Origin: a filamentous cyanobacterium ESFC-1
GTDB taxonomy: Bacteria > Cyanobacteriota > Cyanobacteriia > Cyanobacteriales > Spirulinaceae
Assembly (NCBI GenBank): GCA_000380225.1
Contig: KB904821.1
Span: forward strand, 1,295,053 to 1,359,052
Length of the DNA stretch: 64,000 nucleotides
Direction: 5' to 3'
Part shown: one piece after another, positions 1-64,000 of the stretch
How positions within the stretch are numbered: position 1 is the first letter of the stretch
How the letters are laid out: each line of letters opens with the position of its first letter
The notes under the pieces: generated by a model
Databases searched by the model: none
What the model saw: only the letters and a program-made list of their open reading frames with translations
Told to the model about the DNA's origin: nothing
Position numbers and translations under genes: made by a program

Positions 1-130
1 TCCCCACTCTCCCCACTGCCCAAGAAACTCTCCCCACTTGTCCATAAACTCAAGCAAAGCACGATTAAAAGGATGTCTGGGGACAACATTCAAGTTAGGA
101 TGGATGGTTGAAAAGTAACAACAACAACAG
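1..130. other. Leader region of sat with a short STRR-like stretch
   Basis: The first 45 bases contain loosely repeated TCCCCACT units of the heptanucleotide STRR type. A short CAA-rich run (CAACAACAACAG) directly precedes the sat ATG. No clear Shine-Dalgarno sequence is seen. The upstream gene lies outside the window. Confidence 0.4.
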
Positions 131-1306
131 ATGAGTTCCCTCTACAATAATGCGCCCCACGGCGGTCATCTTATCAACCGGATTGCCACTGCTGCCGAAA
201 AGCAGGAATTTCTCGACCAAGCGGACAAACTGCCCCGCATTACCATCGACGACCGGGCGGCCTCAGATTTAGCCATGATTGCCATTGGCGGATTTAGCCC
301 CCTGATTGGCTTTATGGCACAATCCGACTATGAAACCGTTGTCACGGATATGCGCCTTGCTAACGGTACGCCCTGGTCGATTCCCGTCACCTTATCCGTG
401 ACTGAAGACGAAGCCGAACCTCTCAAGGAAGGTGGTTGGATTCGCCTGGATGACAGTACCGGACGCTTTATTGGGATTCTCGAACTCACCCAAAAATATC
501 GCTACAGCAAAGCCCACGAAGCCGAAAACGTCTATGGAACCGACGAAACCAAACATCCCGGCGTAAAAGTGATTTACGACCAAGGGCCGATTAATTTGGC
601 AGGCCCGGTGTGGCTGTTAGAACGCGACCCCCATCCGTTGTTCCCGGCGTATCAAATCGACCCGGCGGCCTCGCGCCAAATGTTTGCAGACCGAGGCTGG
701 AAAACGGTAGTGGGTTTCCAAACCCGCAACCCCATCCACCGGGCCCACGAATACATCCAGAAATGCGCCCTGGAAACTGTAGACGGCTTATTTTTACATC
801 CTTTGGTTGGGGCGACTAAAAGCGACGATATCCCGGCAGATGTGCGGATGCGCTGCTATGAAATTATGATGGAGCGTTATTTCCCGAAAGACCGGGTGAT
901 TTTGGCGATTAACCCCTCAGCGATGCGCTATGCGGGCCCCCGCGAGGCGATTTTCCACGCTTTGGTTCGCAAAAACTACGGCTGTACTCACTTTATCGTT
1001 GGTCGCGACCATGCCGGAGTCGGGGATTACTATGGCACTTACGATGCACAACACATTTTTGATGAGTTTGAACCGGGAGAGTTGGGCATTATGCCCATGA
1101 AGTTTGAACACGCTTTTTATTGCACCCGTACCGAACAAATGGCGACGACGAAAACGAGTCCGAGTAAGCCCGAAGAACGGGTCCACCTTTCGGGAACGAA
1201 GGTACGCGAGATGTTGCGTCGGGGTGAACTGCCGCCAGCGCAATTTTCTCGTCCTGAAGTGGCTCAAGAGTTGGCCAAAGCGATGCAAGCCCAAGCTGCG
1301 AAGTAA
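131..1306 (+). CDS. sat: Sulfate adenylyltransferase (ATP sulfurylase)
   Basis: Activates sulfate with ATP to adenosine 5'-phosphosulfate, the first step of assimilatory sulfate reduction in the cytoplasm. The 391-residue length fits the bacterial homomeric ATP sulfurylase without a fused APS kinase. The nucleotide-binding motif [11 protein letters not shown] lies near residues 197-207 and the second signature [12 protein letters not shown] near 291-302, both intact. The start is the ATG at 131. It appears monocistronic: the downstream 690 bp holds only repeats. A cysH-family gene for the next reductive stage lies about 54 kb away, so sulfate assimilation genes are not clustered here. Confidence 0.97.
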
Positions 1307-1405
1307 GGTCAAGTTCGGGAAAACCAGCCATTTTTTGAGAAACTTCTCGCTTTAAGTTTGTGGCTGGAGATATCTTGCTGAAGCTTAAAGTTATATCAAA
1401 TCCGT

Positions 1406-1492
1406 ACTGCTGCGACACACTTTAAATGGTGGGTTACGGCGGAGAGCTAGATTGCAGTCATAGCCTGAGTTTTAGCCGCCTAACCCACCCTA
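1406..1492 (+). repeat. Hairpin repeat element, copy A
   Basis: Begins with the terminal motif CTGCTGCGACACAC (1407-1420), followed by the left arm GGTGGGTTACGGCGG (1428-1442) and the right arm CCGCCTAACCCACC (1476-1489). The arms are imperfect inverted repeats able to form a roughly 60-nt hairpin. The same unit recurs at 1636, 33196 and 42822 in this window. Confidence 0.8.
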
Positions 1493-1612
1493 CTGGCGTG
1501 ACACACCTTAAATGAGGCTATAGGTAGGGTGTCGTTAGCGCAGCGTAACGCACCAAAATACAAGCATTTTAACGATGGTGACTATCGCACAAATTAAGCT
1601 GTGTCGAGCCAC
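1489..1612 (+). repeat. Small element with GYGACACA-type inverted termini
   Basis: Bounded on the left by CTACTGGCGTGACACACC and on the right by the inverted form GCTGTGTCGAGCCACTAC. Inside is a second palindrome (1524-1554, GTAGGGTGTCGTTAGCGCAG followed by CGTAACGCACC) that recurs at 33299-33328. The size, inverted ends and absence of coding capacity resemble a MITE. Confidence 0.65.
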
Positions 1613-1710
1613 TACTGGCGTGACACACTTTAAATGGTGGGTTACGGCGGATAGCTAAATTGCAGTTATAGCTTAGGTTTTAGCCGCCTAACCCACCCTA
1701 CTGCCGCTAC
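1610..1710 (+). repeat. Hairpin repeat element, copy B
   Basis: Starts with CTACTGGCGTGACACAC, then the left arm GGTGGGTTACGGCGG (1636-1650) and the right arm CCGCCTAACCCACC (1684-1697). It is nearly identical to copy A in arms and loop. It is the third module of a head-to-tail cluster occupying most of the spacer after sat. Confidence 0.8.
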
Positions 1711-1778
1711 TGCTACGCTTTTGGGTTGCTTTTTTTGTCTAAATGTGATAGATATAGTATCTATTAAATTCTGTATTT

Positions 1779-1828
1779 AAAAACAAAAACAAAAGCCAGC
1801 CCTTTTCAGTTGCTTAGGCTGGCGGAAT
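1779..1828 (-). terminator. Probable intrinsic terminator of the NFACT gene
   Basis: On the minus strand GCCAGCC pairs with GGCTGGC across a loop of about 15 nt, and the stem is followed by a T-rich tract (TTTTGTTTTTGTTTTT). It lies about 180 nt beyond the NFACT stop codon, in the correct orientation. Confidence 0.6.
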
Positions 1829-2008
1829 TAACTCATTTGTTCTTTGTCGTTTTTAGTTTGGAGAAAATCCGTGTTGCGCGTTCCCAGTGCAGCAACACTA
1901 AACATTTCTTTACACGAATTGTAACATGAGTCACAATCTCATGTCTGCACTTTGGAGCATATAAATAAATTATCATCTACCGATGGGTAGATTTACCAGG
2001 CTGATTAT

Positions 2009-3745
2009 TTAATTTTGCTGGAGATATATTTCGGCTTGGCGGGGTTGTCCCCAGATAATCTGCTCCCGTTGATAGATGGCGACTCCAGGCTTTGCACCTT
2101 TGGGTTTGTAGACGTATTTGGGTTCGGTGTAGACGGCGGGGACGCGATCGCTCTGACGACTACGACTGTAATAGGTGGCGAAATCGGCAGCGAATTGGAG
2201 ATCGGCTTGGTCGGGAACTGCACCGGGTTCTAGACGCATCAGAACGTGGGATCCGGCGACTTCTTGGGCGTGAAACCAGAGGTCGTAATCCCCAGCCTGG
2301 CGGAAGGTAAGCTGGTCGTTTTGGCGGTTGTTGCGTCCGACGAGGAGTTCAAAGCCGGAGGGGGTTTTGTAGGAGTGGGGTTGGGCTTCGGGGGCGTTGT
2401 CGGGGCGGGTTTTGGTGCGTCCGCCGTCGAGATAGTTTTCTTGGATGAGTTCTTCGCGAATTTCTTGGAGGGTTTGCAAGTCCTCTGGGTTGCGATAATC
2501 GTCGATTTGGCTGAGGGCGGTTTCGATTTGTTCGAGGTATTGTTGTTCGGCTTGCACTTCGGCAAGGAGGGGTTGGACGGCGTTACGGGCGCGTTTGAGC
2601 TTTTGGTGTTGTTTATAGAGGGCTTGGGCGTTTTGGACGGCGTTTTTTTCGGGATTGAGGGCAATTTGCGTGTCTTCTCCGGTGGTAAAGTCGGGGAGGG
2701 TGATGGTTTTCATGCCGGGTTGCCATTGGTGCAAATGGGCCATGAGTAAATCCCCTAGGGCGCGGTAGGTGTCGGCTTCGTCGGATTGGGCGAGACGAGT
2801 TTTAAAGGTTTCGGCTTTTTGGTTGAGCTTTTTTTGCAAACTTTTGACTTTTTGCTCTAACTGATGGCGGAGTTGCTTATATGTCTGTTGGTTGAGTTGG
2901 TTGGTGTAGTAGTGGTTGAGGAGGGTTTGGGTGTTTTTTGCAGGAGCGATCGCGCCCCATCCCAAAACCGTGTATCCTGTTTTTGTCCAAGCGGGGGTAA
3001 AGGTTTCATTTTCCAGGCAATGCAGCCATTCTTGCCAGCGCTCAAACAATGCGTCCCAATCTGCCGGAGACAGGGTTTCGGTGGATTGTTGAGCGTCTAA
3101 ACCCGCTTTTTCGGCCATTGATGCAATTAAGACGGGACTGACACCGCGATAACTTTGCAAGAGTTGTTTTTTGAGCTTACCGGGGACGAGACTGACACGC
3201 TCGACAAAGCGATCGCGACTTTCGGTTAAACTCGGCGCATTGCCTAAAAGGGGCGGGGGCGGTTCATAGGGTTGTCCGGTTTGGACGGGACGCATACTCG
3301 ATTTTTGGGAACTGACTTGATGAGCGCAAGTCACAATTTGTTGATGGGCATCGGTGAGGATTAAATTGCTATATTTGCCCATAATTTCGGCGTAGAGATG
3401 CCATTGCGGGGGGTCGCCGGGTCGTTTGGCAAATTGGAAGTTTAGCACCCGTTCCCAGGGCGCGATCGCGACAATCCCGCTCAAGGCAAAGCCGTTGAGT
3501 TGATGGCGTAGCTGGTCACTAAAGGTAAAGGTATCTGGGGTGCGCGGGGGCCGGTCGCCAACACAAATCCGCGCCGCTTGGGGATGCCAAGATATACTCA
3601 ACCAGTCGCGTTTGTCAAGGGTACGCAGGGCGATCGCCAGGGTGTGACGGTCTCGCTGATAAAATTGCTCAACTCGGGCCGGAAGCCAACTCTGACGTAG
3701 TTCAGCGCAAGCCGCAGTAAGGGTGGTAAAGTCAACAGGTTGCAT
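2009..3745 (-). CDS. NFACT-family protein (Rqc2/RqcH-type)
   Basis: Family members bind 60S/50S subunits carrying stalled nascent chains; bacterial RqcH adds alanine tails. Older annotations call it a fibronectin-binding protein. The N-terminal NFACT-N domain holds the characteristic MGKYSNLILTD segment. A helical and coiled-coil middle follows, and the C-terminal NFACT-R domain contains DLWFHAQEVAGSHV and VYKPKGAKPGVAIYQRE. At 578 residues it is full length. The ATG at 3745 (MQPVDFTTLTA) is preferred over an in-frame TTG 15 nt upstream. It is divergent from remA-gmk, with 258 bp between. The role in rescue of stalled ribosomes is inferred from the family. Confidence 0.88.
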   Translation of the reverse strand: MQPVDFTTLTAACAELRQSWLPARVEQFYQRDRHTLAIALRTLDKRDWLSISWHPQAARICVGDRPPRTPDTFTFSDQLRHQLNGFALSGIVAIAPWERVLNFQFAKRPGDPPQWHLYAEIMGKYSNLILTDAHQQIVTCAHQVSSQKSSMRPVQTGQPYEPPPPLLGNAPSLTESRDRFVERVSLVPGKLKKQLLQSYRGVSPVLIASMAEKAGLDAQQSTETLSPADWDALFERWQEWLHCLENETFTPAWTKTGYTVLGWGAIAPAKNTQTLLNHYYTNQLNQQTYKQLRHQLEQKVKSLQKKLNQKAETFKTRLAQSDEADTYRALGDLLMAHLHQWQPGMKTITLPDFTTGEDTQIALNPEKNAVQNAQALYKQHQKLKRARNAVQPLLAEVQAEQQYLEQIETALSQIDDYRNPEDLQTLQEIREELIQENYLDGGRTKTRPDNAPEAQPHSYKTPSGFELLVGRNNRQNDQLTFRQAGDYDLWFHAQEVAGSHVLMRLEPGAVPDQADLQFAADFATYYSRSRQSDRVPAVYTEPKYVYKPKGAKPGVAIYQREQIIWGQPRQAEIYLQQN

Positions 3746-4003
3746 AGAATTTATGACCAATTGCGTTCAAATTAGCAATCTTTTGTGGAAGTTTGCGTTA
3801 CAGTAAAAAAAACTTTATTTCCTGAGATAGAAGTCACTGAAGTTTTCTTGAGGTAAAGAACGTCAGAAGACATAAACTTGGAAAAAATAGTGAATTTTGT
3901 AGCTTTTAGCATTGTAATGGTAGATTTTTGTCGCTAACATAAAAGTTGAATATTGTTAAGCAATGCAAAAAAACAACGACCAGACAATAGGAAGACATTA
4001 TTT

Positions 4004-4267
4004 ATGGACATTCAGTTAATTAATATTGGATTTGGCAACATCGTATCGGCCAATCGTGTCGTCGCGATTGTTAGCCCCGAATCAGCCCCCATTAAACGCA
4101 TCATTACCGAAGCTCGCGATCGCGGTCAACTGATTGATGCTACTTATGGTCGCCGAACCCGAGCGGTCATTGTCACAGATTCGAGTCATGTGGTACTATC
4201 AGCGATCCAACCGGAAACCGTCGCTCACCGCTTTGTCATTGGCAAAGAAACGACGAATAGTAACTAA
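4004..4267 (+). CDS. remA: RemA-like regulator (DUF370)
   Basis: 87-residue protein of the RemA/DUF370 family. In Bacillus, RemA is a DNA-binding activator of biofilm matrix and osmoprotection genes. The conserved start [20 protein letters not shown] and the segment [15 protein letters not shown] are typical. The ATG at 4004 fits the family N-terminus, so an upstream alternative start 17 codons earlier is rejected. The stop lies 17 bp before gmk, so the two are probably cotranscribed. Its role in this organism is unknown; remA-gmk adjacency is also seen in Firmicutes. Confidence 0.88.
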
Positions 4268-4284
4268 TTCCAGCATCTAACTTC

Positions 4285-4836
4285 ATGAGTTCAGGACAAC
4301 TCATCGCGATTACCGGTCCGAGTGGTGTCGGCAAAGGCACTTTGGTTCGCTTGCTTTTGGCTCGCCATCCAGAATTATACCTTTCTGTTTCTACCACCAC
4401 TCGGCAACCGCGTCCCGGTGAAGTCGAAGGCCAAGATTATTATTTCGTCAGCCCGGATCGGTTTAAAACCCTGATTGCCACGGGACAATTACTCGAATGG
4501 GCTGAATATGCGGGAAATTACTACGGTACTCCCAGGGAAAAGGTAGAAACCCAAATTCATCAGGGTCGGACGGTGTTGCTCGAAATCGAAGTGATGGGCG
4601 CACAGCAAATCAAGCAAACTTTTCCTGAAGCATTACGCTTGTTTATTTTACCGCCCAATGTAGCCGAATTAGAACGACGACTGCGCGATCGCGGCACCGA
4701 TACCGAAGACGCGATCGCGAAACGTCTGCAACGGGCTAAAGCCGAAATAGAATTGAGTACAGAGTTTAATGTTCAAATTGTCAACGACAATTTAGACCAA
4801 GCTTTGGCTAAGATTGAACAGGCAATTTTCAACTAA
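4285..4836 (+). CDS. gmk: Guanylate kinase
   Basis: Phosphorylates GMP to GDP with ATP in the cytoplasm. The P-loop GPSGVGKGT spans residues 10-18. The GMP-binding region contains TTRQPRPGEVEGQDYYF and, further on, LEWAEYAGNYYGTP. The length of 183 residues is normal. The start is the ATG right after remA, with 17 bp between, suggesting an operon. A short hairpin (4863-4883) followed by an STRR array lies downstream. Confidence 0.97.
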   Translation: MSSGQLIAITGPSGVGKGTLVRLLLARHPELYLSVSTTTRQPRPGEVEGQDYYFVSPDRFKTLIATGQLLEWAEYAGNYYGTPREKVETQIHQGRTVLLEIEVMGAQQIKQTFPEALRLFILPPNVAELERRLRDRGTDTEDAIAKRLQRAKAEIELSTEFNVQIVNDNLDQALAKIEQAIFN

Positions 4837-4862
4837 TCCCACACCCGACGCAGATTTAAGAC

Positions 4863-4883
4863 AAAACCCGGTAAGAGGGTTTT
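4863..4883 (+). terminator. Hairpin after gmk
   Basis: AAAACCC pairs with GGGTTTT over a 7-nt loop, 27 bp after the gmk stop. The T's belong to the stem and the STRR array follows directly, so terminator function is plausible but not certain. Confidence 0.45.
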
Positions 4884-4974
4884 CATTGTTCATTGTTCAT
4901 TGTTCATTGTTCATTGTTCATTGTTCATTGTTCATTGTTCATTGTTCATTGTTCATTGTTCATTGTTCATTGTT
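4882..4974 (+). repeat. STRR array, heptamer TTCATTG, about 13 copies
   Basis: Near-perfect tandem copies of the heptamer TTCATTG. It lies between convergent genes gmk and the DUF4129 gene. Its distal end encodes, on the minus strand, the last residues (MNNEQ) and TGA stop of the DUF4129 protein. Confidence 0.95.
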
Positions 4975-5561
4975 TTGTACGCTTGCTGACATTGTTCCCA
5001 GAGTTGTAACGATGCGGGTTGATTGCTAAAGCAAAGCTGTTGATGGGTAATCAGCAGGGTTTGATAGGGTTGGGGTTGGGGGAGTTGTTGGATAATTTGG
5101 AGATATTCGCCATCGGTGCGACTGGGTTGATGAGGAGCAATGCCGCGATCGTGGAGGTGTTGCAACATGGCCAGATAAAGGGCGATGCAGGCTTGGTAAT
5201 AATCGCCTGCTTGGGCGAAACTGCGCGATCGCGCCCCCCATTGAGCAGTAGAAACCTCTCGATCTGGGGTAGGAAGACGAGGCGATCGCCCCGAACGAGG
5301 ATTCCGCAGCCAAGTCTGGAAAAGGGGGCTTAAAGACCGCCACAGCGTCCACAGAAGCAGCAGGGACAATAGACCCAAGACGCTCCAAAATATAAATTCG
5401 GTCAGATTGGGCCATTGGGAATGATCGAGGTCAGGATCGCGAACGTTGCCCAGACTTTCAGCCAAGCGATCGCCCAAACGTTCCCAGCCTTGATTGATAC
5501 GTTCTTGGAGTTGGTGGATTTGCCAACCGAGACTATTTTCTTGATGGGGTTCGGCGGCCAT
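4953..5561 (-). CDS. DUF4129 domain membrane protein
   Basis: 202 residues. One hydrophobic segment lies near residues 52-75 (FIFWSVLGLLSLLLLWTLW). A C-terminal cytoplasmic-type domain has the DUF4129 pattern GDYYQACIALYLAMLQHLHDRG followed by a TDGEYL-like motif. DUF4129 domains are often found next to or fused with transglutaminase-like proteins; the function is unknown. The start codon is 8 bp from the anbu stop, so it is the last gene of the zinc-ribbon/anbu unit. The final five codons and stop come from the STRR array, so the native C-terminus may have been altered by repeat expansion. Confidence 0.8.
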   Translation of the reverse strand: MAAEPHQENSLGWQIHQLQERINQGWERLGDRLAESLGNVRDPDLDHSQWPNLTEFIFWSVLGLLSLLLLWTLWRSLSPLFQTWLRNPRSGRSPRLPTPDREVSTAQWGARSRSFAQAGDYYQACIALYLAMLQHLHDRGIAPHQPSRTDGEYLQIIQQLPQPQPYQTLLITHQQLCFSNQPASLQLWEQCQQAYKTMNNEQ

Positions 5562-5569
5562 GGCTGTGC

Positions 5570-6331
5570 TTAGTCTATCAAAACATCTTCAGGATCGGAA
5601 ACTTGCTCCCATTCTATATTAGGCATAGCATCAAAGGCTTGACGCAGGGAATCTTGCCATAATTTCCGCATTTTCGCCAAATAGGGGTCGCCGAGGCGCA
5701 ACTGAAGCCCATGCTGCAACAAAAAACTGTTGGCTTCGTACATGGCTACATTGATCGGAGGGCCGACGGAAATATTAGACTTCATCGTGGAGTCAATCGA
5801 AAGTAACGCACATTTAGCCACGGCATCCAAGGGAGTATCGAAGGTCAGAGTACGGTCGAGAATCGGCTTGCCATATTTAGTTTCGCCAATTTGCAAAAAG
5901 GGCGTTTCTTCAGTGGCTTGGATAAAGTTGCCTTGGGGATAAATTTGATAGAGTTGGGTTTCTTCTCCTTGAATTTGACCGCCAACGAGCATATTGCAGT
6001 GATAATCAATGTTATCTCGTTCGAGCCATTCGCGATTTTCGTCTTGAATCCCGCGCATTTTGTTACCGACGTAGCGAGTAATTTCGTACATAGTGGGGAG
6101 AGAAAATAAATTCATTTCGGCTTCGTTTTGAATATCCCACTTGAGTTGTGTAATCACCCCTTGAGATACCGATAAATTGCCCGAAGTGCAAATCAGCAAG
6201 GCGCGATCGCCCGGCTGACAAAATTCAAAAAGTTTGCGATAAGCTGAAATATAATCAACGCCAGCATTCGTGCGGGAGTCGCTTGCCATCACCAAGCCCG
6301 AATGATTGAGAATGCCTAAGCAGTAAGTCAT
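5570..6331 (-). CDS. Anbu-type proteasome-like peptidase
   Basis: 253-residue Ntn-hydrolase of the Anbu group, ancestral relatives of the 20S proteasome beta subunit. The product begins MTYCLGI. Removal of Met1 would expose the catalytic Thr1. Counting from that Thr, Asp17 (in MASDSRTNAG) and Lys32 (in AYRKL) match the proteasomal triad. The ORF extends 43 codons upstream, but the ATG at 6331 is the only start that yields an N-terminal Thr. A zinc-ribbon gene lies 47 bp upstream and DUF4129 8 bp downstream, on the same strand. Anbu proteins form rings; natural substrates are uncertain. The ATP-grasp and alpha-E partners found in many proteobacterial anbu operons are absent here. Confidence 0.88.
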   Translation of the reverse strand: MTYCLGILNHSGLVMASDSRTNAGVDYISAYRKLFEFCQPGDRALLICTSGNLSVSQGVITQLKWDIQNEAEMNLFSLPTMYEITRYVGNKMRGIQDENREWLERDNIDYHCNMLVGGQIQGEETQLYQIYPQGNFIQATEETPFLQIGETKYGKPILDRTLTFDTPLDAVAKCALLSIDSTMKSNISVGPPINVAMYEANSFLLQHGLQLRLGDPYLAKMRKLWQDSLRQAFDAMPNIEWEQVSDPEDVLID

Positions 6332-6378
6332 TGCCAATTTCCAAATAACCCAATTAAAACCTCTATTGTCGCTTATTT

Positions 6379-6930
6379 TTAAGGTTTTGCTTTGACGGCG
6401 CTGCCACAAGCCCCACAAAAGCGATCGCCCGCTTCGAGAGGATTGCCGCATTGGGTACAAAATCGCTGCTCAGTTGCGTCCGCTTTTGGGGTGTTCAGGT
6501 CATTCATGCTTAAACTCATGTTCCCCATTTTCATTTCCATGGGTTCGACGGACATGGACATATTGCCCATTTTCATCGGTTTCATGGGCTTCATGGGTTT
6601 CATGGGCTTCATAGATTCCATAGGGGGCTTGTCTTCGGCAAGTTGCAAGGGTAGGACTTCGACTTGAGACAAGTTAGGAGTGGTGGTGCTGCTCATTTGA
6701 GTGCCTTGAATCTGCACAAAACTCTGGCCGGTCGTGCCTTCTAGTCGCAGAATAAAGCTGTCGGCCTCCCGGTATAAAGTCGGCGGAGTTTGCCAGGGGC
6801 CCGTGGTGAAGCTGTTGCTTTGACTTTGTTGCTGACCAGGGCGACTCAGATTGAGAGTAATGTGGGTTTGGTCGCCGACATTCTCGATATACAGGGTGCG
6901 ATCGCGACCTAAGTTACTGCGGTAAGCCAT
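6379..6930 (-). CDS. Zinc-ribbon protein with Met/Lys/Pro-rich linker
   Basis: 183 residues. The N-terminal ~85 residues are predicted beta-rich (MAYRSNLGRDRTLYIEN...). A low-complexity linker of repeated MKP triplets and MGNMS motifs follows (about residues 100-145). The C-terminus is a four-cysteine zinc ribbon CTQCGN...CGACG. It lies 47 bp upstream of anbu and is probably cotranscribed. I do not recognise the N-terminal domain. A role as adaptor or partner of Anbu is only suggested by proximity. Confidence 0.75.
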   Translation of the reverse strand: MAYRSNLGRDRTLYIENVGDQTHITLNLSRPGQQQSQSNSFTTGPWQTPPTLYREADSFILRLEGTTGQSFVQIQGTQMSSTTTPNLSQVEVLPLQLAEDKPPMESMKPMKPMKPMKPMKMGNMSMSVEPMEMKMGNMSLSMNDLNTPKADATEQRFCTQCGNPLEAGDRFCGACGSAVKAKP

Positions 6931-7102
6931 GTTTTTCCCTCAATAAACCTTCTGTTTTTAGGTTAAAGCGCTCTGGCTCGTCAAATCGAAAGCAATTCTT
7001 AAATTCTGAGGCGATCGCGATTCTCAAAAAAGAACATCTCGATTGTAGAATCGGGACGGCAGCCCACTTTTGATAGACCCCCCGAACGAGATTAAAATAT
7101 CC

Positions 7103-8194
7103 TCACCCATTAACATTCACCCAAGCCCCGGACTCATGGGATTGATGAGTTAAATCCATGAGTAACTGGGAGTAAACCCCTTCTTTAAGGGAAGGAATCG
7201 GTTGTTGACCCGCATCAATGGCGTTAACCCAAGTATCCACCACTCGGATAAAAGGGGCAATGCGACCGTCGGAATAAACTTTCGGGAAAGCCAGGCGTTG
7301 GGGAATTTCCACTTCTTGCAGGTCTTCCCCCGCAGAAGCGGCCCACAAACGGAAGCCGTGGACGTAATCTTTGAGGTTGTCGCTACCCAGGACTAATGTA
7401 CCTTGGTCGCCGTAGACTTCCACCCAATGGCCGCGGCCTTGATAAGTAACGGAACTAATGCAGATTTGGCAGGGCGTACCATCTGCGAGTTCGAGCATAA
7501 TATTGCAAGTATCGTCTGCGTCTACAGGCTTGAGTTTGCCGCCCTCGCTGGGGTCGGGGCGTTCGGGAATGGCGCAACTGAGAGACCCACAAAGGCGTTT
7601 TACGTCGCCAAACAGCCAGTTAATGTAGTCGAAGGCGTGAGAAGCCACAGCCCCCAATGCACCGCCGCCTTTGTCTTTTTGAGCGTACCAGTTCCAGGGG
7701 CGATCGGGGTTGGCGCGACTGACTACCAGCCAATCGATTTTGATCAGGCGTTTTTGGCCGACAAAGCCTTGTTGCAGATATTCGGCAAAACGTTGCCACG
7801 GGGGGACGAAACGAAACTCAAAGTCGGGAATGGCGATCGCGTTATTTTGTAAGGCAAGATCGTAGAGTTCCTGGGTTTCCCTGGCGTTGAGGGTCATGGG
7901 TTTTTCCAGCAACAGGTGTTTTCGGGCGTTGAGGACGGTTTTGGCCATGTCGTAGTGCAGAAATGGCGGTGTGGAGATGCTGACCCCGTGGACTTCGGGC
8001 ATTTGAACGATCGCGTCTAGATTGTTGCTGGCGTGGGGGATATTGTGTTCGCTGGCGATCGCCTGGGCTTTTTCGAGATCGGGGTTGTAGACGGTGACGA
8101 TTTCGGTGCGGTGATGGGCTTGGAAGCCGGGAATATGGACTTTTTGACCGAAGCCTGTGCCGACGATGGCAATGCCAATTTTTGATTCAACCAT
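7103..8194 (-). CDS. Gfo/Idh/MocA family oxidoreductase
   Basis: 363 residues. The N-terminal Rossmann fold carries GTGFGQKVH near residue 12. The family EKPM motif (LLLEKPMTLNARE) is near residue 95 and supplies the catalytic Lys. A C-terminal alpha/beta domain follows. Members oxidise or reduce sugars and related substrates with NAD(P); the substrate cannot be told from sequence. It appears monocistronic, divergent from the methyltransferase gene with 156 bp between. Confidence 0.9.
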   Translation of the reverse strand: MVESKIGIAIVGTGFGQKVHIPGFQAHHRTEIVTVYNPDLEKAQAIASEHNIPHASNNLDAIVQMPEVHGVSISTPPFLHYDMAKTVLNARKHLLLEKPMTLNARETQELYDLALQNNAIAIPDFEFRFVPPWQRFAEYLQQGFVGQKRLIKIDWLVVSRANPDRPWNWYAQKDKGGGALGAVASHAFDYINWLFGDVKRLCGSLSCAIPERPDPSEGGKLKPVDADDTCNIMLELADGTPCQICISSVTYQGRGHWVEVYGDQGTLVLGSDNLKDYVHGFRLWAASAGEDLQEVEIPQRLAFPKVYSDGRIAPFIRVVDTWVNAIDAGQQPIPSLKEGVYSQLLMDLTHQSHESGAWVNVNG

Positions 8195-8315
8195 GAGTAT
8201 TTCTCTAAATCGCGATCGCGATTCATTGTCTCACGATTCACTGACTTAATAGATTGTTACAATTTGGGAAATCATGGTCACTGGCAATATTTCCAAATTC
8301 ACCACCTTCGCCAGT

Positions 8316-8350
8316 CATTGATAACTGATAACTGCTAACTGATAACTGAT
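8316..8350 (+). repeat. Short STRR array (AACTGAT heptamer) abutting a start codon
   Basis: About five copies of a heptamer (GATAACT/GCTAACT) run without gap into the ATG of the methyltransferase gene. The same array type abuts the GH13 start codon at 39012. No Shine-Dalgarno sequence separates repeat and ATG. Confidence 0.85.
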
Positions 8351-9232
8351 ATGACGGTACACCAAGAGACATTATGGCAGCGTTTTCTCGAACCGATCGC
8401 GAATGTGTTGATCGATCGCGACGAAATGAAACGTTTATCTGAAAGCATTGATTGGGAAGCCGAGGGCGATCGCCTCCGTAATCCCCAAGTTACTTATCCC
8501 GATTATTACCAATCTCAAAACTTCCACGGCATTGAAAAAGGATATCTCAATCCGGGGGCGGCGGTGACTTACGATCCGATTACCCAATATGCTTTACCCC
8601 CCAATGAAACCTGGTTGCGAGAAGATGCCATTAAAACCATTCAAGGCCAACCCCGGCGCATTTTAGACCTCGGTTGTGGGACGGGATCGACCACTTTATT
8701 ACTCAAACAAAAGTTTCCTTTCGCTGAAGTAATAGGTTTAGATTTGTCTCCTTATATGTTGGTGATGGCGGAGTATAAAGCCAAACAAGCCGGATTAGAA
8801 ATTCAATGGTTACACGGACTCGCAGAAGCCACCAACCTGCCTTCAGAATCCTTTGATGTGGTCACGGCTTCCCTATTATTCCACGAAACACCGAGCGCGA
8901 TCGCGATCGCCATTCTACGAGAGGCATTCCGCTTGCTCCAAGGCAACGGCCAGGTGATGATTTTTGATGGTAGCCAAGAAACCCTACGCCATACCGATTG
9001 GCTGACTGAGATTTTTGAAGAACCCTATATCAAAGATTATGCCCGTCATAGCGTCGATGCTTGGCTGGGTGCGACGGGTTTCGAGGCGGTTTATACGGAG
9101 TCGTTGTGGTGGACGAATCAAGTCTCTCATGGCATCAAACCCTTACCCACGGGGATGCGTCCTGTTCGTTATGCCGAAAATGTGATGGCCGATAGCATGG
9201 GAGTAGATGGCACTGCTCCTGCTTTTTCTTAG
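8351..9232 (+). CDS. Class I SAM-dependent methyltransferase
   Basis: 293 residues with a Rossmann-type methyltransferase core. Motif I ILDLGCGTGSTTLLL is near residues 104-118, followed by the acidic end of strand 2 (GLDLSPYMLVMA) and motif IV-like FDVVTASLLFHE. About 100 residues precede the core. The substrate is unknown. The start is the ATG fused to an STRR array. A hairpin lies 26 bp after the stop. Confidence 0.85.
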   Translation: MTVHQETLWQRFLEPIANVLIDRDEMKRLSESIDWEAEGDRLRNPQVTYPDYYQSQNFHGIEKGYLNPGAAVTYDPITQYALPPNETWLREDAIKTIQGQPRRILDLGCGTGSTTLLLKQKFPFAEVIGLDLSPYMLVMAEYKAKQAGLEIQWLHGLAEATNLPSESFDVVTASLLFHETPSAIAIAILREAFRLLQGNGQVMIFDGSQETLRHTDWLTEIFEEPYIKDYARHSVDAWLGATGFEAVYTESLWWTNQVSHGIKPLPTGMRPVRYAENVMADSMGVDGTAPAFS

Positions 9233-9258
9233 GAGCGAGGGGGCCTGCTTGACCTACG

Positions 9259-9282
9259 GCGTTTGCAAAATCAAGCAAACGC
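9259..9282 (+). terminator. Hairpin after the methyltransferase gene
   Basis: GCGTTTGC and GCAAACGC form a perfect 8-bp stem with an 8-nt loop. No strong T-run follows, so it may be a weak terminator or an RNA-stabilising structure. Confidence 0.45.
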
Positions 9283-9777
9283 TGAGGAATATTAATTCAT
9301 TTAGATTAGTCTGCGATTATTTTGCGAGGGAATGTATCCTATTTTACAAATATTCCCCCTAAAATCTTTATATTGTAGTGAATTAAACTGAATTTTATTG
9401 AAGCTTAATTTATTCTTTACGACCTGAAAATTTAGACCCTGGCTAAGGGTGTAAAGATAGTTTATAATGCAGTACAAAGTATAAGAAATCACAGGATTGA
9501 AGGCCGAGTTCTAAGGAAAACCCTGTTTATTTAATATTAATAAATAGCGATCGCACTCAGGACAAAGCAATCTTTTAGTAGTGGATTGATTATAAAACAT
9601 TATTTCAAACTTAATTTAAAACTATGCGATCGCCCCTCTTTCTTATGACAAAATTCTGTTAACTATCCCCGTGGCGATCGCCTACTTTCCGATCGAAAAT
9701 TAGTCCTATCGCCATTATCAGTAAAGTCCGATTCCGCCCTTTTTGCTAATTTAAGCTTGTGCCACAAAAAAGGAGTT
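9283..9777. other. AT-rich spacer without recognisable gene
   Basis: About 500 bp of AT-rich sequence with several HIP1 octamers. Short reading frames here show no protein-like composition. It probably contains the promoter of the downstream three-gene signalling operon, but I cannot assign one. Confidence 0.5.
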
Positions 9778-11670
9778 ATGAGTAATATCTTTCCTAATCC
9801 TACAATGACAGTAAATACAATTTTTGTAGTTGACGATAATCCTGTCAATTTAAAGGTATTATTTACTCTTTTGAAAGAATCAGGCTTTAAAGTATTAGTC
9901 GCAACCGATGGCGAAGATGCTTTAGAAAAACTAAAACATATTACCCCGGATTTAATTTTGCTTGATATTTCAATGCCAAAACTCGATGGTTTTGAAGTTT
10001 GCACTCGTTTCCAAGAAAATCCTAATACTCAAGATATTCCGGTTATTTTCTTAACCGCTTTAAACGACTTAGATAACAAACTGAAAGGATTAGCATTAGG
10101 GGCTGTTGACTTTATTTCTAAACCTTTCCAAAAACAAGAAGTGCTGAGTCGGATTTGTCTGCACCTCAAACTCAGTCAACTGCAAAAAACCCTCAAACAT
10201 CGAAACCAACGTTTGCAAAGTGAAGTTGCGGCGCGAGAAACTGCCGAAGCTGAATTAGTTGAACTCAATCAAAAACTAGAACAACGGGTAAAAAAGCGCA
10301 CCCAAGCCCTATCTCAAGCGATTCAAAAACTCGAAAGTCAAACCCAAAAACTCCATTATCAAGCGAATCACGATTTACTCACAACTCTACCCAATCGCGC
10401 TTATTTTATGGAATTTTTACAAGAAATGCTGGAAACCAAGGCGGAAACTTGGGCGATTTTGTGGTTAGATTTAGATGATTTCAAAAAAGTTAACGATAGT
10501 TTTGGTCATATTGTGGGGGATCAACTATTACAAAAAGTAGCCCAGCGCTTGCAATCTAGCTTAGGCGATCGCGCCATAATTGCGCGTTTAGGGGGAGATG
10601 AATTTGCGATTTTACTGCCCTACAATCCCGCCGTTGATTCCTTAGACGATCTCGCTCAAAACCTCCTTGCTCGACTCAAGGAACCCTTTACCATACAACA
10701 CTATATCCTGACGGTAAATGCCAGCATCGGTATTATTAGCTCGATTGCTTCGTATCAAAAATCAGCCTGTTTGTTAAAAGATGCAGACTGCGCTTTGCAT
10801 CATACCAAAGCCCAAAATAAAGGCCAGTATGCCATTTTAACCCCTTGTTTAAAAGCTCAATTCGCCGAGCGTCAGCAACTCGAAACCGATCTTTATTGGG
10901 GCATAGAACGGGAAGAATTTTGTTTGCATTATCAACCCATTTTTTCTTTAGATACGCAGCAATTAATCGGTTTTGAAGCTTTAATTCGTTGGCAACATCC
11001 CGATAAAGGTTTGATTCCTCCTAATAAATTTATTCCTTTAGCGGAAGAAACCGGGATGGTGCAAAAAATTGATCTTTGGGCGATTCAAACAGCTTGTCAA
11101 CAAATGCGAGCCTGGAAAAACCTTTTTCAACTCAATTCTAATTTGAGCGTTAGTGTTAACTATTCGAGTGTGAAAATTCAGTTTTTAGAAGAACTCCAAA
11201 ACATTAACTGGTCAGAAATTTTACAGGATTTATCTCCTCAAAATCTAAAAATCGAAATCACCGAAAGGGGATATTGGGAAGCAGGACAAGCGGGAACCGC
11301 AGTTTTAGAATTTTTAGCGAATTGTGGTATTGAGTTGTGTATCGATGACTTTGGGACGGGGTTTTCGTCTCTTAGTCGTTTGCACGAATTTCCAGCCCAG
11401 TTTATTAAAATCGATCGTTCCTTTGTGCAACGTCTAGCCCCCAATTCCAAGGGATTAGCGATCGCCAAAACCATTCTTAATCTTACCCACGATCTCAATA
11501 TGAAGGCGATCGCAGAAGGGATTGAAACTCAAGAACAACTCGAAATTTTACAAGGTTTAAACTGTGATTGTGGCCAGGGTTATTTTCTGTCAAAGCCGTT
11601 AGACGTAGCGACAGTAACACAAGTTTTGTCAACCTATTTCCCTGCTAATCAAAAATTAAACTATGCCTGA
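9778..11670 (+). CDS. Response regulator with GGDEF and EAL domains
   Basis: 630 residues. An N-terminal receiver (about residues 10-125) has the phosphoacceptor context LILLDISMPKLDGFE. A coiled-coil linker leads to a GGDEF domain with intact RLGGDEF, then a C-terminal EAL domain with FEALIRW, EITE, DDFGTGFSS and AEGIE. Both catalytic signatures look intact, so it could make and degrade cyclic di-GMP. The RxxD inhibitory site is not seen before GGDEF. The ATG at 9778 follows AGGAG very closely; the ATG at 9805 is an alternative start. Its last 8 bases overlap the next gene. Confidence 0.93.
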   Translation: MSNIFPNPTMTVNTIFVVDDNPVNLKVLFTLLKESGFKVLVATDGEDALEKLKHITPDLILLDISMPKLDGFEVCTRFQENPNTQDIPVIFLTALNDLDNKLKGLALGAVDFISKPFQKQEVLSRICLHLKLSQLQKTLKHRNQRLQSEVAARETAEAELVELNQKLEQRVKKRTQALSQAIQKLESQTQKLHYQANHDLLTTLPNRAYFMEFLQEMLETKAETWAILWLDLDDFKKVNDSFGHIVGDQLLQKVAQRLQSSLGDRAIIARLGGDEFAILLPYNPAVDSLDDLAQNLLARLKEPFTIQHYILTVNASIGIISSIASYQKSACLLKDADCALHHTKAQNKGQYAILTPCLKAQFAERQQLETDLYWGIEREEFCLHYQPIFSLDTQQLIGFEALIRWQHPDKGLIPPNKFIPLAEETGMVQKIDLWAIQTACQQMRAWKNLFQLNSNLSVSVNYSSVKIQFLEELQNINWSEILQDLSPQNLKIEITERGYWEAGQAGTAVLEFLANCGIELCIDDFGTGFSSLSRLHEFPAQFIKIDRSFVQRLAPNSKGLAIAKTILNLTHDLNMKAIAEGIETQEQLEILQGLNCDCGQGYFLSKPLDVATVTQVLSTYFPANQKLNYA

Positions 11671-12991
11671 AACCCCAAGCTCAACTATTCTTTTAGTCGA
11701 AGATAATCCCACCAATCTCAAGGTTATTTTTGGTTTTCTGCGAGACTCTGGATTTCGAGTTTTGGTGGCTCGTAACGGCGAAGATGCCCTACAAAAACTC
11801 CTCGAAATTATCCCCGATTTGATTTTGCTTGATGTAATGATGCCGGGAATTGATGGCTTTGAAACTTGCCGTCGTCTCAAAGCAAATCCCAAAACTCAGG
11901 ATATTCCAGTCATTTTTATGACGGCTTTGGCTGATGTCGAAAAGAAGATGAAAGGTTTTGAGTTAGGAGCCGTGGATTATATTACTAAACCCTTTCAACA
12001 AGCGGAAGTATTAGCCCGAGTCAAGCTCCATTTAAAACTGTGTTTTTTGAATTGTGAATTAGCTCAAAAAAGTCGAAAACTTAGTCAAGTTAATCTCGAT
12101 CTTGAAGCCAAAATTGCGGAGAAAACGCAGCGACTACAATCGATGCAAGCCCAACTCATTTTACAAGAAAAAATGTCTTCGTTGGGGGCATTAGTCGCGG
12201 GGATCGCCCATGAAATCAATAATCCTGTGGGTTTTATTTCAGGGAATCTAGAGCCTGCTTCTGAATATGCGCGGGACTTGATTGACTTAATAGAACTCTA
12301 TCAACAGTATTATCCCGATCCGGTTCCTGAAATTCAAGCAAAAGTTGAAGAAATTGATTTTGAATATATTAGCGAGGACTTTCTTCAGTTAATTCAATCC
12401 CTCAAAGCCGGAACCGATCGCATTACCGAAATCAGTCGTTCGATGCGGACATTTTCGCGAGCCGATCGCAACTATCGTCAGCTTTTCGATTTGCACGAAG
12501 GGCTAGAAAGTACCTTATTAATTTTAAAACAACGCCTAAAAGCCAATGGCGATCGCCCAGAAATCCAAGTGATTAAAAACTACGGCGATATCCCCGAAAT
12601 TAATGGTTTTCCGGGGCAACTCAATCAAGTCTTTATGAACTTGCTGGCGAATAGTATTGATGCCCTCGATGAAAAAAGTCTCAACCGCAGTTATGACGAG
12701 TTAGAAAGCGATCCTAATCAAATCGCGATCGCGACTCGTCTCAATCCTGCTCAAAACCAAGTCATTATCGAAATTAGCGACAACGGCATTGGTATGCCCC
12801 CAGAAATTCAACAACAAGTCTTCGAGCATTTATTCACCACCAAACCCGTCGGTAAAGGAACCGGGTTAGGACTCACCATAGCCCGTCAAGCCATTGTCGA
12901 AAGTCACCAAGGGGAGATTGCCGTCACTTCTGCCCCCGGACAAGGTACGACTTTTTGTTTAAAACTACCCCTAGGAGAAACATTGCAATGA
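11663..12991 (+). CDS. Receiver-histidine kinase hybrid
   Basis: 442 residues: an N-terminal receiver (about 6-122; LILLDVMMPGIDGFE), a coiled coil, a dimerisation domain with the H-box GIAHEINNPVGF, and an ATPase domain with N-box FMNLLANSIDAL and G-boxes DNGIGM and GKGTGLGL. This REC-first arrangement is common in cyanobacterial phosphorelays. The start codon overlaps the end of the GGDEF-EAL gene (ATGCCTGA), and the stop overlaps the next ATG (ATGA), so the three genes are translationally coupled. Confidence 0.93.
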   Translation: MPETPSSTILLVEDNPTNLKVIFGFLRDSGFRVLVARNGEDALQKLLEIIPDLILLDVMMPGIDGFETCRRLKANPKTQDIPVIFMTALADVEKKMKGFELGAVDYITKPFQQAEVLARVKLHLKLCFLNCELAQKSRKLSQVNLDLEAKIAEKTQRLQSMQAQLILQEKMSSLGALVAGIAHEINNPVGFISGNLEPASEYARDLIDLIELYQQYYPDPVPEIQAKVEEIDFEYISEDFLQLIQSLKAGTDRITEISRSMRTFSRADRNYRQLFDLHEGLESTLLILKQRLKANGDRPEIQVIKNYGDIPEINGFPGQLNQVFMNLLANSIDALDEKSLNRSYDELESDPNQIAIATRLNPAQNQVIIEISDNGIGMPPEIQQQVFEHLFTTKPVGKGTGLGLTIARQAIVESHQGEIAVTSAPGQGTTFCLKLPLGETLQ

Positions 12992-15900
12992 TTTCTGGCT
13001 CAAAGCAATCTGGGCTGAGTGTTCAATATATGCTGAAATTGCTCAGTGTTGTGCTGATTTATGTCATTTTAGGGCGTTTTTCCTATTCTTTCGTCGTGTT
13101 ATCCGGTAATGTCGCCGCAATTTGGCCCGCTTCTGGCGTAATGTTAGCGGTGACTTGGCGGGGGGGTTATCGCTTCTTACCCGCCATCTTTTGCGGTGTT
13201 GTCATCCTCAATGCTTTCTGGGGAGTGACAACAGGACTGGAATGGGTATTGCAAAGCTTGGGATTTGCGATCGCCAACCTCACTGAAGCCAGTGTTGGGG
13301 CTTATCTCGGACGGCGTTTTATCGGGACTAAAACTTGGCTCAACGATCCGAAATGTCTCCTCAAGTTTGTCTTGGGGGCGGTAATATTGAGTCCCCTGCT
13401 GGGTGCGACAATCGCCACTTTGACTTTATTGACGATCGGACTGATTTCTAGGGAGGATGTGGGAATAACCTGGCTGACTTGGTGGTTATCCAATGGGATT
13501 GGCATTCTCATCTTTACGCCGATTTTAATGGTTTGGACGCAGAAAGACCCCGATCTCCAAAGGCAACACCATCCCCGGCAAACAATAGAAACCGCTTTAG
13601 TCTTTAGTTTGTTGCTGGTTTTGAACGGGATTGCTTTTCTGGGCAGTCAGCCGATTGAGTATGCGATTGTGATGCCCTTGATTTGGGCGGCTTTTCGCCT
13701 TAATGGACGGACTGTGACCCTGTTGGTGACTTTCTGCGTCACCTTTGCTATTTTGACCACAGTTCAAGAATACGGCGTTTTTGCTACGAAATTTCAGATC
13801 GTGGACTCGTCTTTAGAATTGCTGCTGTTGTTGCAGTCCTTTGTGGGTAGTATCGCCTTGAGTACCTATTTCTTGTTTGCCGCCGCCAGCCAAAATCGCC
13901 GGGTACAAACGCAACTCAAACAAGCCAATCAACAACTCCAAACCAACGTCGAGGAGCAAACCCAATCCCTGAGAATCAGCGAGGAGCGCTTTTATGCGAT
14001 CGCGGCTCAAATTCCCAGCGCCATCTATCACTGCACCTATGAAAATGGCAATTGGAATATGGATTATATCAGCGATCGCATTATAGACATTGCCGGGGTA
14101 AGTGCCGAAGCCGTGAGCGAGAATATGTTTAACTTTGTCGAGCGTCTTCACCCCGACGATTGCCAAGAATATCTTAACTCCCTCAATGCTGCCGTTACCG
14201 CCGAAAGTAACTGGCATCACGAATGCCGCGTGATTAAACCCAACAATGAAGTGCGGTGGCTGCAAGCCGATGCGACCGTATCTCGCTCAGTTTCGGGGAA
14301 ATTGTCTTATTATGGGGCGATCGCGGATATTAGCGATCGCGTTTTAGCCCAAAATAACCTCGAACAAAAAAACGTTGTTCTGAGCAATCACAACTGGATA
14401 CTCGCTCAACTCGCCGCCGACAGCGAACTGCGTTATGGAGATTTGAGCCTTAGTATCCCCAAACTTACGCAAACCTGCGCCAGAACCTTAAAAGTCGAGC
14501 GAGTCAGCATTTGGTTTAATACCAAAGAGAGCATTTGGCAATGTTTAGATGTCTACTCCATCAGTCGCGATCGCCACAGCCTCGAATCCGAGTTAAACAT
14601 GAGGCACTATCCCCAATATCTCCAAGCCCTACAAACTGAAGAAAGCCTAGCCATTGACGATGTTGCCCGCGATCCCCGTTGCGACGAACTGCGCCCAGAC
14701 TATATCATTCCCCTGGATATCACGGCGATGCTCGAAATTCCCCTACGCCGAAATAAACGCATTGTGGGGGTTTTGTGCTTAGAACACACCCAAACGCCGC
14801 GACAATGGACGATGGAAGAAGAAAGCTTTGCGCGATCGCTCGGCAACCTCGTCATTCTCGCCCTCGAAGCCGCCCAACGCCGCCAAGTGGAAATGGAGTT
14901 GCGGGACTCCGAACAAAAATATCGCACCCTTTACGACAGCTTACAAGATGCGGTGATGATCCTCGATGAAGCGGGCTTTATTAACTGCAACCAAACCACC
15001 GTTGAGTTATTTGGCTACGACACCGCCGAAGAAATTACTAACAAACATCCCAGCGAACTTTCCCCCCCCCATCAAGCCGACGGCACAGATTCGATGACTG
15101 CTGCTGCCGCCAAAATTCAACAAGCCTACGAACAAGGGACGCAACGGTTTGAATGGTGGCATCAACGACGGGATGGGACACTCTTTACCGCCGACGTTTG
15201 GTTAACTGCCGTAGATTGGGACGATCGCCCGGTCATTCAAGCCATTGTGCGGGATATTAGCGAGCGCAAACGACAAGAAGAAGCCTTGCGTCTGATTGTC
15301 CAAGGCACCGCTTCAGTCACGGGTCGCGCCTTTTTCCAAGCCCTTGTCGGCAACCTTGCCCAAGTCTTGCAAGTGCGTTATGCCATGATTGCTGAAATCA
15401 CCCCAGATCGCGATCGCGCCCGCACTCTAGCAGTATGGAACAATAATGAATTTAACGATAACTTTGAATACGACTTAGCCGGGACTCCCTGTGAAAATGT
15501 GGTGCAGGGAAATCAAAGCTGTTTGTATGGCGATCGCGTCGTCGAACTTTTCCCCGACGACTTCTACTTACAAGCATGGCAAATTCGGGGTTATTGGGGC
15601 ATTCCCCTACAATCTATGACCGGGGAGGCGATCGGCATTTTAACCGTTTTAGATACCCAACCCATCGAAACCAATAACACCCTCAAATCCATTTTCCAAA
15701 TCTTTGCGGCCCGAGGTGGGGCTGAGTTAGAACGAGTCGCCACCGCCAGATACCTCGAAACTGCCAAAGAAACCGCCGAAGTCGCCAGCCAAGCCAAAAG
15801 CGAGTTTTTAGCCAACATGAGTCACGAACTCCGCACCCCCCTCAATGGCATCCTCGGCTATACCCAAATCATGCAGCAAGCCCCGAACCTCAACGATCAT

Positions 15901-17166
15901 CGCCAAGGCGTTACCATCATCAATCAATGCGGCACACACCTACTCAATCTCATCGAAGACATCCTCGATTTAGCCAAAATTGAAGCCCGTCGCCTCGAAC
16001 TTTACGATCGTGATTTTCATTTGCCTTCCTTTTTACTCAGTGTGGTGGAAATGACTCGCATCCGCGCCGAACAAAAGGATATTGAGTTTGAATATATCTG
16101 CGACCCCGATATTCCTCCAGGGATTTGTGCCGATGAGAAACGCTTGCGGCAAGTGTTGATTAATTTACTCGGGAATGCCGTCAAGTTTACCCATCAAGGC
16201 AGCGTTACCTTTACGGTATTGGTGACGAATCGCGATTTCGATCGATCGCCGCCGACAGTAGGCTTGCGTTTTGCGATTCGGGATACCGGAGTCGGGATGT
16301 CCCCCAAAGACCTCGATACTATTTTCCAACCCTTTGAACAAGTAGGGTCAAAAGCGGCGCGATCCCAAGGAACAGGACTGGGTTTAGCGATTGTGCGAGA
16401 AATCGTCCAGAAAATGGGCAGTGAGATACAAGTTAGTAGCGCCCCAGGTGAGGGGAGTCAGTTTGAGTTTGAAGTGGAGTTTGCCATCGCAACCGAATGG
16501 GCGAGTCAGAGTTATCAAAGCGAGATTGGCACGATTATCGGCTACGAGGAACCCCGCCGCAAAATCGCGATCGTCGATGATAAAGAAATTAATCACGCCA
16601 TCTTACTCGAAATGCTCAAGCCCCTCGGCTTTGAATGTGCCACAGCTTTCGATGGTGCCGCCGGTTTAGAAATGATTGAGAGTTTTCAGCCGGATTTGGT
16701 GATTGTAGACTTGGTAATGCCCAAACTAGATGGTTACGCTTTGATTCGTCAGTTGAGGCAAAAACAGATTAATATTCCCGTAATTGCTTCGAGTGCCAGT
16801 GTCTTGAATCGCGATCGCATCTCGGCTTTTGAAGCGGGGTGCAATGACTTTTTGCCCAAACCTGTCGAAGTCAGCCAATTATTATCCCTGTTACGTCACT
16901 ATCTCCAACTTCAGTGGATTTACCAACCCGAAATCCGCGAAACCCCCCCAGAGATAGATGCGGGTGAATGGCATATTCCCCCACAAAATAGCCTCCAACG
17001 CCTCCACGCCGCCGCCATTATTGGCGATATCGAACAAATCGAAGCCGAAGCCCAAAGGTTACAAACCACCGATGACCAGTATTTGGCCTTTGCTCAGAAA
17101 ATTTTAGATTTGGCTGAAAATTTCGACGATCGCGGCATTCTCAAAATAATTGAGCCATATCTTTAA
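12988..17166 (+). CDS. MASE1-PAS-GAF-PAS-GAF hybrid histidine kinase
   Basis: 1392 residues. Approximate order: MASE1 multi-pass membrane sensor (1-300), coiled coil, PAS (329-450), GAF (470-628), PAS (640-760), GAF (767-920), HisKA with NMSHELRTPLNG (about 945), HATPase (1047-1167), receiver with IVDLVMPKLDGY (1190-1305), and a helical tail of about 85 residues. The ATG at 12988 overlaps the previous stop as ATGA; an in-frame start 11 codons upstream is rejected. It is probably the membrane sensor feeding the two receivers encoded upstream; the signal is unknown. No HPt domain is recognised. Confidence 0.92.
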   Translation: MISGSKQSGLSVQYMLKLLSVVLIYVILGRFSYSFVVLSGNVAAIWPASGVMLAVTWRGGYRFLPAIFCGVVILNAFWGVTTGLEWVLQSLGFAIANLTEASVGAYLGRRFIGTKTWLNDPKCLLKFVLGAVILSPLLGATIATLTLLTIGLISREDVGITWLTWWLSNGIGILIFTPILMVWTQKDPDLQRQHHPRQTIETALVFSLLLVLNGIAFLGSQPIEYAIVMPLIWAAFRLNGRTVTLLVTFCVTFAILTTVQEYGVFATKFQIVDSSLELLLLLQSFVGSIALSTYFLFAAASQNRRVQTQLKQANQQLQTNVEEQTQSLRISEERFYAIAAQIPSAIYHCTYENGNWNMDYISDRIIDIAGVSAEAVSENMFNFVERLHPDDCQEYLNSLNAAVTAESNWHHECRVIKPNNEVRWLQADATVSRSVSGKLSYYGAIADISDRVLAQNNLEQKNVVLSNHNWILAQLAADSELRYGDLSLSIPKLTQTCARTLKVERVSIWFNTKESIWQCLDVYSISRDRHSLESELNMRHYPQYLQALQTEESLAIDDVARDPRCDELRPDYIIPLDITAMLEIPLRRNKRIVGVLCLEHTQTPRQWTMEEESFARSLGNLVILALEAAQRRQVEMELRDSEQKYRTLYDSLQDAVMILDEAGFINCNQTTVELFGYDTAEEITNKHPSELSPPHQADGTDSMTAAAAKIQQAYEQGTQRFEWWHQRRDGTLFTADVWLTAVDWDDRPVIQAIVRDISERKRQEEALRLIVQGTASVTGRAFFQALVGNLAQVLQVRYAMIAEITPDRDRARTLAVWNNNEFNDNFEYDLAGTPCENVVQGNQSCLYGDRVVELFPDDFYLQAWQIRGYWGIPLQSMTGEAIGILTVLDTQPIETNNTLKSIFQIFAARGGAELERVATARYLETAKETAEVASQAKSEFLANMSHELRTPLNGILGYTQIMQQAPNLNDHRQGVTIINQCGTHLLNLIEDILDLAKIEARRLELYDRDFHLPSFLLSVVEMTRIRAEQKDIEFEYICDPDIPPGICADEKRLRQVLINLLGNAVKFTHQGSVTFTVLVTNRDFDRSPPTVGLRFAIRDTGVGMSPKDLDTIFQPFEQVGSKAARSQGTGLGLAIVREIVQKMGSEIQVSSAPGEGSQFEFEVEFAIATEWASQSYQSEIGTIIGYEEPRRKIAIVDDKEINHAILLEMLKPLGFECATAFDGAAGLEMIESFQPDLVIVDLVMPKLDGYALIRQLRQKQINIPVIASSASVLNRDRISAFEAGCNDFLPKPVEVSQLLSLLRHYLQLQWIYQPEIRETPPEIDAGEWHIPPQNSLQRLHAAAIIGDIEQIEAEAQRLQTTDDQYLAFAQKILDLAENFDDRGILKIIEPYL

Positions 17167-17361
17167 GAAAATCTTAAAAATCTTCTACAATGAGTTGACA
17201 AATAGCCTATCACCCCCTTATAGCCGTAATTACTTGCAAAGCTTTTTCAAGATTTGATGAAGTTTGCCCCCCATCTCCGCAAATTTATTGATAAAAATTG
17301 CGAAAACTGCCTCGCCCAAGGCCATAACTAACTAAATCTTTTGGGTAAGGAAAAATCAAAA

Positions 17362-17727
17362 ATGCTATTAATTCAAGACATCGTTAGACAAGCCTTATCG
17401 ACAGGGTGGTTATCCTACGAAGCCGAACAACACCTGAGAACCCGACTACAAAGCCGCTACACCAATGAAGATTTTGCCGCCTTTATGAAGCTACAACGGG
17501 CAGTGATGCGCGGTCATGTCAAACAGGAAACCCGCGAACACCACAGACATTCTAAGGCCGAAAACTCTTTTCCCACACTGCCAGATAAAGGCGATCGCGC
17601 CGATCGCGCTGAATCATTCCCCGGAAATCTCCTACTGAAAAAGACCGCAAATCGGTTTGACGATTGTAAACCGCTTCTAAACTTTGCTGCGGAACAGTCC
17701 CCAAATTGCCCCCCAGTAGCGCCTTGA
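17362..17727 (+). CDS. Small conserved cyanobacterial protein with run-on C-terminus
   Basis: 121 residues as read. The first ~60 (MLLIQDIVRQALSTGWLSYE to LQRAVMRGHVKQETRE) are a helical domain I recognise as a common short cyanobacterial protein of unknown function, usually about 60-70 residues. The remaining ~60 residues are read antisense to the last codons of the convergent kinase gene (overlap 17552-17727), and look like non-native sequence after loss of a stop codon. The ATG at 17362 is preceded by AAGGA 11 nt upstream. An in-frame TTG 7 codons earlier is less likely. Confidence 0.65.
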   Translation: MLLIQDIVRQALSTGWLSYEAEQHLRTRLQSRYTNEDFAAFMKLQRAVMRGHVKQETREHHRHSKAENSFPTLPDKGDRADRAESFPGNLLLKKTANRFDDCKPLLNFAAEQSPNCPPVAP

Positions 17728-19162
17728 GGGTGGCTTCGATGGGCGCAATTTCAACTGACGACTCAAAAGACACTTCACTTTGGCGCAAGCGTCCTGTATT
17801 GCTATCGAAAATAAACCCTAAATTCGCTTCTCCGGGTAAATAATCGTTATACCCCACAGCGCGAGTATTGGGGAAATACCCCCTACGGTTATAACTCGGT
17901 TCTCCGAGGGCTGCAATCACCTCATTTTGCGACGTTCCCCAGGAAAACACCGGGATAGAGGTATTTTGAGGGGGAGGAGAGGGCGTAGGTGTGGGAGTTG
18001 GACTCGGTGTTGGAGAGGGAGAGGGAGAGGGACTCGGCGTTGGAGAAGGAGAGGGAGACGGACTCGGCGTTGGAGAGGGAGAGGGAGACGGACTCGGCGT
18101 TGGAGAGGGAGAAAATACAATATCGGGGTCGCGGTTATCTTGAGATGCAAATAAACCATAACCGATGAATAGGGCGATCGCGCCCACAACTCCGACCGCA
18201 ACGCCCCAACCCCAACGGGATTGATTTCTAGACCCTCTAGACGACTCAGAAGCCGCCATAACCCTCGTTGGTTGCTGAGTATCCGGCAGGGCTGACGAGG
18301 GGGGTTGACGAGGCGAAACTGCCAGGGTGGCCGCTTCTGAATCCACACCGCCCCCCTGTAACAACCCCTGCAACATTTCGGTGGCGTTAGCATAGCGATC
18401 GCGAGGATGATATCGTAAAGCGCGATCGAGTACCGCGGCCAAATTAGAATGAATTTGGGGTAAAGCTTGCCGCCACAAAATTTCCCCCGATTGAGGATCG
18501 CTTGCTAATTCCTGGGGTAGTTTCCCCGACAGCAAAAACACCGCCGTCAACGCCAAACTATACAAATCGCTAGAATACAAGGGACGACCCGCCGCTTGTT
18601 CGGAAGCCATAAAACCCGGCGTTCCAATGGCGACAGAGGCGTTTCCCCCTGACTGCATCATCGTGGTAACGGCTTCTTTAACCGCCCCAAAATCAATTAA
18701 AATCGGTTGGCGATCGCGCGATCGCAAAATAATATTATCCGGCTTAATATCCCGATGAATTTTTTGCTGTTGATGCACATATTCCAACACCCGCAGCAAA
18801 CTAATTAAAAGCCGTTCGACTTCTGTTTCCGATAACGTTCCTTCTTGCTGAACTCGTTGCGTTAACGTTATCCCTTCTATATATTCTTGTACGAGATAAA
18901 ACTCGTCTTCTTCTTGAAAATAAGCATACAATCTCGGAATTTGATCGTGATTTTCCCCCAAACTTTCTAAGATTGCCGCTTCTTGTTTAAAACGTTCTTC
19001 TAACCATTGCTTTTGACTCGCATTAGAAAGACTGGGCTTGAGTTGTTTAATCGCGCAAGGTCGCTGGGACGGCAAATGAGTATCCACCGCCAGAAAGGTT
19101 TGGCCAAACCCACCTTTTCCTAATGATTTAACGATTTGATAGCGATTATTTAATAGGGTCAA
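17552..19162 (-). CDS. Serine/threonine protein kinase, membrane-anchored
   Basis: 536 residues. Hanks-type kinase domain at about 7-270: glycine loop GKGGFGQTF, catalytic HRDIKPDN near 136-143, DFGAVKEA and the APE-like GTPGFMASEQ. A transmembrane helix lies near 320-340. A Ser/Pro/Thr linker of 10-residue repeats (349-388) leads to a C-terminal extracytoplasmic domain of about 140 residues (VFSWGTSQNEVIAALGEPSY...) of unknown ligand. It starts with TTG; MTLLNNRYQ is the usual start of this cyanobacterial kinase group. An STRR array ends 2 nt upstream of the TTG, leaving no normal ribosome-binding site. The 3' end overlaps the convergent small gene. Confidence 0.92.
   Translation of the reverse strand: MTLLNNRYQIVKSLGKGGFGQTFLAVDTHLPSQRPCAIKQLKPSLSNASQKQWLEERFKQEAAILESLGENHDQIPRLYAYFQEEDEFYLVQEYIEGITLTQRVQQEGTLSETEVERLLISLLRVLEYVHQQQKIHRDIKPDNIILRSRDRQPILIDFGAVKEAVTTMMQSGGNASVAIGTPGFMASEQAAGRPLYSSDLYSLALTAVFLLSGKLPQELASDPQSGEILWRQALPQIHSNLAAVLDRALRYHPRDRYANATEMLQGLLQGGGVDSEAATLAVSPRQPPSSALPDTQQPTRVMAASESSRGSRNQSRWGWGVAVGVVGAIALFIGYGLFASQDNRDPDIVFSPSPTPSPSPSPSPTPSPSPSPSPTPSPSPSPSPTPSPTPTPTPSPPPQNTSIPVFSWGTSQNEVIAALGEPSYNRRGYFPNTRAVGYNDYLPGEANLGFIFDSNTGRLRQSEVSFESSVEIAPIEATLKALLGGNLGTVPQQSLEAVYNRQTDLRSFSVGDFRGMIQRDRRDRLYLAVWEKSFRP
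18008..18115 (-). repeat. 30-bp coding minisatellite in the kinase linker
   Basis: About 3.5 tandem copies of a 30-bp unit, each encoding a SPSPSPSPTP-type decapeptide. It forms the extracytoplasmic stalk of the kinase and is likely length-variable between strains. Confidence 0.85.
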
Positions 19163-19164
19163 TT

Positions 19165-19312
19165 TGTTATTGGTTGTTGGTTGTTAGTTATTGGTTATTG
19201 GTTGTTGGTTATTGGTTGTTGGTTGTTGGTTATTGGTTATTGGTTATTGGTTATTGGTTATTGGTTATTGGTTATTGGTTATTGGTTATTGGTTATTGGT
19301 TATTGGTTATTA
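19165..19312 (+). repeat. STRR array, TTATTGG/TTGTTGG heptamers, about 21 copies
   Basis: Tandem heptamers with two main variants, TTATTGG and TTGTTGG. The 5' half mixes both and the 3' half is almost purely TTATTGG. It lies between the GGDEF gene and the kinase gene, both on the minus strand, and forms the immediate 5' leader of the kinase. Confidence 0.95.
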
Positions 19313-19372
19313 ATTGTTTTCTAAATCCCTTAATTGGTCATTGGTCATTGCTCATTGGTCATTGATAACTGC

Positions 19373-20398
19373 TCATTGGTCACTGTTAATTATAAATCGA
19401 TCCCGTCCATGCCGCTTGGCTTGATATAACAAACGATCGGCTTTCAACACTAAATTTAACGGTGAATCTTCTCGATTGGGAATCATACTCATCCCACCAA
19501 TACTCACAGTGACATAACGTTGGCAAGACAAGCCCCCATGAAGAATTTTTAAAGCCCGTAGGCGATCGCAAATACATTCAGCAATAATTTGAGATTGGGT
19601 CAGGGTGACACCCGGTAAAATAACAGCAAATTCTTCTCCCCCATAACGCGCAACTAAATAATCGGGATCGCTTGCGACTTCTTTTAAAACCTGCGCCACT
19701 TTTTGCAAACAATCATCCCCGGCTTGATGACCGTAATAATCATTATAAGCTTTAAACCGATCGACATCACAAAGTAGTAAACCCAAAGGTTCTTGTTGTA
19801 AACTTAGTTTATGCCACTGAATTTCTAAATATTCATCAAAGCGGCGGCGATTGGCAATTTGAGTCAAGCCATCAATACTAGCCAACTGAGATAATTCTAT
19901 ATTGGCTGCTTTGAGTTTTTGGGTAGTTTGTTTTAACAAGTTCGCGACGAATTGATGAATTTGAGATTGAGCAATTAAGAGTTTTTGGGTATCCAAAAGT
20001 TTATATTGTTGCTGCTCGTTATGAATAACAAGGGGTTCGTAAAGTAACTGACTCGGACGCTCAATGGCTTGTTGCGCTGCTTCCACAATCGAAGTATTGT
20101 CCGATAAAATCAGTAAATCCTGTTGCGTCACTTTATACAAGTTTGCGATCGCCCGATTAAAAAACAACTCCAAGCCATAAGGACGACTCAACTTTTCTAA
20201 AAATCGCTGTCGCGAAATCATGCCGAAAAATTGCTGGCGATCTTGCAAAATTACCCCCGATAGTATGGGATTTTGCTCAAAAATTTGATAAACCCTTCCC
20301 CCCAAACAGGAAATATCTACCGTTACATCATCTAATTCTAAGTCTTTCAAGGTAGAATTTAAGTCTAAGTTAAGTTGAGAATAATTAATCATTAACAT
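19373..20398 (-). CDS. GGDEF diguanylate cyclase
   Basis: 341 residues. The N-terminal ~160 residues (ILSGVILQDRQQFFGMISRQRFLEKL) look like a CBS-like or related sensory domain. A helical linker and a GGDEF domain (about 175-335) follow, with active-site RYGGEEFAV, so cyclic di-GMP synthesis is expected. The start is the ATG at 20398; a second ATG two codons on is equally possible. The gene stands alone; the upstream 340 bp to the divergent amidase probably hold both promoters. Confidence 0.9.
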   Translation of the reverse strand: MLMINYSQLNLDLNSTLKDLELDDVTVDISCLGGRVYQIFEQNPILSGVILQDRQQFFGMISRQRFLEKLSRPYGLELFFNRAIANLYKVTQQDLLILSDNTSIVEAAQQAIERPSQLLYEPLVIHNEQQQYKLLDTQKLLIAQSQIHQFVANLLKQTTQKLKAANIELSQLASIDGLTQIANRRRFDEYLEIQWHKLSLQQEPLGLLLCDVDRFKAYNDYYGHQAGDDCLQKVAQVLKEVASDPDYLVARYGGEEFAVILPGVTLTQSQIIAECICDRLRALKILHGGLSCQRYVTVSIGGMSMIPNREDSPLNLVLKADRLLYQAKRHGRDRFIINSDQ

Positions 20399-20737
20399 AA
20401 AACCAAAAACTCCGAATCCATTTAGATGACCATAAATCGAAAAATATTGATAAGCTAATTCAAATGTATCCTAAAAAAACCAAAAAGCCGATTTCATACT
20501 AATAGAATTAGCAATCTAAAAAAACCATAAAAACACAGCAAAACTCTCCGTTAAATTACGCAAAACCGAAGTAAATAGAGGATGCTTGTGGCTGAAATTC
20601 ATCAACTTTGCTAAATTTTAACGACGGAAACTGATAAGATTCGCAACATCGGGATAATTCATTCGGAACTTTCCCCCACCTGGTTTCCGTCCGATCCCGG
20701 TTAATTTTGAAAAATTGCTAAATCCGCTTAAAAATTA
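20399..20737. other. Divergent promoter region, no gene seen
   Basis: AT-rich spacer between the minus-strand diguanylate cyclase and plus-strand amidase genes. No repeat, RNA or conserved open frame was recognised. Confidence 0.5.
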
Positions 20738-22516
20738 ATGAGCAAATCGATTGAATCTATCTTAATCAGCGCGATCGCCACCAGTAGTTTGATTGTAAAC
20801 ATCTCCCCGGCTCAAGCCGAAACTCCCCTCAAAGTTGTTTATCCTCCCCCGCAACACCAAACCACCGCCGAGCAAATTTTCATTATTGGTTCTGCCCCAG
20901 CCGCAGGAAATGTCACGATTAACGGCAATATCATCGATCGCAGTCCCTCCGGTTACTTTGCGCCGAGTGTTCCCCTAAACATGGGCGAAAATCGCGTCAC
21001 AGTGCGTTACAACAACGAAACCCTTACCTACATCATCACCCGCGTTTCACCCCAACCCCAACTCCCCCCAGACCAGATTGTCTTAAGCAACTCCATCACC
21101 CCCCAAGTTGACATTGCCCGCTTACCGGATGATTTGGTTTGTTTTAGCGCGATCGCCGCCGAAAATGCCCAAGTTTCCGTCACTCTAAACAATCAAACCC
21201 TACCCCTCAACCCCCAAACCAATCTCGCTCAACTCCCCCCCAATTACGCCGTCCTCAACGACAGCAACGAACCCACCCCCATCGCCCTCAATCCCTACCA
21301 AAACTGCATCAGCGCCGCCAATATTCCCAACAATACCCAACCGGTTTATGAAATCAGCCAGGGCGATCGCACCACCACTCAACCCGCTTCTGGCAACATT
21401 ACCATTCTCAACCCCAATCAACTCCAAGTCGTCGAAATTACCGCCGATGCAGGAGTCGCCAGAACCGGCCCCAGCACCAGTTACTCCCGCTTAACCCCCC
21501 TCCCCCAAGGTACTCGGGCCCAAGTCACTGGTCGCGAGGGGGAATGGTTGCGTTTAGATTACGGTGCATGGATCAAAGCCAGCGAGACCCAAACTCTACC
21601 CGGTGCAGTTCCTCCTCAAGCCCTGATCCGCAGCCTCAGCGCCCGACCCCAAACCAACGCCACCGAGGTTGTTTTTCCCCTCACCGTCCCCGTCCCGGTT
21701 TCCGTCCAACAAGGAGACGATACCTTTACCCTGACCCTGCATAACGCGATCGCCCAAACCGATACCATCTGGCTAGACGATGACCCCCTCATTCGTCGCC
21801 TAGATTGGCAGCAAATTGAGCCAGAACGCCTCCAATACACCTTTTACCTCAAAAATGGCCAACAGTGGGGTTATGACCTGCGCTACGAAGGCACAAGCCT
21901 AATTTTAACCCTGCGCCATCCCCCCCAAGCCGACCTGACTGCCCCTAATTCCCTCGCCGGGACAACCATTTTGCTCGACCCCGGTCACGGCGGCGACGAA
22001 CTCGGCGCAAGAGGCCCCAACGGCTATCCCGAAAAAGCCGTTAACCTCGTCATTTCCCAACTCTTGCAACAAGAACTCGAACAACGGGGCGCAACCGTCT
22101 ATATGACCCGAACGACCGATGTAGACGTTTCCCTGCGCGATCGCATGGCCGCCATTGACCGAGTACGCCCCACCCTGGCTTTATCCGTCCACTACAACGC
22201 CCTTCCCGACGGTGGCGACGCAGAAAATACGGCCGGAATCGGGATGTTTTGGTACAATCCCCAAGCCCACGATCTCGCGGTATTTCTGCATAACTACCTG
22301 GTTGAAAACCTCGATCGCCCTTCTTATGGCGTTTTCTGGAATAACCTGGCGCTGACTCGCCCTCATGCTGCCCCAACGGTGCTAATGGAACTGGGTTTTA
22401 TGATTAATCCCAACGAGTTTGAATGGATTACTAATCCTAACGAACAACAACGCCTCGCGATCGCCCTAGCCGATGGCATTACCGCTTGGCTGCAAGAAAC
22501 CCAACCCGGTTCGTAG
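20738..22516 (+). CDS. N-acetylmuramoyl-L-alanine amidase (AmiC-like)
   Basis: 592 residues. A signal peptide (about 1-27, ending ...SPAQA) precedes beta-rich N-terminal domains. An SH3-type wall-binding domain lies near 230-287, an AMIN-like region after it, and the Amidase_3 catalytic domain at about 410-585. Zinc ligands and catalytic residues appear in LLDPGHGGDE, EKAVNL, LSVHYNA and LMELGFMINPNE. It cleaves the amide bond between MurNAc and the stem peptide in the periplasm; in cyanobacteria such enzymes act in cell separation and septal pore formation. A small membrane-protein gene follows after 67 bp. Confidence 0.92.
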   Translation: MSKSIESILISAIATSSLIVNISPAQAETPLKVVYPPPQHQTTAEQIFIIGSAPAAGNVTINGNIIDRSPSGYFAPSVPLNMGENRVTVRYNNETLTYIITRVSPQPQLPPDQIVLSNSITPQVDIARLPDDLVCFSAIAAENAQVSVTLNNQTLPLNPQTNLAQLPPNYAVLNDSNEPTPIALNPYQNCISAANIPNNTQPVYEISQGDRTTTQPASGNITILNPNQLQVVEITADAGVARTGPSTSYSRLTPLPQGTRAQVTGREGEWLRLDYGAWIKASETQTLPGAVPPQALIRSLSARPQTNATEVVFPLTVPVPVSVQQGDDTFTLTLHNAIAQTDTIWLDDDPLIRRLDWQQIEPERLQYTFYLKNGQQWGYDLRYEGTSLILTLRHPPQADLTAPNSLAGTTILLDPGHGGDELGARGPNGYPEKAVNLVISQLLQQELEQRGATVYMTRTTDVDVSLRDRMAAIDRVRPTLALSVHYNALPDGGDAENTAGIGMFWYNPQAHDLAVFLHNYLVENLDRPSYGVFWNNLALTRPHAAPTVLMELGFMINPNEFEWITNPNEQQRLAIALADGITAWLQETQPGS

Positions 22517-22583
22517 TTAAGGCTTCAGCCCCGACTCCATAACTCTGTTACAATTTCCTAAACCGTTGAAGCCAAACCGTTCT

Positions 22584-22961
22584 ATGATCCTTGAGTTTTT
22601 GCCGTTTCAAGTCTCTATCGACCCCACCGCGATCGCGGCAGCCTGTTTGTGGTCTCTCGCCCTCTATCTTGCCTTAGCGGGTTTGAGAGACTGGATCGTC
22701 GAACAACTCAATCGCTGGTTTAACTTTGCCGAACGCTCCCTTTATACCTCCGTCGAGGAGTTTGAACGCACCCGCGTTGCTCGCGAGTCCCAAAATGCTT
22801 TTTACGCTTCACTGATGAGTATTGTGCCTTTTTTGGGCTTTGGGGGCTTGTGTAGCTACGGCGTAGACATCAGTTTGGGCCAAAGTTGGGCTGTTAGTTT
22901 GGGGATGTTGGCTTGTATGGGTTGTGGCGTTTACGAGTTGGGACGGCGACAAGGGGAGTAG
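22584..22961 (+). CDS. Small membrane protein of unknown function
   Basis: 125 residues. An N-terminal hydrophobic segment (about 15-35) is followed by a charged amphipathic stretch (FNFAERSLYTSVEEFERTRVARES) and a second hydrophobic pair (about 75-115). I do not recognise the family. The ATG at 22584 is chosen over an upstream in-frame TTG. It follows the amidase at short distance and may be cotranscribed. Confidence 0.6.
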   Translation: MILEFLPFQVSIDPTAIAAACLWSLALYLALAGLRDWIVEQLNRWFNFAERSLYTSVEEFERTRVARESQNAFYASLMSIVPFLGFGGLCSYGVDISLGQSWAVSLGMLACMGCGVYELGRRQGE

Positions 22962-22976
22962 TTCAGTTATCAGTCT

Positions 22977-23230
22977 CTAAGGGGCAGCTTTGCTGTGGGC
23001 AGCTTTGCTGTAGGGGGGAGTTGAATTCTACCCCAGAAAGAGGATCAGAAACTTTGGTTTTTAGGGGTTAGTTTTAAAAAGGCTAAAAGCTAGACGCTTA
23101 TAGGCGTTACAGCCCGAAAAAGTGAAATTAAGTTTCAAAGAGAGTCAACAGTTATCAGTTATCAGTAATCAGTGTTTTGGGCAGTGGGTCTTGGGCAGCT
23201 TTGCTGTAGGCAGTGGGCAATCGTTATGTA
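22977..23230 (+). repeat. Dispersed short repeats in spacer
   Basis: Three copies of GGGCAGCTTTGCTGT (near 22982, 22998 and 23192) and a short AGTTATC heptamer run (about 23150-23172). These are STRR-type units mixed with unrelated sequence; no gene is seen. Confidence 0.6.
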
Positions 23231-23261
23231 GGGGCGATCTTTTCCCTGCCCAATAACCAAC

Positions 23262-23352
23262 AACTGGTGCGACCCCGCGCCGCCGTAAGACGAGCGACCC
23301 CGCGCCGCCGTAAGGCGCAAGGGAACGCGCGAGTAGCAAGGGAACGCGCACC
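23262..23352 (+). repeat. GC-rich double direct repeat with inverted ends
   Basis: Two copies of GCGACCCCGCGCCGCCGTAA are followed by two copies of GCAAGGGAACGCGCG/CA. The block begins CTGGTGCG and ends CGCACCAG, an 8-bp inverted repeat. It is much GC-richer than its flanks and has no coding content. Confidence 0.7.
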
Positions 23353-23356
23353 AGAA

Positions 23357-23631
23357 ATAACCAACAACCAATAACCAATAACCAATAACCAACAACCAAT
23401 AACCAATAACCAACAACCAACAACCAATAACCAATAACCAATAACCAACAACCAACAACCAACAACCAATAACCAACAACCAACAACCAACAACCAATAA
23501 CCAACAACCAATAACCAATAACCAATAACCAACAACCAATAACCAATAACCAACAACCAACAACCAATAACCAATAACCAATAACCAACAACCAACAACC
23601 AACAACCAATAACCAACAACCAACAACCAAC
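23357..23631 (+). repeat. STRR array, CAACAAC/CAATAAC heptamers, 39 copies
   Basis: The longest STRR in the window. Writing CAACAAC as C and CAATAAC as T, units from 23362 read CTTTCTTCCTTTCCCTCCCT, then the same order again from 23502 until the array ends. This is a second-order duplication with a 140-bp period and about 130 bp of perfect identity. The end lies 3 bp from the stop codon of the minus-strand receiver gene. Long open frames across the array are artefacts of the 7-bp period. Confidence 0.97.
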
Positions 23632-23634
23632 CCA

Positions 23635-24021
23635 TCACCACTGAAGGATATGGGCGATCGCGTCGGCTAATAAAAGAGGATCGAAAGGTTTGGATAAAAC
23701 CAGTTCGATCCCTAGGTTTTCATAGCGCTTTCTTTCTGAGGCTTGGACGCGGGCGGTTAAAAAAATAACCGGAATAGCTTGGGTTTTGGGATGCTGTTTG
23801 AGTTTTTGTAAAGTCGCCACACCATCTAAACCTGGCATCATTACATCCAGCAAAACTACATCTGGTTGTTCAGCGATCGCGATCTCGATTCCTTCTACAC
23901 CCGAAATCGCTGTAACAATCTGCCAACCTCGACTGACTTCCAAACTCAGTTGAGTTACTTCGCGAATATCAGGGTCATCGTCGATGATTAACACTTTTTT
24001 TGTCGCTTGAGCAGCCATCAT
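23635..24021 (-). CDS. Single-domain response regulator (receiver only)
   Basis: 128 residues, a CheY-like receiver: acidic pair in LIIDDDPDIRE, phosphoacceptor in VVLLDVMMPGLDG, conserved Thr in IFLTAR and Lys in LSKPFDP. No output domain. It probably serves as a phosphorelay shuttle or protein-binding regulator. It is divergent from the PatA-like gene (276 bp between), and the STRR array lies directly downstream. Confidence 0.92.
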   Translation of the reverse strand: MMAAQATKKVLIIDDDPDIREVTQLSLEVSRGWQIVTAISGVEGIEIAIAEQPDVVLLDVMMPGLDGVATLQKLKQHPKTQAIPVIFLTARVQASERKRYENLGIELVLSKPFDPLLLADAIAHILQW

Positions 24022-24297
24022 ACAATTTACAATTCAGGAGTAGTTATGAACAATCTAAGCTGTTAATCCTTCAAATTTCGGTCTCAATCTAAGCTGACTA
24101 ACGGGTTCAGCGTGTCAAATCGGCGGTTTAAATACGTCACCAGCTTAAGGAAATATGAATCTAATATAAAGCCATGTTAAGGCAAGATAAAGTCAGGGCG
24201 AAAATCGTAAATTTCACAAGTTTGTCACAAGTGCGGCTTAAAGTATTGAGGTGAGGTACTTTTCTCGAAAAATCGCCAGTAGACCGTTCACGACGAC

Positions 24298-25533
24298 ATG
24301 AATTCTAATTCTCTCAATCCGCAATCTTTCAATCCTTCCCCATCGGGAATGTCAGTGGCTCACTCCCCCACTGTGAATGTTGTTGTTGAACTTACTCGTT
24401 ACAGCCAACAACATTTTACGGGAAAAATCGATATAAAAGTGAGGCAGGGTTCGAGTTGGTCGCTATATCTACATTTAGGGCGTTTGGCTTGGGTGACAGG
24501 TGGAAAACATCCCCGCAGACGATGGCAGCGATACTACAGACGTTATTGTTCTCAGGTTAACCTGAAACAAGGGCAAGATCGTCGTGGGGAAACTCATCCT
24601 AATTATTATCACATTTTAGGTTTACTAATTTCGCGAAAGCTGGTTTCTGTCGAAAAAATTGTCCAACTGCAACAAGCCCTTGCCAGTGAAGTTTTATTTG
24701 ATTTGATCCAAGAAATTGCGATCGCCTCGGTAACTCCCAACCCCATAGAAGCCACCCCACAGCCGAGCTTTACGATCGCTGCAACCCCAGGGGTACGTCC
24801 TTGCCGTCAGACTTTACTGCCCCAAGCTACTTTAATCAACTTGACCCAAATGTTATGTCAGGTTGAAACTCAATGGAATCATTGGGTGGCGGCGGGTTTG
24901 ACTCGCTGTTTTCCTGATTTAGCCCCCGTCGTGGGCGATCGCGAAGCACTACAACAAATCACCCAAGACAACACATACCAACGCCTGCAAAAACTGATTA
25001 ACGGGAAAAACACATTACGAGATTTAGCCGCGATCGCGAATACTTCCGTCTTAACCCTGACGCGATCGCTCTTACCCTACATCCGACAACAACTCATCGG
25101 TTTAGTGCAAGTCGGAGATTTTGTTGCCTCTCCTTCTACCCCAACTCAAACCCCATCTTATCGTCCCTTAGCCATCGGCGTAGATGACAATAAAGCCATC
25201 ACCACTCAAATGCGATCGCTGCTGTCTCAAGCCGGTTATCGCTTTATTGGTGTAAACAATGCCACCCAGGTTTTAACCACCATCTTAGAAACCAAGCCTG
25301 ACTTAATTTTCCTCGACTTGGTAATGCCCATTGCCAACGGTTACGAAATTTGCGCTCAAATTCGCCGCATTCCTGACTTTCAAAATACGCCTATCATTAT
25401 TCTGACCAACAACGATGGTTTGGTCGATCGAGTCCGCGCCAAAATGGTTGGTTCCACCGATTTCCTCAGCAAACCTTTGGTGTCCGATCAAATCCACGCG
25501 ATCGCCCAGAAACATTTAGCAATTAAAAATTAA
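24298..25533 (+). CDS. PatA-like response regulator (PATAN-REC)
   Basis: 411 residues. The N-terminal PATAN domain (about 20-250; LTRYSQQHFTGKIDIKV and YLHLGRLAWVTGG are typical) is followed by a C-terminal receiver (about 285-405) with IFLDLVMPIANGYE and FLSKPL. PatA-type regulators control heterocyst pattern, phototaxis or pili in cyanobacteria. The neighbouring pixH/pixI/pixJ-type chemotaxis genes of phototaxis operons are absent here, so its partner is elsewhere. The start is the ATG at 24298. Confidence 0.88.
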   Translation: MNSNSLNPQSFNPSPSGMSVAHSPTVNVVVELTRYSQQHFTGKIDIKVRQGSSWSLYLHLGRLAWVTGGKHPRRRWQRYYRRYCSQVNLKQGQDRRGETHPNYYHILGLLISRKLVSVEKIVQLQQALASEVLFDLIQEIAIASVTPNPIEATPQPSFTIAATPGVRPCRQTLLPQATLINLTQMLCQVETQWNHWVAAGLTRCFPDLAPVVGDREALQQITQDNTYQRLQKLINGKNTLRDLAAIANTSVLTLTRSLLPYIRQQLIGLVQVGDFVASPSTPTQTPSYRPLAIGVDDNKAITTQMRSLLSQAGYRFIGVNNATQVLTTILETKPDLIFLDLVMPIANGYEICAQIRRIPDFQNTPIIILTNNDGLVDRVRAKMVGSTDFLSKPLVSDQIHAIAQKHLAIKN

Positions 25534-25884
25534 TTGTCATTTGTCATTTGTCCTTTGTCTTTTGTCTTTGGTCATTTGTCCTTTGTCTCGATCGTAGTAT
25601 TTACCAACAACCAATAACCAACAACCAACAACTAACAACCAACAACCAACAACAAAAAAGCGCAAGAATAACCCTGCGCTGAGAAAAACGATTTTGATGA
25701 GATTTGTCATTTATCTTTTGTCATTTGTCATTTGTTTGTCCGCGATCGCACTATCATCTTTAAACTTCCGTCATCAAGCCTTTGTGCGAGAATTAGTAAG
25801 TTAATCAAATCTGATTTCAGAACCCCGGTTTCCGAAGTATTTACAAGTTTTTGTGGTCAAACGAGAGAGAGTTTTTCCTAACCC
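25534..25884. repeat. Spacer with several STRR types
   Basis: Contains TTTGTCA/TTTGTCC heptamers (25537-25588 and about 25700-25740), and CCAACAA/CCAATAA heptamers (about 25600-25652). Between them a GCGC-AGGGTTATTCTTGCGCTTT-like inverted pair (25659-25684) could terminate the PatA-like gene. No gene is seen. Confidence 0.7.
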
Positions 25885-26436
25885 ATGATTGCCATTCCTC
25901 ACTACATCAGCCCCACAGACTACCTCGACATCGAGCGCCAAAACCCCATCCGCCATGAATATCGACGCGGGCTTGTGTACGCGATGGCGGGGGGTAGCGA
26001 TACCCATTCGCGGATTGCTGTGAATCTCCTAAGTCTGCTCAATCTGCACCTAGACGACACCGCCTGTCGTCTCTACAACGGCGATGTTAAAGTCAACTAC
26101 CAAGATCGGTTTTATTACTACCCAGATGCTTTCGTCACCTGCGATCCACGCGATCGCCAAGACCGCTATATTAAACGTTACCCCAAATTTATCGCTGAAG
26201 TCCTCTCCCAAAGTACCGAAGATTTCGATCGCGACCTCAAATTCATCGACTACCAAAACCTGGATAGCCTTGAAGAATACATTTTAATTTCCCAAGACAC
26301 CCAGCGCGTCGAATGCCGTCGCCGCACTGCTGCTGACACCTGGGAAACCACGATTTACCAAAAAGGCGATCTCGTTACCTTCACCAGCCTCGATTTTGAA
26401 TTTCCCATCGCTCGTCTGTATCGGGGTCTGGATTAA
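25885..26436 (+). CDS. Uma2 family (DUF820) putative endonuclease
   Basis: 183 residues of a family greatly expanded in cyanobacteria, with a PD-(D/E)xK nuclease-like fold. Motifs include YYPDAFVTC, PKFIAEVLSQST and FDRDLKFIDYQ, which supply the acidic and lysine residues. The N-terminus has MAGGSDTHSRIAVNL, also typical. Biological role unknown. It stands alone. Confidence 0.9.
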   Translation: MIAIPHYISPTDYLDIERQNPIRHEYRRGLVYAMAGGSDTHSRIAVNLLSLLNLHLDDTACRLYNGDVKVNYQDRFYYYPDAFVTCDPRDRQDRYIKRYPKFIAEVLSQSTEDFDRDLKFIDYQNLDSLEEYILISQDTQRVECRRRTAADTWETTIYQKGDLVTFTSLDFEFPIARLYRGLD

Positions 26437-26543
26437 GGATAGGGATTCGACAGACGATCGACGGATTCGCGGATTAATAACGAATCCGATTACCAAAACC
26501 CACTTATTTTCTTCATCCTTTGAAAGCGGACTTTGCCATATTA

Positions 26544-26567
26544 GCCCGCCTATTTTAATCTGCGGGC
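26544..26567. terminator. Hairpin between convergent genes
   Basis: GCCCGC pairs with GCGGGC around an AT-rich 12-nt loop, between the converging Uma2 and ABC permease genes. It may terminate one or both. Confidence 0.4.
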
Positions 26568-26595
26568 GGGTTAACGGAATAGACGGATGCGGGCA

Positions 26596-27621
26596 TCAAT
26601 AGCGAATCCGGGGGTCAATCAACGCATTCACAATATCAATGGCAATACTCGCGATCACCACAATCACCCCAAAAAACACCATCACCCCTTGTACCGTCGG
26701 ATAATCTCGCAACGAAATCGCCTCATACAAACGATTCCCCAATCCCGGCCAAGAAAATGTCACCTCTGTTAACACCGCCCCACCCAGTAACGCCGCAAAG
26801 GTCAAACCCAACACCGTAATCACCGGAATCAGCGCATTTTTGAGGGCATGAGAGACTAAAATCTTACCCTCAGAAATGCCTCTAGCGCGGGCGGCTTCGA
26901 CATAATCTGATTGTAGAGTTTGCTTGAGATTCACCCGCACAATGCGCTCAAAAATGCCACTGAGGAGGATTCCCAGAGACAAAGCAGGAAGGGCGATATA
27001 ATGCAGCGCGATCGCGAACTCTCCCAAATGCCCTGTCATTAAACTATCTAACACATACAACCCCGTAATCGTCGGCGGCGGTTCAGCCCCCACCGGAAAC
27101 CGCGTCCCCAGAGGAAACCAACCCAACTGCACCGAGAAAATCAACTGAAACACCATCCCCATCCAAAACAAGGGAATCGCATAGGTAATAATGCCAAATA
27201 AGCGCCCCCCAATATCCAAGGGCGTATTTGGGTTAGAAGCCGCAATCATCCCGACTCCCACCCCGACAATCACTGCCACCGCCATGCCAAACGTCGTTAA
27301 CTCCACCGTCGCCGGAAAATGCTGCACAATCACCTCCCACACGGACAAGCCGCGACTGGTAAGGGACGTTCCTAAGTCCAAGCGCAGTAAATCCCCTAAA
27401 TAATCAAAATATTGCAAAAGCAGGGGTTTAGATAAGCCTAACTGTTCTCTGAGGGCTTGTTTTGCCGCTTCTGGGGCGCGGTTGCCCAAAATCGCATCCG
27501 CCGGATCGCCCGGTGTCGCCCGCAACAGCAAAAATACCAGGGTGACAATCGTCCAAATCATCAACGGCGCAAGCAATAGGCGCGTCAAAATGTAATATTG
27601 TAGGGCTTTAGCGCGAGACAT
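26596..27621 (-). CDS. ABC transporter permease, DppB/OppB type
   Basis: 341 residues with about six transmembrane segments. The ABC-interaction (EAA) loop reads YVEAARARGISEGKILVSHA. The N-terminal MIWTIVTLVFLLLRATPGDP and C-terminal segment are typical of peptide/nickel permeases. No binding protein, second permease or ATPase gene is adjacent, so the rest of the transporter must be elsewhere. The start ATG is only 4 nt from an STRR array, leaving no ribosome-binding site. Confidence 0.9.
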   Translation of the reverse strand: MSRAKALQYYILTRLLLAPLMIWTIVTLVFLLLRATPGDPADAILGNRAPEAAKQALREQLGLSKPLLLQYFDYLGDLLRLDLGTSLTSRGLSVWEVIVQHFPATVELTTFGMAVAVIVGVGVGMIAASNPNTPLDIGGRLFGIITYAIPLFWMGMVFQLIFSVQLGWFPLGTRFPVGAEPPPTITGLYVLDSLMTGHLGEFAIALHYIALPALSLGILLSGIFERIVRVNLKQTLQSDYVEAARARGISEGKILVSHALKNALIPVITVLGLTFAALLGGAVLTEVTFSWPGLGNRLYEAISLRDYPTVQGVMVFFGVIVVIASIAIDIVNALIDPRIRY

Positions 27622-27625
27622 ATTT

Positions 27626-27722
27626 TGTTATTGGTTGTTGGTTGTTGGTTGTTGGTTGTTGGTTGTTGGTTATTGGTTATTGGTTGTTGGTTATTGGTTA
27701 TTGGTTGTTGGTTGTTGGTTAT
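27626..27722 (+). repeat. STRR array, TTATTGG/TTGTTGG heptamers, about 14 copies
   Basis: Two-variant heptamer array immediately upstream of the minus-strand ABC permease gene. The junction (on the minus strand CCAATAACAAA then the start) is almost the same as at the kinase gene at 19162. Confidence 0.95.
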
Positions 27723-27869
27723 TAGCTCTACCGTTGTAAATTGGTAATTGGTAATTATTTTTACCGTTGTACATTGTTAATTGTAAATTGTGCATTGATT
27801 ATGCTGATGATTGATGACTGAAAAGCCCACTCCCCCCACTCCCTACTGCCTACTGCCCACTGCCCCTCA

Positions 27870-28136
27870 TTACTGGTGATTGTATTTGAGTTTGAGCCAA
27901 AGCACTGTACTGGCGAGGATAAAGGTAGCTAAATTGGTAAAAATAACGGGAATATCCCCCACGGCGAATCCGTACACAATCCACAAAAAGACCCCAATAC
28001 AAAAAGTTAAAAACATCCCCAACGAGATATCTTTGGCGGATTTGCTTTTCCAGGTTTTGAGGACTTGGGGCAGAAAGGAAATGGTGGTGAGGGTTCCGGC
28101 GAGGAGACCTACAACAGTCATGGGGTTTTCAAACAT
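27870..28136 (-). CDS. SemiSWEET-type sugar transporter (PQ-loop)
   Basis: 88 residues and three transmembrane helices, the size of a bacterial SemiSWEET half-transporter that dimerises to move sugars. The PQ-loop motif SFLPQVLKTWKSKSAKDIS lies near residues 20-38. The ATG at 28136 (MFENPMTVVGLLAG) is preferred over an upstream start 15 codons earlier. Monocistronic. Substrate unknown. Confidence 0.85.
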   Translation of the reverse strand: MFENPMTVVGLLAGTLTTISFLPQVLKTWKSKSAKDISLGMFLTFCIGVFLWIVYGFAVGDIPVIFTNLATFILASTVLWLKLKYNHQ

Positions 28137-28292
28137 AGTTGAAGCGATCGCGTCTAAGTTCTGAGGCCAGATTCTTCCCACTGTATACCGAAAGGCGCGA
28201 TCGCGAAAAAAATCGCACCAGAAACAAACATTCTGATGCGATCTAAACTATTGCAGTTGTCTTGATACGCTCAACATCCTTAGCCGGAAAAA

Positions 28293-29513
28293 TTACGGAG
28301 CGAGGGCGTTACCGCGCAGCAAGCTACCAATGGTTTTAGCCGTAATCTTCATTTGGGTTAAAGGATTGGCCGGAACCACGGTTTTGTACAAATAGCTGTC
28401 GAAGGTCAAACGCTGTACGTCTTTGTCAGAACACATTTCTACAAAGGCTTCGCGAGTGGCATCGGTACGGTAGAAGACCCGTTGTAAGAGGTCTAAGACC
28501 AAGTAGGTCATACCGTATTTCTTATCCCAACGTTTGATGTACAGTTGTAAATCCTGTTCGTTGGGGATGGTTTGACCGCAGTTACTGGTTTCGACGATGG
28601 TTTCCGCGCACATCCGCGCCGATTTGGCCGCAAAGTAAATGCCTTCCCCGGAGGATTTGGTCACCGTCCCGGCAGCATCACCCACAAGGGCTACGCGACC
28701 GCGTACTCGGTGAGGACGGGGATGTTCGGGGATGGGATGGGCTTCAACTTTAATGATTTCGCCACCGACGAGTTTGTGGGCAGCGCGGGCGCGAATCCCG
28801 GCTTGGAGGTTTTTAATCTTGGTTTTGTTAACCTTCATCGTTCCCGTCCCTACGGCAACGTGGTCGTATTTGGGGAAGACCCAAGCGTAGAAATCGGGGG
28901 AAACGTCGTTACCCACATACATTTCCGCCATGTCTTCGTAGTATTGCATACCAGCTTCGGGGAGGCGAATGCGCTCTTGGAAGGCGATCGCGTAGTTGTA
29001 ATCCCCGGCTTCAATGGCTTTGGCGATGCGGGAGTTGGCCCCATCTGCGCCGATGACCACATCTGCTTTTAAGGTTTTCATAATCCCTTGACGCTCGCCG
29101 TTAGAATGGTCGGCGTAGTGCAGGGTATAGGGGTCTGTATTATTTGTCGGAATATCAAGTTGATAAACCGTTCCGTTTATTAAATGTGCGCCTAATTTGG
29201 CAGCGCGATCGCGTAAAAAACCATCGAGAACTTCTCGACGGCACATTCCGATATATTCGTCTTGATTATCTAAATTGATGTCCACTTCAATATTAGAAGG
29301 GGAGATCATTTTCATTTTGCGAACCCGTCGGTCGATGATTTCCGGAGGAAGGTCAAATTCACTGACCATACACAAGGGAATCGCACCGCCACAGGGTTTG
29401 GCATTGTCAAGCTTACGCTCAAATAAATAGGTTTCAATTCCGGCTTTGGCCAAAACTTCGGCGGCAGACGAGCCAGCCGGGCCCGATCCAACAACAGCAA
29501 CCCTTAATACCAA
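28293..29513 (-). CDS. chlP: Geranylgeranyl reductase
   Basis: Flavoprotein of 406 residues that reduces geranylgeranyl groups to phytyl for chlorophyll and tocopherol. The N-terminal dinucleotide-binding motif VAVVGSGPAGSSAAEVLAKAG is followed by PCGGAIPL, VVIGADGANS and GDAAGTVTKSSGEGI, all typical. The start is TTG at 29513, supported by GAGGAG 7 nt upstream. It marks the host as an oxygenic phototroph. Monocistronic, with a 426-bp spacer to the divergent PP2C gene. Confidence 0.96.
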   Translation of the reverse strand: MVLRVAVVGSGPAGSSAAEVLAKAGIETYLFERKLDNAKPCGGAIPLCMVSEFDLPPEIIDRRVRKMKMISPSNIEVDINLDNQDEYIGMCRREVLDGFLRDRAAKLGAHLINGTVYQLDIPTNNTDPYTLHYADHSNGERQGIMKTLKADVVIGADGANSRIAKAIEAGDYNYAIAFQERIRLPEAGMQYYEDMAEMYVGNDVSPDFYAWVFPKYDHVAVGTGTMKVNKTKIKNLQAGIRARAAHKLVGGEIIKVEAHPIPEHPRPHRVRGRVALVGDAAGTVTKSSGEGIYFAAKSARMCAETIVETSNCGQTIPNEQDLQLYIKRWDKKYGMTYLVLDLLQRVFYRTDATREAFVEMCSDKDVQRLTFDSYLYKTVVPANPLTQMKITAKTIGSLLRGNALAP

Positions 29514-29939
29514 GGTCTTTCTCCTCTAAAACTCTGTCATTCCAACGCTTTGCATCGTACCACAGCCCCAAGGAGGCGATCGCGCATTTGCTCAATTTTC
29601 CCGAAACTTGCAACAGAGCTTAACAACTTTTGTTACAAAATTTAATAGTAAAAACAGTATTCTATGGCCCAGTTCTTTCTAAATTGCCCCAAAAACCCAC
29701 CCTAAAGCATTGGCAGAAAAGCTGATTAAGGGTATCATTTACCAACTCTGTTGATTCGCAATTTTATAATCATCTAATTAGGAGCGACGGATCTAAGAGC
29801 GCGACTAAGCTAAAAAATCAAAAATAGAGTTCGGAGGAGGTTTACCGGCCAATTTTGCCAGAAATCCCTATATCTGAAACAATCCACCCAGATTTTTTGC
29901 TTTTGTTGCGGGTTTCGATCTGTTCGGTATTTTGACAGA
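29514..29939. other. Divergent promoter region of chlP and the PP2C gene
   Basis: AT-rich spacer with TTGTTACAAAATTTAA-like sequence near 29625 that may belong to the chlP promoter. No repeat or RNA gene was recognised. Confidence 0.4.
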
Positions 29940-31370
29940 ATGACTGCTGCACCTGTTCCTCGCCATCAACCGCCAGACAACTTCAACAGCCCTGATTCGA
30001 CCAACGAGACCCCCGTCTCGACCCTCAAAGAATTAGTGGCCCGCTTACACCGCGAACAAAATAAGATTCAAAACTTATTAAGTTCGTTAGGGTTTGCCCT
30101 GAGAAGTTTTAACAATCTCAACCAGTTTCTTGAATTAGTCCCCTTAATGGCGGCCCGAGTCACCGATGCCGATGGCGGGGCGTTGGTGCTGTTTAGACCC
30201 AACGGTAAAGTGCGCCTAGAGCAAATCCACTGTCAAGAAGGTTATGCTTGCCAAGACATCCGCCGAGCCATCGAACAGGCGATTCGCCAAAATCCCCAAA
30301 CCCGCTACGCTCAAGCCCAAGTCGGCGATCGCCCCAATTCCACTGCCGCTTATAAAAGCTTAGACCAAGACATTCAGCACCGAGTCGGCACAGATTTAAA
30401 GCTTTTTGGCACCCCCATCTGGATCAAAAGTAAAGAACAAGGCCGGATTTATGTGTTCAGCCATGACCCGGAATTTAGCTGGACGACCATGCGCCAAAAA
30501 TTAGTACAGTTAGTGGCCGATCAAACCGCCGTCGCGATCGCCAATCAACAACTCACCAACGAACTGCGCCAAAAAGAACGCCTCGACCGGGAACTCGAAA
30601 TCGCCTCAGAAATTCAAGTTCACCTCCTTCCTAGCAAATGCCCCCAAATTGACGGCTTAGAGTTGGCCGCGGCTTGCATTACCGCCAATCGCGTCGGCGG
30701 CGATTATTACGACTTTATCCCCACCAACTACGACCGCATTCAGCCCAGCGACCCGGAAAATAAGGGCGTAAACTCGGTTCCCTGGAGCATTGTGATTGGG
30801 GATGTGATGGGTAAAGGGGTTCCGGCGGGGTTAATTATGACCATGACGCGGGGAATGCTGCGGGCTGAAGTGCTAAACCGTCACACCCCCGCCCGGATTT
30901 TGCAACACCTCAATCGGGTCATGTACGATGACTTGGAAAATTCTCATCGTTTTGTAACTCTGTTTTACTCCGAATATGACCCCCAAACCCGGACGCTATC
31001 TTATACCAACGCGGCTCACAATCCGCCGTTGTGGTGGCGGGCCCAAATGGGCAAAATCGAACGGTTGGATACTTGGGGAATGTTGATCGGCTTAGAAGCG
31101 GATTCTCAGTACGAAGATGCGAAAGTTCAGCTTTGCCCAGGGGACACGGTGATTTACTACACCGACGGCTTTACCGATGCCATGAATGCCAATGGCGATC
31201 GCTTTGACGAAGAAAATTTATTACAATCCTTTCAGCAAGCTTGTCAGCAAGGTTACAAGCCGCAGCAGATTGTGGATTATCTTTTTGAGCGGGTTCAGCA
31301 GTTTATTGGGGTGGGAAATCGTCACGGAGATGATATGACTTTGGTCATCTTACAGTTAAAATCTTCCTAA
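29940..31370 (+). CDS. PP2C-type (SpoIIE/RsbU) phosphatase with GAF domain
   Basis: 476 residues. A GAF-like sensory domain (about 55-205) and a short coiled coil (RQKERLDRELEIASEIQ) precede a SpoIIE-type phosphatase (about 230-475). Metal-binding motifs are GGDYYDF, GDVMGKGVPAG, YTDGFTDA and GDDMTLVIL. Such enzymes dephosphorylate anti-sigma-factor antagonists in partner-switching pathways. No STAS or kinase partner is adjacent. A small gene follows after 46 bp. Confidence 0.92.
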   Translation: MTAAPVPRHQPPDNFNSPDSTNETPVSTLKELVARLHREQNKIQNLLSSLGFALRSFNNLNQFLELVPLMAARVTDADGGALVLFRPNGKVRLEQIHCQEGYACQDIRRAIEQAIRQNPQTRYAQAQVGDRPNSTAAYKSLDQDIQHRVGTDLKLFGTPIWIKSKEQGRIYVFSHDPEFSWTTMRQKLVQLVADQTAVAIANQQLTNELRQKERLDRELEIASEIQVHLLPSKCPQIDGLELAAACITANRVGGDYYDFIPTNYDRIQPSDPENKGVNSVPWSIVIGDVMGKGVPAGLIMTMTRGMLRAEVLNRHTPARILQHLNRVMYDDLENSHRFVTLFYSEYDPQTRTLSYTNAAHNPPLWWRAQMGKIERLDTWGMLIGLEADSQYEDAKVQLCPGDTVIYYTDGFTDAMNANGDRFDEENLLQSFQQACQQGYKPQQIVDYLFERVQQFIGVGNRHGDDMTLVILQLKSS

Positions 31371-31416
31371 GTTCTTTGATACTCACAATCGCTCTAGACG
31401 TTTTTGGCAGGATTTT

Positions 31417-31683
31417 ATGCAGGAAAATCATACTTTTATGGAAAATCTCGATATCAACGAAATTAACAGCAGTTTCGATCGTCATATCGCCATGACAGAG
31501 ACCGGATTGCTCAACAACGCTCAATCTTTAGATGGTTTGATTATTGCTCAAAACGTAGAAGACCCGGATGTGATTGGTCAGATGCAAAGTGCGTTTAACA
31601 ATTTTGTCGAGACGGGACAAATTTGGGCGCTGATTATTGGTTTAGTGATTGGTTTCGGCTTCCGTAGTTTGTTGCCTTCTTAA
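31417..31683 (+). CDS. Small single-pass membrane protein, unknown
   Basis: 88 residues. A polar N-terminal part (DINEINSSFDRHIAMTETGL) and one C-terminal hydrophobic helix (IWALIIGLVIGFGFRSLLP). I do not recognise the family. It follows the PP2C gene by 46 bp and precedes argH by 50 bp, so it could be cotranscribed with either. A second in-frame ATG at codon 8 is an alternative start. Confidence 0.6.
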   Translation: MQENHTFMENLDINEINSSFDRHIAMTETGLLNNAQSLDGLIIAQNVEDPDVIGQMQSAFNNFVETGQIWALIIGLVIGFGFRSLLPS

Positions 31684-31733
31684 AACCTTCGTCTCATTCA
31701 TTTTGAATTTAACGTAACTATTTCACCCCAGGC

Positions 31734-33122
31734 ATGACCAAACCTCAAACTTGGAGCGATCGCTTTGAATCAGCTTTACACCCTGCGATCGCTCGTTTTA
31801 ATGCCAGTATTGGCTTTGATATTGAACTGATTGAATACGACCTCACCGGCTCGATTGCTCACGCGAAAATGCTGGCTCATACCGGGATTATTGCCAGCAA
31901 CGAAGCCGAAAGCATTGTGGCGGGGCTAGAGCAAATTCGCAGCGAATACCGCAAAGGCGAGTTTAACCCTGGTATTGATGCCGAGGATGTGCATTTTGCC
32001 GTCGAACGTCGTTTGACCGAGTTAATCGGGGCTGCGGGCAAAAAACTGCACACGGCGCGATCGCGCAACGACCAAGTAGGAACCGACATCCGCTTGTATT
32101 TACGGGATCAAATTCGCCAAATTCAGGGGCGAATCCGCGAGTTTCAGCAAGTTTTGGTAAATTTAGCCGAAAAGCATCTTGAAACCCCGATTCCCGGCTA
32201 TACGCACCTGCAACGAGCGCAACCCGTATCCCTCGCCCATCATCTTTTGGCCTATTTCCAGATGTGCGATCGCGATTGGCAGCGTCTTGATGATGTTTAC
32301 AAACGCACCAATATTTCGCCCCTAGGCTGTGGCGCATTAGCGGGAACTACTTTCCCGATCGACCGCCATTACAGCGCCGATTTGCTGGATTTTGCCGACG
32401 TTTATGGCAATAGTTTGGATGGGGTGAGCGATCGCGACTTTGCCATAGAATTTCTAGCCGCGGCCAGCATTATTATGGTTCACCTGACCCGTCTCAGTGA
32501 AGAATTAATTTTGTGGTCTTCTGAGGAATTTCGCTTTATTACCCTCAAAGATAGCTGTGCGACGGGATCGAGCATTATGCCCCAAAAGAAAAACCCCGAT
32601 GTCCCCGAATTAATTCGCGGCAAAAGCGGACGGGTGTTTGGCCATTTGCAAGGCTTACTCACGATTATGAAAGGCTTACCCTTGGCGTATAACAAGGATT
32701 TGCAAGAAGACAAAGAAGGGCTTTTCGACACCGTAAAAACCATTCAGGGCTGTTTAGAAGCCATGACCGTTTTACTGAGTGAGGGCATTGAATTTCAGCA
32801 AACTCGCCTGGCTGCGGCGGTGGCTGAAGACTTCTCGAATGCCACAGATGTAGCCGATTATCTCGCGGCCAAAGGCGTACCGTTTCGCGAAGCTTATAAT
32901 TTAGTCGGGAAAGTGGTTAAAACCAGCTTGGCCGCCGGGAAATTGCTCAAAGACTTAACCCTAGACGAATGGCAGCAACTCCATCCGAAGTTTGAGCAGG
33001 ATATCTACGACGCGATCGCGCCAACTCAAGTCATTTCTGCCCGCAATAGCTACGGTGGTACGGGTTTCGAGCAAGTCCGCCAAGCCCTGAGTCAAGCGAA
33101 AGCGATTTTAGCGGATCGTTAG
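31734..33122 (+). CDS. argH: Argininosuccinate lyase
   Basis: Cleaves argininosuccinate to arginine and fumarate, the last step of arginine biosynthesis. 462 residues, normal length. The fumarase/aspartase superfamily signature [12 protein letters not shown] holds the catalytic serine loop; [10 protein letters not shown] and [14 protein letters not shown]-like motifs are also intact. No other arg genes are nearby. Confidence 0.97.
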
Positions 33123-33157
33123 TATTGGTCATTTGTTCTTTGTCATTAGTCATTGGT

Positions 33158-33280
33158 ACTGCCGTGACACAGCTAAAATGAGGCTAAGCGCGTAGGGTGG
33201 GTTAGGCGGCTAAAAGCGGGCGCTGTGACAGCAATCTCGCTATCCGCCGTAACCCACCCTTTAAATTGTGTCGCAGCAGC
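33158..33280 (+). repeat. Hairpin repeat element, copy C, with inverted termini
   Basis: Left terminus CTGCCGTGACACAG (33159-33172), hairpin arms GGTGGGTTAGGCGG (33196-33209) and CCGCCGTAACCCACC (33244-33258), and right terminus TGTGTCGCAGCAG (33268-33280), which is the inverted left motif. It is the cleanest single copy of the family in the window and sits between argH and the GIY-YIG gene. Confidence 0.8.
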
Positions 33281-33298
33281 TAAAATACTTGAATTTCG

Positions 33299-33328
33299 GT
33301 GCGTTACGCTGCGCTAACAGCACCCTAC
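33299..33328 (+). repeat. GCGTTACGC palindrome, second copy
   Basis: GGTGCGTTACGCTGCGCTAA followed by CAGCACCCTAC, an imperfect palindrome matching the inverse of the unit at 1524-1554. Like that copy it lies beside a GGTGGGTTA hairpin element. Confidence 0.75.
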
Positions 33329-33391
33329 TTAATACTGACAAAAACTGATAAACTGATAAATTAGATAATCAGAGAATAATTCTATCGATTG

Positions 33392-34258
33392 ATGACTTGG
33401 AAACTGTGGCAATGGGTTGAGTTTAAGGAACGAAAAAAGTTACCTCAATGTTCAGGTATTTATATCGTCTCAGATCGAGAAGATTTTATTTGGTATGTGG
33501 GTCAAGCGGCAAACCTACAACAAAGATGGGCAGGCAAAAATCATCACCGTTATCCGCAGTTTATTCGCTCCCATCGTCAACGCAATTATAAAATATACTG
33601 GCAAGCTTTTCCTGCTCTAGAGTTAGACCAGCAAGAGAATTATTACATCAACTTATTAAAGCCAGAATTAAATGGTAATAAAGTCAAAACCTATTTACCC
33701 AAAACGCCTCAAGTCGAACGAGAAATCAAACGGTTATTAAAAGCTTTAGATCGACAAACTATGCTCTGGCCAAAAATTCGTTGTATTCTAGCGGGAGAGT
33801 ATCAAAATAGTCAAAATCGGCATTGTTTTCTATTTATTGTCAATCTCAATGATATCGAGAAAATGCTATCCAAGTCGAAACGTAAACGTTATTCTACTCA
33901 AATTCGACAAGCTTGGGAAATCGCTACAGAATTATGCGGTCGCGATCCACAAAAATATAACCCGTGTAAATTTTTAGCTTATAATTGGGGGAATTATCGC
34001 TTTGAATTTATTGAATTTACCGAGCTAATTCGCTATCTGGAATTAAATCCAGAAATGAGCGATCGCCATCTGGGTTTATGTACGATTTTAGGCGTTCCCA
34101 TCAAAGCTCTCAAAACCACCAAAATTCTCAATACAATTTCACCTGAAACTGAACGTTTTAAACTCGATTGGGAAGATAAAATTCCATTAAAAAATGTTGC
34201 TTATCTCCTTCATCGTCAGTCAGTCCTACAAACTTCAGTCAATCGGGTTTACGCTTAA
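33392..34258 (+). CDS. GIY-YIG nuclease family protein
   Basis: 288 residues. The N-terminal GIY-YIG domain (about 15-85) has SGIYIVSD and IWYVGQAANLQQRW, followed by a conserved Glu region (QQENYYINLLKPELN). The C-terminal ~190 residues are of unknown function. The start is the ATG at 33392, one codon after a TTG. Its AT-rich sequence differs somewhat from neighbours, and mobile-type repeats flank it, so recent acquisition is possible but unproven. Confidence 0.82.
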   Translation: MTWKLWQWVEFKERKKLPQCSGIYIVSDREDFIWYVGQAANLQQRWAGKNHHRYPQFIRSHRQRNYKIYWQAFPALELDQQENYYINLLKPELNGNKVKTYLPKTPQVEREIKRLLKALDRQTMLWPKIRCILAGEYQNSQNRHCFLFIVNLNDIEKMLSKSKRKRYSTQIRQAWEIATELCGRDPQKYNPCKFLAYNWGNYRFEFIEFTELIRYLELNPEMSDRHLGLCTILGVPIKALKTTKILNTISPETERFKLDWEDKIPLKNVAYLLHRQSVLQTSVNRVYA

Positions 34259-34270
34259 AAATCGCGGTAG

Positions 34271-34289
34271 GGGCGTATTTTCTACGCCC
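34271..34289. terminator. Hairpin between convergent genes
   Basis: GGGCGTA and TACGCCC form a 7-bp stem with a 5-nt loop between the GIY-YIG and glycosyltransferase stop codons. No strong T-run on either strand. Confidence 0.45.
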
Positions 34290-34302
34290 AAAAACTTGCT
34301 TT

Positions 34303-35511
34303 TTAAACTTCCTTATCAGGAATAACCGGAGAACGTTCGGTGCGAACCCACTTGCTTTGACGCTTAATCAGAAAAGCGAAATAAAGGGGGATTTTCCCTA
34401 GGACGTAGAAAGGAACCGCCAAAAGGGATTTGCCGGGGATGTCTTTTTGACCGAACTTTGCCCAAGCGCTGATAATACTGAGAAAAATTAAAACCCCCGC
34501 GATCGCGAGTACCCCGAACGGTAGCCAGGACGCACCGAGAAACGCTCCCAACCCTGCCACAATCAACCCCGCACCCCAGGCCATTACCAACAGAGAAAGG
34601 GGCGGTACAACTAAATCTAAGGCGAGGGCAAGCAGGTCAAACCGGAATTGCTTTATCGCTGCAATACTCAAGCGGGGAACTTGCGTGATAAGGGTTTGCA
34701 GATGACCGTGTTCCCAACGGGTGCGTTGGCTTTTTGCCGCTTCACCTTGAGGGGGCAGAATCCCGGTGACTTTAGCCGTTTGACAGAATTGGGGGGGAGA
34801 ACCCGCGATCGCCAAATCTAACCCCAACTGCATATCTTCGACGATGTTACCACTGGCGAGGGGCGCTTGGCGGATAATCTGCCAAGGAAAGGCCATTCCG
34901 GTTCCGGTGAGTAAGCAGGGCAGCCCGAATTGATTTAAACCCCTTGGACGCACTAGGTTTTTCACCAAGAAAGCCAGGGCAGAAACCGAGTCTTTCGGTT
35001 GGGGGTTGGGGGGTTGTTCCATCAGGTACAAGGCTTGTACCGGCAGGTTTTGGGTAGCCGCTTGGGAAGCAATTTTAGCAATCGAACCGGGCAAACAGCG
35101 ACAATCTGCGTCTACCAGAACCACCACTTCCGGGGGATTGGCTTCGAGGTGATTCAAGCCGAAATCGAGGGCATAACCTTTGCCTCGTTGTTCGGTATTA
35201 AAGCGTTCGAGGACAGTTGCGCCTCGGTTGCGGGCAATTTCGGCGGTGTTGTCGCTGCAATTGTCGGCAATGACAACGAGTTGGTTGGGGGATGGAAGTT
35301 GCGGGAGAAGGAAATCTAGAGTTTCGTTAATCACTGCCGCTTCGTCGTGGGCAGGCATGAGGACGTTAAAATCAGGGGGATTGCTGGTTTTGGGGTCGCG
35401 AATGCCGGGAAATAGGGCGGCCCCGCATTCAAGGACGAAAACCGCGATCGGCAATGAGAGCGCGATCGCGAGAATCCCTAAGATAATATTGGTAATTTCA
35501 AGAATAGACAT
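34303..35511 (-). CDS. Membrane glycosyltransferase family 2
   Basis: 402 residues. An N-terminal membrane segment precedes a GT-A domain (about 45-270) with VVIADNCSDNT, the DxD-type VDADCRC and the acceptor motif SQRTRWEHGH. Two to three transmembrane helices follow (about 285-375). This architecture is seen in processive and non-processive polysaccharide synthases. Product unknown. It lies 33 bp downstream of the peptidoglycan hydrolase gene on the same strand and may be cotranscribed. Confidence 0.88.
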   Translation of the reverse strand: MSILEITNIILGILAIALSLPIAVFVLECGAALFPGIRDPKTSNPPDFNVLMPAHDEAAVINETLDFLLPQLPSPNQLVVIADNCSDNTAEIARNRGATVLERFNTEQRGKGYALDFGLNHLEANPPEVVVLVDADCRCLPGSIAKIASQAATQNLPVQALYLMEQPPNPQPKDSVSALAFLVKNLVRPRGLNQFGLPCLLTGTGMAFPWQIIRQAPLASGNIVEDMQLGLDLAIAGSPPQFCQTAKVTGILPPQGEAAKSQRTRWEHGHLQTLITQVPRLSIAAIKQFRFDLLALALDLVVPPLSLLVMAWGAGLIVAGLGAFLGASWLPFGVLAIAGVLIFLSIISAWAKFGQKDIPGKSLLAVPFYVLGKIPLYFAFLIKRQSKWVRTERSPVIPDKEV

Positions 35512-35544
35512 TAGGGCGACTCAATCAGGATCGATATCCCAATT

Positions 35545-37203
35545 TTAAGCCCCACCCCAACGAGCGCGATAGGGACGAATGTCGAGATGCAATAAGTTAG
35601 GGTAGCGGCGATAAATGCCCATTCCTCCTGGCCAATTTTGCAGTCGGGAAGCCATTTGTCGTCCGGTGAGGCCAGGACGAATAAAGTCTATGGCTTGACC
35701 GGAGAGATGACGGGAAAATCTCGCACCGCCGACTTGAGAGTTCCAAGGTTCGGGACGATACCAACTGGTAACGGTCATGGGAAATCCCCCCAGGCGATCG
35801 CGCACTTCTTCTAAACGTCGCGCTAGGGCTAAAATATTCTCAACATGGGCTTTCGATTGAGGAATGCGATCGCCGTTGTGAATTGCTTCTCGCCAAAAGA
35901 AATGTCCCCCCGGTAAAATCGGATCGCTGAGGTAAAAGGTGCTGACATAACCGGGCAGTTTAAAACTATCAGACCGTTGTTCAACTTGGGGGTCTTCCCC
36001 TTCGGGTTCCATTTCCAGGGGTTCGCCTTTTTCCCAAATCTCCACATGATCGCTAAAGGCATACCAAGTATTAAAACCGTTGAAGGTCTGACCCAAAAAG
36101 GCGACTTTGATGTGATTGCCTTCTTCCCCCCAACTGTGCAGCGCCAGTTCATTTCCAGCCGTAATCGGGTATTTGAGGTTAGAATCGCTGATTTCGCTGC
36201 TGTCGATGGGTTCTTGCTTGAGAACCGTATCGGTAATGATTTTTAAGGACAAATCGTACTCGATTTTACCGCCAATGCGACTCCAAGTATTCGGCCCGAC
36301 AATACCATCAGCAACTAGGTTTTGCTGCCGTTGAAACTGCCGCACAAAATCGGCAGAAGATTCATCATAAACCCCGTCAATCGTATCTCCGAGGCGAAAC
36401 TGCACATAACGGACGGCTGACCCTTCGGCGTGATTAGGGCGTAACGTGGGTTGAGATTCGATTTCTGCAAATAGCTGCCAAGTCACAGCCCCGGCGGTTT
36501 TGCCCCCATTAACCCCCATAATTTCGTGAAATTTCTCAACAGCAGATGCGGTTGCTGGCCCCATCAAGCCATCTTCGACGAGGGCTTTGTCGTTGCTGTC
36601 GCGAATTTGCAAGCGGTTGAGGGTTTGTTGCAGTTTCAGGATTTGTTCTTTATCCGTGGGAGTCGGGATTTCGGGGGGCTTGGTGACTGGGAGTTTTCCG
36701 GTCAATCCCTTGACAATGGCGTTTGACATGGCTTCGAGGTTAAACAGCTTCATGTCTTTTTCCGAGTCAATAAAGCAGCATTCGACCAAAATGGCAGGCA
36801 TGGCGGTATTTTTCAAAACGTAGAGATGAGAACCATTTTTCACTCTACGGTTGAAAAATCCTAAGCCCACAATATTGTCGAGGACGGGTTGGGCAATGCG
36901 TCGTCCCGAATCGCTGACGGCAAATACTTCGCTACCGTTGACGCTACCGTTAAAAGCGTTAAAGTGAATGGAAACGTAAACATCGACTCGTTCGGTGTTG
37001 GCTTTTTGTACTCGTTGAATCAGGGAATTGAGGACGCTGCTGGCACTACTGGGGTTACAGTTAACGACTTCTTCTCCGAGGGCTTTTAGCTTGTCCATGA
37101 CTTGCGTCCCAACTTTTTTCGTTAAGTCATCTTCCCGCCCAAATCGAGAAGCTGCACCTACATCGGGTGGTGCGTTATGTCCCATATCGATCCCGTATTT
37201 CAT
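35545..37203 (-). CDS. Two-headed peptidoglycan hydrolase: amidase, PG-binding and M15 peptidase
   Basis: 552 residues. An N-terminal Amidase_3-type domain (about 1-180) has IDMGHNAPPD, VYVSIHFNAF and ILVECCFID. Two peptidoglycan-binding repeats follow (about 188-250 and 260-315; DGLMGPATASAVEKF and DGIVGPNTWSRI). A linker domain of about 130 residues precedes a C-terminal M15-type D-Ala-D-Ala peptidase (about 445-552) with SRHLSGQAIDF and LLHLDIRPYRARW. AGGAG lies 8 nt before the ATG. No signal peptide is obvious, so export or lytic use is unclear. Fusion of two catalytic heads is noteworthy. Confidence 0.88.
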   Translation of the reverse strand: MKYGIDMGHNAPPDVGAASRFGREDDLTKKVGTQVMDKLKALGEEVVNCNPSSASSVLNSLIQRVQKANTERVDVYVSIHFNAFNGSVNGSEVFAVSDSGRRIAQPVLDNIVGLGFFNRRVKNGSHLYVLKNTAMPAILVECCFIDSEKDMKLFNLEAMSNAIVKGLTGKLPVTKPPEIPTPTDKEQILKLQQTLNRLQIRDSNDKALVEDGLMGPATASAVEKFHEIMGVNGGKTAGAVTWQLFAEIESQPTLRPNHAEGSAVRYVQFRLGDTIDGVYDESSADFVRQFQRQQNLVADGIVGPNTWSRIGGKIEYDLSLKIITDTVLKQEPIDSSEISDSNLKYPITAGNELALHSWGEEGNHIKVAFLGQTFNGFNTWYAFSDHVEIWEKGEPLEMEPEGEDPQVEQRSDSFKLPGYVSTFYLSDPILPGGHFFWREAIHNGDRIPQSKAHVENILALARRLEEVRDRLGGFPMTVTSWYRPEPWNSQVGGARFSRHLSGQAIDFIRPGLTGRQMASRLQNWPGGMGIYRRYPNLLHLDIRPYRARWGGA

Positions 37204-37420
37204 AATGTTTCTCCTGATGAGTAATCGGTGTTATTGGGTGGTTTTTATCCCTTAATTTCAGGGTTCATATTGTATTAAAACAGAGAAATGAAACTGTATT
37301 CCTGAAAAGCAAAAATCCGCAACAATCAAATAAAGAGGTGACAGTCAAAATTAAACCATAAAGGTCGGTGACTGAATTGACTAAAAGTTGTTGTCAATTT
37401 TTAAAAATAATTAAAATTTA

Positions 37421-37501
37421 TCCCAACCCCTCTCCCACGGGCGAGGGGCTGATTTGCTGAGGATGGATATGGTGTCTTAACCGTTTTGGCGGTTGCCATA
37501 A
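37421..37501 (+). repeat. Dispersed repeat with CCCCTCTCCC hairpin, copy 1
   Basis: Begins AACCCCTCTCCCACGGGCGA and continues through GGATGGATATGGTGTC to GGCGGTTGCCATAA. A closely matching copy lies at 42937-43018. The first 22 bases form a hairpin. Confidence 0.8.
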
Positions 37502-37599
37502 TTGATTTTCTCAGTTTTGAAAGTTTTGATAATGTTTAGCTTGAATGTCAAGTTGTTTTAGCAATATTGTTTTATTTTGTAATGTTAATTGTTCGTAGT

Positions 37600-37658
37600 C
37601 GGGGCTTTAGCCCTGACAAGCGGAAACCCAACAAACATCAAGATTTTGTTGGGTTTCC
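37600..37658. repeat. Palindromes between TPR gene and hydrolase gene
   Basis: GTCGGGGCTTTAGCCCTGAC is a short palindrome. It is followed by GGAAACCCAACAAA (37622-37635) and its exact complement TTTGTTGGGTTTCC (37645-37658), a 14-bp perfect stem with a 9-nt loop. The second may terminate the TPR gene on the minus strand. Confidence 0.6.
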
Positions 37659-37718
37659 CTTCAAATAGGCTCAAATTTAGAGATGGTGGGCGATGCTATC
37701 CTACGCCACTACGCTGTT

Positions 37719-38624
37719 TTAGGAGTTTTCAGCTAACCAATTGCGGGCTAATCCCAACTCAAACTGAAGGGGCGTGTCGAGATAATCGGGGAGTTGGTCT
37801 TGACGGGCAATCACGGACTCGAATAATTCGGCAGATTGAGCCACTAAATCGGGATCGTTGCGTTCTTTGCCAAGTTTATACAAGATTTGCGCTTGCAAAT
37901 AATGAACTTCGGGGTTGTCGGGGGCTTCTTGTAAAGCTCTTTCGACGTATTCGAGGGCTTGGTCGTAGTCTTCCATGTCCCGATAGGCGATCGCGATCCC
38001 CCGATTGACCATATAAGTGGGGGCAGCATTGTCGCGGAAATTGGCGATCGCGTTTTCAGGATTTGCAAAGGGCAAATTCACCGCCAGCATTAACTCCATA
38101 TAACCTTTGAGCAGGTTTAATTCCGGGTCATTGGCATCGATTTTTTCGGCTTCGGAGATATATTGCAAGACTTTTTGCAACTTGCTCACAGCGCCGAGGG
38201 GGCCTTGGGTTTTCATGGTGTAACTACCGTCGATAAAATGCCCCACTGCCATGTAAATATTGCCCCGCAAGGGGTCAGAAGCCATGAGATTTTCCGCCGC
38301 TTCGAGGGTAGCGCGAGCATGGGGGCGCAGAGCTTCCCAATCTTCGTTACTATAAGCCAAAGCCGCCGCGATCGCGTGGGTTAGAGGTTCGTTGGGTTCA
38401 GCCGAGATCGCTTCTTGAGCGAGGCTTTCGGCTCTGGTGTAGTTGCCTTCTACAAAAATTGCTTCGATGGTGGCTTCGGTGCGATCGCCAATGTCGCGAG
38501 CATTTGTACTACGAAACGGATCGCCAGCCCAAGCCGCCGACCCGAATAAATTCGCCGTGACTGCCACCGTCATGGACAGGGCCAGAGTTACAGCTTTCCG
38601 AGGAATCAACCGAATATTACGCAT
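37719..38624 (-). CDS. Sll0314/Alr1393-family TPR protein
   Basis: 301 residues. An N-terminal signal sequence (about 1-33: ALSMTVAVTANLFGSAAWA) is followed by tetratricopeptide-type helical repeats, clear at about 55-80 and 195-245 (DYDQALEYVERALQEAPDNPEVHYLQAQILYKLG). It is probably periplasmic or thylakoid-lumenal. The function is unknown; the cyanobacterial family is conserved. The 515-bp downstream spacer carries repeats. Confidence 0.85.
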   Translation of the reverse strand: MRNIRLIPRKAVTLALSMTVAVTANLFGSAAWAGDPFRSTNARDIGDRTEATIEAIFVEGNYTRAESLAQEAISAEPNEPLTHAIAAALAYSNEDWEALRPHARATLEAAENLMASDPLRGNIYMAVGHFIDGSYTMKTQGPLGAVSKLQKVLQYISEAEKIDANDPELNLLKGYMELMLAVNLPFANPENAIANFRDNAAPTYMVNRGIAIAYRDMEDYDQALEYVERALQEAPDNPEVHYLQAQILYKLGKERNDPDLVAQSAELFESVIARQDQLPDYLDTPLQFELGLARNWLAENS

Positions 38625-38978
38625 AAGTGTTGTTAGGGATAGTGAATCAAGATTAAGAGCGAATCAGACACAAAAAGACGAGACTACCCACAATATTGCT
38701 TTGATGTTGCCTCGGTAACTACTAGAGACAACAATCCAAGTTTTCTAAGACGCACATCTTTGGGGTTAAGTTCCCCAGAGGGCGATCGCTGTTTTTCGGC
38801 CAAAAGATAGAGAAAAAAGCCAACTTTAACTCCTAATTTCCCCTATAAGGCGGTAAAAACCCCATCCCCATCTTCGCCACAATAGACAGTGTAGCCTGTG
38901 TATCTGTCGAGACTTGCCTTTTTTATCAATACTCAAAATTTTCCTAATTTCAAGCTACCGACATAGCCGCATTAAATA
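38625..38978. other. Divergent spacer, no gene seen
   Basis: About 350 bp between the minus-strand TPR gene and the STRR array preceding the GH13 gene. It contains a HIP1 octamer and AT-rich stretches; no repeat or RNA was recognised. Confidence 0.5.
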
Positions 38979-39010
38979 CCGATAACTGATAACTGATAAC
39001 TGATAACTGA
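38979..39010 (+). repeat. STRR array (GATAACT heptamer) abutting the GH13 start
   Basis: About four and a half perfect copies of the heptamer GATAACT end two bases before the ATG at 39012. It is the same unit as at 8316-8350 and in the same position relative to a start codon. Confidence 0.9.
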
Positions 39011-39011
39011 A

Positions 39012-40715
39012 ATGACCATAACCTCAACTCCAAAACAAGTCACCCTCACCCCCAAAAACGCTGATTGGTGGCGCAGTGCCGTGATTTATCAAGTTTATCC
39101 CCGCAGCTTTGTGGATAGTAACGGCGATGGGATTGGCGATCTCAACGGCGTTCGGCAAAAGCTGGATTACATTGCTTCTTTGGGCGTAGATGCCGTGTGG
39201 ATTTCGCCATTTTTCAAATCCCCCATGCACGATTTTGGCTACGACATTTCCGATTATCGCGCCGTTGAGCCGATCTTTGGCACCCTGGATGATTTCCAAA
39301 ACCTCCTCAACGAAGCCCACGACCTCAATCTCAAAGTCCTGATTGACCAAGTTTGGAATCATACCTCCGAAGAACATCCTTGGTTTATTGAAAGTCGCAG
39401 CAGTAAAGATAATCCCAAAGCCGATTGGTACGTTTGGGTCGATGGGAAAGAAGACGGTTCCCCTCCGAATAATTGGCGGGCTACTTTTGGCGGCAGTGCT
39501 TGGACTTGGGACGAAACCCGCCAGCAGTATTATTTACATAACTTCCTGGTACAGCAACCGGATTTAAACTGGTACAACCCGCAAGTCGTGGCCGCGATCG
39601 CGGAAACTGCCGAATTTTGGCTAGATATGGGCGTAGATGGCTTCCGCCTCGATGTCGTCAACTTCTACACCCACGACCCCCTCTTGCGCGATAATCCCCC
39701 CCGTCCTGAAGATACCCCGCGACCCGCAGGTGCAGGGGCAACTGACCCTTATTTTGAATTTATTAATACTCATAATTTCTGTCAGCCCGCTACAATCGAA
39801 CTGCTCAAACCAATTCGTAATGTTATCGACCGCTACGAAGGCACAACAACCCTAGCAGAAGTCAGTTCGGCAGAAGACACCATCGGCGTTTCGAGCGAAT
39901 ATGTCCAAGGAGAAGACCGCCTGCACATGGCTTACAATTCTTCCTTGATGACCGACGAACCCCTCACTTGGGAACGATTGCGCGAACTTATCGAAGAAGT
40001 AGAAGGCAGCTTAGGCAATGGCACAATTTGCTGGACAGGGGGAACTCACGATTTCCCGCGACAAACCTCTCGCTGGCGCAAATATCTCATTGACGATGAA
40101 TTTACCCACGAAGCCTTCGACCACATGTTTGCGGCGTTGCTGATGTGCTTGCGTGGCAGTTGTTGTATTTACCAAGGGGACGAACTCGGTTTAACCCAAG
40201 CCGAAATTCCCTATGAAAAAATGCAAGACCCCTTTGGTTTAGCCAACTATCCGCAAGTCTTGGGACGAGATGGCTGTCGTACCCCCATGCCTTGGCAACA
40301 AAATGCGCCCAATGCGGGCTTTTCTGATGCCAAAGAGTCTTGGCTGCCACTCCCCACTGAACACCGCGCCCATGCGGTAGATTTACAAGAGCAAAGCGAG
40401 TTTTCCTTGTTGAATAAATATCGTCGCTTGATTGATTGGCGCAAAAAACAGCCTGCTTTACGCCGAGGGAACTTAAAATTAGTCGATACTCCTGACCCGA
40501 TTTTGGGCTTTAGTCGGGAATGCGACGAGCAGAAACTCTTGTGCTTGTTTAATCTCAGCCCCATGACGGTGCATATTGACTTGGCGCAGTTTCCGAACTG
40601 TGTCGAGTCGGACGAATCGGATTTTGTCAATCGCAAATATGGCAAAACGGTTGAGATTGCCGGATATGGCGTGTTTTTTGGTAACTACGCGAGCGCGACC
40701 CCCAAAGAAACCTAA
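39012..40715 (+). CDS. GH13 alpha-glucosidase
   Basis: 567 residues of the alpha-amylase family, closest in my reading to GH13_23 alpha-glucosidases such as the Halomonas enzyme. Motifs: VIYQVYPRSF, region I DQVWNHTSEEHPWF, region II with nucleophile DGFRLDVVNFY (about 208-218), acid/base Glu in TTLAEVSSAED, and region IV GGTHDFPR. It hydrolyses alpha-glucosidic bonds of small oligosaccharides or glucosides, probably in the cytoplasm since no signal peptide is seen. The start ATG is joined to an STRR array. Confidence 0.93.
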   Translation: MTITSTPKQVTLTPKNADWWRSAVIYQVYPRSFVDSNGDGIGDLNGVRQKLDYIASLGVDAVWISPFFKSPMHDFGYDISDYRAVEPIFGTLDDFQNLLNEAHDLNLKVLIDQVWNHTSEEHPWFIESRSSKDNPKADWYVWVDGKEDGSPPNNWRATFGGSAWTWDETRQQYYLHNFLVQQPDLNWYNPQVVAAIAETAEFWLDMGVDGFRLDVVNFYTHDPLLRDNPPRPEDTPRPAGAGATDPYFEFINTHNFCQPATIELLKPIRNVIDRYEGTTTLAEVSSAEDTIGVSSEYVQGEDRLHMAYNSSLMTDEPLTWERLRELIEEVEGSLGNGTICWTGGTHDFPRQTSRWRKYLIDDEFTHEAFDHMFAALLMCLRGSCCIYQGDELGLTQAEIPYEKMQDPFGLANYPQVLGRDGCRTPMPWQQNAPNAGFSDAKESWLPLPTEHRAHAVDLQEQSEFSLLNKYRRLIDWRKKQPALRRGNLKLVDTPDPILGFSRECDEQKLLCLFNLSPMTVHIDLAQFPNCVESDESDFVNRKYGKTVEIAGYGVFFGNYASATPKET

Positions 40716-40775
40716 AATTGTCTTATTGCGTCAACAGAGTTATTGCATAGAAAGCGATTAACTTCTGTTACCTTT

Positions 40776-42605
40776 ATGACAACTTCTAGATTTTTTAACG
40801 GTAAAAACTCTCGGTGGGCGATCGCGCTTTCTCCTGTGGTGATAGCCATGGGAATCGCGATCGCCTCTCCTGTCCAAGCTTGTAGCCCCATTCCGGGCGC
40901 TCGTCCTGCCCCCCTATCCCAACGCATCAGCAGCGCTCCTTACGTCTTTACCGGAACCGTAACGGCAATCGATCGTGGATACGTTACCGTTCGCGTCGAA
41001 CAGTATCTCAAAGGCCAAGGAGATAATACTGTTGTCGTGGCGGGTTTCAATAGCCATTCCTGCTCGGATTTTATCACCGAACCGGGTCAGCAATACATCT
41101 TTTTTGCCCAACCCAGAGAAAACGGATTGTTCCAAGCGGTGTATGATGGGGCGTTTGGTTCGACTCGTCCTTGGAATGAAAATACCCAAGCAGAATTACA
41201 ACAACTCTCGTTAAATCCTGAATCCCCAATAATCGCTCAAGCTAGTCTTCCCGACAGCGTGGCCAACGCCGTCCAACAACAAGCGGCCATGATGACCAAT
41301 CAACCCATCAGCCAGCTTGAAATTGTAGCTTCTGAGGAAGAAACCTGGTCGAATGGTTGTTTAGGTCTCGACTTCCCCAATACAGGCTGTACCGAAGCCT
41401 TAGTTTCCGGTTGGTCGGCGATCGTCGAAAGTGGGGAGAATAATCTTGTTTACCGTACCGACAGCAACGGTAGAACCGTTTATCTCGAAAATGGCCTCGC
41501 GGTCTTGCCTAACAATATCCGCAACGCCGCAATTCGACAAGCCGCGCAACAATTCAACCTTTCTCGCAACCAAATCGAAATTACTAACGCCTTTTCTCAC
41601 ACTTGGGATGGTTGCTTGGGACTGGCCGAACCGGATGCGATTTGCCCTCAAATCGCCATACAAGGCTGGCAAATCGTCTTAGAAACTAATAACGCCCGTT
41701 TAGTTTATCATACTGACTCTAACGGCTCTGATATCCGCTTCAACGAACAAGCCAGCACCATTCCCGATGAGAATATTGGTAATTCTAACCTCTCCAATCG
41801 TCTGCGAAATGCCGTTTTACGCGAAGCAGCCCAAACCTTAGAGATTCCACGCAACCCAATCGAAATCACTCAAGTTATCTCTCGCAGTTGGGATAGTTGT
41901 CTCGGTTTAGGTGGCCCGGCTGACAGTTGTATGCGAGACGCGATTCAAGGTTGGGAAATCAGGGTAGAAGGCAACAACGCTCGTTTGATTTATCATACCG
42001 ACGCAGACGGCTCAGATATTCGCCTCAACGAACAAGCCAGTAACCTCCCTGACGATAGTGTTGGCAATTCTAACCTCCCTGACAAAGTGGCCGAAGCGGT
42101 GCAACGAGAAGCCCGTCAAATTACTGGAAACGCCCCGGTTGAGATTGTTTCAGCCCAAAAACAAACCTGGCCGAATGGTTGCCTCGGCATTCAATTTCCC
42201 GATCGCGGTTGTACAATGGCCTTAGTTTCCGGTTGGCAAGTTACGGTTGAAAGTGGGAGCGATCGCCTTATTTTCCGTACCGATAACGACGGTTACACCA
42301 TTTTCCTCGAAAACGGTCAGGATATCTTACCCGAACTTCTGCAAGCAACCATTCTCAACACCGCCTCGCGAGAATTTGATATCCCGCGCAACCAACTCGA
42401 AATCACAAACGCCTTCTCCCGCACCTGGGATGGCTGTCTGGGGGTGTATCCTACTCCCAACACTGTCTGCACCAGAATCGCCATACAAGGCTGGCAAATC
42501 GTCTTAGAAACCGAGAATCAGCGTTTGGTGTATCATACTAATCGCGACGGTTCCGACATCCGCTTTAATGCCTCAGCCAGTGCCCTAGTGCCGCGACACA
42601 GCTAA
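40776..42605 (+). CDS. Secreted protein: NTR/TIMP-like domain plus five Cys-Leu-Gly repeats
   Basis: 609 residues. A signal peptide ends ...SPVQA before Cys36. Residues 36-150 resemble an NTR/TIMP-like domain (CSPIPGARPA...APYVFTGTV). Five tandem modules of about 80-90 residues follow (roughly 158-241, 242-335, 338-424, 433-514, 516-605). Each has a helical start, a core W-(D/N/S)-(G/S)-CLG, a second Cys, a GW segment and a closing (Y/F)RT/YHTD.DG strand. Modules fall into two types in the order A-B-B-A-B. The start is the ATG at 40776. The last five residues (VPRHS) and stop are encoded by a dispersed repeat. Function unknown; extracellular or periplasmic. Confidence 0.78.
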   Translation: MTTSRFFNGKNSRWAIALSPVVIAMGIAIASPVQACSPIPGARPAPLSQRISSAPYVFTGTVTAIDRGYVTVRVEQYLKGQGDNTVVVAGFNSHSCSDFITEPGQQYIFFAQPRENGLFQAVYDGAFGSTRPWNENTQAELQQLSLNPESPIIAQASLPDSVANAVQQQAAMMTNQPISQLEIVASEEETWSNGCLGLDFPNTGCTEALVSGWSAIVESGENNLVYRTDSNGRTVYLENGLAVLPNNIRNAAIRQAAQQFNLSRNQIEITNAFSHTWDGCLGLAEPDAICPQIAIQGWQIVLETNNARLVYHTDSNGSDIRFNEQASTIPDENIGNSNLSNRLRNAVLREAAQTLEIPRNPIEITQVISRSWDSCLGLGGPADSCMRDAIQGWEIRVEGNNARLIYHTDADGSDIRLNEQASNLPDDSVGNSNLPDKVAEAVQREARQITGNAPVEIVSAQKQTWPNGCLGIQFPDRGCTMALVSGWQVTVESGSDRLIFRTDNDGYTIFLENGQDILPELLQATILNTASREFDIPRNQLEITNAFSRTWDGCLGVYPTPNTVCTRIAIQGWQIVLETENQRLVYHTNRDGSDIRFNASASALVPRHS

Positions 42606-42611
42606 AATGAG
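42588..42611 (+). repeat. GCCGCGACACAGC repeat terminus inside the CDS end
   Basis: TAGTGCCGCGACACAGCTAA matches the left terminus of element C (33157-33180). It supplies the final codons and TAA of the upstream secreted-protein gene. Confidence 0.75.
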
Positions 42612-42632
42612 GATTTACCAAAAATTGTGGGT

Positions 42633-42817
42633 CTAAAGCCCCGTCCTTAGAGGACGGCTTTGTGCTAAACTTTTAACTAGAGTACCGTCGGGCAGACGGA
42701 AAAAACGCTTGCTGAGGGTAAAGAGATCGGGGAAAATATTGGGACTGAGTTCCGTGTTTTCTAGACTCTCCCGATGAAGCGAGAATCCCCGACCGTTTAC
42801 GGCGGGGAGTTGTCAAC
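42633..42817 (+). mobile_element. IS200/IS605-type right-end / omega-RNA-like relic, no tnpB
   Basis: Contains a hairpin (AAAGCCCCGTCC...GGACGGCTTT, 42635-42662), then CCGTCGGGCAG (42685-42695), AAAAAACGCTTGCTGAGGG, and GAAGCGAGAATCCCC (42776-42790). A terminal stem (CCCCGACCG/CGGCGGGG) is followed by AGTTGTCAA. This order and the GAAGC-GAATCCCC-hairpin-TCAA end resemble the omega-RNA at the right end of TnpB elements. No transposase or TnpB frame is near. A second related copy lies at 55612-55800. Assignment is by recalled pattern, without a covariance-model search. Confidence 0.55.
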
Positions 42818-42821
42818 GCTC

Positions 42822-42883
42822 GGTGGGTTAGGCGGCTAAAACTTACGCTATGACTATAATCTAGCTATCCGCCGTAACCCACC
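42822..42883 (+). repeat. Hairpin repeat element, copy D
   Basis: Arms GGTGGGTTAGGCGG (42822-42835) and CCGCCGTAACCCACC (42869-42883), same family as 1428, 1636 and 33196. It begins 5 bp after the end of the omega-RNA-like relic. Confidence 0.85.
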
Positions 42884-42936
42884 ATTTATAGCAGCAAGCC
42901 TGACAGTTAGGACGTTTTTGCTTAGAGTCCGCCCTC

Positions 42937-43018
42937 ACCCCAAACCCCTCTCCCACGGGAGAGGGGCTTATTTTCTAAGAATGGATATGTTGTCCTGACC
43001 GATTTGGCGGTTGCTATA
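42937..43018 (+). repeat. Dispersed repeat with CCCCTCTCCC hairpin, copy 2
   Basis: Begins with the perfect palindrome CCCCTCTCCCACGGGAGAGG and continues GGATATG.TGTC to GGCGGTTGC.ATAA, matching 37421-37501 with few differences. An inverted GTGTGTCACAACAGTAG terminus follows at 43020-43036. Confidence 0.85.
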
Positions 43019-43048
43019 AAGTGTGTCACAACAGTAGGCCTGGCGGAA

Positions 43049-43675
43049 TCAACCGACAATGATTAAATCTAAAATCGGTTGATGGGTTAAACAAAGCCAA
43101 TGACAAGTTAGTAAATCTGGTTGTTGTACATTTAAACTCGCGATCGCGCCGTCAATGGGAAACGGATATAAACGATCGAAAATAACAGAGCGATCGCGCA
43201 CCGAAAATTGCAAAAAATAAACAGTCGGAATCGCTTGAAACTGACGCAAAACTTGATAAGCCAAAGCATAAAGGGGCTGGCGAATTTCATCTTTCAAATC
43301 AATCGGTTGTTGATAACTCTGAGGCGACGATCCACAACCAATAACTTCAGCATATAACGGCCCCTTCGCCGTCAAAACCACGGGCAGCCAATACTCGCCC
43401 TCTCCCGTCTGATAATCCCAACTTTCCACCGAAGCTCGCATTCGAGGCACATCCGCGCAAGCTGCATATATCTCCCGCCCCGGAAACGCTAATTTATCCG
43501 GTACGTTCAGGGTGAGGGGGCAAATAATATCCTCAGCAGCACTTTCTAGAGCCTCTGACCCTGGTAGATTGGCAATTTCAATCTTTCTATCCGAACAGGC
43601 CGCGATCGCCTCTTTCATCGCCATAACGAGCGAGGGAGAGGTGGCGGCTGCGGTTAAAATAATAACCCTTGACAT
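43049..43675 (-). CDS. Hypothetical protein
   Basis: 208 residues. Predicted mixed alpha/beta: an N-terminal strand-loop-helix MSRVIILTAAATSPSLVMAM, and a C-terminal stretch FLQFSVRDRSVIFDRLYPFPIDGA that recalls an ATP-grasp strand pattern without clear catalytic motifs. I do not recognise the family. It begins 15 bp after the coiled-coil gene on the same strand, so the two probably form an operon. Confidence 0.65.
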   Translation of the reverse strand: MSRVIILTAAATSPSLVMAMKEAIAACSDRKIEIANLPGSEALESAAEDIICPLTLNVPDKLAFPGREIYAACADVPRMRASVESWDYQTGEGEYWLPVVLTAKGPLYAEVIGCGSSPQSYQQPIDLKDEIRQPLYALAYQVLRQFQAIPTVYFLQFSVRDRSVIFDRLYPFPIDGAIASLNVQQPDLLTCHWLCLTHQPILDLIIVG

Positions 43676-43690
43676 ATTTAGTTTGATAGG

Positions 43691-44242
43691 CTAGAAGCTG
43701 CCAAAAGCGGGAATCGGCCCGGAAATTGGACGAGAGAAATTCGGCAAATCCACTTTGGTATTCGTGCGACGGTTCTTCACCGCCAAACGATAGCTCACGC
43801 TTTGTAACTCGGCGTGTAATTGGCGATTTTCCCGTTGCAACTGCTCAATTTTATCTCTCACTGGGGCCATGCGTTCGGCGAACTTACGGCGATAAATCTG
43901 GGGCATTTCCTGAACCGTTTGTTCGAGTAAGCGACTGCGATCGGTGAGTTCTTGTACCGACTGCCGCAACTGATACACTTCCGTATCCCGCGAGGCAATT
44001 TGCTGCTGGTAAAACTTAACCTGCTGCTCAACTTCTTGCAACTGCTCGCGTAAAACGTGCATTTCCGATTGATGGCGCTCCGAAACTTCCGGTTGCGGCA
44101 TAAAGTTGGCATTACCTTTCACCAACCGAAACAACTCTTGCGATAGTTGTTGCACCAGTTGGTCGCGTAACTGTAACTCCTCTTGCAAGCGAGAAAGCTC
44201 TTTACGCAAATCTTTGACGTTTAAGTTATCCGACAGGTTCAC
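43691..44242 (-). CDS. Coiled-coil protein (Npun_F5560-like)
   Basis: 183 residues, almost all heptad-repeat coiled coil (about 5-150: LRKELSRLQEELQLRDQLVQ...), with a short Pro/Ser/Phe-rich tail. I associate it, with moderate confidence, with the cyanobacterial Npun_F5560 family of unknown function. It starts with GTG at 44242 and precedes the hypothetical gene by 15 bp. A structural or scaffolding role is only a guess. Confidence 0.7.
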   Translation of the reverse strand: MNLSDNLNVKDLRKELSRLQEELQLRDQLVQQLSQELFRLVKGNANFMPQPEVSERHQSEMHVLREQLQEVEQQVKFYQQQIASRDTEVYQLRQSVQELTDRSRLLEQTVQEMPQIYRRKFAERMAPVRDKIEQLQRENRQLHAELQSVSYRLAVKNRRTNTKVDLPNFSRPISGPIPAFGSF

Positions 44243-44441
44243 GACGATCTACTGCTCCAAATCTAAACAAGCTATTTCATGGGAAAGCGACTACAGTATT
44301 CGCACCCTTATCTATCGAGCCTGACCCCCAGAATATTACTTTCAACCCGAAGTCATTGTCCCTGAATTGTAAAGGAACTTGCCTTAGTATAGGCAACTTC
44401 AGCAAAAGATCAACAGATTTGCCCCAAAGATTAACGCGAGT

Positions 44442-45332
44442 TTAGACTGCTTCGGCAGGAATCCCCAGAAAATCCCGCACCTTGGGTAAATAGGTTTCAG
44501 TGTCTTCTAACATCGGGAAGTGAGCCGTTTTGGGAATTTCAAAATATTCCACAAATTCTGGATTTAATCCGGCGGCTTCTTGCCCCATGACGGCGGGGAT
44601 AATAATATCTTTTTCCCCGGCGACTAATAATGTGGGAACTTGAAGACGGGCAAATTCTCCCGGCATGACTTCTGTCGCTTTTTTGCTAACAGAAGTGTAA
44701 ATCGTTCCCATGGCCGCGTCAAAATTTGCTAACAAATAATCCTCTAAAAACGCTTGTCGCTCCGGTTTGGGAATGGCACGATGTAAAAATCGAGCCATAA
44801 ACAAGCGATCGGCAAAAGGAATTTTGAGAAACCAGTTGTAGCGAAACTTCACTACATAACGACCAAACTTATAAAAGGCCGCAAAGGCTTTCTCGTCATA
44901 TTCAAAAATGCCGCTACAGGTCAGAATGGCTTTTTCGACTTTTTCCGGGTACATATTCAGGAAAAAGACTGCCACCGAAGCCCCCATCGAGTGAGCATTG
45001 AGATACACGCGATCGAGGTTGAAAGCTTCTAATAATGCGGCTAAGTCCTCGGCGTATTCTTCTAATTCGTAGCTCGAATGGGGGGGCGTATCCGGCAGAG
45101 GCGATCGCCCAAATCCTCGCATATCGTATAGTAAACAATCGAAATGCGAAGCTAAAGCGGTGGCGGTGCTGCGCCAATAACGCCCCGAACCGCCCCAGCC
45201 GTGAATAAAGACTAAAACGGGTTTAGGACGTTCTGTTTGACCAGTAACAATCCATTCGTAGTAATGATCGACACCGCGCAGGGAAATTAAGCCGCTAGAG
45301 GGTGTTTTGGGTTCGTAAGCCTTGGCAGTCAC
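44442..45332 (-). CDS. Alpha/beta hydrolase
   Basis: 296 residues with an alpha/beta hydrolase fold: oxyanion HGWGGSGRYW near residue 45, nucleophile elbow NAHSMGASVAV (Ser about 116), acid Asp in VAGEKDIIIP and a late His in KTAHFPML. Substrate unknown. It starts with GTG 3 bp after the clpX stop, so it is part of the tig-clpP-clpX unit. Confidence 0.88.
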   Translation of the reverse strand: MTAKAYEPKTPSSGLISLRGVDHYYEWIVTGQTERPKPVLVFIHGWGGSGRYWRSTATALASHFDCLLYDMRGFGRSPLPDTPPHSSYELEEYAEDLAALLEAFNLDRVYLNAHSMGASVAVFFLNMYPEKVEKAILTCSGIFEYDEKAFAAFYKFGRYVVKFRYNWFLKIPFADRLFMARFLHRAIPKPERQAFLEDYLLANFDAAMGTIYTSVSKKATEVMPGEFARLQVPTLLVAGEKDIIIPAVMGQEAAGLNPEFVEYFEIPKTAHFPMLEDTETYLPKVRDFLGIPAEAV

Positions 45333-45335
45333 AGT

Positions 45336-46682
45336 TTATGCTGATTCGGGTTTGCGGATGGTCGAGGGATGAACAAGTAGCTCGGCGGTCGAGCGTTTTT
45401 CCACCAATTCGGGTGTAATGGTACAGCTTCCCACATCTTTACGGGAGGGGAGTTCGTACATCACATCTAACATGAGTTCTTCGACAATGCCCCGTAAGCC
45501 CCTGGCCCCGGTTTTACGTCGATAGGCTTCTTGGGCGATCGCCCGCACCGCTTCGGGGGCAAATTCAAGCTGTACGTTGTCCATTTTCAACAGCTTTTGA
45601 TATTGCTTGACCAAGGCATTGCGGGGGGTGGTTAAAATCTCGATCAGGGCTTCTTCGTCGAGGGGTTGCAGGACGGCGGCCATGGGCATCCGACCGATAA
45701 ATTCGGGAATTAAGCCAAATTTAACCAGATCGCTCGGTTCAACGTGCTTGAGAATGTCAGCAGCCCGTTGTTCGCGGGACATATTATCGGTAGGGCGTAC
45801 AAAGCCCATAGATTTCTTCCCAATGCGCTGCTCGACAATTTTATCTAAACCGACAAATGCGCCCCCACAAATAAAGAGGATGTTGCTGGTGTCGATTTGG
45901 ATGCAGTCTTGATAGGGGTGCTTCCGTCCACCTTGGGGGGGAACGTTAGCGACTGTGCCTTCGAGCATTTTCAGTAGGGCTTGCTGTACCCCTTCCCCGG
46001 AGACATCGCGGGTAATCGAGGGATTCTCGCTTTTCCGGGCAATTTTATCAATTTCGTCGATGTAAATAATGCCGCGCTGGGCTTCTTCTACATCTAAATC
46101 CGCCACTTGCAGCAACCGGAGTAGAATATTCTCTACGTCTTCCCCGACATAACCCGCTTCGGTGAGGGTTGTCGCGTCAGCCACAGCAAAGGGAACATCG
46201 AGAATTTGAGCCAGGGTTTGAGCCAGTAGGGTTTTCCCCGAACCTGTCGGCCCAATTAAGAGAATATTGGACTTTTGTAATTCCACGGCATCTTCTAAAC
46301 CGTTACCTTTAGGGCGATCGCTCGGTTGGCTACAACTCAAGCGTTTATAGTGGTTGTACACAGCCACCGATAGCACTTTTTTGGCTTCGTCCTGACCGAT
46401 CACAAACTCGTCTAAATATTGTTTAATTTCGACGGGTTTGGGGATTTGAGTCAAACTGAGGCGATCGGCGCGATCGCGTCGTTTGGGGGGGTGTTCTTCG
46501 GAGCGAGCGACAGGTTGCGGGGTCGGACTCGAAGAATCGATCAATTCTTCGTCCAAAATCTCATTACACAGTTCAACGCATTCATCGCAGATGTAAACTC
46601 CAGGGCCCGCAATCAGCTTGCGGACTTGTTCTTGGGACTTGCCACAGAACGAACACTTGAGGTGGGAGTCATACTTAGGCAT
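45336..46682 (-). CDS. clpX: ATP-dependent Clp protease ATP-binding subunit ClpX
   Basis: 448 residues. The N-terminal C4 zinc finger (CSFCGKSQ...CDECVELC), Walker A GPTGSGKT, pore loops GYVGED and GRKH, Walker [10 protein letters not shown] and sensor 2 region are all present. It unfolds proteins and feeds them to ClpP. It lies 10 bp after clpP on the same strand. Confidence 0.98.
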
Positions 46683-46692
46683 ATTAAACCTC

Positions 46693-47376
46693 TTATTGCA
46701 TTGCAGAAGCAGCGACTTCGGTTTGGGGAATATCCTGCCGGGAAATTACTTGGTCAATCAGTCCGTATTCCACGGCTTCAGCCGAAGACATAAAGAAATC
46801 GCGATCGGTATCGACGGTGATTTTATCTAAGTCTTGGCCGGTTTGTTGGGCTAAAATTCCATTCAGTTGTTCTTTGATATAAAGAATTTCACGGGCTTGA
46901 ATTTCAATATCGACGGCTTGACCTTGGGCCCCACCAAGGGGTTGGTGAATCATAATCCGCGAACTCGGTAACGCCATACGTTTACCGGGCGTACCACTGG
47001 ATAACAAAAAGGCTCCCATAGAGGCGGCTAATCCGTAGCATATTGTGGCTACATCCGGGCGGATTTGCTGCATGGTGTCGTAAATGGCCATCCCCGCATA
47101 TACCGAGCCACCCGGAGAATTAACATAAATCTGAATATCTTTTTCCGGGTCTTCCGCATCGAGGCACAATAACTGAGCCACTACCGAGTCGGCTACTTTG
47201 TCATCAATCGCTGTCCCTAAAAAAATGATGCGCTCTCTGAGCAATCGAGAGTAAAGGTCAAAGGCGCGTTCTCCCATCCCGGATTGCTCGACGACCATAG
47301 GGACGACATTACTCACGGATTCGATGCGTTTCCCGTATTGGCTTTTCACAAGAGGATTGCTTTGAGATTGAATCAT
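46693..47376 (-). CDS. clpP: ATP-dependent Clp protease proteolytic subunit ClpP
   Basis: 227 residues. The catalytic triad is visible: Ser in [11 protein letters not shown], His in [10 protein letters not shown] and Asp in DTDRDFFMS. It forms the tetradecameric barrel partnered by ClpX, encoded 10 bp downstream. The trigger-factor gene lies 233 bp upstream. Confidence 0.98.
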
Positions 47377-47609
47377 AGGTCGTTCTAACGTTAGAAATTT
47401 CGGCGGTATTCGAGATGTACGGCAAGTGGGGGCGCTTTAATTTGTGGGGCAAGATGCCGTTGTTTTCCCCTGCTACTCCCTTATGGCTCTTTGTTGACCA
47501 TTATGCCGCAAGTTCTTGGCGAAAGGGTTGCTTCATCCAGAACCCAGAAAGCCGATAACGGGACAAACCGCAAAGCTACTCATTTGTCCCGCCCTTTTAG
47601 GCTGTGTTG

Positions 47610-49010
47610 TTATTGTTCCTCAGTCGTGTCCGAAACTGCTACAGCTTCTTCAGATTCTTCAGATTCTGTTGTGTCTTCTTCGTCTTCGGACTTCAGGGTT
47701 CCGGCAGGAACGAGGTTGATTTCGCTTTGTTCTTTGAGCAAGTCGAGGGCTTTTTCTTTGGTGAGATCGTCAACCACAAAGGCTCGCAAGCGGTCGGGGT
47801 CGATGGTTTCTCCTTGTAATTCGGCTTCGATTTCTGCCGCTTTTGCCACAATTTCTTCTTCTTCCGGGGCAAGACTTTCTTGTTTGGCAATTTCTTTGAT
47901 CGCTAAATCCTGCTTAATATTATCGATCGCTTCGGGGCGCGATCGCTCTTTCATCGCTTGGATGTTTTCTTGGGTAAATATCCCTTTAACATCCATACCG
48001 TACTGCTGAAGCTGCATGGCGGTTTGAGTCAGCATGGTTTCGAGTTCCCGGTCGATCATCGTCGCGGGGGGTTCAAGCTGCACCACTTCGAGCAGTTGGG
48101 CCATCAAAGCGTCTTTGATGTTGTTGTCGGTTTGTTTTTGGGCTTTTTCTTGGGCTTGTTTTTCTAAGGATTCGCGCAACTCGGCCATGGTTTCAAACTC
48201 GCTGACTTCTTCGGCAAAATCGTCGTCGAGTTCGGGGAGTTCTTTTTCTTTGATGTCTTTGAGGGTGACGGTAAATACCACGTCTTTTGCGGCTAAATCT
48301 TCTCTGGGATAATCTTCAGGGAAAGTCACCGCAATTTCTTTGGTGTCTCCCGGATTCATTCCCACCATGCCTTCAACTAAACCGGGAATGAATTTACCCT
48401 CGCTGAGTTCCATTTGCGATTCGGTGGCTTCGGTTCCTTCGATGACTTCCCCTTCTTCTCCGTCTTCAGCAAAGCGCCCCGAATAATCTGCGGTCGCGAC
48501 ATCTCCCATTTGGGCAGGACGATCTTCGACGGGAACCAAGGTGGCTTGGGCTTCTCGTTGCTGTTGCAGCAAGTCGTCTACTTCCTGGGGATTGTATTCG
48601 ACTTCTTCGGCGGTAACGTTTAAGCCTTTGTATTCACCGAGTTTGATTTCGGGTTCTACATCCACAGACGCAGAAAAAGTCAGGGGTTTGCCGGGTTCGT
48701 AAGCCTCAATTAGTTCTTCAAATTGAGAAACCAGTTGATAGTTGCCAATCGCTTCGATTTCTTCGTTTTTGAGGGCATTTTCTAAACCGTCTTGCACTAA
48801 TTTTTCGAGGGCTTCGGCTTTAACCCGTTTTGGCCCGAGGCGTTGCAATAAAATGTGGCGAGGCACTTTGCCCTTACGAAACCCAGGAAGATTAATCGAG
48901 CGAGACAAGCGCTTGACAATGTTTTCATAGACTTGCTTAGAAGTCTCGGCGGGAATTTCAATTTCTAAACCAATTTGACTTTCGGGGAGTTTTTCCTGGG
49001 TAACTTTCAT
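47610..49010 (-). CDS. tig: Trigger factor
   Basis: 466 residues. The ribosome-binding N-terminal domain carries GFRKGKVPRHI (about 45), a PPIase domain is near 150-240 (GDVATADYSGRF...), and a helical C-terminal chaperone domain with an acidic tail follows. It assists folding of nascent chains at the ribosome exit. The ATG at 49010 (MKVTQEKL) is preferred over an upstream TTG. First gene of the tig-clpP-clpX cluster and divergent from asd. Confidence 0.96.
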   Translation of the reverse strand: MKVTQEKLPESQIGLEIEIPAETSKQVYENIVKRLSRSINLPGFRKGKVPRHILLQRLGPKRVKAEALEKLVQDGLENALKNEEIEAIGNYQLVSQFEELIEAYEPGKPLTFSASVDVEPEIKLGEYKGLNVTAEEVEYNPQEVDDLLQQQREAQATLVPVEDRPAQMGDVATADYSGRFAEDGEEGEVIEGTEATESQMELSEGKFIPGLVEGMVGMNPGDTKEIAVTFPEDYPREDLAAKDVVFTVTLKDIKEKELPELDDDFAEEVSEFETMAELRESLEKQAQEKAQKQTDNNIKDALMAQLLEVVQLEPPATMIDRELETMLTQTAMQLQQYGMDVKGIFTQENIQAMKERSRPEAIDNIKQDLAIKEIAKQESLAPEEEEIVAKAAEIEAELQGETIDPDRLRAFVVDDLTKEKALDLLKEQSEINLVPAGTLKSEDEEDTTESEESEEAVAVSDTTEEQ

Positions 49011-49470
49011 CGTTAAACTAACACTCGGCAAGCAATAAAATTTAATTTCAGACCTTTGTACGATCGGCTACAGCTACCGCTTTTCAGCCTGGAGTGGGTC
49101 ACGATAACGCTTTTAACTCCTTCGGGGCTTTCTGCGGCAATGGGGTCGTTGTGGCCGGGTCTGCTTCGATGATAGTACATTGAAGGTTGTTCCCTTGGAA
49201 GGGCAACTTGGGAGAAATTTTTGGCAAAGAGGTCGCTAATTTTGCTAAATTTTAGATCGAGGTGGCTCAAATCAGGACTTGAGGCTGAGGAAACTCAGTC
49301 CTGCGGTAAGATATCTTAAAGAACTACAAATCTTATTTTGATAAATCCCCCCGAAATCCTACGCGATCGCCCGATAATTCGGATATATTAAAGTCTTTAT
49401 TCTCAAAACCCAATTTACAGATAATCTTTATTTATTAATTGTCATTAACCGCAAAACGGAGGAAAAATAT
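49011..49470. other. Divergent promoter region between tig and asd
   Basis: 460 bp with AGGACTTGAG...CTCAGTCCT near 49275 as a short inverted repeat. No coding frame or RNA family was recognised. It must carry the promoters of both operons. Confidence 0.5.
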
Positions 49471-50505
49471 TTGTCTAATTCAGTTCGTGTTGCCATTCTG
49501 GGTGCAACCGGAGCAGTTGGCACAGAAATTATCCAGTTGCTAGAAGAACGAAACTTTCCCGTCGCTGATTTGAAACTGTTGGCTTCAGAACGCTCGGCAG
49601 GCAAAACCCTAAAGTTTAAAGGGGAGTCGGTACAAGTTGAAGCGGTGAGCGAAGCGGCGTTTCAAGATGTCGATCTCGTTTTGGCTTCGGCGGGGGGTTC
49701 GATCTCGAAAACTTGGCTACCCATAGCCGCCCAAAAAGGGGCAGTATCGGTGGATAACTCCAGTGCCTTTCGCATGGACGCGCAAGTGCCGTTAGTCGTG
49801 CCAGAAATTAACCCGGAAGCGGCGGCGCAGCATCAAGGCATTATTGCCAATCCCAACTGCACGACGATTTTAATGGGGATGGCGGTGTATCCTTTGCACC
49901 TCATACAGCCGATTGAGCGTATTGTGGTGGCGACTTATCAATCTGCGTCGGGGGCGGGGGCCAGGGCGATGGCAGAGGTCAAGCAGCAAGCCCAAGCGAT
50001 GCTCAACGACGAAACGCCCCCTACTGAGGCTTTTCCCTATCCCTTGGCGTTTAACTTGTTTCCCCACAACTCGCCTCTCAATGACCAGGGCTACTGCCAA
50101 GAAGAAATGAAAATGGTCAACGAAACCCGCAAGATTTTTGGGACTCCAGATTTGCGGATTAGTGCCACTTGTGTCCGGGTTCCCGTATTGCGGGCCCATT
50201 CTGAAGCGATTAACCTAGAGTTTAAAAGCCCGCTTGCGGTGGCAAAAGCTAGAGAAGTGCTGTCTCAAGCCCCTGGGGTAACGTTAGTTGAAGATTGGCA
50301 AGCTAATTATTTCCCGATGCCCTTAGAAGCGACGGGTCAAGATAATGTGTTAGTGGGTCGCATTCGCCAGGATATTTCTCATCCCAATGGTTTAGAATTA
50401 TGGCTTTGTGGCGATCAAATTCGCAAAGGCGCGGCGTTGAATGCGGTGCAGATTGCGGAATTGCTGGTGACGAAACAATGGTTGCGATCGCCCTTGGCTG
50501 TTTAA
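49471..50505 (+). CDS. asd: Aspartate-semialdehyde dehydrogenase
   Basis: 344 residues; reduces aspartyl phosphate to the semialdehyde for lysine, threonine, methionine and diaminopimelate. NADP-binding GATGAVGTEI near residues 10-19, active-site Cys in NPNCTTILM, and RVPVLRAHSE near the catalytic His. The start is TTG at 49471, supported by CGGAGGA 7 nt upstream. Followed by dapA after 58 bp. Confidence 0.97.
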   Translation: MSNSVRVAILGATGAVGTEIIQLLEERNFPVADLKLLASERSAGKTLKFKGESVQVEAVSEAAFQDVDLVLASAGGSISKTWLPIAAQKGAVSVDNSSAFRMDAQVPLVVPEINPEAAAQHQGIIANPNCTTILMGMAVYPLHLIQPIERIVVATYQSASGAGARAMAEVKQQAQAMLNDETPPTEAFPYPLAFNLFPHNSPLNDQGYCQEEMKMVNETRKIFGTPDLRISATCVRVPVLRAHSEAINLEFKSPLAVAKAREVLSQAPGVTLVEDWQANYFPMPLEATGQDNVLVGRIRQDISHPNGLELWLCGDQIRKGAALNAVQIAELLVTKQWLRSPLAV

Positions 50506-50563
50506 GATTGTGAAGAAGTCGCGATCGCCTCTGGTTTTTTAGTAGGAGTTAGAGTTAGGAAGT

Positions 50564-51451
50564 GTGGTAAGTTTTGGACGAGTTTTAACGGCAATGGTCA
50601 CGCCGTTTGCCGCCGATGGGAGTGTGAATTATGCCGTGGCTGAACGATTAGCGGCTCACCTCGTCGAACAAGGCAGCGATGGCATTGTGGTGTGCGGCAC
50701 AACCGGGGAATCCCCGACGTTAACCGTAGAAGAAGAATGGGAATTGTTTCGGGTGGTGAAAAGCGCGATCGCGCCGAAAAATGGTAAAGTTATTGCCGGA
50801 ACTGGCTCAAATTCTACAGCCGAAGCGATCCACGCCACCCAAAAAGCTGCTAAAATAGGTGTAGATGGCACGCTACAAGTGGTTCCTTACTACAACAAAC
50901 CCCCCCAAGCGGGTCTGTACGAACACTTCAAGGCGATCGCGACCGCTTGCCCCGACTTGCCCGTGATGTTGTACAACATTCCCGGACGCACCAGTTGCCG
51001 CCTAGAACCAGAAACCATAGCGCGATTAGCAAAAATCGACAACATTGTAGCGGTCAAAGAAGCAAGCGGCAGTTTAGATATCGCCAGTCAAATTCGTACC
51101 CTAACCCCAACAGACTTTTCTTTGTATTCTGGAGACGACTCTTTAACCTTACCCTTACTCGCTGTAGGGGGAACTGGAGTAGTCAGTGTTGCTAGTCATT
51201 TGGTCGGAACGCAACTCCAGCAAATGATCCAAGCCTTTGAAGGGGGACAACCTCAAAAAGCCTGTCAAATTCACTTAAACCTTTTTCCCCTGTTTAAAAT
51301 TTTATTTTGTTCGACCAATCCCATTCCCATTAAAGCGGCCCTTTCCCTGAAAGGTTGGGACATGGGTATGATGCGTCCTCCCTTGTATCCCCTCAGCCCA
51401 GAATTAGAAATTCAACTCAAAACCGTTTTACAAGAAATGTCTTTAATTTAA
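50564..51451 (+). CDS. dapA: 4-hydroxy-tetrahydrodipicolinate synthase
   Basis: 295 residues. Condenses pyruvate with aspartate semialdehyde in the lysine/diaminopimelate pathway. TIM-barrel motifs: GTTGESPTL, the catalytic Tyr in YNIPGRTSC and the Schiff-base Lys in VAVKEASG. It starts with GTG at 50564. It directly follows asd, the preceding pathway step. Confidence 0.97.
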
Positions 51452-51604
51452 GTGTTCGTGTATTTAACCGACACCTTAATTGAATTGCAGAGATTTAACT
51501 CGATAGAGGAGCAAACCGACACCCGTCTTTGCCCCCTCGATCGCGGCTGAGTTTTTAACGTTTTGACATCAACTTTATCAACGAGATCACCCATACAAAC
51601 ACAA

Positions 51605-53362
51605 ATGAGTAAAAACAAAACCAAACCCACTCTCAAAATTATTCCCCTCGGTGGCTTACACGAAATTGGCAAAAATACTTGCATTTTCGAGTATGACGAC
51701 GAAATGATCCTCCTAGATGCGGGGATTGGCTTTCCCTCAGACAATATGCACGGAGTCAACATCGTACTGCCGGATATGACTTATGTGCGGGAAAATCGCC
51801 ATAAAATCAAAGGCATGATCGTCACCCACGGTCACGAAGACCATATTGGCGGCATTCCTTATCACCTCAAGCAATTCGACATCCCCAAAATCTACGGCCC
51901 CCGCTTGGCCATGTCTTTGCTGTCGAACAAACTCGAAGAAGCGGGGGTGAGCGATCGCACCGAACTTCACACCGTCGGCCCCCGGCAGATGGTACGCTTT
52001 AGCAAGCATTTCCTCGTCGAATATATCCGCAATACCCACTCCATTGCCGATAGCTTCTCGGTTGCTATTCACACCCCCCTCGGTATCGTCATTCATACCG
52101 GAGACTTCAAAATAGACCATACCCCCATGGACGGGGAATGCTTCGATTTGCAACGCCTCGCCGAACACGGTGAAAAAGGCGTACTCTGCCTACTCAGCGA
52201 CTCGACCAACGCCGAAGTTCCCGGTCACACCCCCTCAGAGCGTTCGGTGACCCCCAACCTCGATCGCGTCTTTGGTCAAGCCGAAGGTCGCTTGCTGGTT
52301 ACGACTTTTGCCTCCTCGGTACATCGGGTTAATATTATCCTGCAACTGGCCCAGAAACACGGGCGCAAAGTCGCTGTTGTCGGTCGTTCGATGCTCAACG
52401 TCATCGCCCACGCCCGCAACCTCGGTTACATCAAATGTCCCGACGATATCTTTGAACCGCTTAAGTCGGTAGACCGCTTACCGGATGAGAAAACCCTGAT
52501 TCTAACCACCGGGTCTCAAGGAGAAACCCTAGCGGCCCTAACTCGCATTGCTCGCGGCGAACATCGTCAAATCAAAGTGCGTTCAGGGGATACCATTGTC
52601 TTCTCGGCTAACCCGATTCCCGGTAATACTTTAGCGGTAGTAGACACCATCGATAGCTTGATGATGCAGGGGGCCAAAGTTATTTACGGTCGCCACCAGG
52701 GTATCCACGTTTCCGGTCATGGTGCCCAAGAAGATCATAAATTGATGCTGGCCTTGACCAAGCCTAAATTCTTCGTTCCGGTTCACGGTCAACACCGGAT
52801 GCTGGTGAAACACGCGCAAATGGCCCAAGATATGGGCATTCCTGCCGAAAACATGGTCATTATCAATAATGGCGATGTGGTCGAGCTATCGACTGATAGT
52901 ATTGGCGTGGGCGACCAAGTTCCCTCCGGGATTGAGTTGGTAGACCGTTCCGGTGTGGTGCATCATGATGTGATGAAAGAACGGCAGCAATTGGCTGAAG
53001 ACGGCGTGATTACCGTGGCCGCAGCCGTGGATTGGAATTTACGACTGCTCGCAGAACCCGAAATTCATTTACGCGGTGTGGTGTCTCCGGTTGAGCGTTC
53101 TTTATTCCATCAGTTGGTGGTTCGTAATATTGAGCGTCGCTTGAGCAATATTTCTAAGGAACTTTCGTCTTCGAGCAATGGTAAAAGCAGCGAAGTTAAT
53201 TGGAAGAAAGTCAAGGCAGATATTGAAGGCAGTTTACAACGGTTGGCTCGTCGCGAGTTGCGATCGCGCCCCTTGTTAGTCTTCCTGTTACAAACCCCCG
53301 ATCAGCCTGCCCCCAGTCGCAGCGTCTCGAAGCGTCGCCGTCGTTCTGCGGCTTCGGTTTAA
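51605..53362 (+). CDS. rnj: Ribonuclease J
   Basis: 585 residues from the ATG at 51605 (MSKNKTKPTLKII); an upstream TTG is less likely. Metallo-beta-lactamase/beta-CASP exo- and endoribonuclease for mRNA decay and rRNA maturation. The zinc motif HGHEDHIGG, the beta-CASP motifs (SDSTNAE, GRSMLN) and C-terminal HGQHRM / HVSGH segments are present. Third gene of asd-dapA-rnj, matching what I recall for Synechocystis. Confidence 0.95.
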   Translation: MSKNKTKPTLKIIPLGGLHEIGKNTCIFEYDDEMILLDAGIGFPSDNMHGVNIVLPDMTYVRENRHKIKGMIVTHGHEDHIGGIPYHLKQFDIPKIYGPRLAMSLLSNKLEEAGVSDRTELHTVGPRQMVRFSKHFLVEYIRNTHSIADSFSVAIHTPLGIVIHTGDFKIDHTPMDGECFDLQRLAEHGEKGVLCLLSDSTNAEVPGHTPSERSVTPNLDRVFGQAEGRLLVTTFASSVHRVNIILQLAQKHGRKVAVVGRSMLNVIAHARNLGYIKCPDDIFEPLKSVDRLPDEKTLILTTGSQGETLAALTRIARGEHRQIKVRSGDTIVFSANPIPGNTLAVVDTIDSLMMQGAKVIYGRHQGIHVSGHGAQEDHKLMLALTKPKFFVPVHGQHRMLVKHAQMAQDMGIPAENMVIINNGDVVELSTDSIGVGDQVPSGIELVDRSGVVHHDVMKERQQLAEDGVITVAAAVDWNLRLLAEPEIHLRGVVSPVERSLFHQLVVRNIERRLSNISKELSSSSNGKSSEVNWKKVKADIEGSLQRLARRELRSRPLLVFLLQTPDQPAPSRSVSKRRRRSAASV

Positions 53363-53438
53363 TTTCAGCCATCAGCGATTAAGGGGCAGTCGGCTACGAA
53401 CAACAAAGGACAAAAGACCAAGGACAAATGACTAACAC

Positions 53439-54662
53439 CTAATCCATAAGTTCTGTTGCTGCGGTTATCATATCCGCAGCAATTTCTTTTAGGTCTTCCC
53501 GGTTGTCGAGATAGGCTTTGAGGGCATCGAGGGGGTCGAGGCTGTTTCCTACGCCTAATTCGGGTAAGCGGGGACGAGCCAGTTGGCTGACTAATTCGGG
53601 GCGAATGGTGTAGGTGTGGGCGGCTTGGAGGGCTTCTTGGAGGGCGGGAAGGGCGATGATTTCGATTTGTTCGGAGCGCAGTTTGTAAATTAAACGCACC
53701 ACTGCGTCTTGGATATCGTATTTCGCGATCGCGCTTTCGATGTCTTCTTGGGGGGTATCCGAAGCGGAGACATCAACGGTAATGGTACGAAAGGGGCGGA
53801 CTTGCAGGGGACAAAATTGCCAATCGGCTTGATTTTTTGCCAGTTCGATTAAAACATAGCCTTTATCTTCTTTTTCTTCGCTAAAATCGACTCGCTCGAT
53901 GCTACCGGGGTAAATGATGGGGGGATTGTTTTGGGGATTGAGGTTTTGGTGTTTGTGGACATGACCGAGGGCGACATAATCGATTTCCGGGCGGATTAGC
54001 AGGGAAACGGGGACGGTAAAGCCTTTCCCCACGGCTAAAAAGCGCTCTGCCCCAAAGTTGGCGCGGTCTGCCATGAGATGAGCTAACAAGACGGTGGGAA
54101 TATCGGGGTCGAGCCGCCGGATTTCGCCTTCGAGGGCGGGTTGCAGGCGTTGAATGAGTAAATCGTTGACTTCGGCGAGGGATAGTCCTTCGGTCTCAGG
54201 AAGGGTGAGCAGGTTGGACAGGGAACGAGTTAGCCAAGGTAAGGTAATGATTTGTACGTCGCCGTTGGGGGTGGTGATGCGGTGAGTGGCGATCGCGTCT
54301 CCGACAATAAAACCGGGTACAGCCAGGGTACGGTAAATACACAAACTCGCGCCCCCAGTGCCTTGGGCGTGTTGGTCGTGGTTACCAACGAGTAATACGG
54401 TGGGAATATTAGCATCGGCTAAACGGCGAAAAGCGGCGGCAAACTGTTCTTGAATATAAGGGGGTGGGGTGGCATCGGGAAAAGCATCTCCCCCGAATAA
54501 TACCAGGTCTACGGGTTCGTCTAGGGCGCGATCGATGCAGATGTTCAGGGTTTTGATAAAGTCTTCGAGGCGGGTGTTGAGGCGGGTTTCGGGGTTGATG
54601 CGGCCATGGGAGAAGCCGCTACCGAGATGAATGTCGGATAAGTGTAATATTTTTAGGGTCAT
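53439..54662 (-). CDS. sbcD: Exonuclease SbcCD subunit D-type nuclease
   Basis: 407 residues of the Mre11/SbcD calcineurin-like phosphoesterase family. Metal-binding motifs: LHLSDIHLGSG, GGDAFPD, VGNHDQH, LLAHLM and GHVHKHQ. A capping domain and helical tail follow. It acts with the SbcC ATPase in double-strand-break and hairpin processing, but no sbcC gene is adjacent. The start is the ATG at 54662; a short TTGGTTG-type STRR fragment lies about 20 bp upstream. Confidence 0.9.
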   Translation of the reverse strand: MTLKILHLSDIHLGSGFSHGRINPETRLNTRLEDFIKTLNICIDRALDEPVDLVLFGGDAFPDATPPPYIQEQFAAAFRRLADANIPTVLLVGNHDQHAQGTGGASLCIYRTLAVPGFIVGDAIATHRITTPNGDVQIITLPWLTRSLSNLLTLPETEGLSLAEVNDLLIQRLQPALEGEIRRLDPDIPTVLLAHLMADRANFGAERFLAVGKGFTVPVSLLIRPEIDYVALGHVHKHQNLNPQNNPPIIYPGSIERVDFSEEKEDKGYVLIELAKNQADWQFCPLQVRPFRTITVDVSASDTPQEDIESAIAKYDIQDAVVRLIYKLRSEQIEIIALPALQEALQAAHTYTIRPELVSQLARPRLPELGVGNSLDPLDALKAYLDNREDLKEIAADMITAATELMD

Positions 54663-54866
54663 GTTTTCAGCATTTTGAGGGGAATGTTGGTTCTTGGTTG
54701 TTGGCTAAAGGGCGATCGCGAAACAACAAAATCAGGGAATGGCTCGCACCCCCTGGTTTTAGAATATGATGTTTTCGCCATGTCTCAACTGAATTGGCAA
54801 CCAGCGAGAGAAATTTGAGTGACTCCACGCCAGCTTGACTCAATTCAGTTTTAAGAGAAGATTAAT

Positions 54867-55568
54867 CTAATGAGGTAACAAGATGGGTTCGAGATTTTCC
54901 TTGGGGGTTAGGGGTTCATCGCCAATTTCGGAGTAACCGAGGTCGTGGAGGGGATGATAAATCATGTCGTGTTCGTAGGTGTAAGCCCAACTTTCGGTAC
55001 GACTCCAGTTGACGAGGGGATTAATCTGCAAGCGTCCTTGCTCGTCGTATTCAAACACGGGTAAATAGGAGTGATGGCCGTCGTGGTCTTTTTTGCGTCG
55101 TTGTCCGGTAATCCACGCGATCGCTTCACTCTCTTCTAAGCCCCGTGCTAAAGGCTCAATTTCGGTAAGTTGATGGTATTTTTGAAGGTCTTTCTGCCAC
55201 AGTTGAGCGCCGTATTGAGTCGCAAACTCTTTGTTGGTTTTTGCCTTCAAGGGTTTGTAGGTTCGTAGATCGAGTTTATACAACTCGCGAGCGTAACTTA
55301 CAAAGTCGAGTGTTTCTTGGAAATGGTGCAGCGTATCAAGAAACAAAATCGGAATGCGGGGTGCAGGCTTCAACTCGCGATACAGAAGATCGGTAATAAC
55401 CATATCGTCGATGTTGAAAAACGCACTTGTCTGCACCAAGCCAGTCGCGGGCAGATTCACCCCACACCAAGCGAGAATTTCTTTCGGGTAAGCTTTACTA
55501 AACTGGCGATTCAGCTTGTCCAGATTGAGGTGTGAAACATGAATCGGCGGTAGGGTGGATTGGGTCAT
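54867..55568 (-). CDS. CysH-family (PAPS/APS reductase) protein lacking the catalytic tail
   Basis: 233 residues, clearly homologous to cyanobacterial PAPS reductase over its length: ILAWCGVNLP, VQTSAFFNIDDMVITDLLYREL, ILFLDTLHHFQETLDFV and IEPLARGLEESEAIAWITG. Two diagnostic features are missing. The RRDQ-type phosphosulfate motif reads QRRKKDHDGHHSY. The protein ends GDEPLTPKENLEPILLPH, without the ECG(I/L)H catalytic cysteine and without Fe-S CxxC cysteines. Only one Cys remains, near residue 35. The downstream minus-strand sequence shows no ECGIH in any frame, so a simple frameshift is unlikely. Reductase activity is doubtful; it may be a repurposed paralogue or a decaying gene. Confidence 0.82.
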   Translation of the reverse strand: MTQSTLPPIHVSHLNLDKLNRQFSKAYPKEILAWCGVNLPATGLVQTSAFFNIDDMVITDLLYRELKPAPRIPILFLDTLHHFQETLDFVSYARELYKLDLRTYKPLKAKTNKEFATQYGAQLWQKDLQKYHQLTEIEPLARGLEESEAIAWITGQRRKKDHDGHHSYLPVFEYDEQGRLQINPLVNWSRTESWAYTYEHDMIYHPLHDLGYSEIGDEPLTPKENLEPILLPH

Positions 55569-55611
55569 AATGATTACTTTCTACGCTGATTGCTGGTTAG
55601 ACAGATGGGCA

Positions 55612-55800
55612 TTTCCATTGCTAAATCAAAGATTATAGCTGGAGATTCTTGCTTCTTTTCCTCTTAAACTGGGCCGTCTCACCAATCAAACGGCCTCAGC
55701 CAGAACGAATCCACAAGCATTTTTATTTTACTTCTACGAGCTGCCCGACCGCAGAAGGGTTTAAAGTTTTATGGGTTTGTGTTGACCCGTGATTGTCAAC
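55612..55800 (-). mobile_element. Second omega-RNA-like relic, no tnpB
   Basis: Read on the minus strand it contains CGGTCGGGCAG (55741-55751), AAAAATGCTTGTGG, a GAGGCCGT...GACGGCC stem and GAAGCAAGAATCTCC (55641-55655) followed by a partly degraded stem. These follow the same order as 42685, 42700 and 42776 in the relic at 42633-42817. The 5' side has GTTGAC...GTCAAC inverted repeats. It occupies the upstream region of the cysH-like gene. Confidence 0.5.
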
Positions 55801-56110
55801 GCTTTGATTAAGTCAAGAGCCGTCATTATTACATCTGCTAAAGCGATCTTGGCCACGGATTTCTTTCTTTAAGGGAAGTTAGTCCCTAGAATCTTCAGCA
55901 TGGGCATTGCCCCTTCTTCTATTGTACCAAATTAGGGGGATTTTTCGATATATCTTCACCTCAGACCCGCTTTTGGGGTCGGCAGTTTTGGGGTGACCTG
56001 AAATTTCCAAATAAATTTTAGCTTACTCCCGGCCCCAATTTTTGGCTTGAAATTTAAGTAAATGACTTTGCTACTAGGTTGGGTTGCTTTGGTGCTGCTG
56101 TCGCTAGGGC
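55801..56110. other. Spacer downstream of ilvN, no firm feature
   Basis: About 310 bp with AT-rich sequence. A 24-codon hydrophobic frame at 56061-56135 overlaps the ilvN end antisense and lacks a ribosome-binding site; I do not accept it as a gene. Confidence 0.4.
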
Positions 56111-56629
56111 TTAAACTTTTGATTCGAGCAGTTTGAGGTATTCTGTATTCACGCCAGAATCGCGGGGGAGGGCAACTTTACCCGTGCGGGCAATTTCCCG
56201 AATACCAAATTTATTGAGCATCTGGACAATCGCTACCATTTTACCCGGATCGCCGACGACTTCGATTGTCAGGGTTTCTTCAGAAATATCGACAATTCGC
56301 GCTCGAAATACTTGAGCGAGTTCAATGACTTCGGCTCGATTAGAGGCGGTGGCGTTAATTTTGAGCAGCATTAATTCTCGCTCGACACAAGGAACCTGGG
56401 TAATGTCTTGTACTTTGAGAACATTGACTAATTTGTAGAGTTGTTTGATCAGTTGCTCGATTGTACCGTCGTCTCCGGGAACCACCATGGTAATGCGGGA
56501 AATACCGACTTGTTCGGCGGGGCCAACAGCGAGGCTTTCGATATTGAAGCCACGACGAGCAAACAAGCTGGCAATGCGAGTCAAAACGCCTGCTTCGTCT
56601 TCAACTAAAACCGAGATCGTATGTTTCAT
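56111..56629 (-). CDS. ilvN: Acetolactate synthase small (regulatory) subunit
   Basis: 172 residues from ATG at 56629 ([20 protein letters not shown]). An N-terminal ACT domain with [12 protein letters not shown] and a C-terminal small-subunit domain are present. It confers valine feedback on acetohydroxyacid synthase in branched-chain amino acid synthesis. ilvB is not nearby, as usual in cyanobacteria. Its upstream region contains an IscB/IsrB-like relic. Confidence 0.96.
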
Positions 56630-56687
56630 CAAAAAGTCTCCAAGATACCCCCACAAGAGCGCAACAGGTGGGGGAGGGATAGAAGCG

Positions 56688-56909
56688 TTAGTCGGCGGGA
56701 TTCGATGCCCTGTTGACTAACAATATCTTCGGGCAAGTAACCAGAATGCCCGTTGCGCGATAAAGCAATTGAACCTTGGAAGCGGTAAATTGGCCAACTC
56801 GCTTCCAATTAAAATCAGATACAGACACTTGTCGGACTGTGTCACCACTCACATACCCGATGGAGATGCGCCCTGCCATGGAAGCCCGAACCAAATCCCC
56901 TTTTCGGAA
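56688..56909 (-). pseudogene. Fragment resembling IscB/IsrB C-terminal domain
   Basis: An open stretch reads FRKGDLVRASMAGRISIGYV then SGDTVRQVSVSDFNWKRVGQ and FTASKVQLLYRATGILV. This strongly recalls the C-terminal domain of IscB/IsrB-type (RRXRR, RuvC-containing) transposon proteins. Upstream in frame there are TAG stops (56910-56912 and 56937-56939), so only a remnant survives. An inverted repeat CCCCTACCTTTT/GAAAAGGTGGGG (56963-56983) lies on the side of the missing N-terminus. Attribution is from memory of the family and needs a profile search. Confidence 0.45.
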
Positions 56910-57075
56910 CTAACCCGAATGGCCTATTCGCAGCTACGACCGGGTTATCTCCGGCCACTCCCCTACCTTTTGAAAAGGTGGGGGTCATTGAAGGGCGACC
57001 TTTAACCAGGGCAGGAGAAATTGAAATTTTCCCCTATTTCAATTCGGCTTATTATATCTTAGAATCGGCTTGGAG

Positions 57076-57110
57076 AAAACCCTGAATTCTGGAAAAGAGC
57101 AGGGTTTGTT
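57076..57110 (-). terminator. Probable terminator of receiver gene
   Basis: AAACCCTG and CAGGGTTT form an 8-bp stem with a 15-nt loop; on the minus strand TTTTC follows. It lies about 70 bp after the receiver-gene stop, in the right orientation. Confidence 0.5.
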
Positions 57111-57177
57111 CAAACTGCAAAATGCGATCGCGACTCTGGGTGATTGAACATCGCATCAATCGGGCTGTGAATACTCT

Positions 57178-57567
57178 TTAGCAAGGCTGTTTGACTAATT
57201 TTTTGATCAACTCGATGAGTTGAGCGGGGGGCGTTTCTTTGCGACAAAAGGCATCGATGGGGGCAGTTTGTACCATAACTTCGATTTGGGGGTCGCTGAC
57301 TGAAGAATAAGCAATAATACAGGTATTGGGAACAGCTTGTTTAATTTTGGTCGCGGCGGTCAAACCGTCCATTTCGGGCATTTGCAAGTCGAGTAAAATC
57401 GCGTGGGGTTGATGCTCCCGGGCGAGATCGATTCCTTCTTGACCGTTACTAGCGACACCAACCAATTCTATATTTTGCTCTTGGGTCAAAGTGACGCTCA
57501 AACTCAAGCGCGTGAGTTCGTGGTCGTCAACCACTAAGACCTTCAAGCTAGGCGGCTTAAAAGACAT
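57178..57567 (-). CDS. Single-domain response regulator (receiver only)
   Basis: 129 residues. A receiver of NarL/LuxR type by sequence (VLVVDDHELTRLSLSVTL, HAILLDLQMPEMDGLTA), but without a HTH output domain. The conserved Lys is in CRKETPP. Alone on the minus strand; partner kinase unknown. Confidence 0.88.
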   Translation of the reverse strand: MSFKPPSLKVLVVDDHELTRLSLSVTLTQEQNIELVGVASNGQEGIDLAREHQPHAILLDLQMPEMDGLTAATKIKQAVPNTCIIAYSSVSDPQIEVMVQTAPIDAFCRKETPPAQLIELIKKLVKQPC

Positions 57568-57726
57568 AATAGGTAATATGATTCGTATCTAAAGTTGTGT
57601 ACGGTATTAAGTCTTTATACTAGGGCATATCAAGGGATTGGGGCATCTACCCTTGGGGTGAATCGCGGTTATTCGAGTTGTAAAAAGATTTAAGTAAGAT
57701 TTTAACTTCTACTTAAAGAGAGAATA

Positions 57727-58347
57727 TTAGGATGGGGTGGCAAAGCGATCGCGCAAAAATTGAGCCGCCTCAGCCAAAGTTGCCGGGGAAATTTCGTGAC
57801 CCATGGGGAACTCATGATAATCAACAGTAACCCCCAAGCGGGTTAAGGTGGTTTTAGCACTTTGCGCCGCTTGCAGGGGAACTACGGGGTCGTGGCTGCC
57901 GTGGGCTATAAATACCGGGGGCGGTGATTCGCTCACATTCGGGGCATCGTGTAGATAACCACTGAGGACACACAAGCCCGCGAAAGGTAGGCTCAACCCC
58001 ACATCTAAAGTCATGGCCCCGCCTTGGGAAAAGCCGAGCAACACGGAGCGATTGAGGGGGATATCTGTGGTTTGGGGAAGCGATCGCAACCAATCCCCTA
58101 AAGCCTGGCGACTGTCACTCAAACCGGGGTATCCTTCTTGTTCTAAGGCATACCAAGCCCGCCCTCCCGGTACTTGGAAATGAGGTAAAGGGGCATTGGC
58201 AAAGATCATCAAACAATCGGGCAAGTTGAGATAAGGCGCTAAACCCATTAAATCCTGAGCATTGGCTCCCCAACCGTGTAAGGCGATGAGGAGATGGCGA
58301 GGGGGATTGCCGCTTTGGGGCGGTAGGGAAAAGGATTCGAGGGTCAT
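57727..58347 (-). CDS. Alpha/beta hydrolase, carboxylesterase/phospholipase type
   Basis: 206 residues. Motifs: LIALHGWGANAQD near residue 20, nucleophile LLGFSQGGAMTL, acid HGSHDPVVP and His in FPMGHEISP. It belongs to the small cytosolic carboxylesterase/YpfH-like group. The ATG at 58347 is chosen; a TTG 10 codons upstream is an alternative. Probably cotranscribed with nothing. Confidence 0.85.
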   Translation of the reverse strand: MTLESFSLPPQSGNPPRHLLIALHGWGANAQDLMGLAPYLNLPDCLMIFANAPLPHFQVPGGRAWYALEQEGYPGLSDSRQALGDWLRSLPQTTDIPLNRSVLLGFSQGGAMTLDVGLSLPFAGLCVLSGYLHDAPNVSESPPPVFIAHGSHDPVVPLQAAQSAKTTLTRLGVTVDYHEFPMGHEISPATLAEAAQFLRDRFATPS

Positions 58348-58417
58348 GGGAGGTTTAAGGGGTGGTTTGTCTTTCAATAGTTTAAAACCAACCCATCTGG
58401 TTCGGGGGCGTTTTTGC

Positions 58418-59056
58418 CTACATTCGCTCTAGTTGCTCGAAGCGTTGATTATCAAGAATAATATGGCGCTGGTTATCAAAGCGTAGATAGCCCAGACGTT
58501 GAAGTTTGCCGATTAAGCGGGTCACAGTGACGCGGGTGGTGCCGATGGCGCTGGCGAGGTTTTGATGGGTGAAGCGCACTTCTAAGCGAGTTTCGGTGGT
58601 CAAGTTTTGACCCATTTCTTCTTTGAGCAGCAGTAGGAGTTGATGTAAGCGGTCTTCGACACGACGCTGACCCGCGATCGCGAGGAGGGTTTCGGTTTGG
58701 CGCAAACGCTGGTTAAGATGGGTGAGGAGCGATCGCGACAGCAACGGCGAGCTTTCCACTTCGCTCAGGAAAAACCAACGCAAGTACACATCAGAAATCG
58801 CTGTGGCTTCGTACATCTCCAAGCGGGTACACCACTGCCCAAAAAAGCTGGAGGCGGCAGCCCATCCTAACAACACATCTTCGCCACTAGCATGAGTCGT
58901 GCTTAACTGGACCCAACCTCGACAAACTTGCCAAACCCCTTGGGTCATCAAAGGGATTTTTTCGCCGCGATGATGAAAGTGTAAGCGCTGTTGATCTTGG
59001 GCTTCAAGGGACGGGGCTGTGGATGTTTGAGAACAATCGCGATCGCTTAGGAGCAT
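58418..59056 (-). CDS. CRP/FNR-family transcriptional regulator
   Basis: 212 residues. A cupin-like sensor domain (about 28-105) lacks an obvious cyclic-nucleotide pocket signature. A long dimerisation helix and a C-terminal HTH with SAIGTTRVTVTRLIGKLQRLGYL follow, the DNA-recognition type of NtcA/CRP. Effector and targets unknown. It lies 71 bp upstream of the esterase gene on the same strand. Confidence 0.9.
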   Translation of the reverse strand: MLLSDRDCSQTSTAPSLEAQDQQRLHFHHRGEKIPLMTQGVWQVCRGWVQLSTTHASGEDVLLGWAAASSFFGQWCTRLEMYEATAISDVYLRWFFLSEVESSPLLSRSLLTHLNQRLRQTETLLAIAGQRRVEDRLHQLLLLLKEEMGQNLTTETRLEVRFTHQNLASAIGTTRVTVTRLIGKLQRLGYLRFDNQRHIILDNQRFEQLERM

Positions 59057-59237
59057 AAAAACCTTTGTGTTTACTGTTATTGCCAGTTCACCGTCGTTAG
59101 TTTAGCCCGTTAAAGTAAACATTAGGTAATCAAGAGTTTAATTTTATCAATTTCGATCATTTGGTATGTAATTTGCTATTTAATTCCAAAACCTAAAGTA
59201 ATAATGATAAGTATGAACTGTGATGGATAACTCTGGG

Positions 59238-59384
59238 CTAAAATTGCCAAATTATCGCAATGACAACCGCTATAAACAACCCGTAAGATAGACGCACGCG
59301 GTCTTTATCTTTATTTAAACTAGAAACTGAATCGCGGTTAATACCGTCGTAAGTTCTAGTAACTCCCCCAAAAATTTTGTCCAT
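59238..59384 (-). CDS. Small single-pass membrane protein, unknown
   Basis: 48 residues from ATG at 59384 (MDKIFGGVTRTYDGINRDSV), with GGAG 8 nt upstream. A polar N-terminal half is followed by a C-terminal hydrophobic helix (YGLFIAVVIAIIWQF). The frame extends further upstream but the ATG with the ribosome-binding site is more convincing. Divergent from the DUF1400 gene. Family not recognised. Confidence 0.5.
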   Translation of the reverse strand: MDKIFGGVTRTYDGINRDSVSSLNKDKDRVRLSYGLFIAVVIAIIWQF

Positions 59385-59414
59385 CCAAACCACTCCGGCC
59401 ATAGCGAAACGATC

Positions 59415-61307
59415 ATGACTAGGGATAGCAATCATTTCTCAGATGCCCAATCTCCCCTATCTCAATCCCCTTTAGCCCCCTTGACCTTACCCCAAAGGCG
59501 ATCGCGCTTTCGTTGGGGATGGGCGAGAATGGGGGCTTTCTTGGCCCTGGCTTTGGGGACTTTAACCGCTACACCGCCGAGGGCGATCGCCGCCGAAGAA
59601 GTGACTCTCAAACTCGGCGCAGTTGAACAAACAATTCCCCTGGGCGATCTCGAACATTTCGCCACCACCGGAGAACTCAAGCCCTCTTTAAAGCTGTATC
59701 AATGGGTGTTAACGCCTCAAGTCCAAAATGCCCTGGCGCGTCGCTTGCACGTGGATAATAGTGTCGCTGATACTTTCTTAGATGAGTTATTGTCAAAATC
59801 GGATGGTCGTCAACTCCTCGAACAACTGCAAGAAGTTTTACCCAACAGCAGCAGCGATCAAATAAAAGATGCTTTGTATCGCACCCTAGAACACAACCAA
59901 GGGGTTAGTATCTTGAGCTTTGCGAGGGCTTATCCTGAAGATACCATGACCCTCGATGTCACGGCAGCCGTGGCGACTTTGGCCCAGTTGCAAGTGTCTC
60001 AATGGCAAAATAAGCTGCTGAGTCCAATCTTGGCCCGAGAACTCCAAGTCGAGGATGCTGATACCAGCGCTTATATTCCCAATCTCGATCCGGCTCAAGC
60101 GGGAAAAATGCGAGTTCGTCAGCGATCGCTCATTCTCCGAGACCGCGATCGCAAACGGCGCATTCCGGTTGACTTATTTTATGCCCCGAAAACCAAAGGC
60201 CCCCTAATCGTGCTGTCCCACGGTTTTGCTGCCGATCGGCGCTTTTTGAACTATCTCGCCGAACACCTGGCTTCCCACGGCTTTAGCGTTGCAGCCATCG
60301 AACATCCGGGCAGCAGTATCGAAACCCTCGCCCAGATTTCGCTGAACCTCAACCCCACTCAATTTTTACCCGCATCTGAATTTATCGATCGCCCCAAGGA
60401 TGTCACTTTTTTACTGAACGAACTCGAACGCATCGATAGCGGTTGGGGCTATTTAGCCAATAAATTTAATACTGAAAACGTCGTCGCGATCGGTCACTCC
60501 CTCGGCGGTTACACGGCGCTGGCTTTAGCCGGGGGGGAACTTGACCTCAAACAACTGCGCCAGTTTTGTAACGAGCGCATTCCTTTGGGTCGCGCTCCGG
60601 CTGATTGGCTACAATGTGCGGCGGCTCAACTACCTCAAGCTCACTTACGCTTGCGGGATTATCGGGTCAAACGAACGATCGCGTTTAATCCTTCTTTGGG
60701 TCACTTGTTTGGCGATAACGGTTTAAAACAAGTCCGCACGCCGACCCTCATTTTAACCGGAAGTGAAGACAGCATCACGCCGCCACTACAACATCAACTT
60801 AAACCCTTTAAACAGTTAACCACAGAAAAGTTCCTGGTTAATGTGACGGGAGGAACTCACATGAGCGTCACGGATATCGCCAATCTTAATAGCATGATGG
60901 GACAAAGCAGCTTAGTCCGCGAAAGAATGGGTCACGATGCCGAACCCGTCCGAGAACTGGCACGGGCGGTTAGTTTGGCTTTTATTTACCAAGAAACCCC
61001 CCACGGCAATCTCTACGAACCCTTTTTGTCGGCGGGTTATGTCCAGTCTCTTTCGACTCCTCATCTGCCGATGCGCCTCACACGCAAGCTCCCTTCAACC
61101 ACTCAAGCTTGGTTGGGTATGTTACAGTTTGGCGAAAAGCGCTTGGCGTACAAAAACCCCCACAAACTCCCCGAAAAACTCCCCATTCACGCTAAGACGA
61201 CCAATCGCTGCTTTTTCTATACAGAGTATCAGTTACCTTGGCAGCGACGCTGTACGGGACAGTTAAAGCATATTTTCACCAATTTGCTCAGTAATGACCC
61301 GGTATAA
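59415..61307 (+). CDS. DUF1400 alpha/beta hydrolase
   Basis: 630 residues. An N-terminal hydrophobic/signal segment (MGAFLALALGTLTATPPRAIA, ending about residue 60) precedes the DUF1400 domain (about 62-215), typical of cyanobacteria. An alpha/beta hydrolase domain follows: VLSHGFAADRRFL (oxyanion), AIGHSLGGYTALAL (nucleophile), LTGSEDSITPP (acid) and GGTHMSVTD (His). Likely exported lipase or esterase-type enzyme; substrate unknown. Confidence 0.9.
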   Translation: MTRDSNHFSDAQSPLSQSPLAPLTLPQRRSRFRWGWARMGAFLALALGTLTATPPRAIAAEEVTLKLGAVEQTIPLGDLEHFATTGELKPSLKLYQWVLTPQVQNALARRLHVDNSVADTFLDELLSKSDGRQLLEQLQEVLPNSSSDQIKDALYRTLEHNQGVSILSFARAYPEDTMTLDVTAAVATLAQLQVSQWQNKLLSPILARELQVEDADTSAYIPNLDPAQAGKMRVRQRSLILRDRDRKRRIPVDLFYAPKTKGPLIVLSHGFAADRRFLNYLAEHLASHGFSVAAIEHPGSSIETLAQISLNLNPTQFLPASEFIDRPKDVTFLLNELERIDSGWGYLANKFNTENVVAIGHSLGGYTALALAGGELDLKQLRQFCNERIPLGRAPADWLQCAAAQLPQAHLRLRDYRVKRTIAFNPSLGHLFGDNGLKQVRTPTLILTGSEDSITPPLQHQLKPFKQLTTEKFLVNVTGGTHMSVTDIANLNSMMGQSSLVRERMGHDAEPVRELARAVSLAFIYQETPHGNLYEPFLSAGYVQSLSTPHLPMRLTRKLPSTTQAWLGMLQFGEKRLAYKNPHKLPEKLPIHAKTTNRCFFYTEYQLPWQRRCTGQLKHIFTNLLSNDPV

Positions 61308-61527
61308 TCAAAACCCCGGTTTTGAGCATGGAGCGATCGCGTCTCATTCTAAATCTTAAAAAAATCAAATTATTCAATCGAATCGTTAATTTACTAAGAA
61401 AATAGAGACAGACGCGATCGCGCTTTTGTGGAATATCTGCCCTTGGCGGGTTGGGCTTTCTCGGTATTCTCAGCATTCCCAAGTCGCGATCGCCCAATTT
61501 GCAGATCAATAGGGAGTCCGATCCAGC

Positions 61528-62019
61528 ATGAAAGCAACTTCAACAACAATGGTGAAAGAAGTCAAGGGAAGGGCGGGAAAACTAATTGGGAATCTGGTCA
61601 CTCCTAGCAGCGATATTGTTCAACTTCAGTTAGCGGGAGATATTCTCCGAGTTCAGCAAAAATCCCGTTTTTTCAGCGTTGAGGGTTTAGACGAACACGA
61701 AAGCTGGATTCGCCTGCAAAATATCGATTCGGTGACGGTGGGAAGCGGGCCAATATGGTGGTTGCTGTGGTTAGGAATTGCGTTGTTACCTTTGTGGTTG
61801 ATTGGCATTCTTTTTATTATTGCCTTTGCGATTATCAAGCAGAACTGGCTGATTATTCACTCCCATCGCCAAAGTGTGGTTCTCTTTTTTAAGAAAAAAG
61901 AGCGCGATCGTGTGCAACAATTCGCCCAGACGGTATTAATGGCTTCTCGTCAAGCTTCCAACCCCCAACGCCCCTCTCCAAGCAATCACAGACCGCCCCA
62001 AAGAAAAGACTCGCGATAA
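61528..62019 (+). CDS. Membrane protein of unknown function
   Basis: 163 residues. A soluble N-terminal part (about 1-70) is followed by two close hydrophobic segments (about 76-110: WWLLWLGIALLPLWLIGILFIIAFAII) and a charged tail rich in Gln/Pro/Arg. GGGAG lies 10 nt before the ATG. Not recognised. Confidence 0.7.
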   Translation: MKATSTTMVKEVKGRAGKLIGNLVTPSSDIVQLQLAGDILRVQQKSRFFSVEGLDEHESWIRLQNIDSVTVGSGPIWWLLWLGIALLPLWLIGILFIIAFAIIKQNWLIIHSHRQSVVLFFKKKERDRVQQFAQTVLMASRQASNPQRPSPSNHRPPQRKDSR

Positions 62020-62021
62020 GC

Positions 62022-62055
62022 AAAACCCCGGTTTTTGTGTAGAAACCGGGGTTTT
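62022..62055. terminator. Strong bidirectional terminator
   Basis: AAAACCCCGGTTT and AAACCGGGGTTTT form a 13-bp perfect stem with an 8-nt loop between two convergent genes, with A/T tracts at both stem bases. Works for either strand. Confidence 0.8.
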
Positions 62056-62074
62056 AAAAGCTTAAGCAGAAGTT

Positions 62075-63040
62075 TTACAACAACTTGAGATTAGGATAGT
62101 TCGCGAGGATGTCGTCGGTGGTGAGGGTGTCTCCTTGGGCTTGGGGAGTCCAAAGTACCTCGATAGCCAGTAAGTCATCGCTACCAATGCCGCCGATTTG
62201 ACGTAGGGTGTTCCGCATATCGGCGGAGTCGTTGATGGCGGGGAGGTTGAGCTTGTTGGTTGTCCCGACTACGAGGGTGACGACGATATATTCGCCGGAT
62301 TCTTGTTGGAGGTTTTTGGCGAGTTTGTCGATTTCCCCGGCGATCGCCCGGTTGCCGCTATCGCCGCGCAGTTGGTTATTATAATTTGAGAGGGTTTCTT
62401 CTGCGAATTTACTGCGTTCGGCGAGGGCGTATTGGTTGAACTTCGCTTCGGCTGAATCGAGGGCGGTTTGTTGGGAGTCTGCCGCGCCATAAACCCAGTA
62501 TTCCGGGTGACGCAACAAGGTGAGGGTGGCTTCTTGGAGTACCTGGGCGCGACCAGAGGCTGTACCTGTATCGGCTTTTTGAGCGAGTTCGTCGAGGTCA
62601 GTTTGTAGTTCCCGCGCATCGGCGAGTAAGCCGACTTGAACGCGACCGACGGCGACTTTGGGGTTACTCGAAGTGAGTACGCCGCCGTTTTCGCCACCAC
62701 TGAGGGCGTTACGAATGACGTTGACGAGGAAGTTCGCGATCGCGAAAAAGATTAAGATACTAAACAAACTACCCACGCCGCCAAAGCCAAAGAAGGGCAG
62801 GAGGAAGGGGAAGCCAAAACCGCCGCCGCCGTAGCCGTAGCCGCCACCGCCACCCCGATAACCGCCACCAGGGGGGGTGTAAGTGCGGGAGGGGGCGCGA
62901 AAGGAACCGCCACCGATTCTACCGCCACTGCGGGCCGCTAGGGCATCATTAGCCCCACCCAAGACTAGGGTAAAAACTAAGCTCAACAGCAGGATTGATT
63001 TTAAAAGAGAATGAAAAAAGGAACGTGGTTGTTTGGGCAT
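62075..63040 (-). CDS. DUF1517 membrane protein
   Basis: 321 residues. A signal or anchor (about 10-36) precedes a glycine-rich stretch (GGRIGGGSFRAPS, then GGGYRGGGGGYGYGGGGF, about 37-78). A hydrophobic region (about 80-115) and the DUF1517 domain (about 125-320) follow. Found in cyanobacteria and plant chloroplasts; function unknown. Divergent from the peroxiredoxin gene. Confidence 0.88.
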   Translation of the reverse strand: MPKQPRSFFHSLLKSILLLSLVFTLVLGGANDALAARSGGRIGGGSFRAPSRTYTPPGGGYRGGGGGYGYGGGGFGFPFLLPFFGFGGVGSLFSILIFFAIANFLVNVIRNALSGGENGGVLTSSNPKVAVGRVQVGLLADARELQTDLDELAQKADTGTASGRAQVLQEATLTLLRHPEYWVYGAADSQQTALDSAEAKFNQYALAERSKFAEETLSNYNNQLRGDSGNRAIAGEIDKLAKNLQQESGEYIVVTLVVGTTNKLNLPAINDSADMRNTLRQIGGIGSDDLLAIEVLWTPQAQGDTLTTDDILANYPNLKLL

Positions 63041-63420
63041 TTTGGTTTTCTGTAAGATTTATAGGCGTAATATTTAGAATGTTAGCGATAAGGTGCGATC
63101 GCCCTGGTGCTTTTTCCCAGAGTTTTAAGCTGAATTGCCTTATCGCCTTACATTTCTTAATGTAACGTAGGGGCGATCGCGATTTTGTCTGGATATCCGT
63201 ACTTGAGTTAGACCCGCCAAAACGCGATCTTTGTAGACATTGGGGGCGATCGCTCAAATTCTGAGCGCGTTATTCAAAATCGTTATGACTATGATATGGT
63301 TGTAACAGTTCTTAAACTATGGCAATCGTGAGTGACACAGACACCAGAAAAACTTTCCCTGATGTTTGCATTTGCGTCAAGCGGAGTTCTTCAAAGTTAT
63401 TTAAGGAGAGATATTAAATT
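63041..63420. other. Divergent promoter region
   Basis: 380 bp between DUF1517 and the peroxiredoxin gene, with HIP1 sites. A 32-codon frame from 63319 to 63417 ends just before the peroxiredoxin ATG and includes its ribosome-binding site; it might be chance. Confidence 0.4.
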
Positions 63421-64000
63421 ATGGAAGGATGTTTGCGCGTTGGGCAACAAGCCCCCGACTTTACCGCAACTGTCGTTACCGACCAAGAATTTAAAACCAT
63501 AAAATTATCGGATTATCGCGGTCAATACGTTGTTTTATTTTTCTATCCTTTGGACTTTACCTTCGTTTGTCCCACTGAAATTACAGCATTTAGCGATCGC
63601 GTCGAAGAATTCACAAAAGTCAATACTCAAATTTTAGGCGTATCGGTTGATAGCGAATTTTCTCACCTCGCTTGGACACAAACCGACCGGAAAGAAGGCG
63701 GTGTGGGTGATGTAACTTACCCGTTGGTTTCTGACATCAAAAAAGAAATTAGCAACGCTTACAACGTCCTCGACCCTGAAGCCGGAGTTGCCTTGCGCGG
63801 ATTATTTATTATTGATAAAGAAGGCATTATTCAACACTCTACCATCAACAACCTTTCTTTTGGTCGCAGCGTCGATGAAACCCTCCGCACTCTCAAAGCC
63901 ATTCAATACGTCCAAAGCCACCCCGATGAAGTTTGTCCGGCAGGTTGGCAAGAAGGCGACAAAACGATGATTCCTGACCCGGAAAAATCGAAAGTTTACT
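63421..64000 (+). CDS. 2-Cys peroxiredoxin (partial, runs off window)
   Basis: First 193 codons, open at the window end; the family is about 195-205 residues, so almost complete. Peroxidatic Cys in [13 protein letters not shown] near residue 47, resolving Cys in [11 protein letters not shown] near 177. It reduces hydrogen peroxide and organic peroxides with thioredoxin-type donors. AAGGAG lies 12 nt before the ATG. Confidence 0.96.

Follow-up and report, generated by a model that had tools for sequence, protein, structure and literature searches.

The window, a 64,000-nucleotide stretch of the genome of the filamentous cyanobacterium ESFC-1, contains on its minus strand (54867..55568) a gene for a CysH protein of the PAPS reductase fold that lacks the C-terminal tail with the catalytic cysteine. 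The open reading frame is 233 residues long, with an ATG start and a clean stop, and belongs to a CysH type here called subfamily A. Judged from alignments and gene neighbourhood, the loss of tail and substrate loop in the window gene is derived and recurrent. We consider it somewhat probable that the gene encodes a retired PAPS reductase, now a pseudoenzyme that is retained for a role other than reduction. Taken over all relatives, this reading fits best; slow decay competes strongly with it, particularly where the copy in the window is concerned.

Tail, substrate loop and fold of the window protein

The protein matches the superfamily profile PF01507 (PAPS_reduct) with an E-value of 1.1e-39 and possesses the domain and fold of the superfamily. 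The equivalog profile TIGR02057 gives 217.2 bits against a cut-off of 254.2 (37 bits under); it is passed by an intact relative (325.5) and by the second CysH of the genome (305.4), and four tail-altered relatives score 209.4-226.3. TIGR00434 (149.4 against 165.1) and TIGR02055 (114 against 235.3) are not reached either. The broader NF002537 is missed by just 0.4 bits (153.6 against 154), and one tail-less relative (L091) lies above its cut-off.

Intact relatives run on to ERAGRWR...ECGIH where the window protein ends with residues 222-233 (54870..54905, minus strand); this tail is absent here, including the cysteine of the (K/R)ECG(L/I)H motif. PMC2275785 describes this C-terminal cysteine motif as the common active centre. 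Residues 156-167 (55068..55103, minus strand) read QRRKKDHDGHHS where intact relatives possess the RRDQ loop, and retain the residues aligned to Gly161 and two arginines. The lysine of the KIEP motif is replaced by glutamate, and C35 is the sole cysteine of the protein. Two one-residue insertions, A41 and F50, are gaps in the other 173 of the 174 aligned sequences; the second (F50/F51, 55416..55421, minus strand) adjoins the phosphate-binding loop (TSAFFNIDD). Apart from the inserted residue, the stretches DTLHHF and TSAF, taken to be the adenosine side of the site, are kept. A scan of the minus-strand frames from 54401 to 55800 shows no ECGIH-like, RRDQ/RRNQ or ERAGR motif, and the alignment of the intact relative L003 to this region stops at residue 217 of L003, which rules out a simple frameshift. 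Alignment, profiles and frame scan all bear out the sequence-only reading of the gene as a CysH homologue without the ECGIH tail and with a replaced RRDQ-type motif.

The loss is unevenly distributed. At least 97% invariance in the 152 intact sequences is found at 76 positions, of which 13 lie in the tail, 8 in the pocket (K134 and 153-162, chosen by the residue roles assumed below) and 55 in the rest of the protein. At these positions the window protein lacks 13 of 13 in the tail and is changed at 4 of 8 in the pocket and 7 of 55 elsewhere. Eight sequences of the group described below as clade 1 (all but G304) give 76 changed cells of 104 in the tail, 40 of 64 in the pocket and 51 of 440 in the rest. 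The rest of the invariant core is thus changed in 12-13% of its cells, against about 1% in intact sequences, where the low value follows by construction. The positions lost from the window protein align to K144, R171, R242, R245, C256 and H259 of the P. aeruginosa APS reductase, and G161 is kept; these seven residues, for which only the alignment positions were computed, we take to be phosphosulfate contacts. As the sulfate-attacking thiol and side chains binding the sulfate are gone, the protein is almost certainly unable to reduce PAPS or APS.

An AlphaFold2 model from a 69-row alignment has a mean pLDDT of 92.9. Its best solved match is the PAPS reductase 7rge of Candida auris (Z 26.5, rmsd 2.2 over 201 residues). 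PAPS reductases of the CysH/Met16 type (yeast 2oq2, Z 25.4, besides 7rge) share the fold along most of its length, are 36% identical to it where aligned, and have in common with it the motifs DTLHHF and TSAF and the NPL...W core; unlike these, the window protein possesses neither the Cys/His tail nor the tail arginine pair, and differs in the RRDQ loop and the KIEP lysine. The Fe-S APS reductase of P. aeruginosa (2goy, corresponding to class C below) is likewise similar in fold (Z 23.2), but its cluster cysteines (CC and a second pair) and its tail are lacking here. PF01507 proteins without a CysH tail, such as DndC-type proteins, employ the PAPS-reductase domain outside sulfate reduction; unlike them, the window protein is a descendant of the cyanobacterial reductase, encoded at a locus upstream of sbcD that it has in common with many intact relatives. 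Pseudoenzymes beside an active paralogue have lost catalytic residues and kept fold and purifying selection; the window protein resembles them in the first two respects, and in the third less certainly than the pairs of relatives apparently with a common loss. A cyanobacterial CysH pseudoenzyme was not found in the literature searched, most subscription papers being beyond reach; the one paper found that combines pseudoenzyme and PAPS reductase, PMC11528492, concerns an ochrophyte protist, to judge by its title and opening.

CysH types in cyanobacteria and recurrence of the loss

Three CysH types occur in the sampled cyanobacteria: A, to which the window gene belongs, B, which is of E. coli type, and C, marked by the CC pair known from Fe-S APS reductases. 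Subfamily A is the sole CysH type found in 125 of 163 genomes, with an intact tail in 123 of those 125, and for this reason intact A is taken to be a working PAPS reductase. The 163 genomes are those with an A sequence read; twelve further genomes with a subfamily-A match stand outside the count. Left out as too short were a broken copy of 154 residues (L156) in G325, which also possesses a class C CysH, and the split gene L094 of G179; G308 was left out as its protein duplicates the one encoded at a named-contig locus. Two named-contig loci (L032, L033) are among the 174 sequences and not in the genome table. Identical proteins were counted once, which hides two identical A copies of G322 (genus g41) on different contigs. 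L155 (its frame reads on) and L084 and L086 (small changes in the RRDQ loop, tail kept) were counted as intact. In G179, A is split into two frames, possibly by assembly error, and no other CysH was found in that genome. Eleven genomes possess two different subfamily-A copies (L084, L086, L089, L085 and similar), none with an altered tail.

The window genome possesses one other CysH that was found. It is of class B, with an ECGLH tail and 34% identity to the window protein, and it is the second, canonical cysH for which the sequence-only reading had advised a search. If an altered tail is defined as any loss of ECG(I/L/M)H, which takes in eight genomes with the cysteine kept and the histidine lost, another CysH type is present in 20 of 22 genomes with an altered A tail versus 18 of 141 with an intact one (Fisher p 2.8e-13, uncorrected for relatedness; the second CysH of G170 was assigned to class B by score alone). 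The two altered-tail genomes without another CysH, G304 and G635, are assemblies 75% and 85% complete. Since intact A stands beside another CysH in 18 genomes, redundancy permits the loss and does not force it.

The catalytic cysteine is absent from 14 of the 174 A sequences. Besides the window genome (G000), these are G391 and G368 of the same family, G298, G131, G304 and, in a different order, eight members of a single family (G060, G599, G610, G612, G621, G622, G634, G635). The FastTree topology demands at least ten losses of the cysteine; one ancient loss behind every Cys-less copy is not supported. An open frame of at least 223 residues is kept in 13 of the 14. The cysteine is kept and the histidine lost in G297, G312, G326 and five genomes of genus g41. 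The g41 copies (L080, L082, L151, L152, L153) keep RRDQ and the cysteine, end in ECGIR in place of ECGIH, occur together with class B and possibly represent altered rather than dead enzymes. In genus g129 (L113, L115, L114) the RRDQ loop is lost altogether and the C-terminal cysteine kept (ECGIY in two, PCIY in G312).

Clade 1 comprises G000, G391, G368, G298, G131, G304, G312, G326 and G297. With branch supports recomputed from bipartitions, it forms a clade on the full alignment (0.737) and not on core columns alone, where the g41 group nests inside; clade 1 and g41 together form a clade on both alignments (0.922; 92.2/71). Long-branch attraction may shape details of the tree. G000, G391 and G368 are not a clade in either CysH tree; the sbcD tree pairs G000 with G391 (0.867). 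Residues rare among intact copies are shared within clade 1: S189 in 7 of 9 sequences versus 3 of 152 intact ones, T191 in 7 of 9 (likewise rare in the 152) and Y198 in 8 of 9 versus 4 of 152. Either constraint or shared descent would explain this. D201 is common to them too, yet means little, as it is present in 28 of 152 intact sequences and in every one of the eight altered copies from the other order.

The locus upstream of sbcD

Downstream of the window gene lies a gene for an SbcD-type exonuclease (53439..54662, minus strand; TIGR00619, 250.2 bits against a cut-off of 77.65). The upstream gene is ilvN, acetolactate synthase small subunit (56111..56656, minus strand; NF008864, 223.9 bits, above cut-off), which adjoins the A gene in G391 and G368 too. 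On the same strand and at most 1.3 kb downstream of A, an SbcD-type gene accompanies 8 of the 9 clade-1 copies and, among intact A loci, 44 of 94 (three of the 94 with less than 600 bases of room); it does so for one of the eight altered copies from the other order and for none of the five g41 loci. With so many clade-1 and intact loci beside sbcD, the window gene is best regarded as a resident gene at its old place, the linkage being older than the loss. Relatives with an intact ECGIH at this locus had been named in the sequence-only reading as grounds for giving up its case; such relatives exist, the 44 intact genes upstream of sbcD, and they show that the loss is derived, not false. The linkage of subfamily-A cysH and sbcD is common in the sampled cyanobacteria and unexplained.

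A horizontal or phage origin of the window gene is rejected, the locus being common to many intact relatives. Plasmids searched at 1e-40 gave no match for the window protein, and a phage collection gave three records at 29-31% identity.

Three of the 13 genomes of the window's family yielded an A gene, each lacking the cysteine; of the other ten, nine have class B. Nine A-less family genomes with an sbcD locus were examined for a remnant of A beside sbcD; none was recognisable. G385 (L163) possesses a class B cysH directly upstream of sbcD (2244-3455), the sole case among 28 class B loci, as if class B were a newcomer in a former A slot. In the sbcD tree, the eight clade-1 genomes with adjacent sbcD form a group with G363 and with the G385 sbcD beside class B (0.997), and not by themselves. 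In G363 (L072), where neither class B nor C was found, an intact A lies a short way upstream of sbcD. The sbcD of G363 falls with the clade-1 genomes but its CysH does not, so that one tree or one gene history is odd.

Selection and competing explanations

Values of dN/dS were obtained from pairwise codon models, in which pairs are not independent. Intact pairs have a median of 0.061 (61 pairs, maximum 0.13) and of 0.086 in 60 non-f22 pairs (maximum 0.19), sampled randomly from a limited range of difference at third positions. In each pair apparently with a common loss, omega = 1 is rejected (LRT 19.8 to 210.9, dS up to 1.6). The cleanest cases are G634/G635 (dN/dS 0.225; clade 0.998), which end near one point at 223 and 226 residues, and G621/G622 (0.058; clade 0.889), both without the cysteine and with a common insertion; from these common features we infer a loss older than either split. 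G297/G326 has 0.135 (LRT 19.8 and 26.5 in two estimates) and G312 0.214-0.226 against these two; the common loss of the three comprises the RRDQ loop and the tail histidine, not the cysteine. For the window genome and G391 the value is 0.202 (LRT 60.5), with a loss that is maybe not older than the split. The window's group as a whole, with 0.135-0.227, reaches about two to three times the intact-pair medians. Because G000, G391 and G368 form no clade, constraint on the window gene itself is less certain, and its value of 0.2 could be a mix of constrained and unconstrained time.

The sequence-only reading had proposed a changed function rather than random decay. This holds in part. Residues are lost chiefly from the tail and the phosphosulfate pocket with the core mostly kept, such loss recurs in relatives, sister pairs apparently with a common loss are under purifying selection, and the genome possesses a second, canonical CysH; against the proposal stand the raised dN/dS of the window's group and the failure to find A in 10 of 13 family genomes.

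As a mechanism for the retired and retained reductase, the resident PAPS reductase (A) would have gone out of use in a lineage possessing a class B CysH as well, and the second CysH would have arrived or taken over before the loss. Less certainly, the protein would have been kept for a non-reductase property already present in the intact enzyme, most likely adenosine-nucleotide binding by the kept adenosine half, or contact by a kept surface. Several findings speak against this explanation: dN/dS in the window's group is raised as relaxation would give, although single intact pairs reach 0.13 and 0.19; A is dispensable in the window's family, no A gene being found in ten of its genomes; even outside tail and pocket, 12-13% of the invariant cells are changed; and 18 genomes keep an intact A alongside another CysH. 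A wider proposal is tentative and on balance doubtful, namely that subfamily-A CysH has an old, selected second job other than reduction, perhaps adenosine-nucleotide sensing or one tied to SbcD, and sheds its catalytic half repeatedly once another reductase covers sulfur assimilation. If a retained function is real, a core enzyme of sulfur assimilation would be bifunctional in cyanobacteria, and the roughly ten Cys-loss events would be natural separation-of-function alleles marking the residues for the second job. In any case, PAPS reductase would be the wrong name for these proteins, and counts of cysH would overstate sulfate-reducing capacity.

Slow decay of a redundant gene is quite possible, though we would not call it probable. 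Here the second CysH would carry the flux, the reductase-specific residues would go first and deletion would follow later. The raised dN/dS of clade 1 agrees with this, as do the absence of A from the genes found in most family genomes, with no remnant at the nine sbcD loci, and the broken copies elsewhere, namely the 154-residue frame of G325 and a second-copy fragment of A in G087 (C46:12635-12913) with two stops. Decay accounts poorly for open frames in 13 of 14 Cys-less copies, for the rejection of neutrality, at dN/dS values of 0.06-0.23 and dS up to 1.6, in pairs apparently with a common loss, for an uneven loss that largely spares the core, and for the residues shared within clade 1 and rare in intact copies.

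An improbable alternative is a dead subunit, a non-catalytic partner that tunes a working CysH. It would suit the well-kept fold of the AlphaFold2 model and the presence of another CysH in nearly all altered-tail genomes, but depending on the genome the companion is either class B or the Fe-S class C, so that one interface would have to serve two enzymes, and the window protein is only distantly similar to its own class B companion, at the 34% identity given above. Still less credible is that the protein remains a reductase or sulfotransfer enzyme that uses different chemistry or acts on a different substrate. Its fold has matches among ATP-pyrophosphatase-type enzymes that catalyse other reactions (FAD synthase, the ATP sulfurylase heterodimer, TilS), but C35 is the one cysteine left, the positions aligned to the sulfate-contacting lysine, arginines and histidine are gone, and the phosphate loop has an insertion. 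A sequencing or assembly error behind the loss of the tail, which the sequence-only reading had named as a possible refutation, is rejected as practically excluded by the frame scan, by comparable losses in relatives from other genomes and by an assembly of 3 contigs that is 100% complete.
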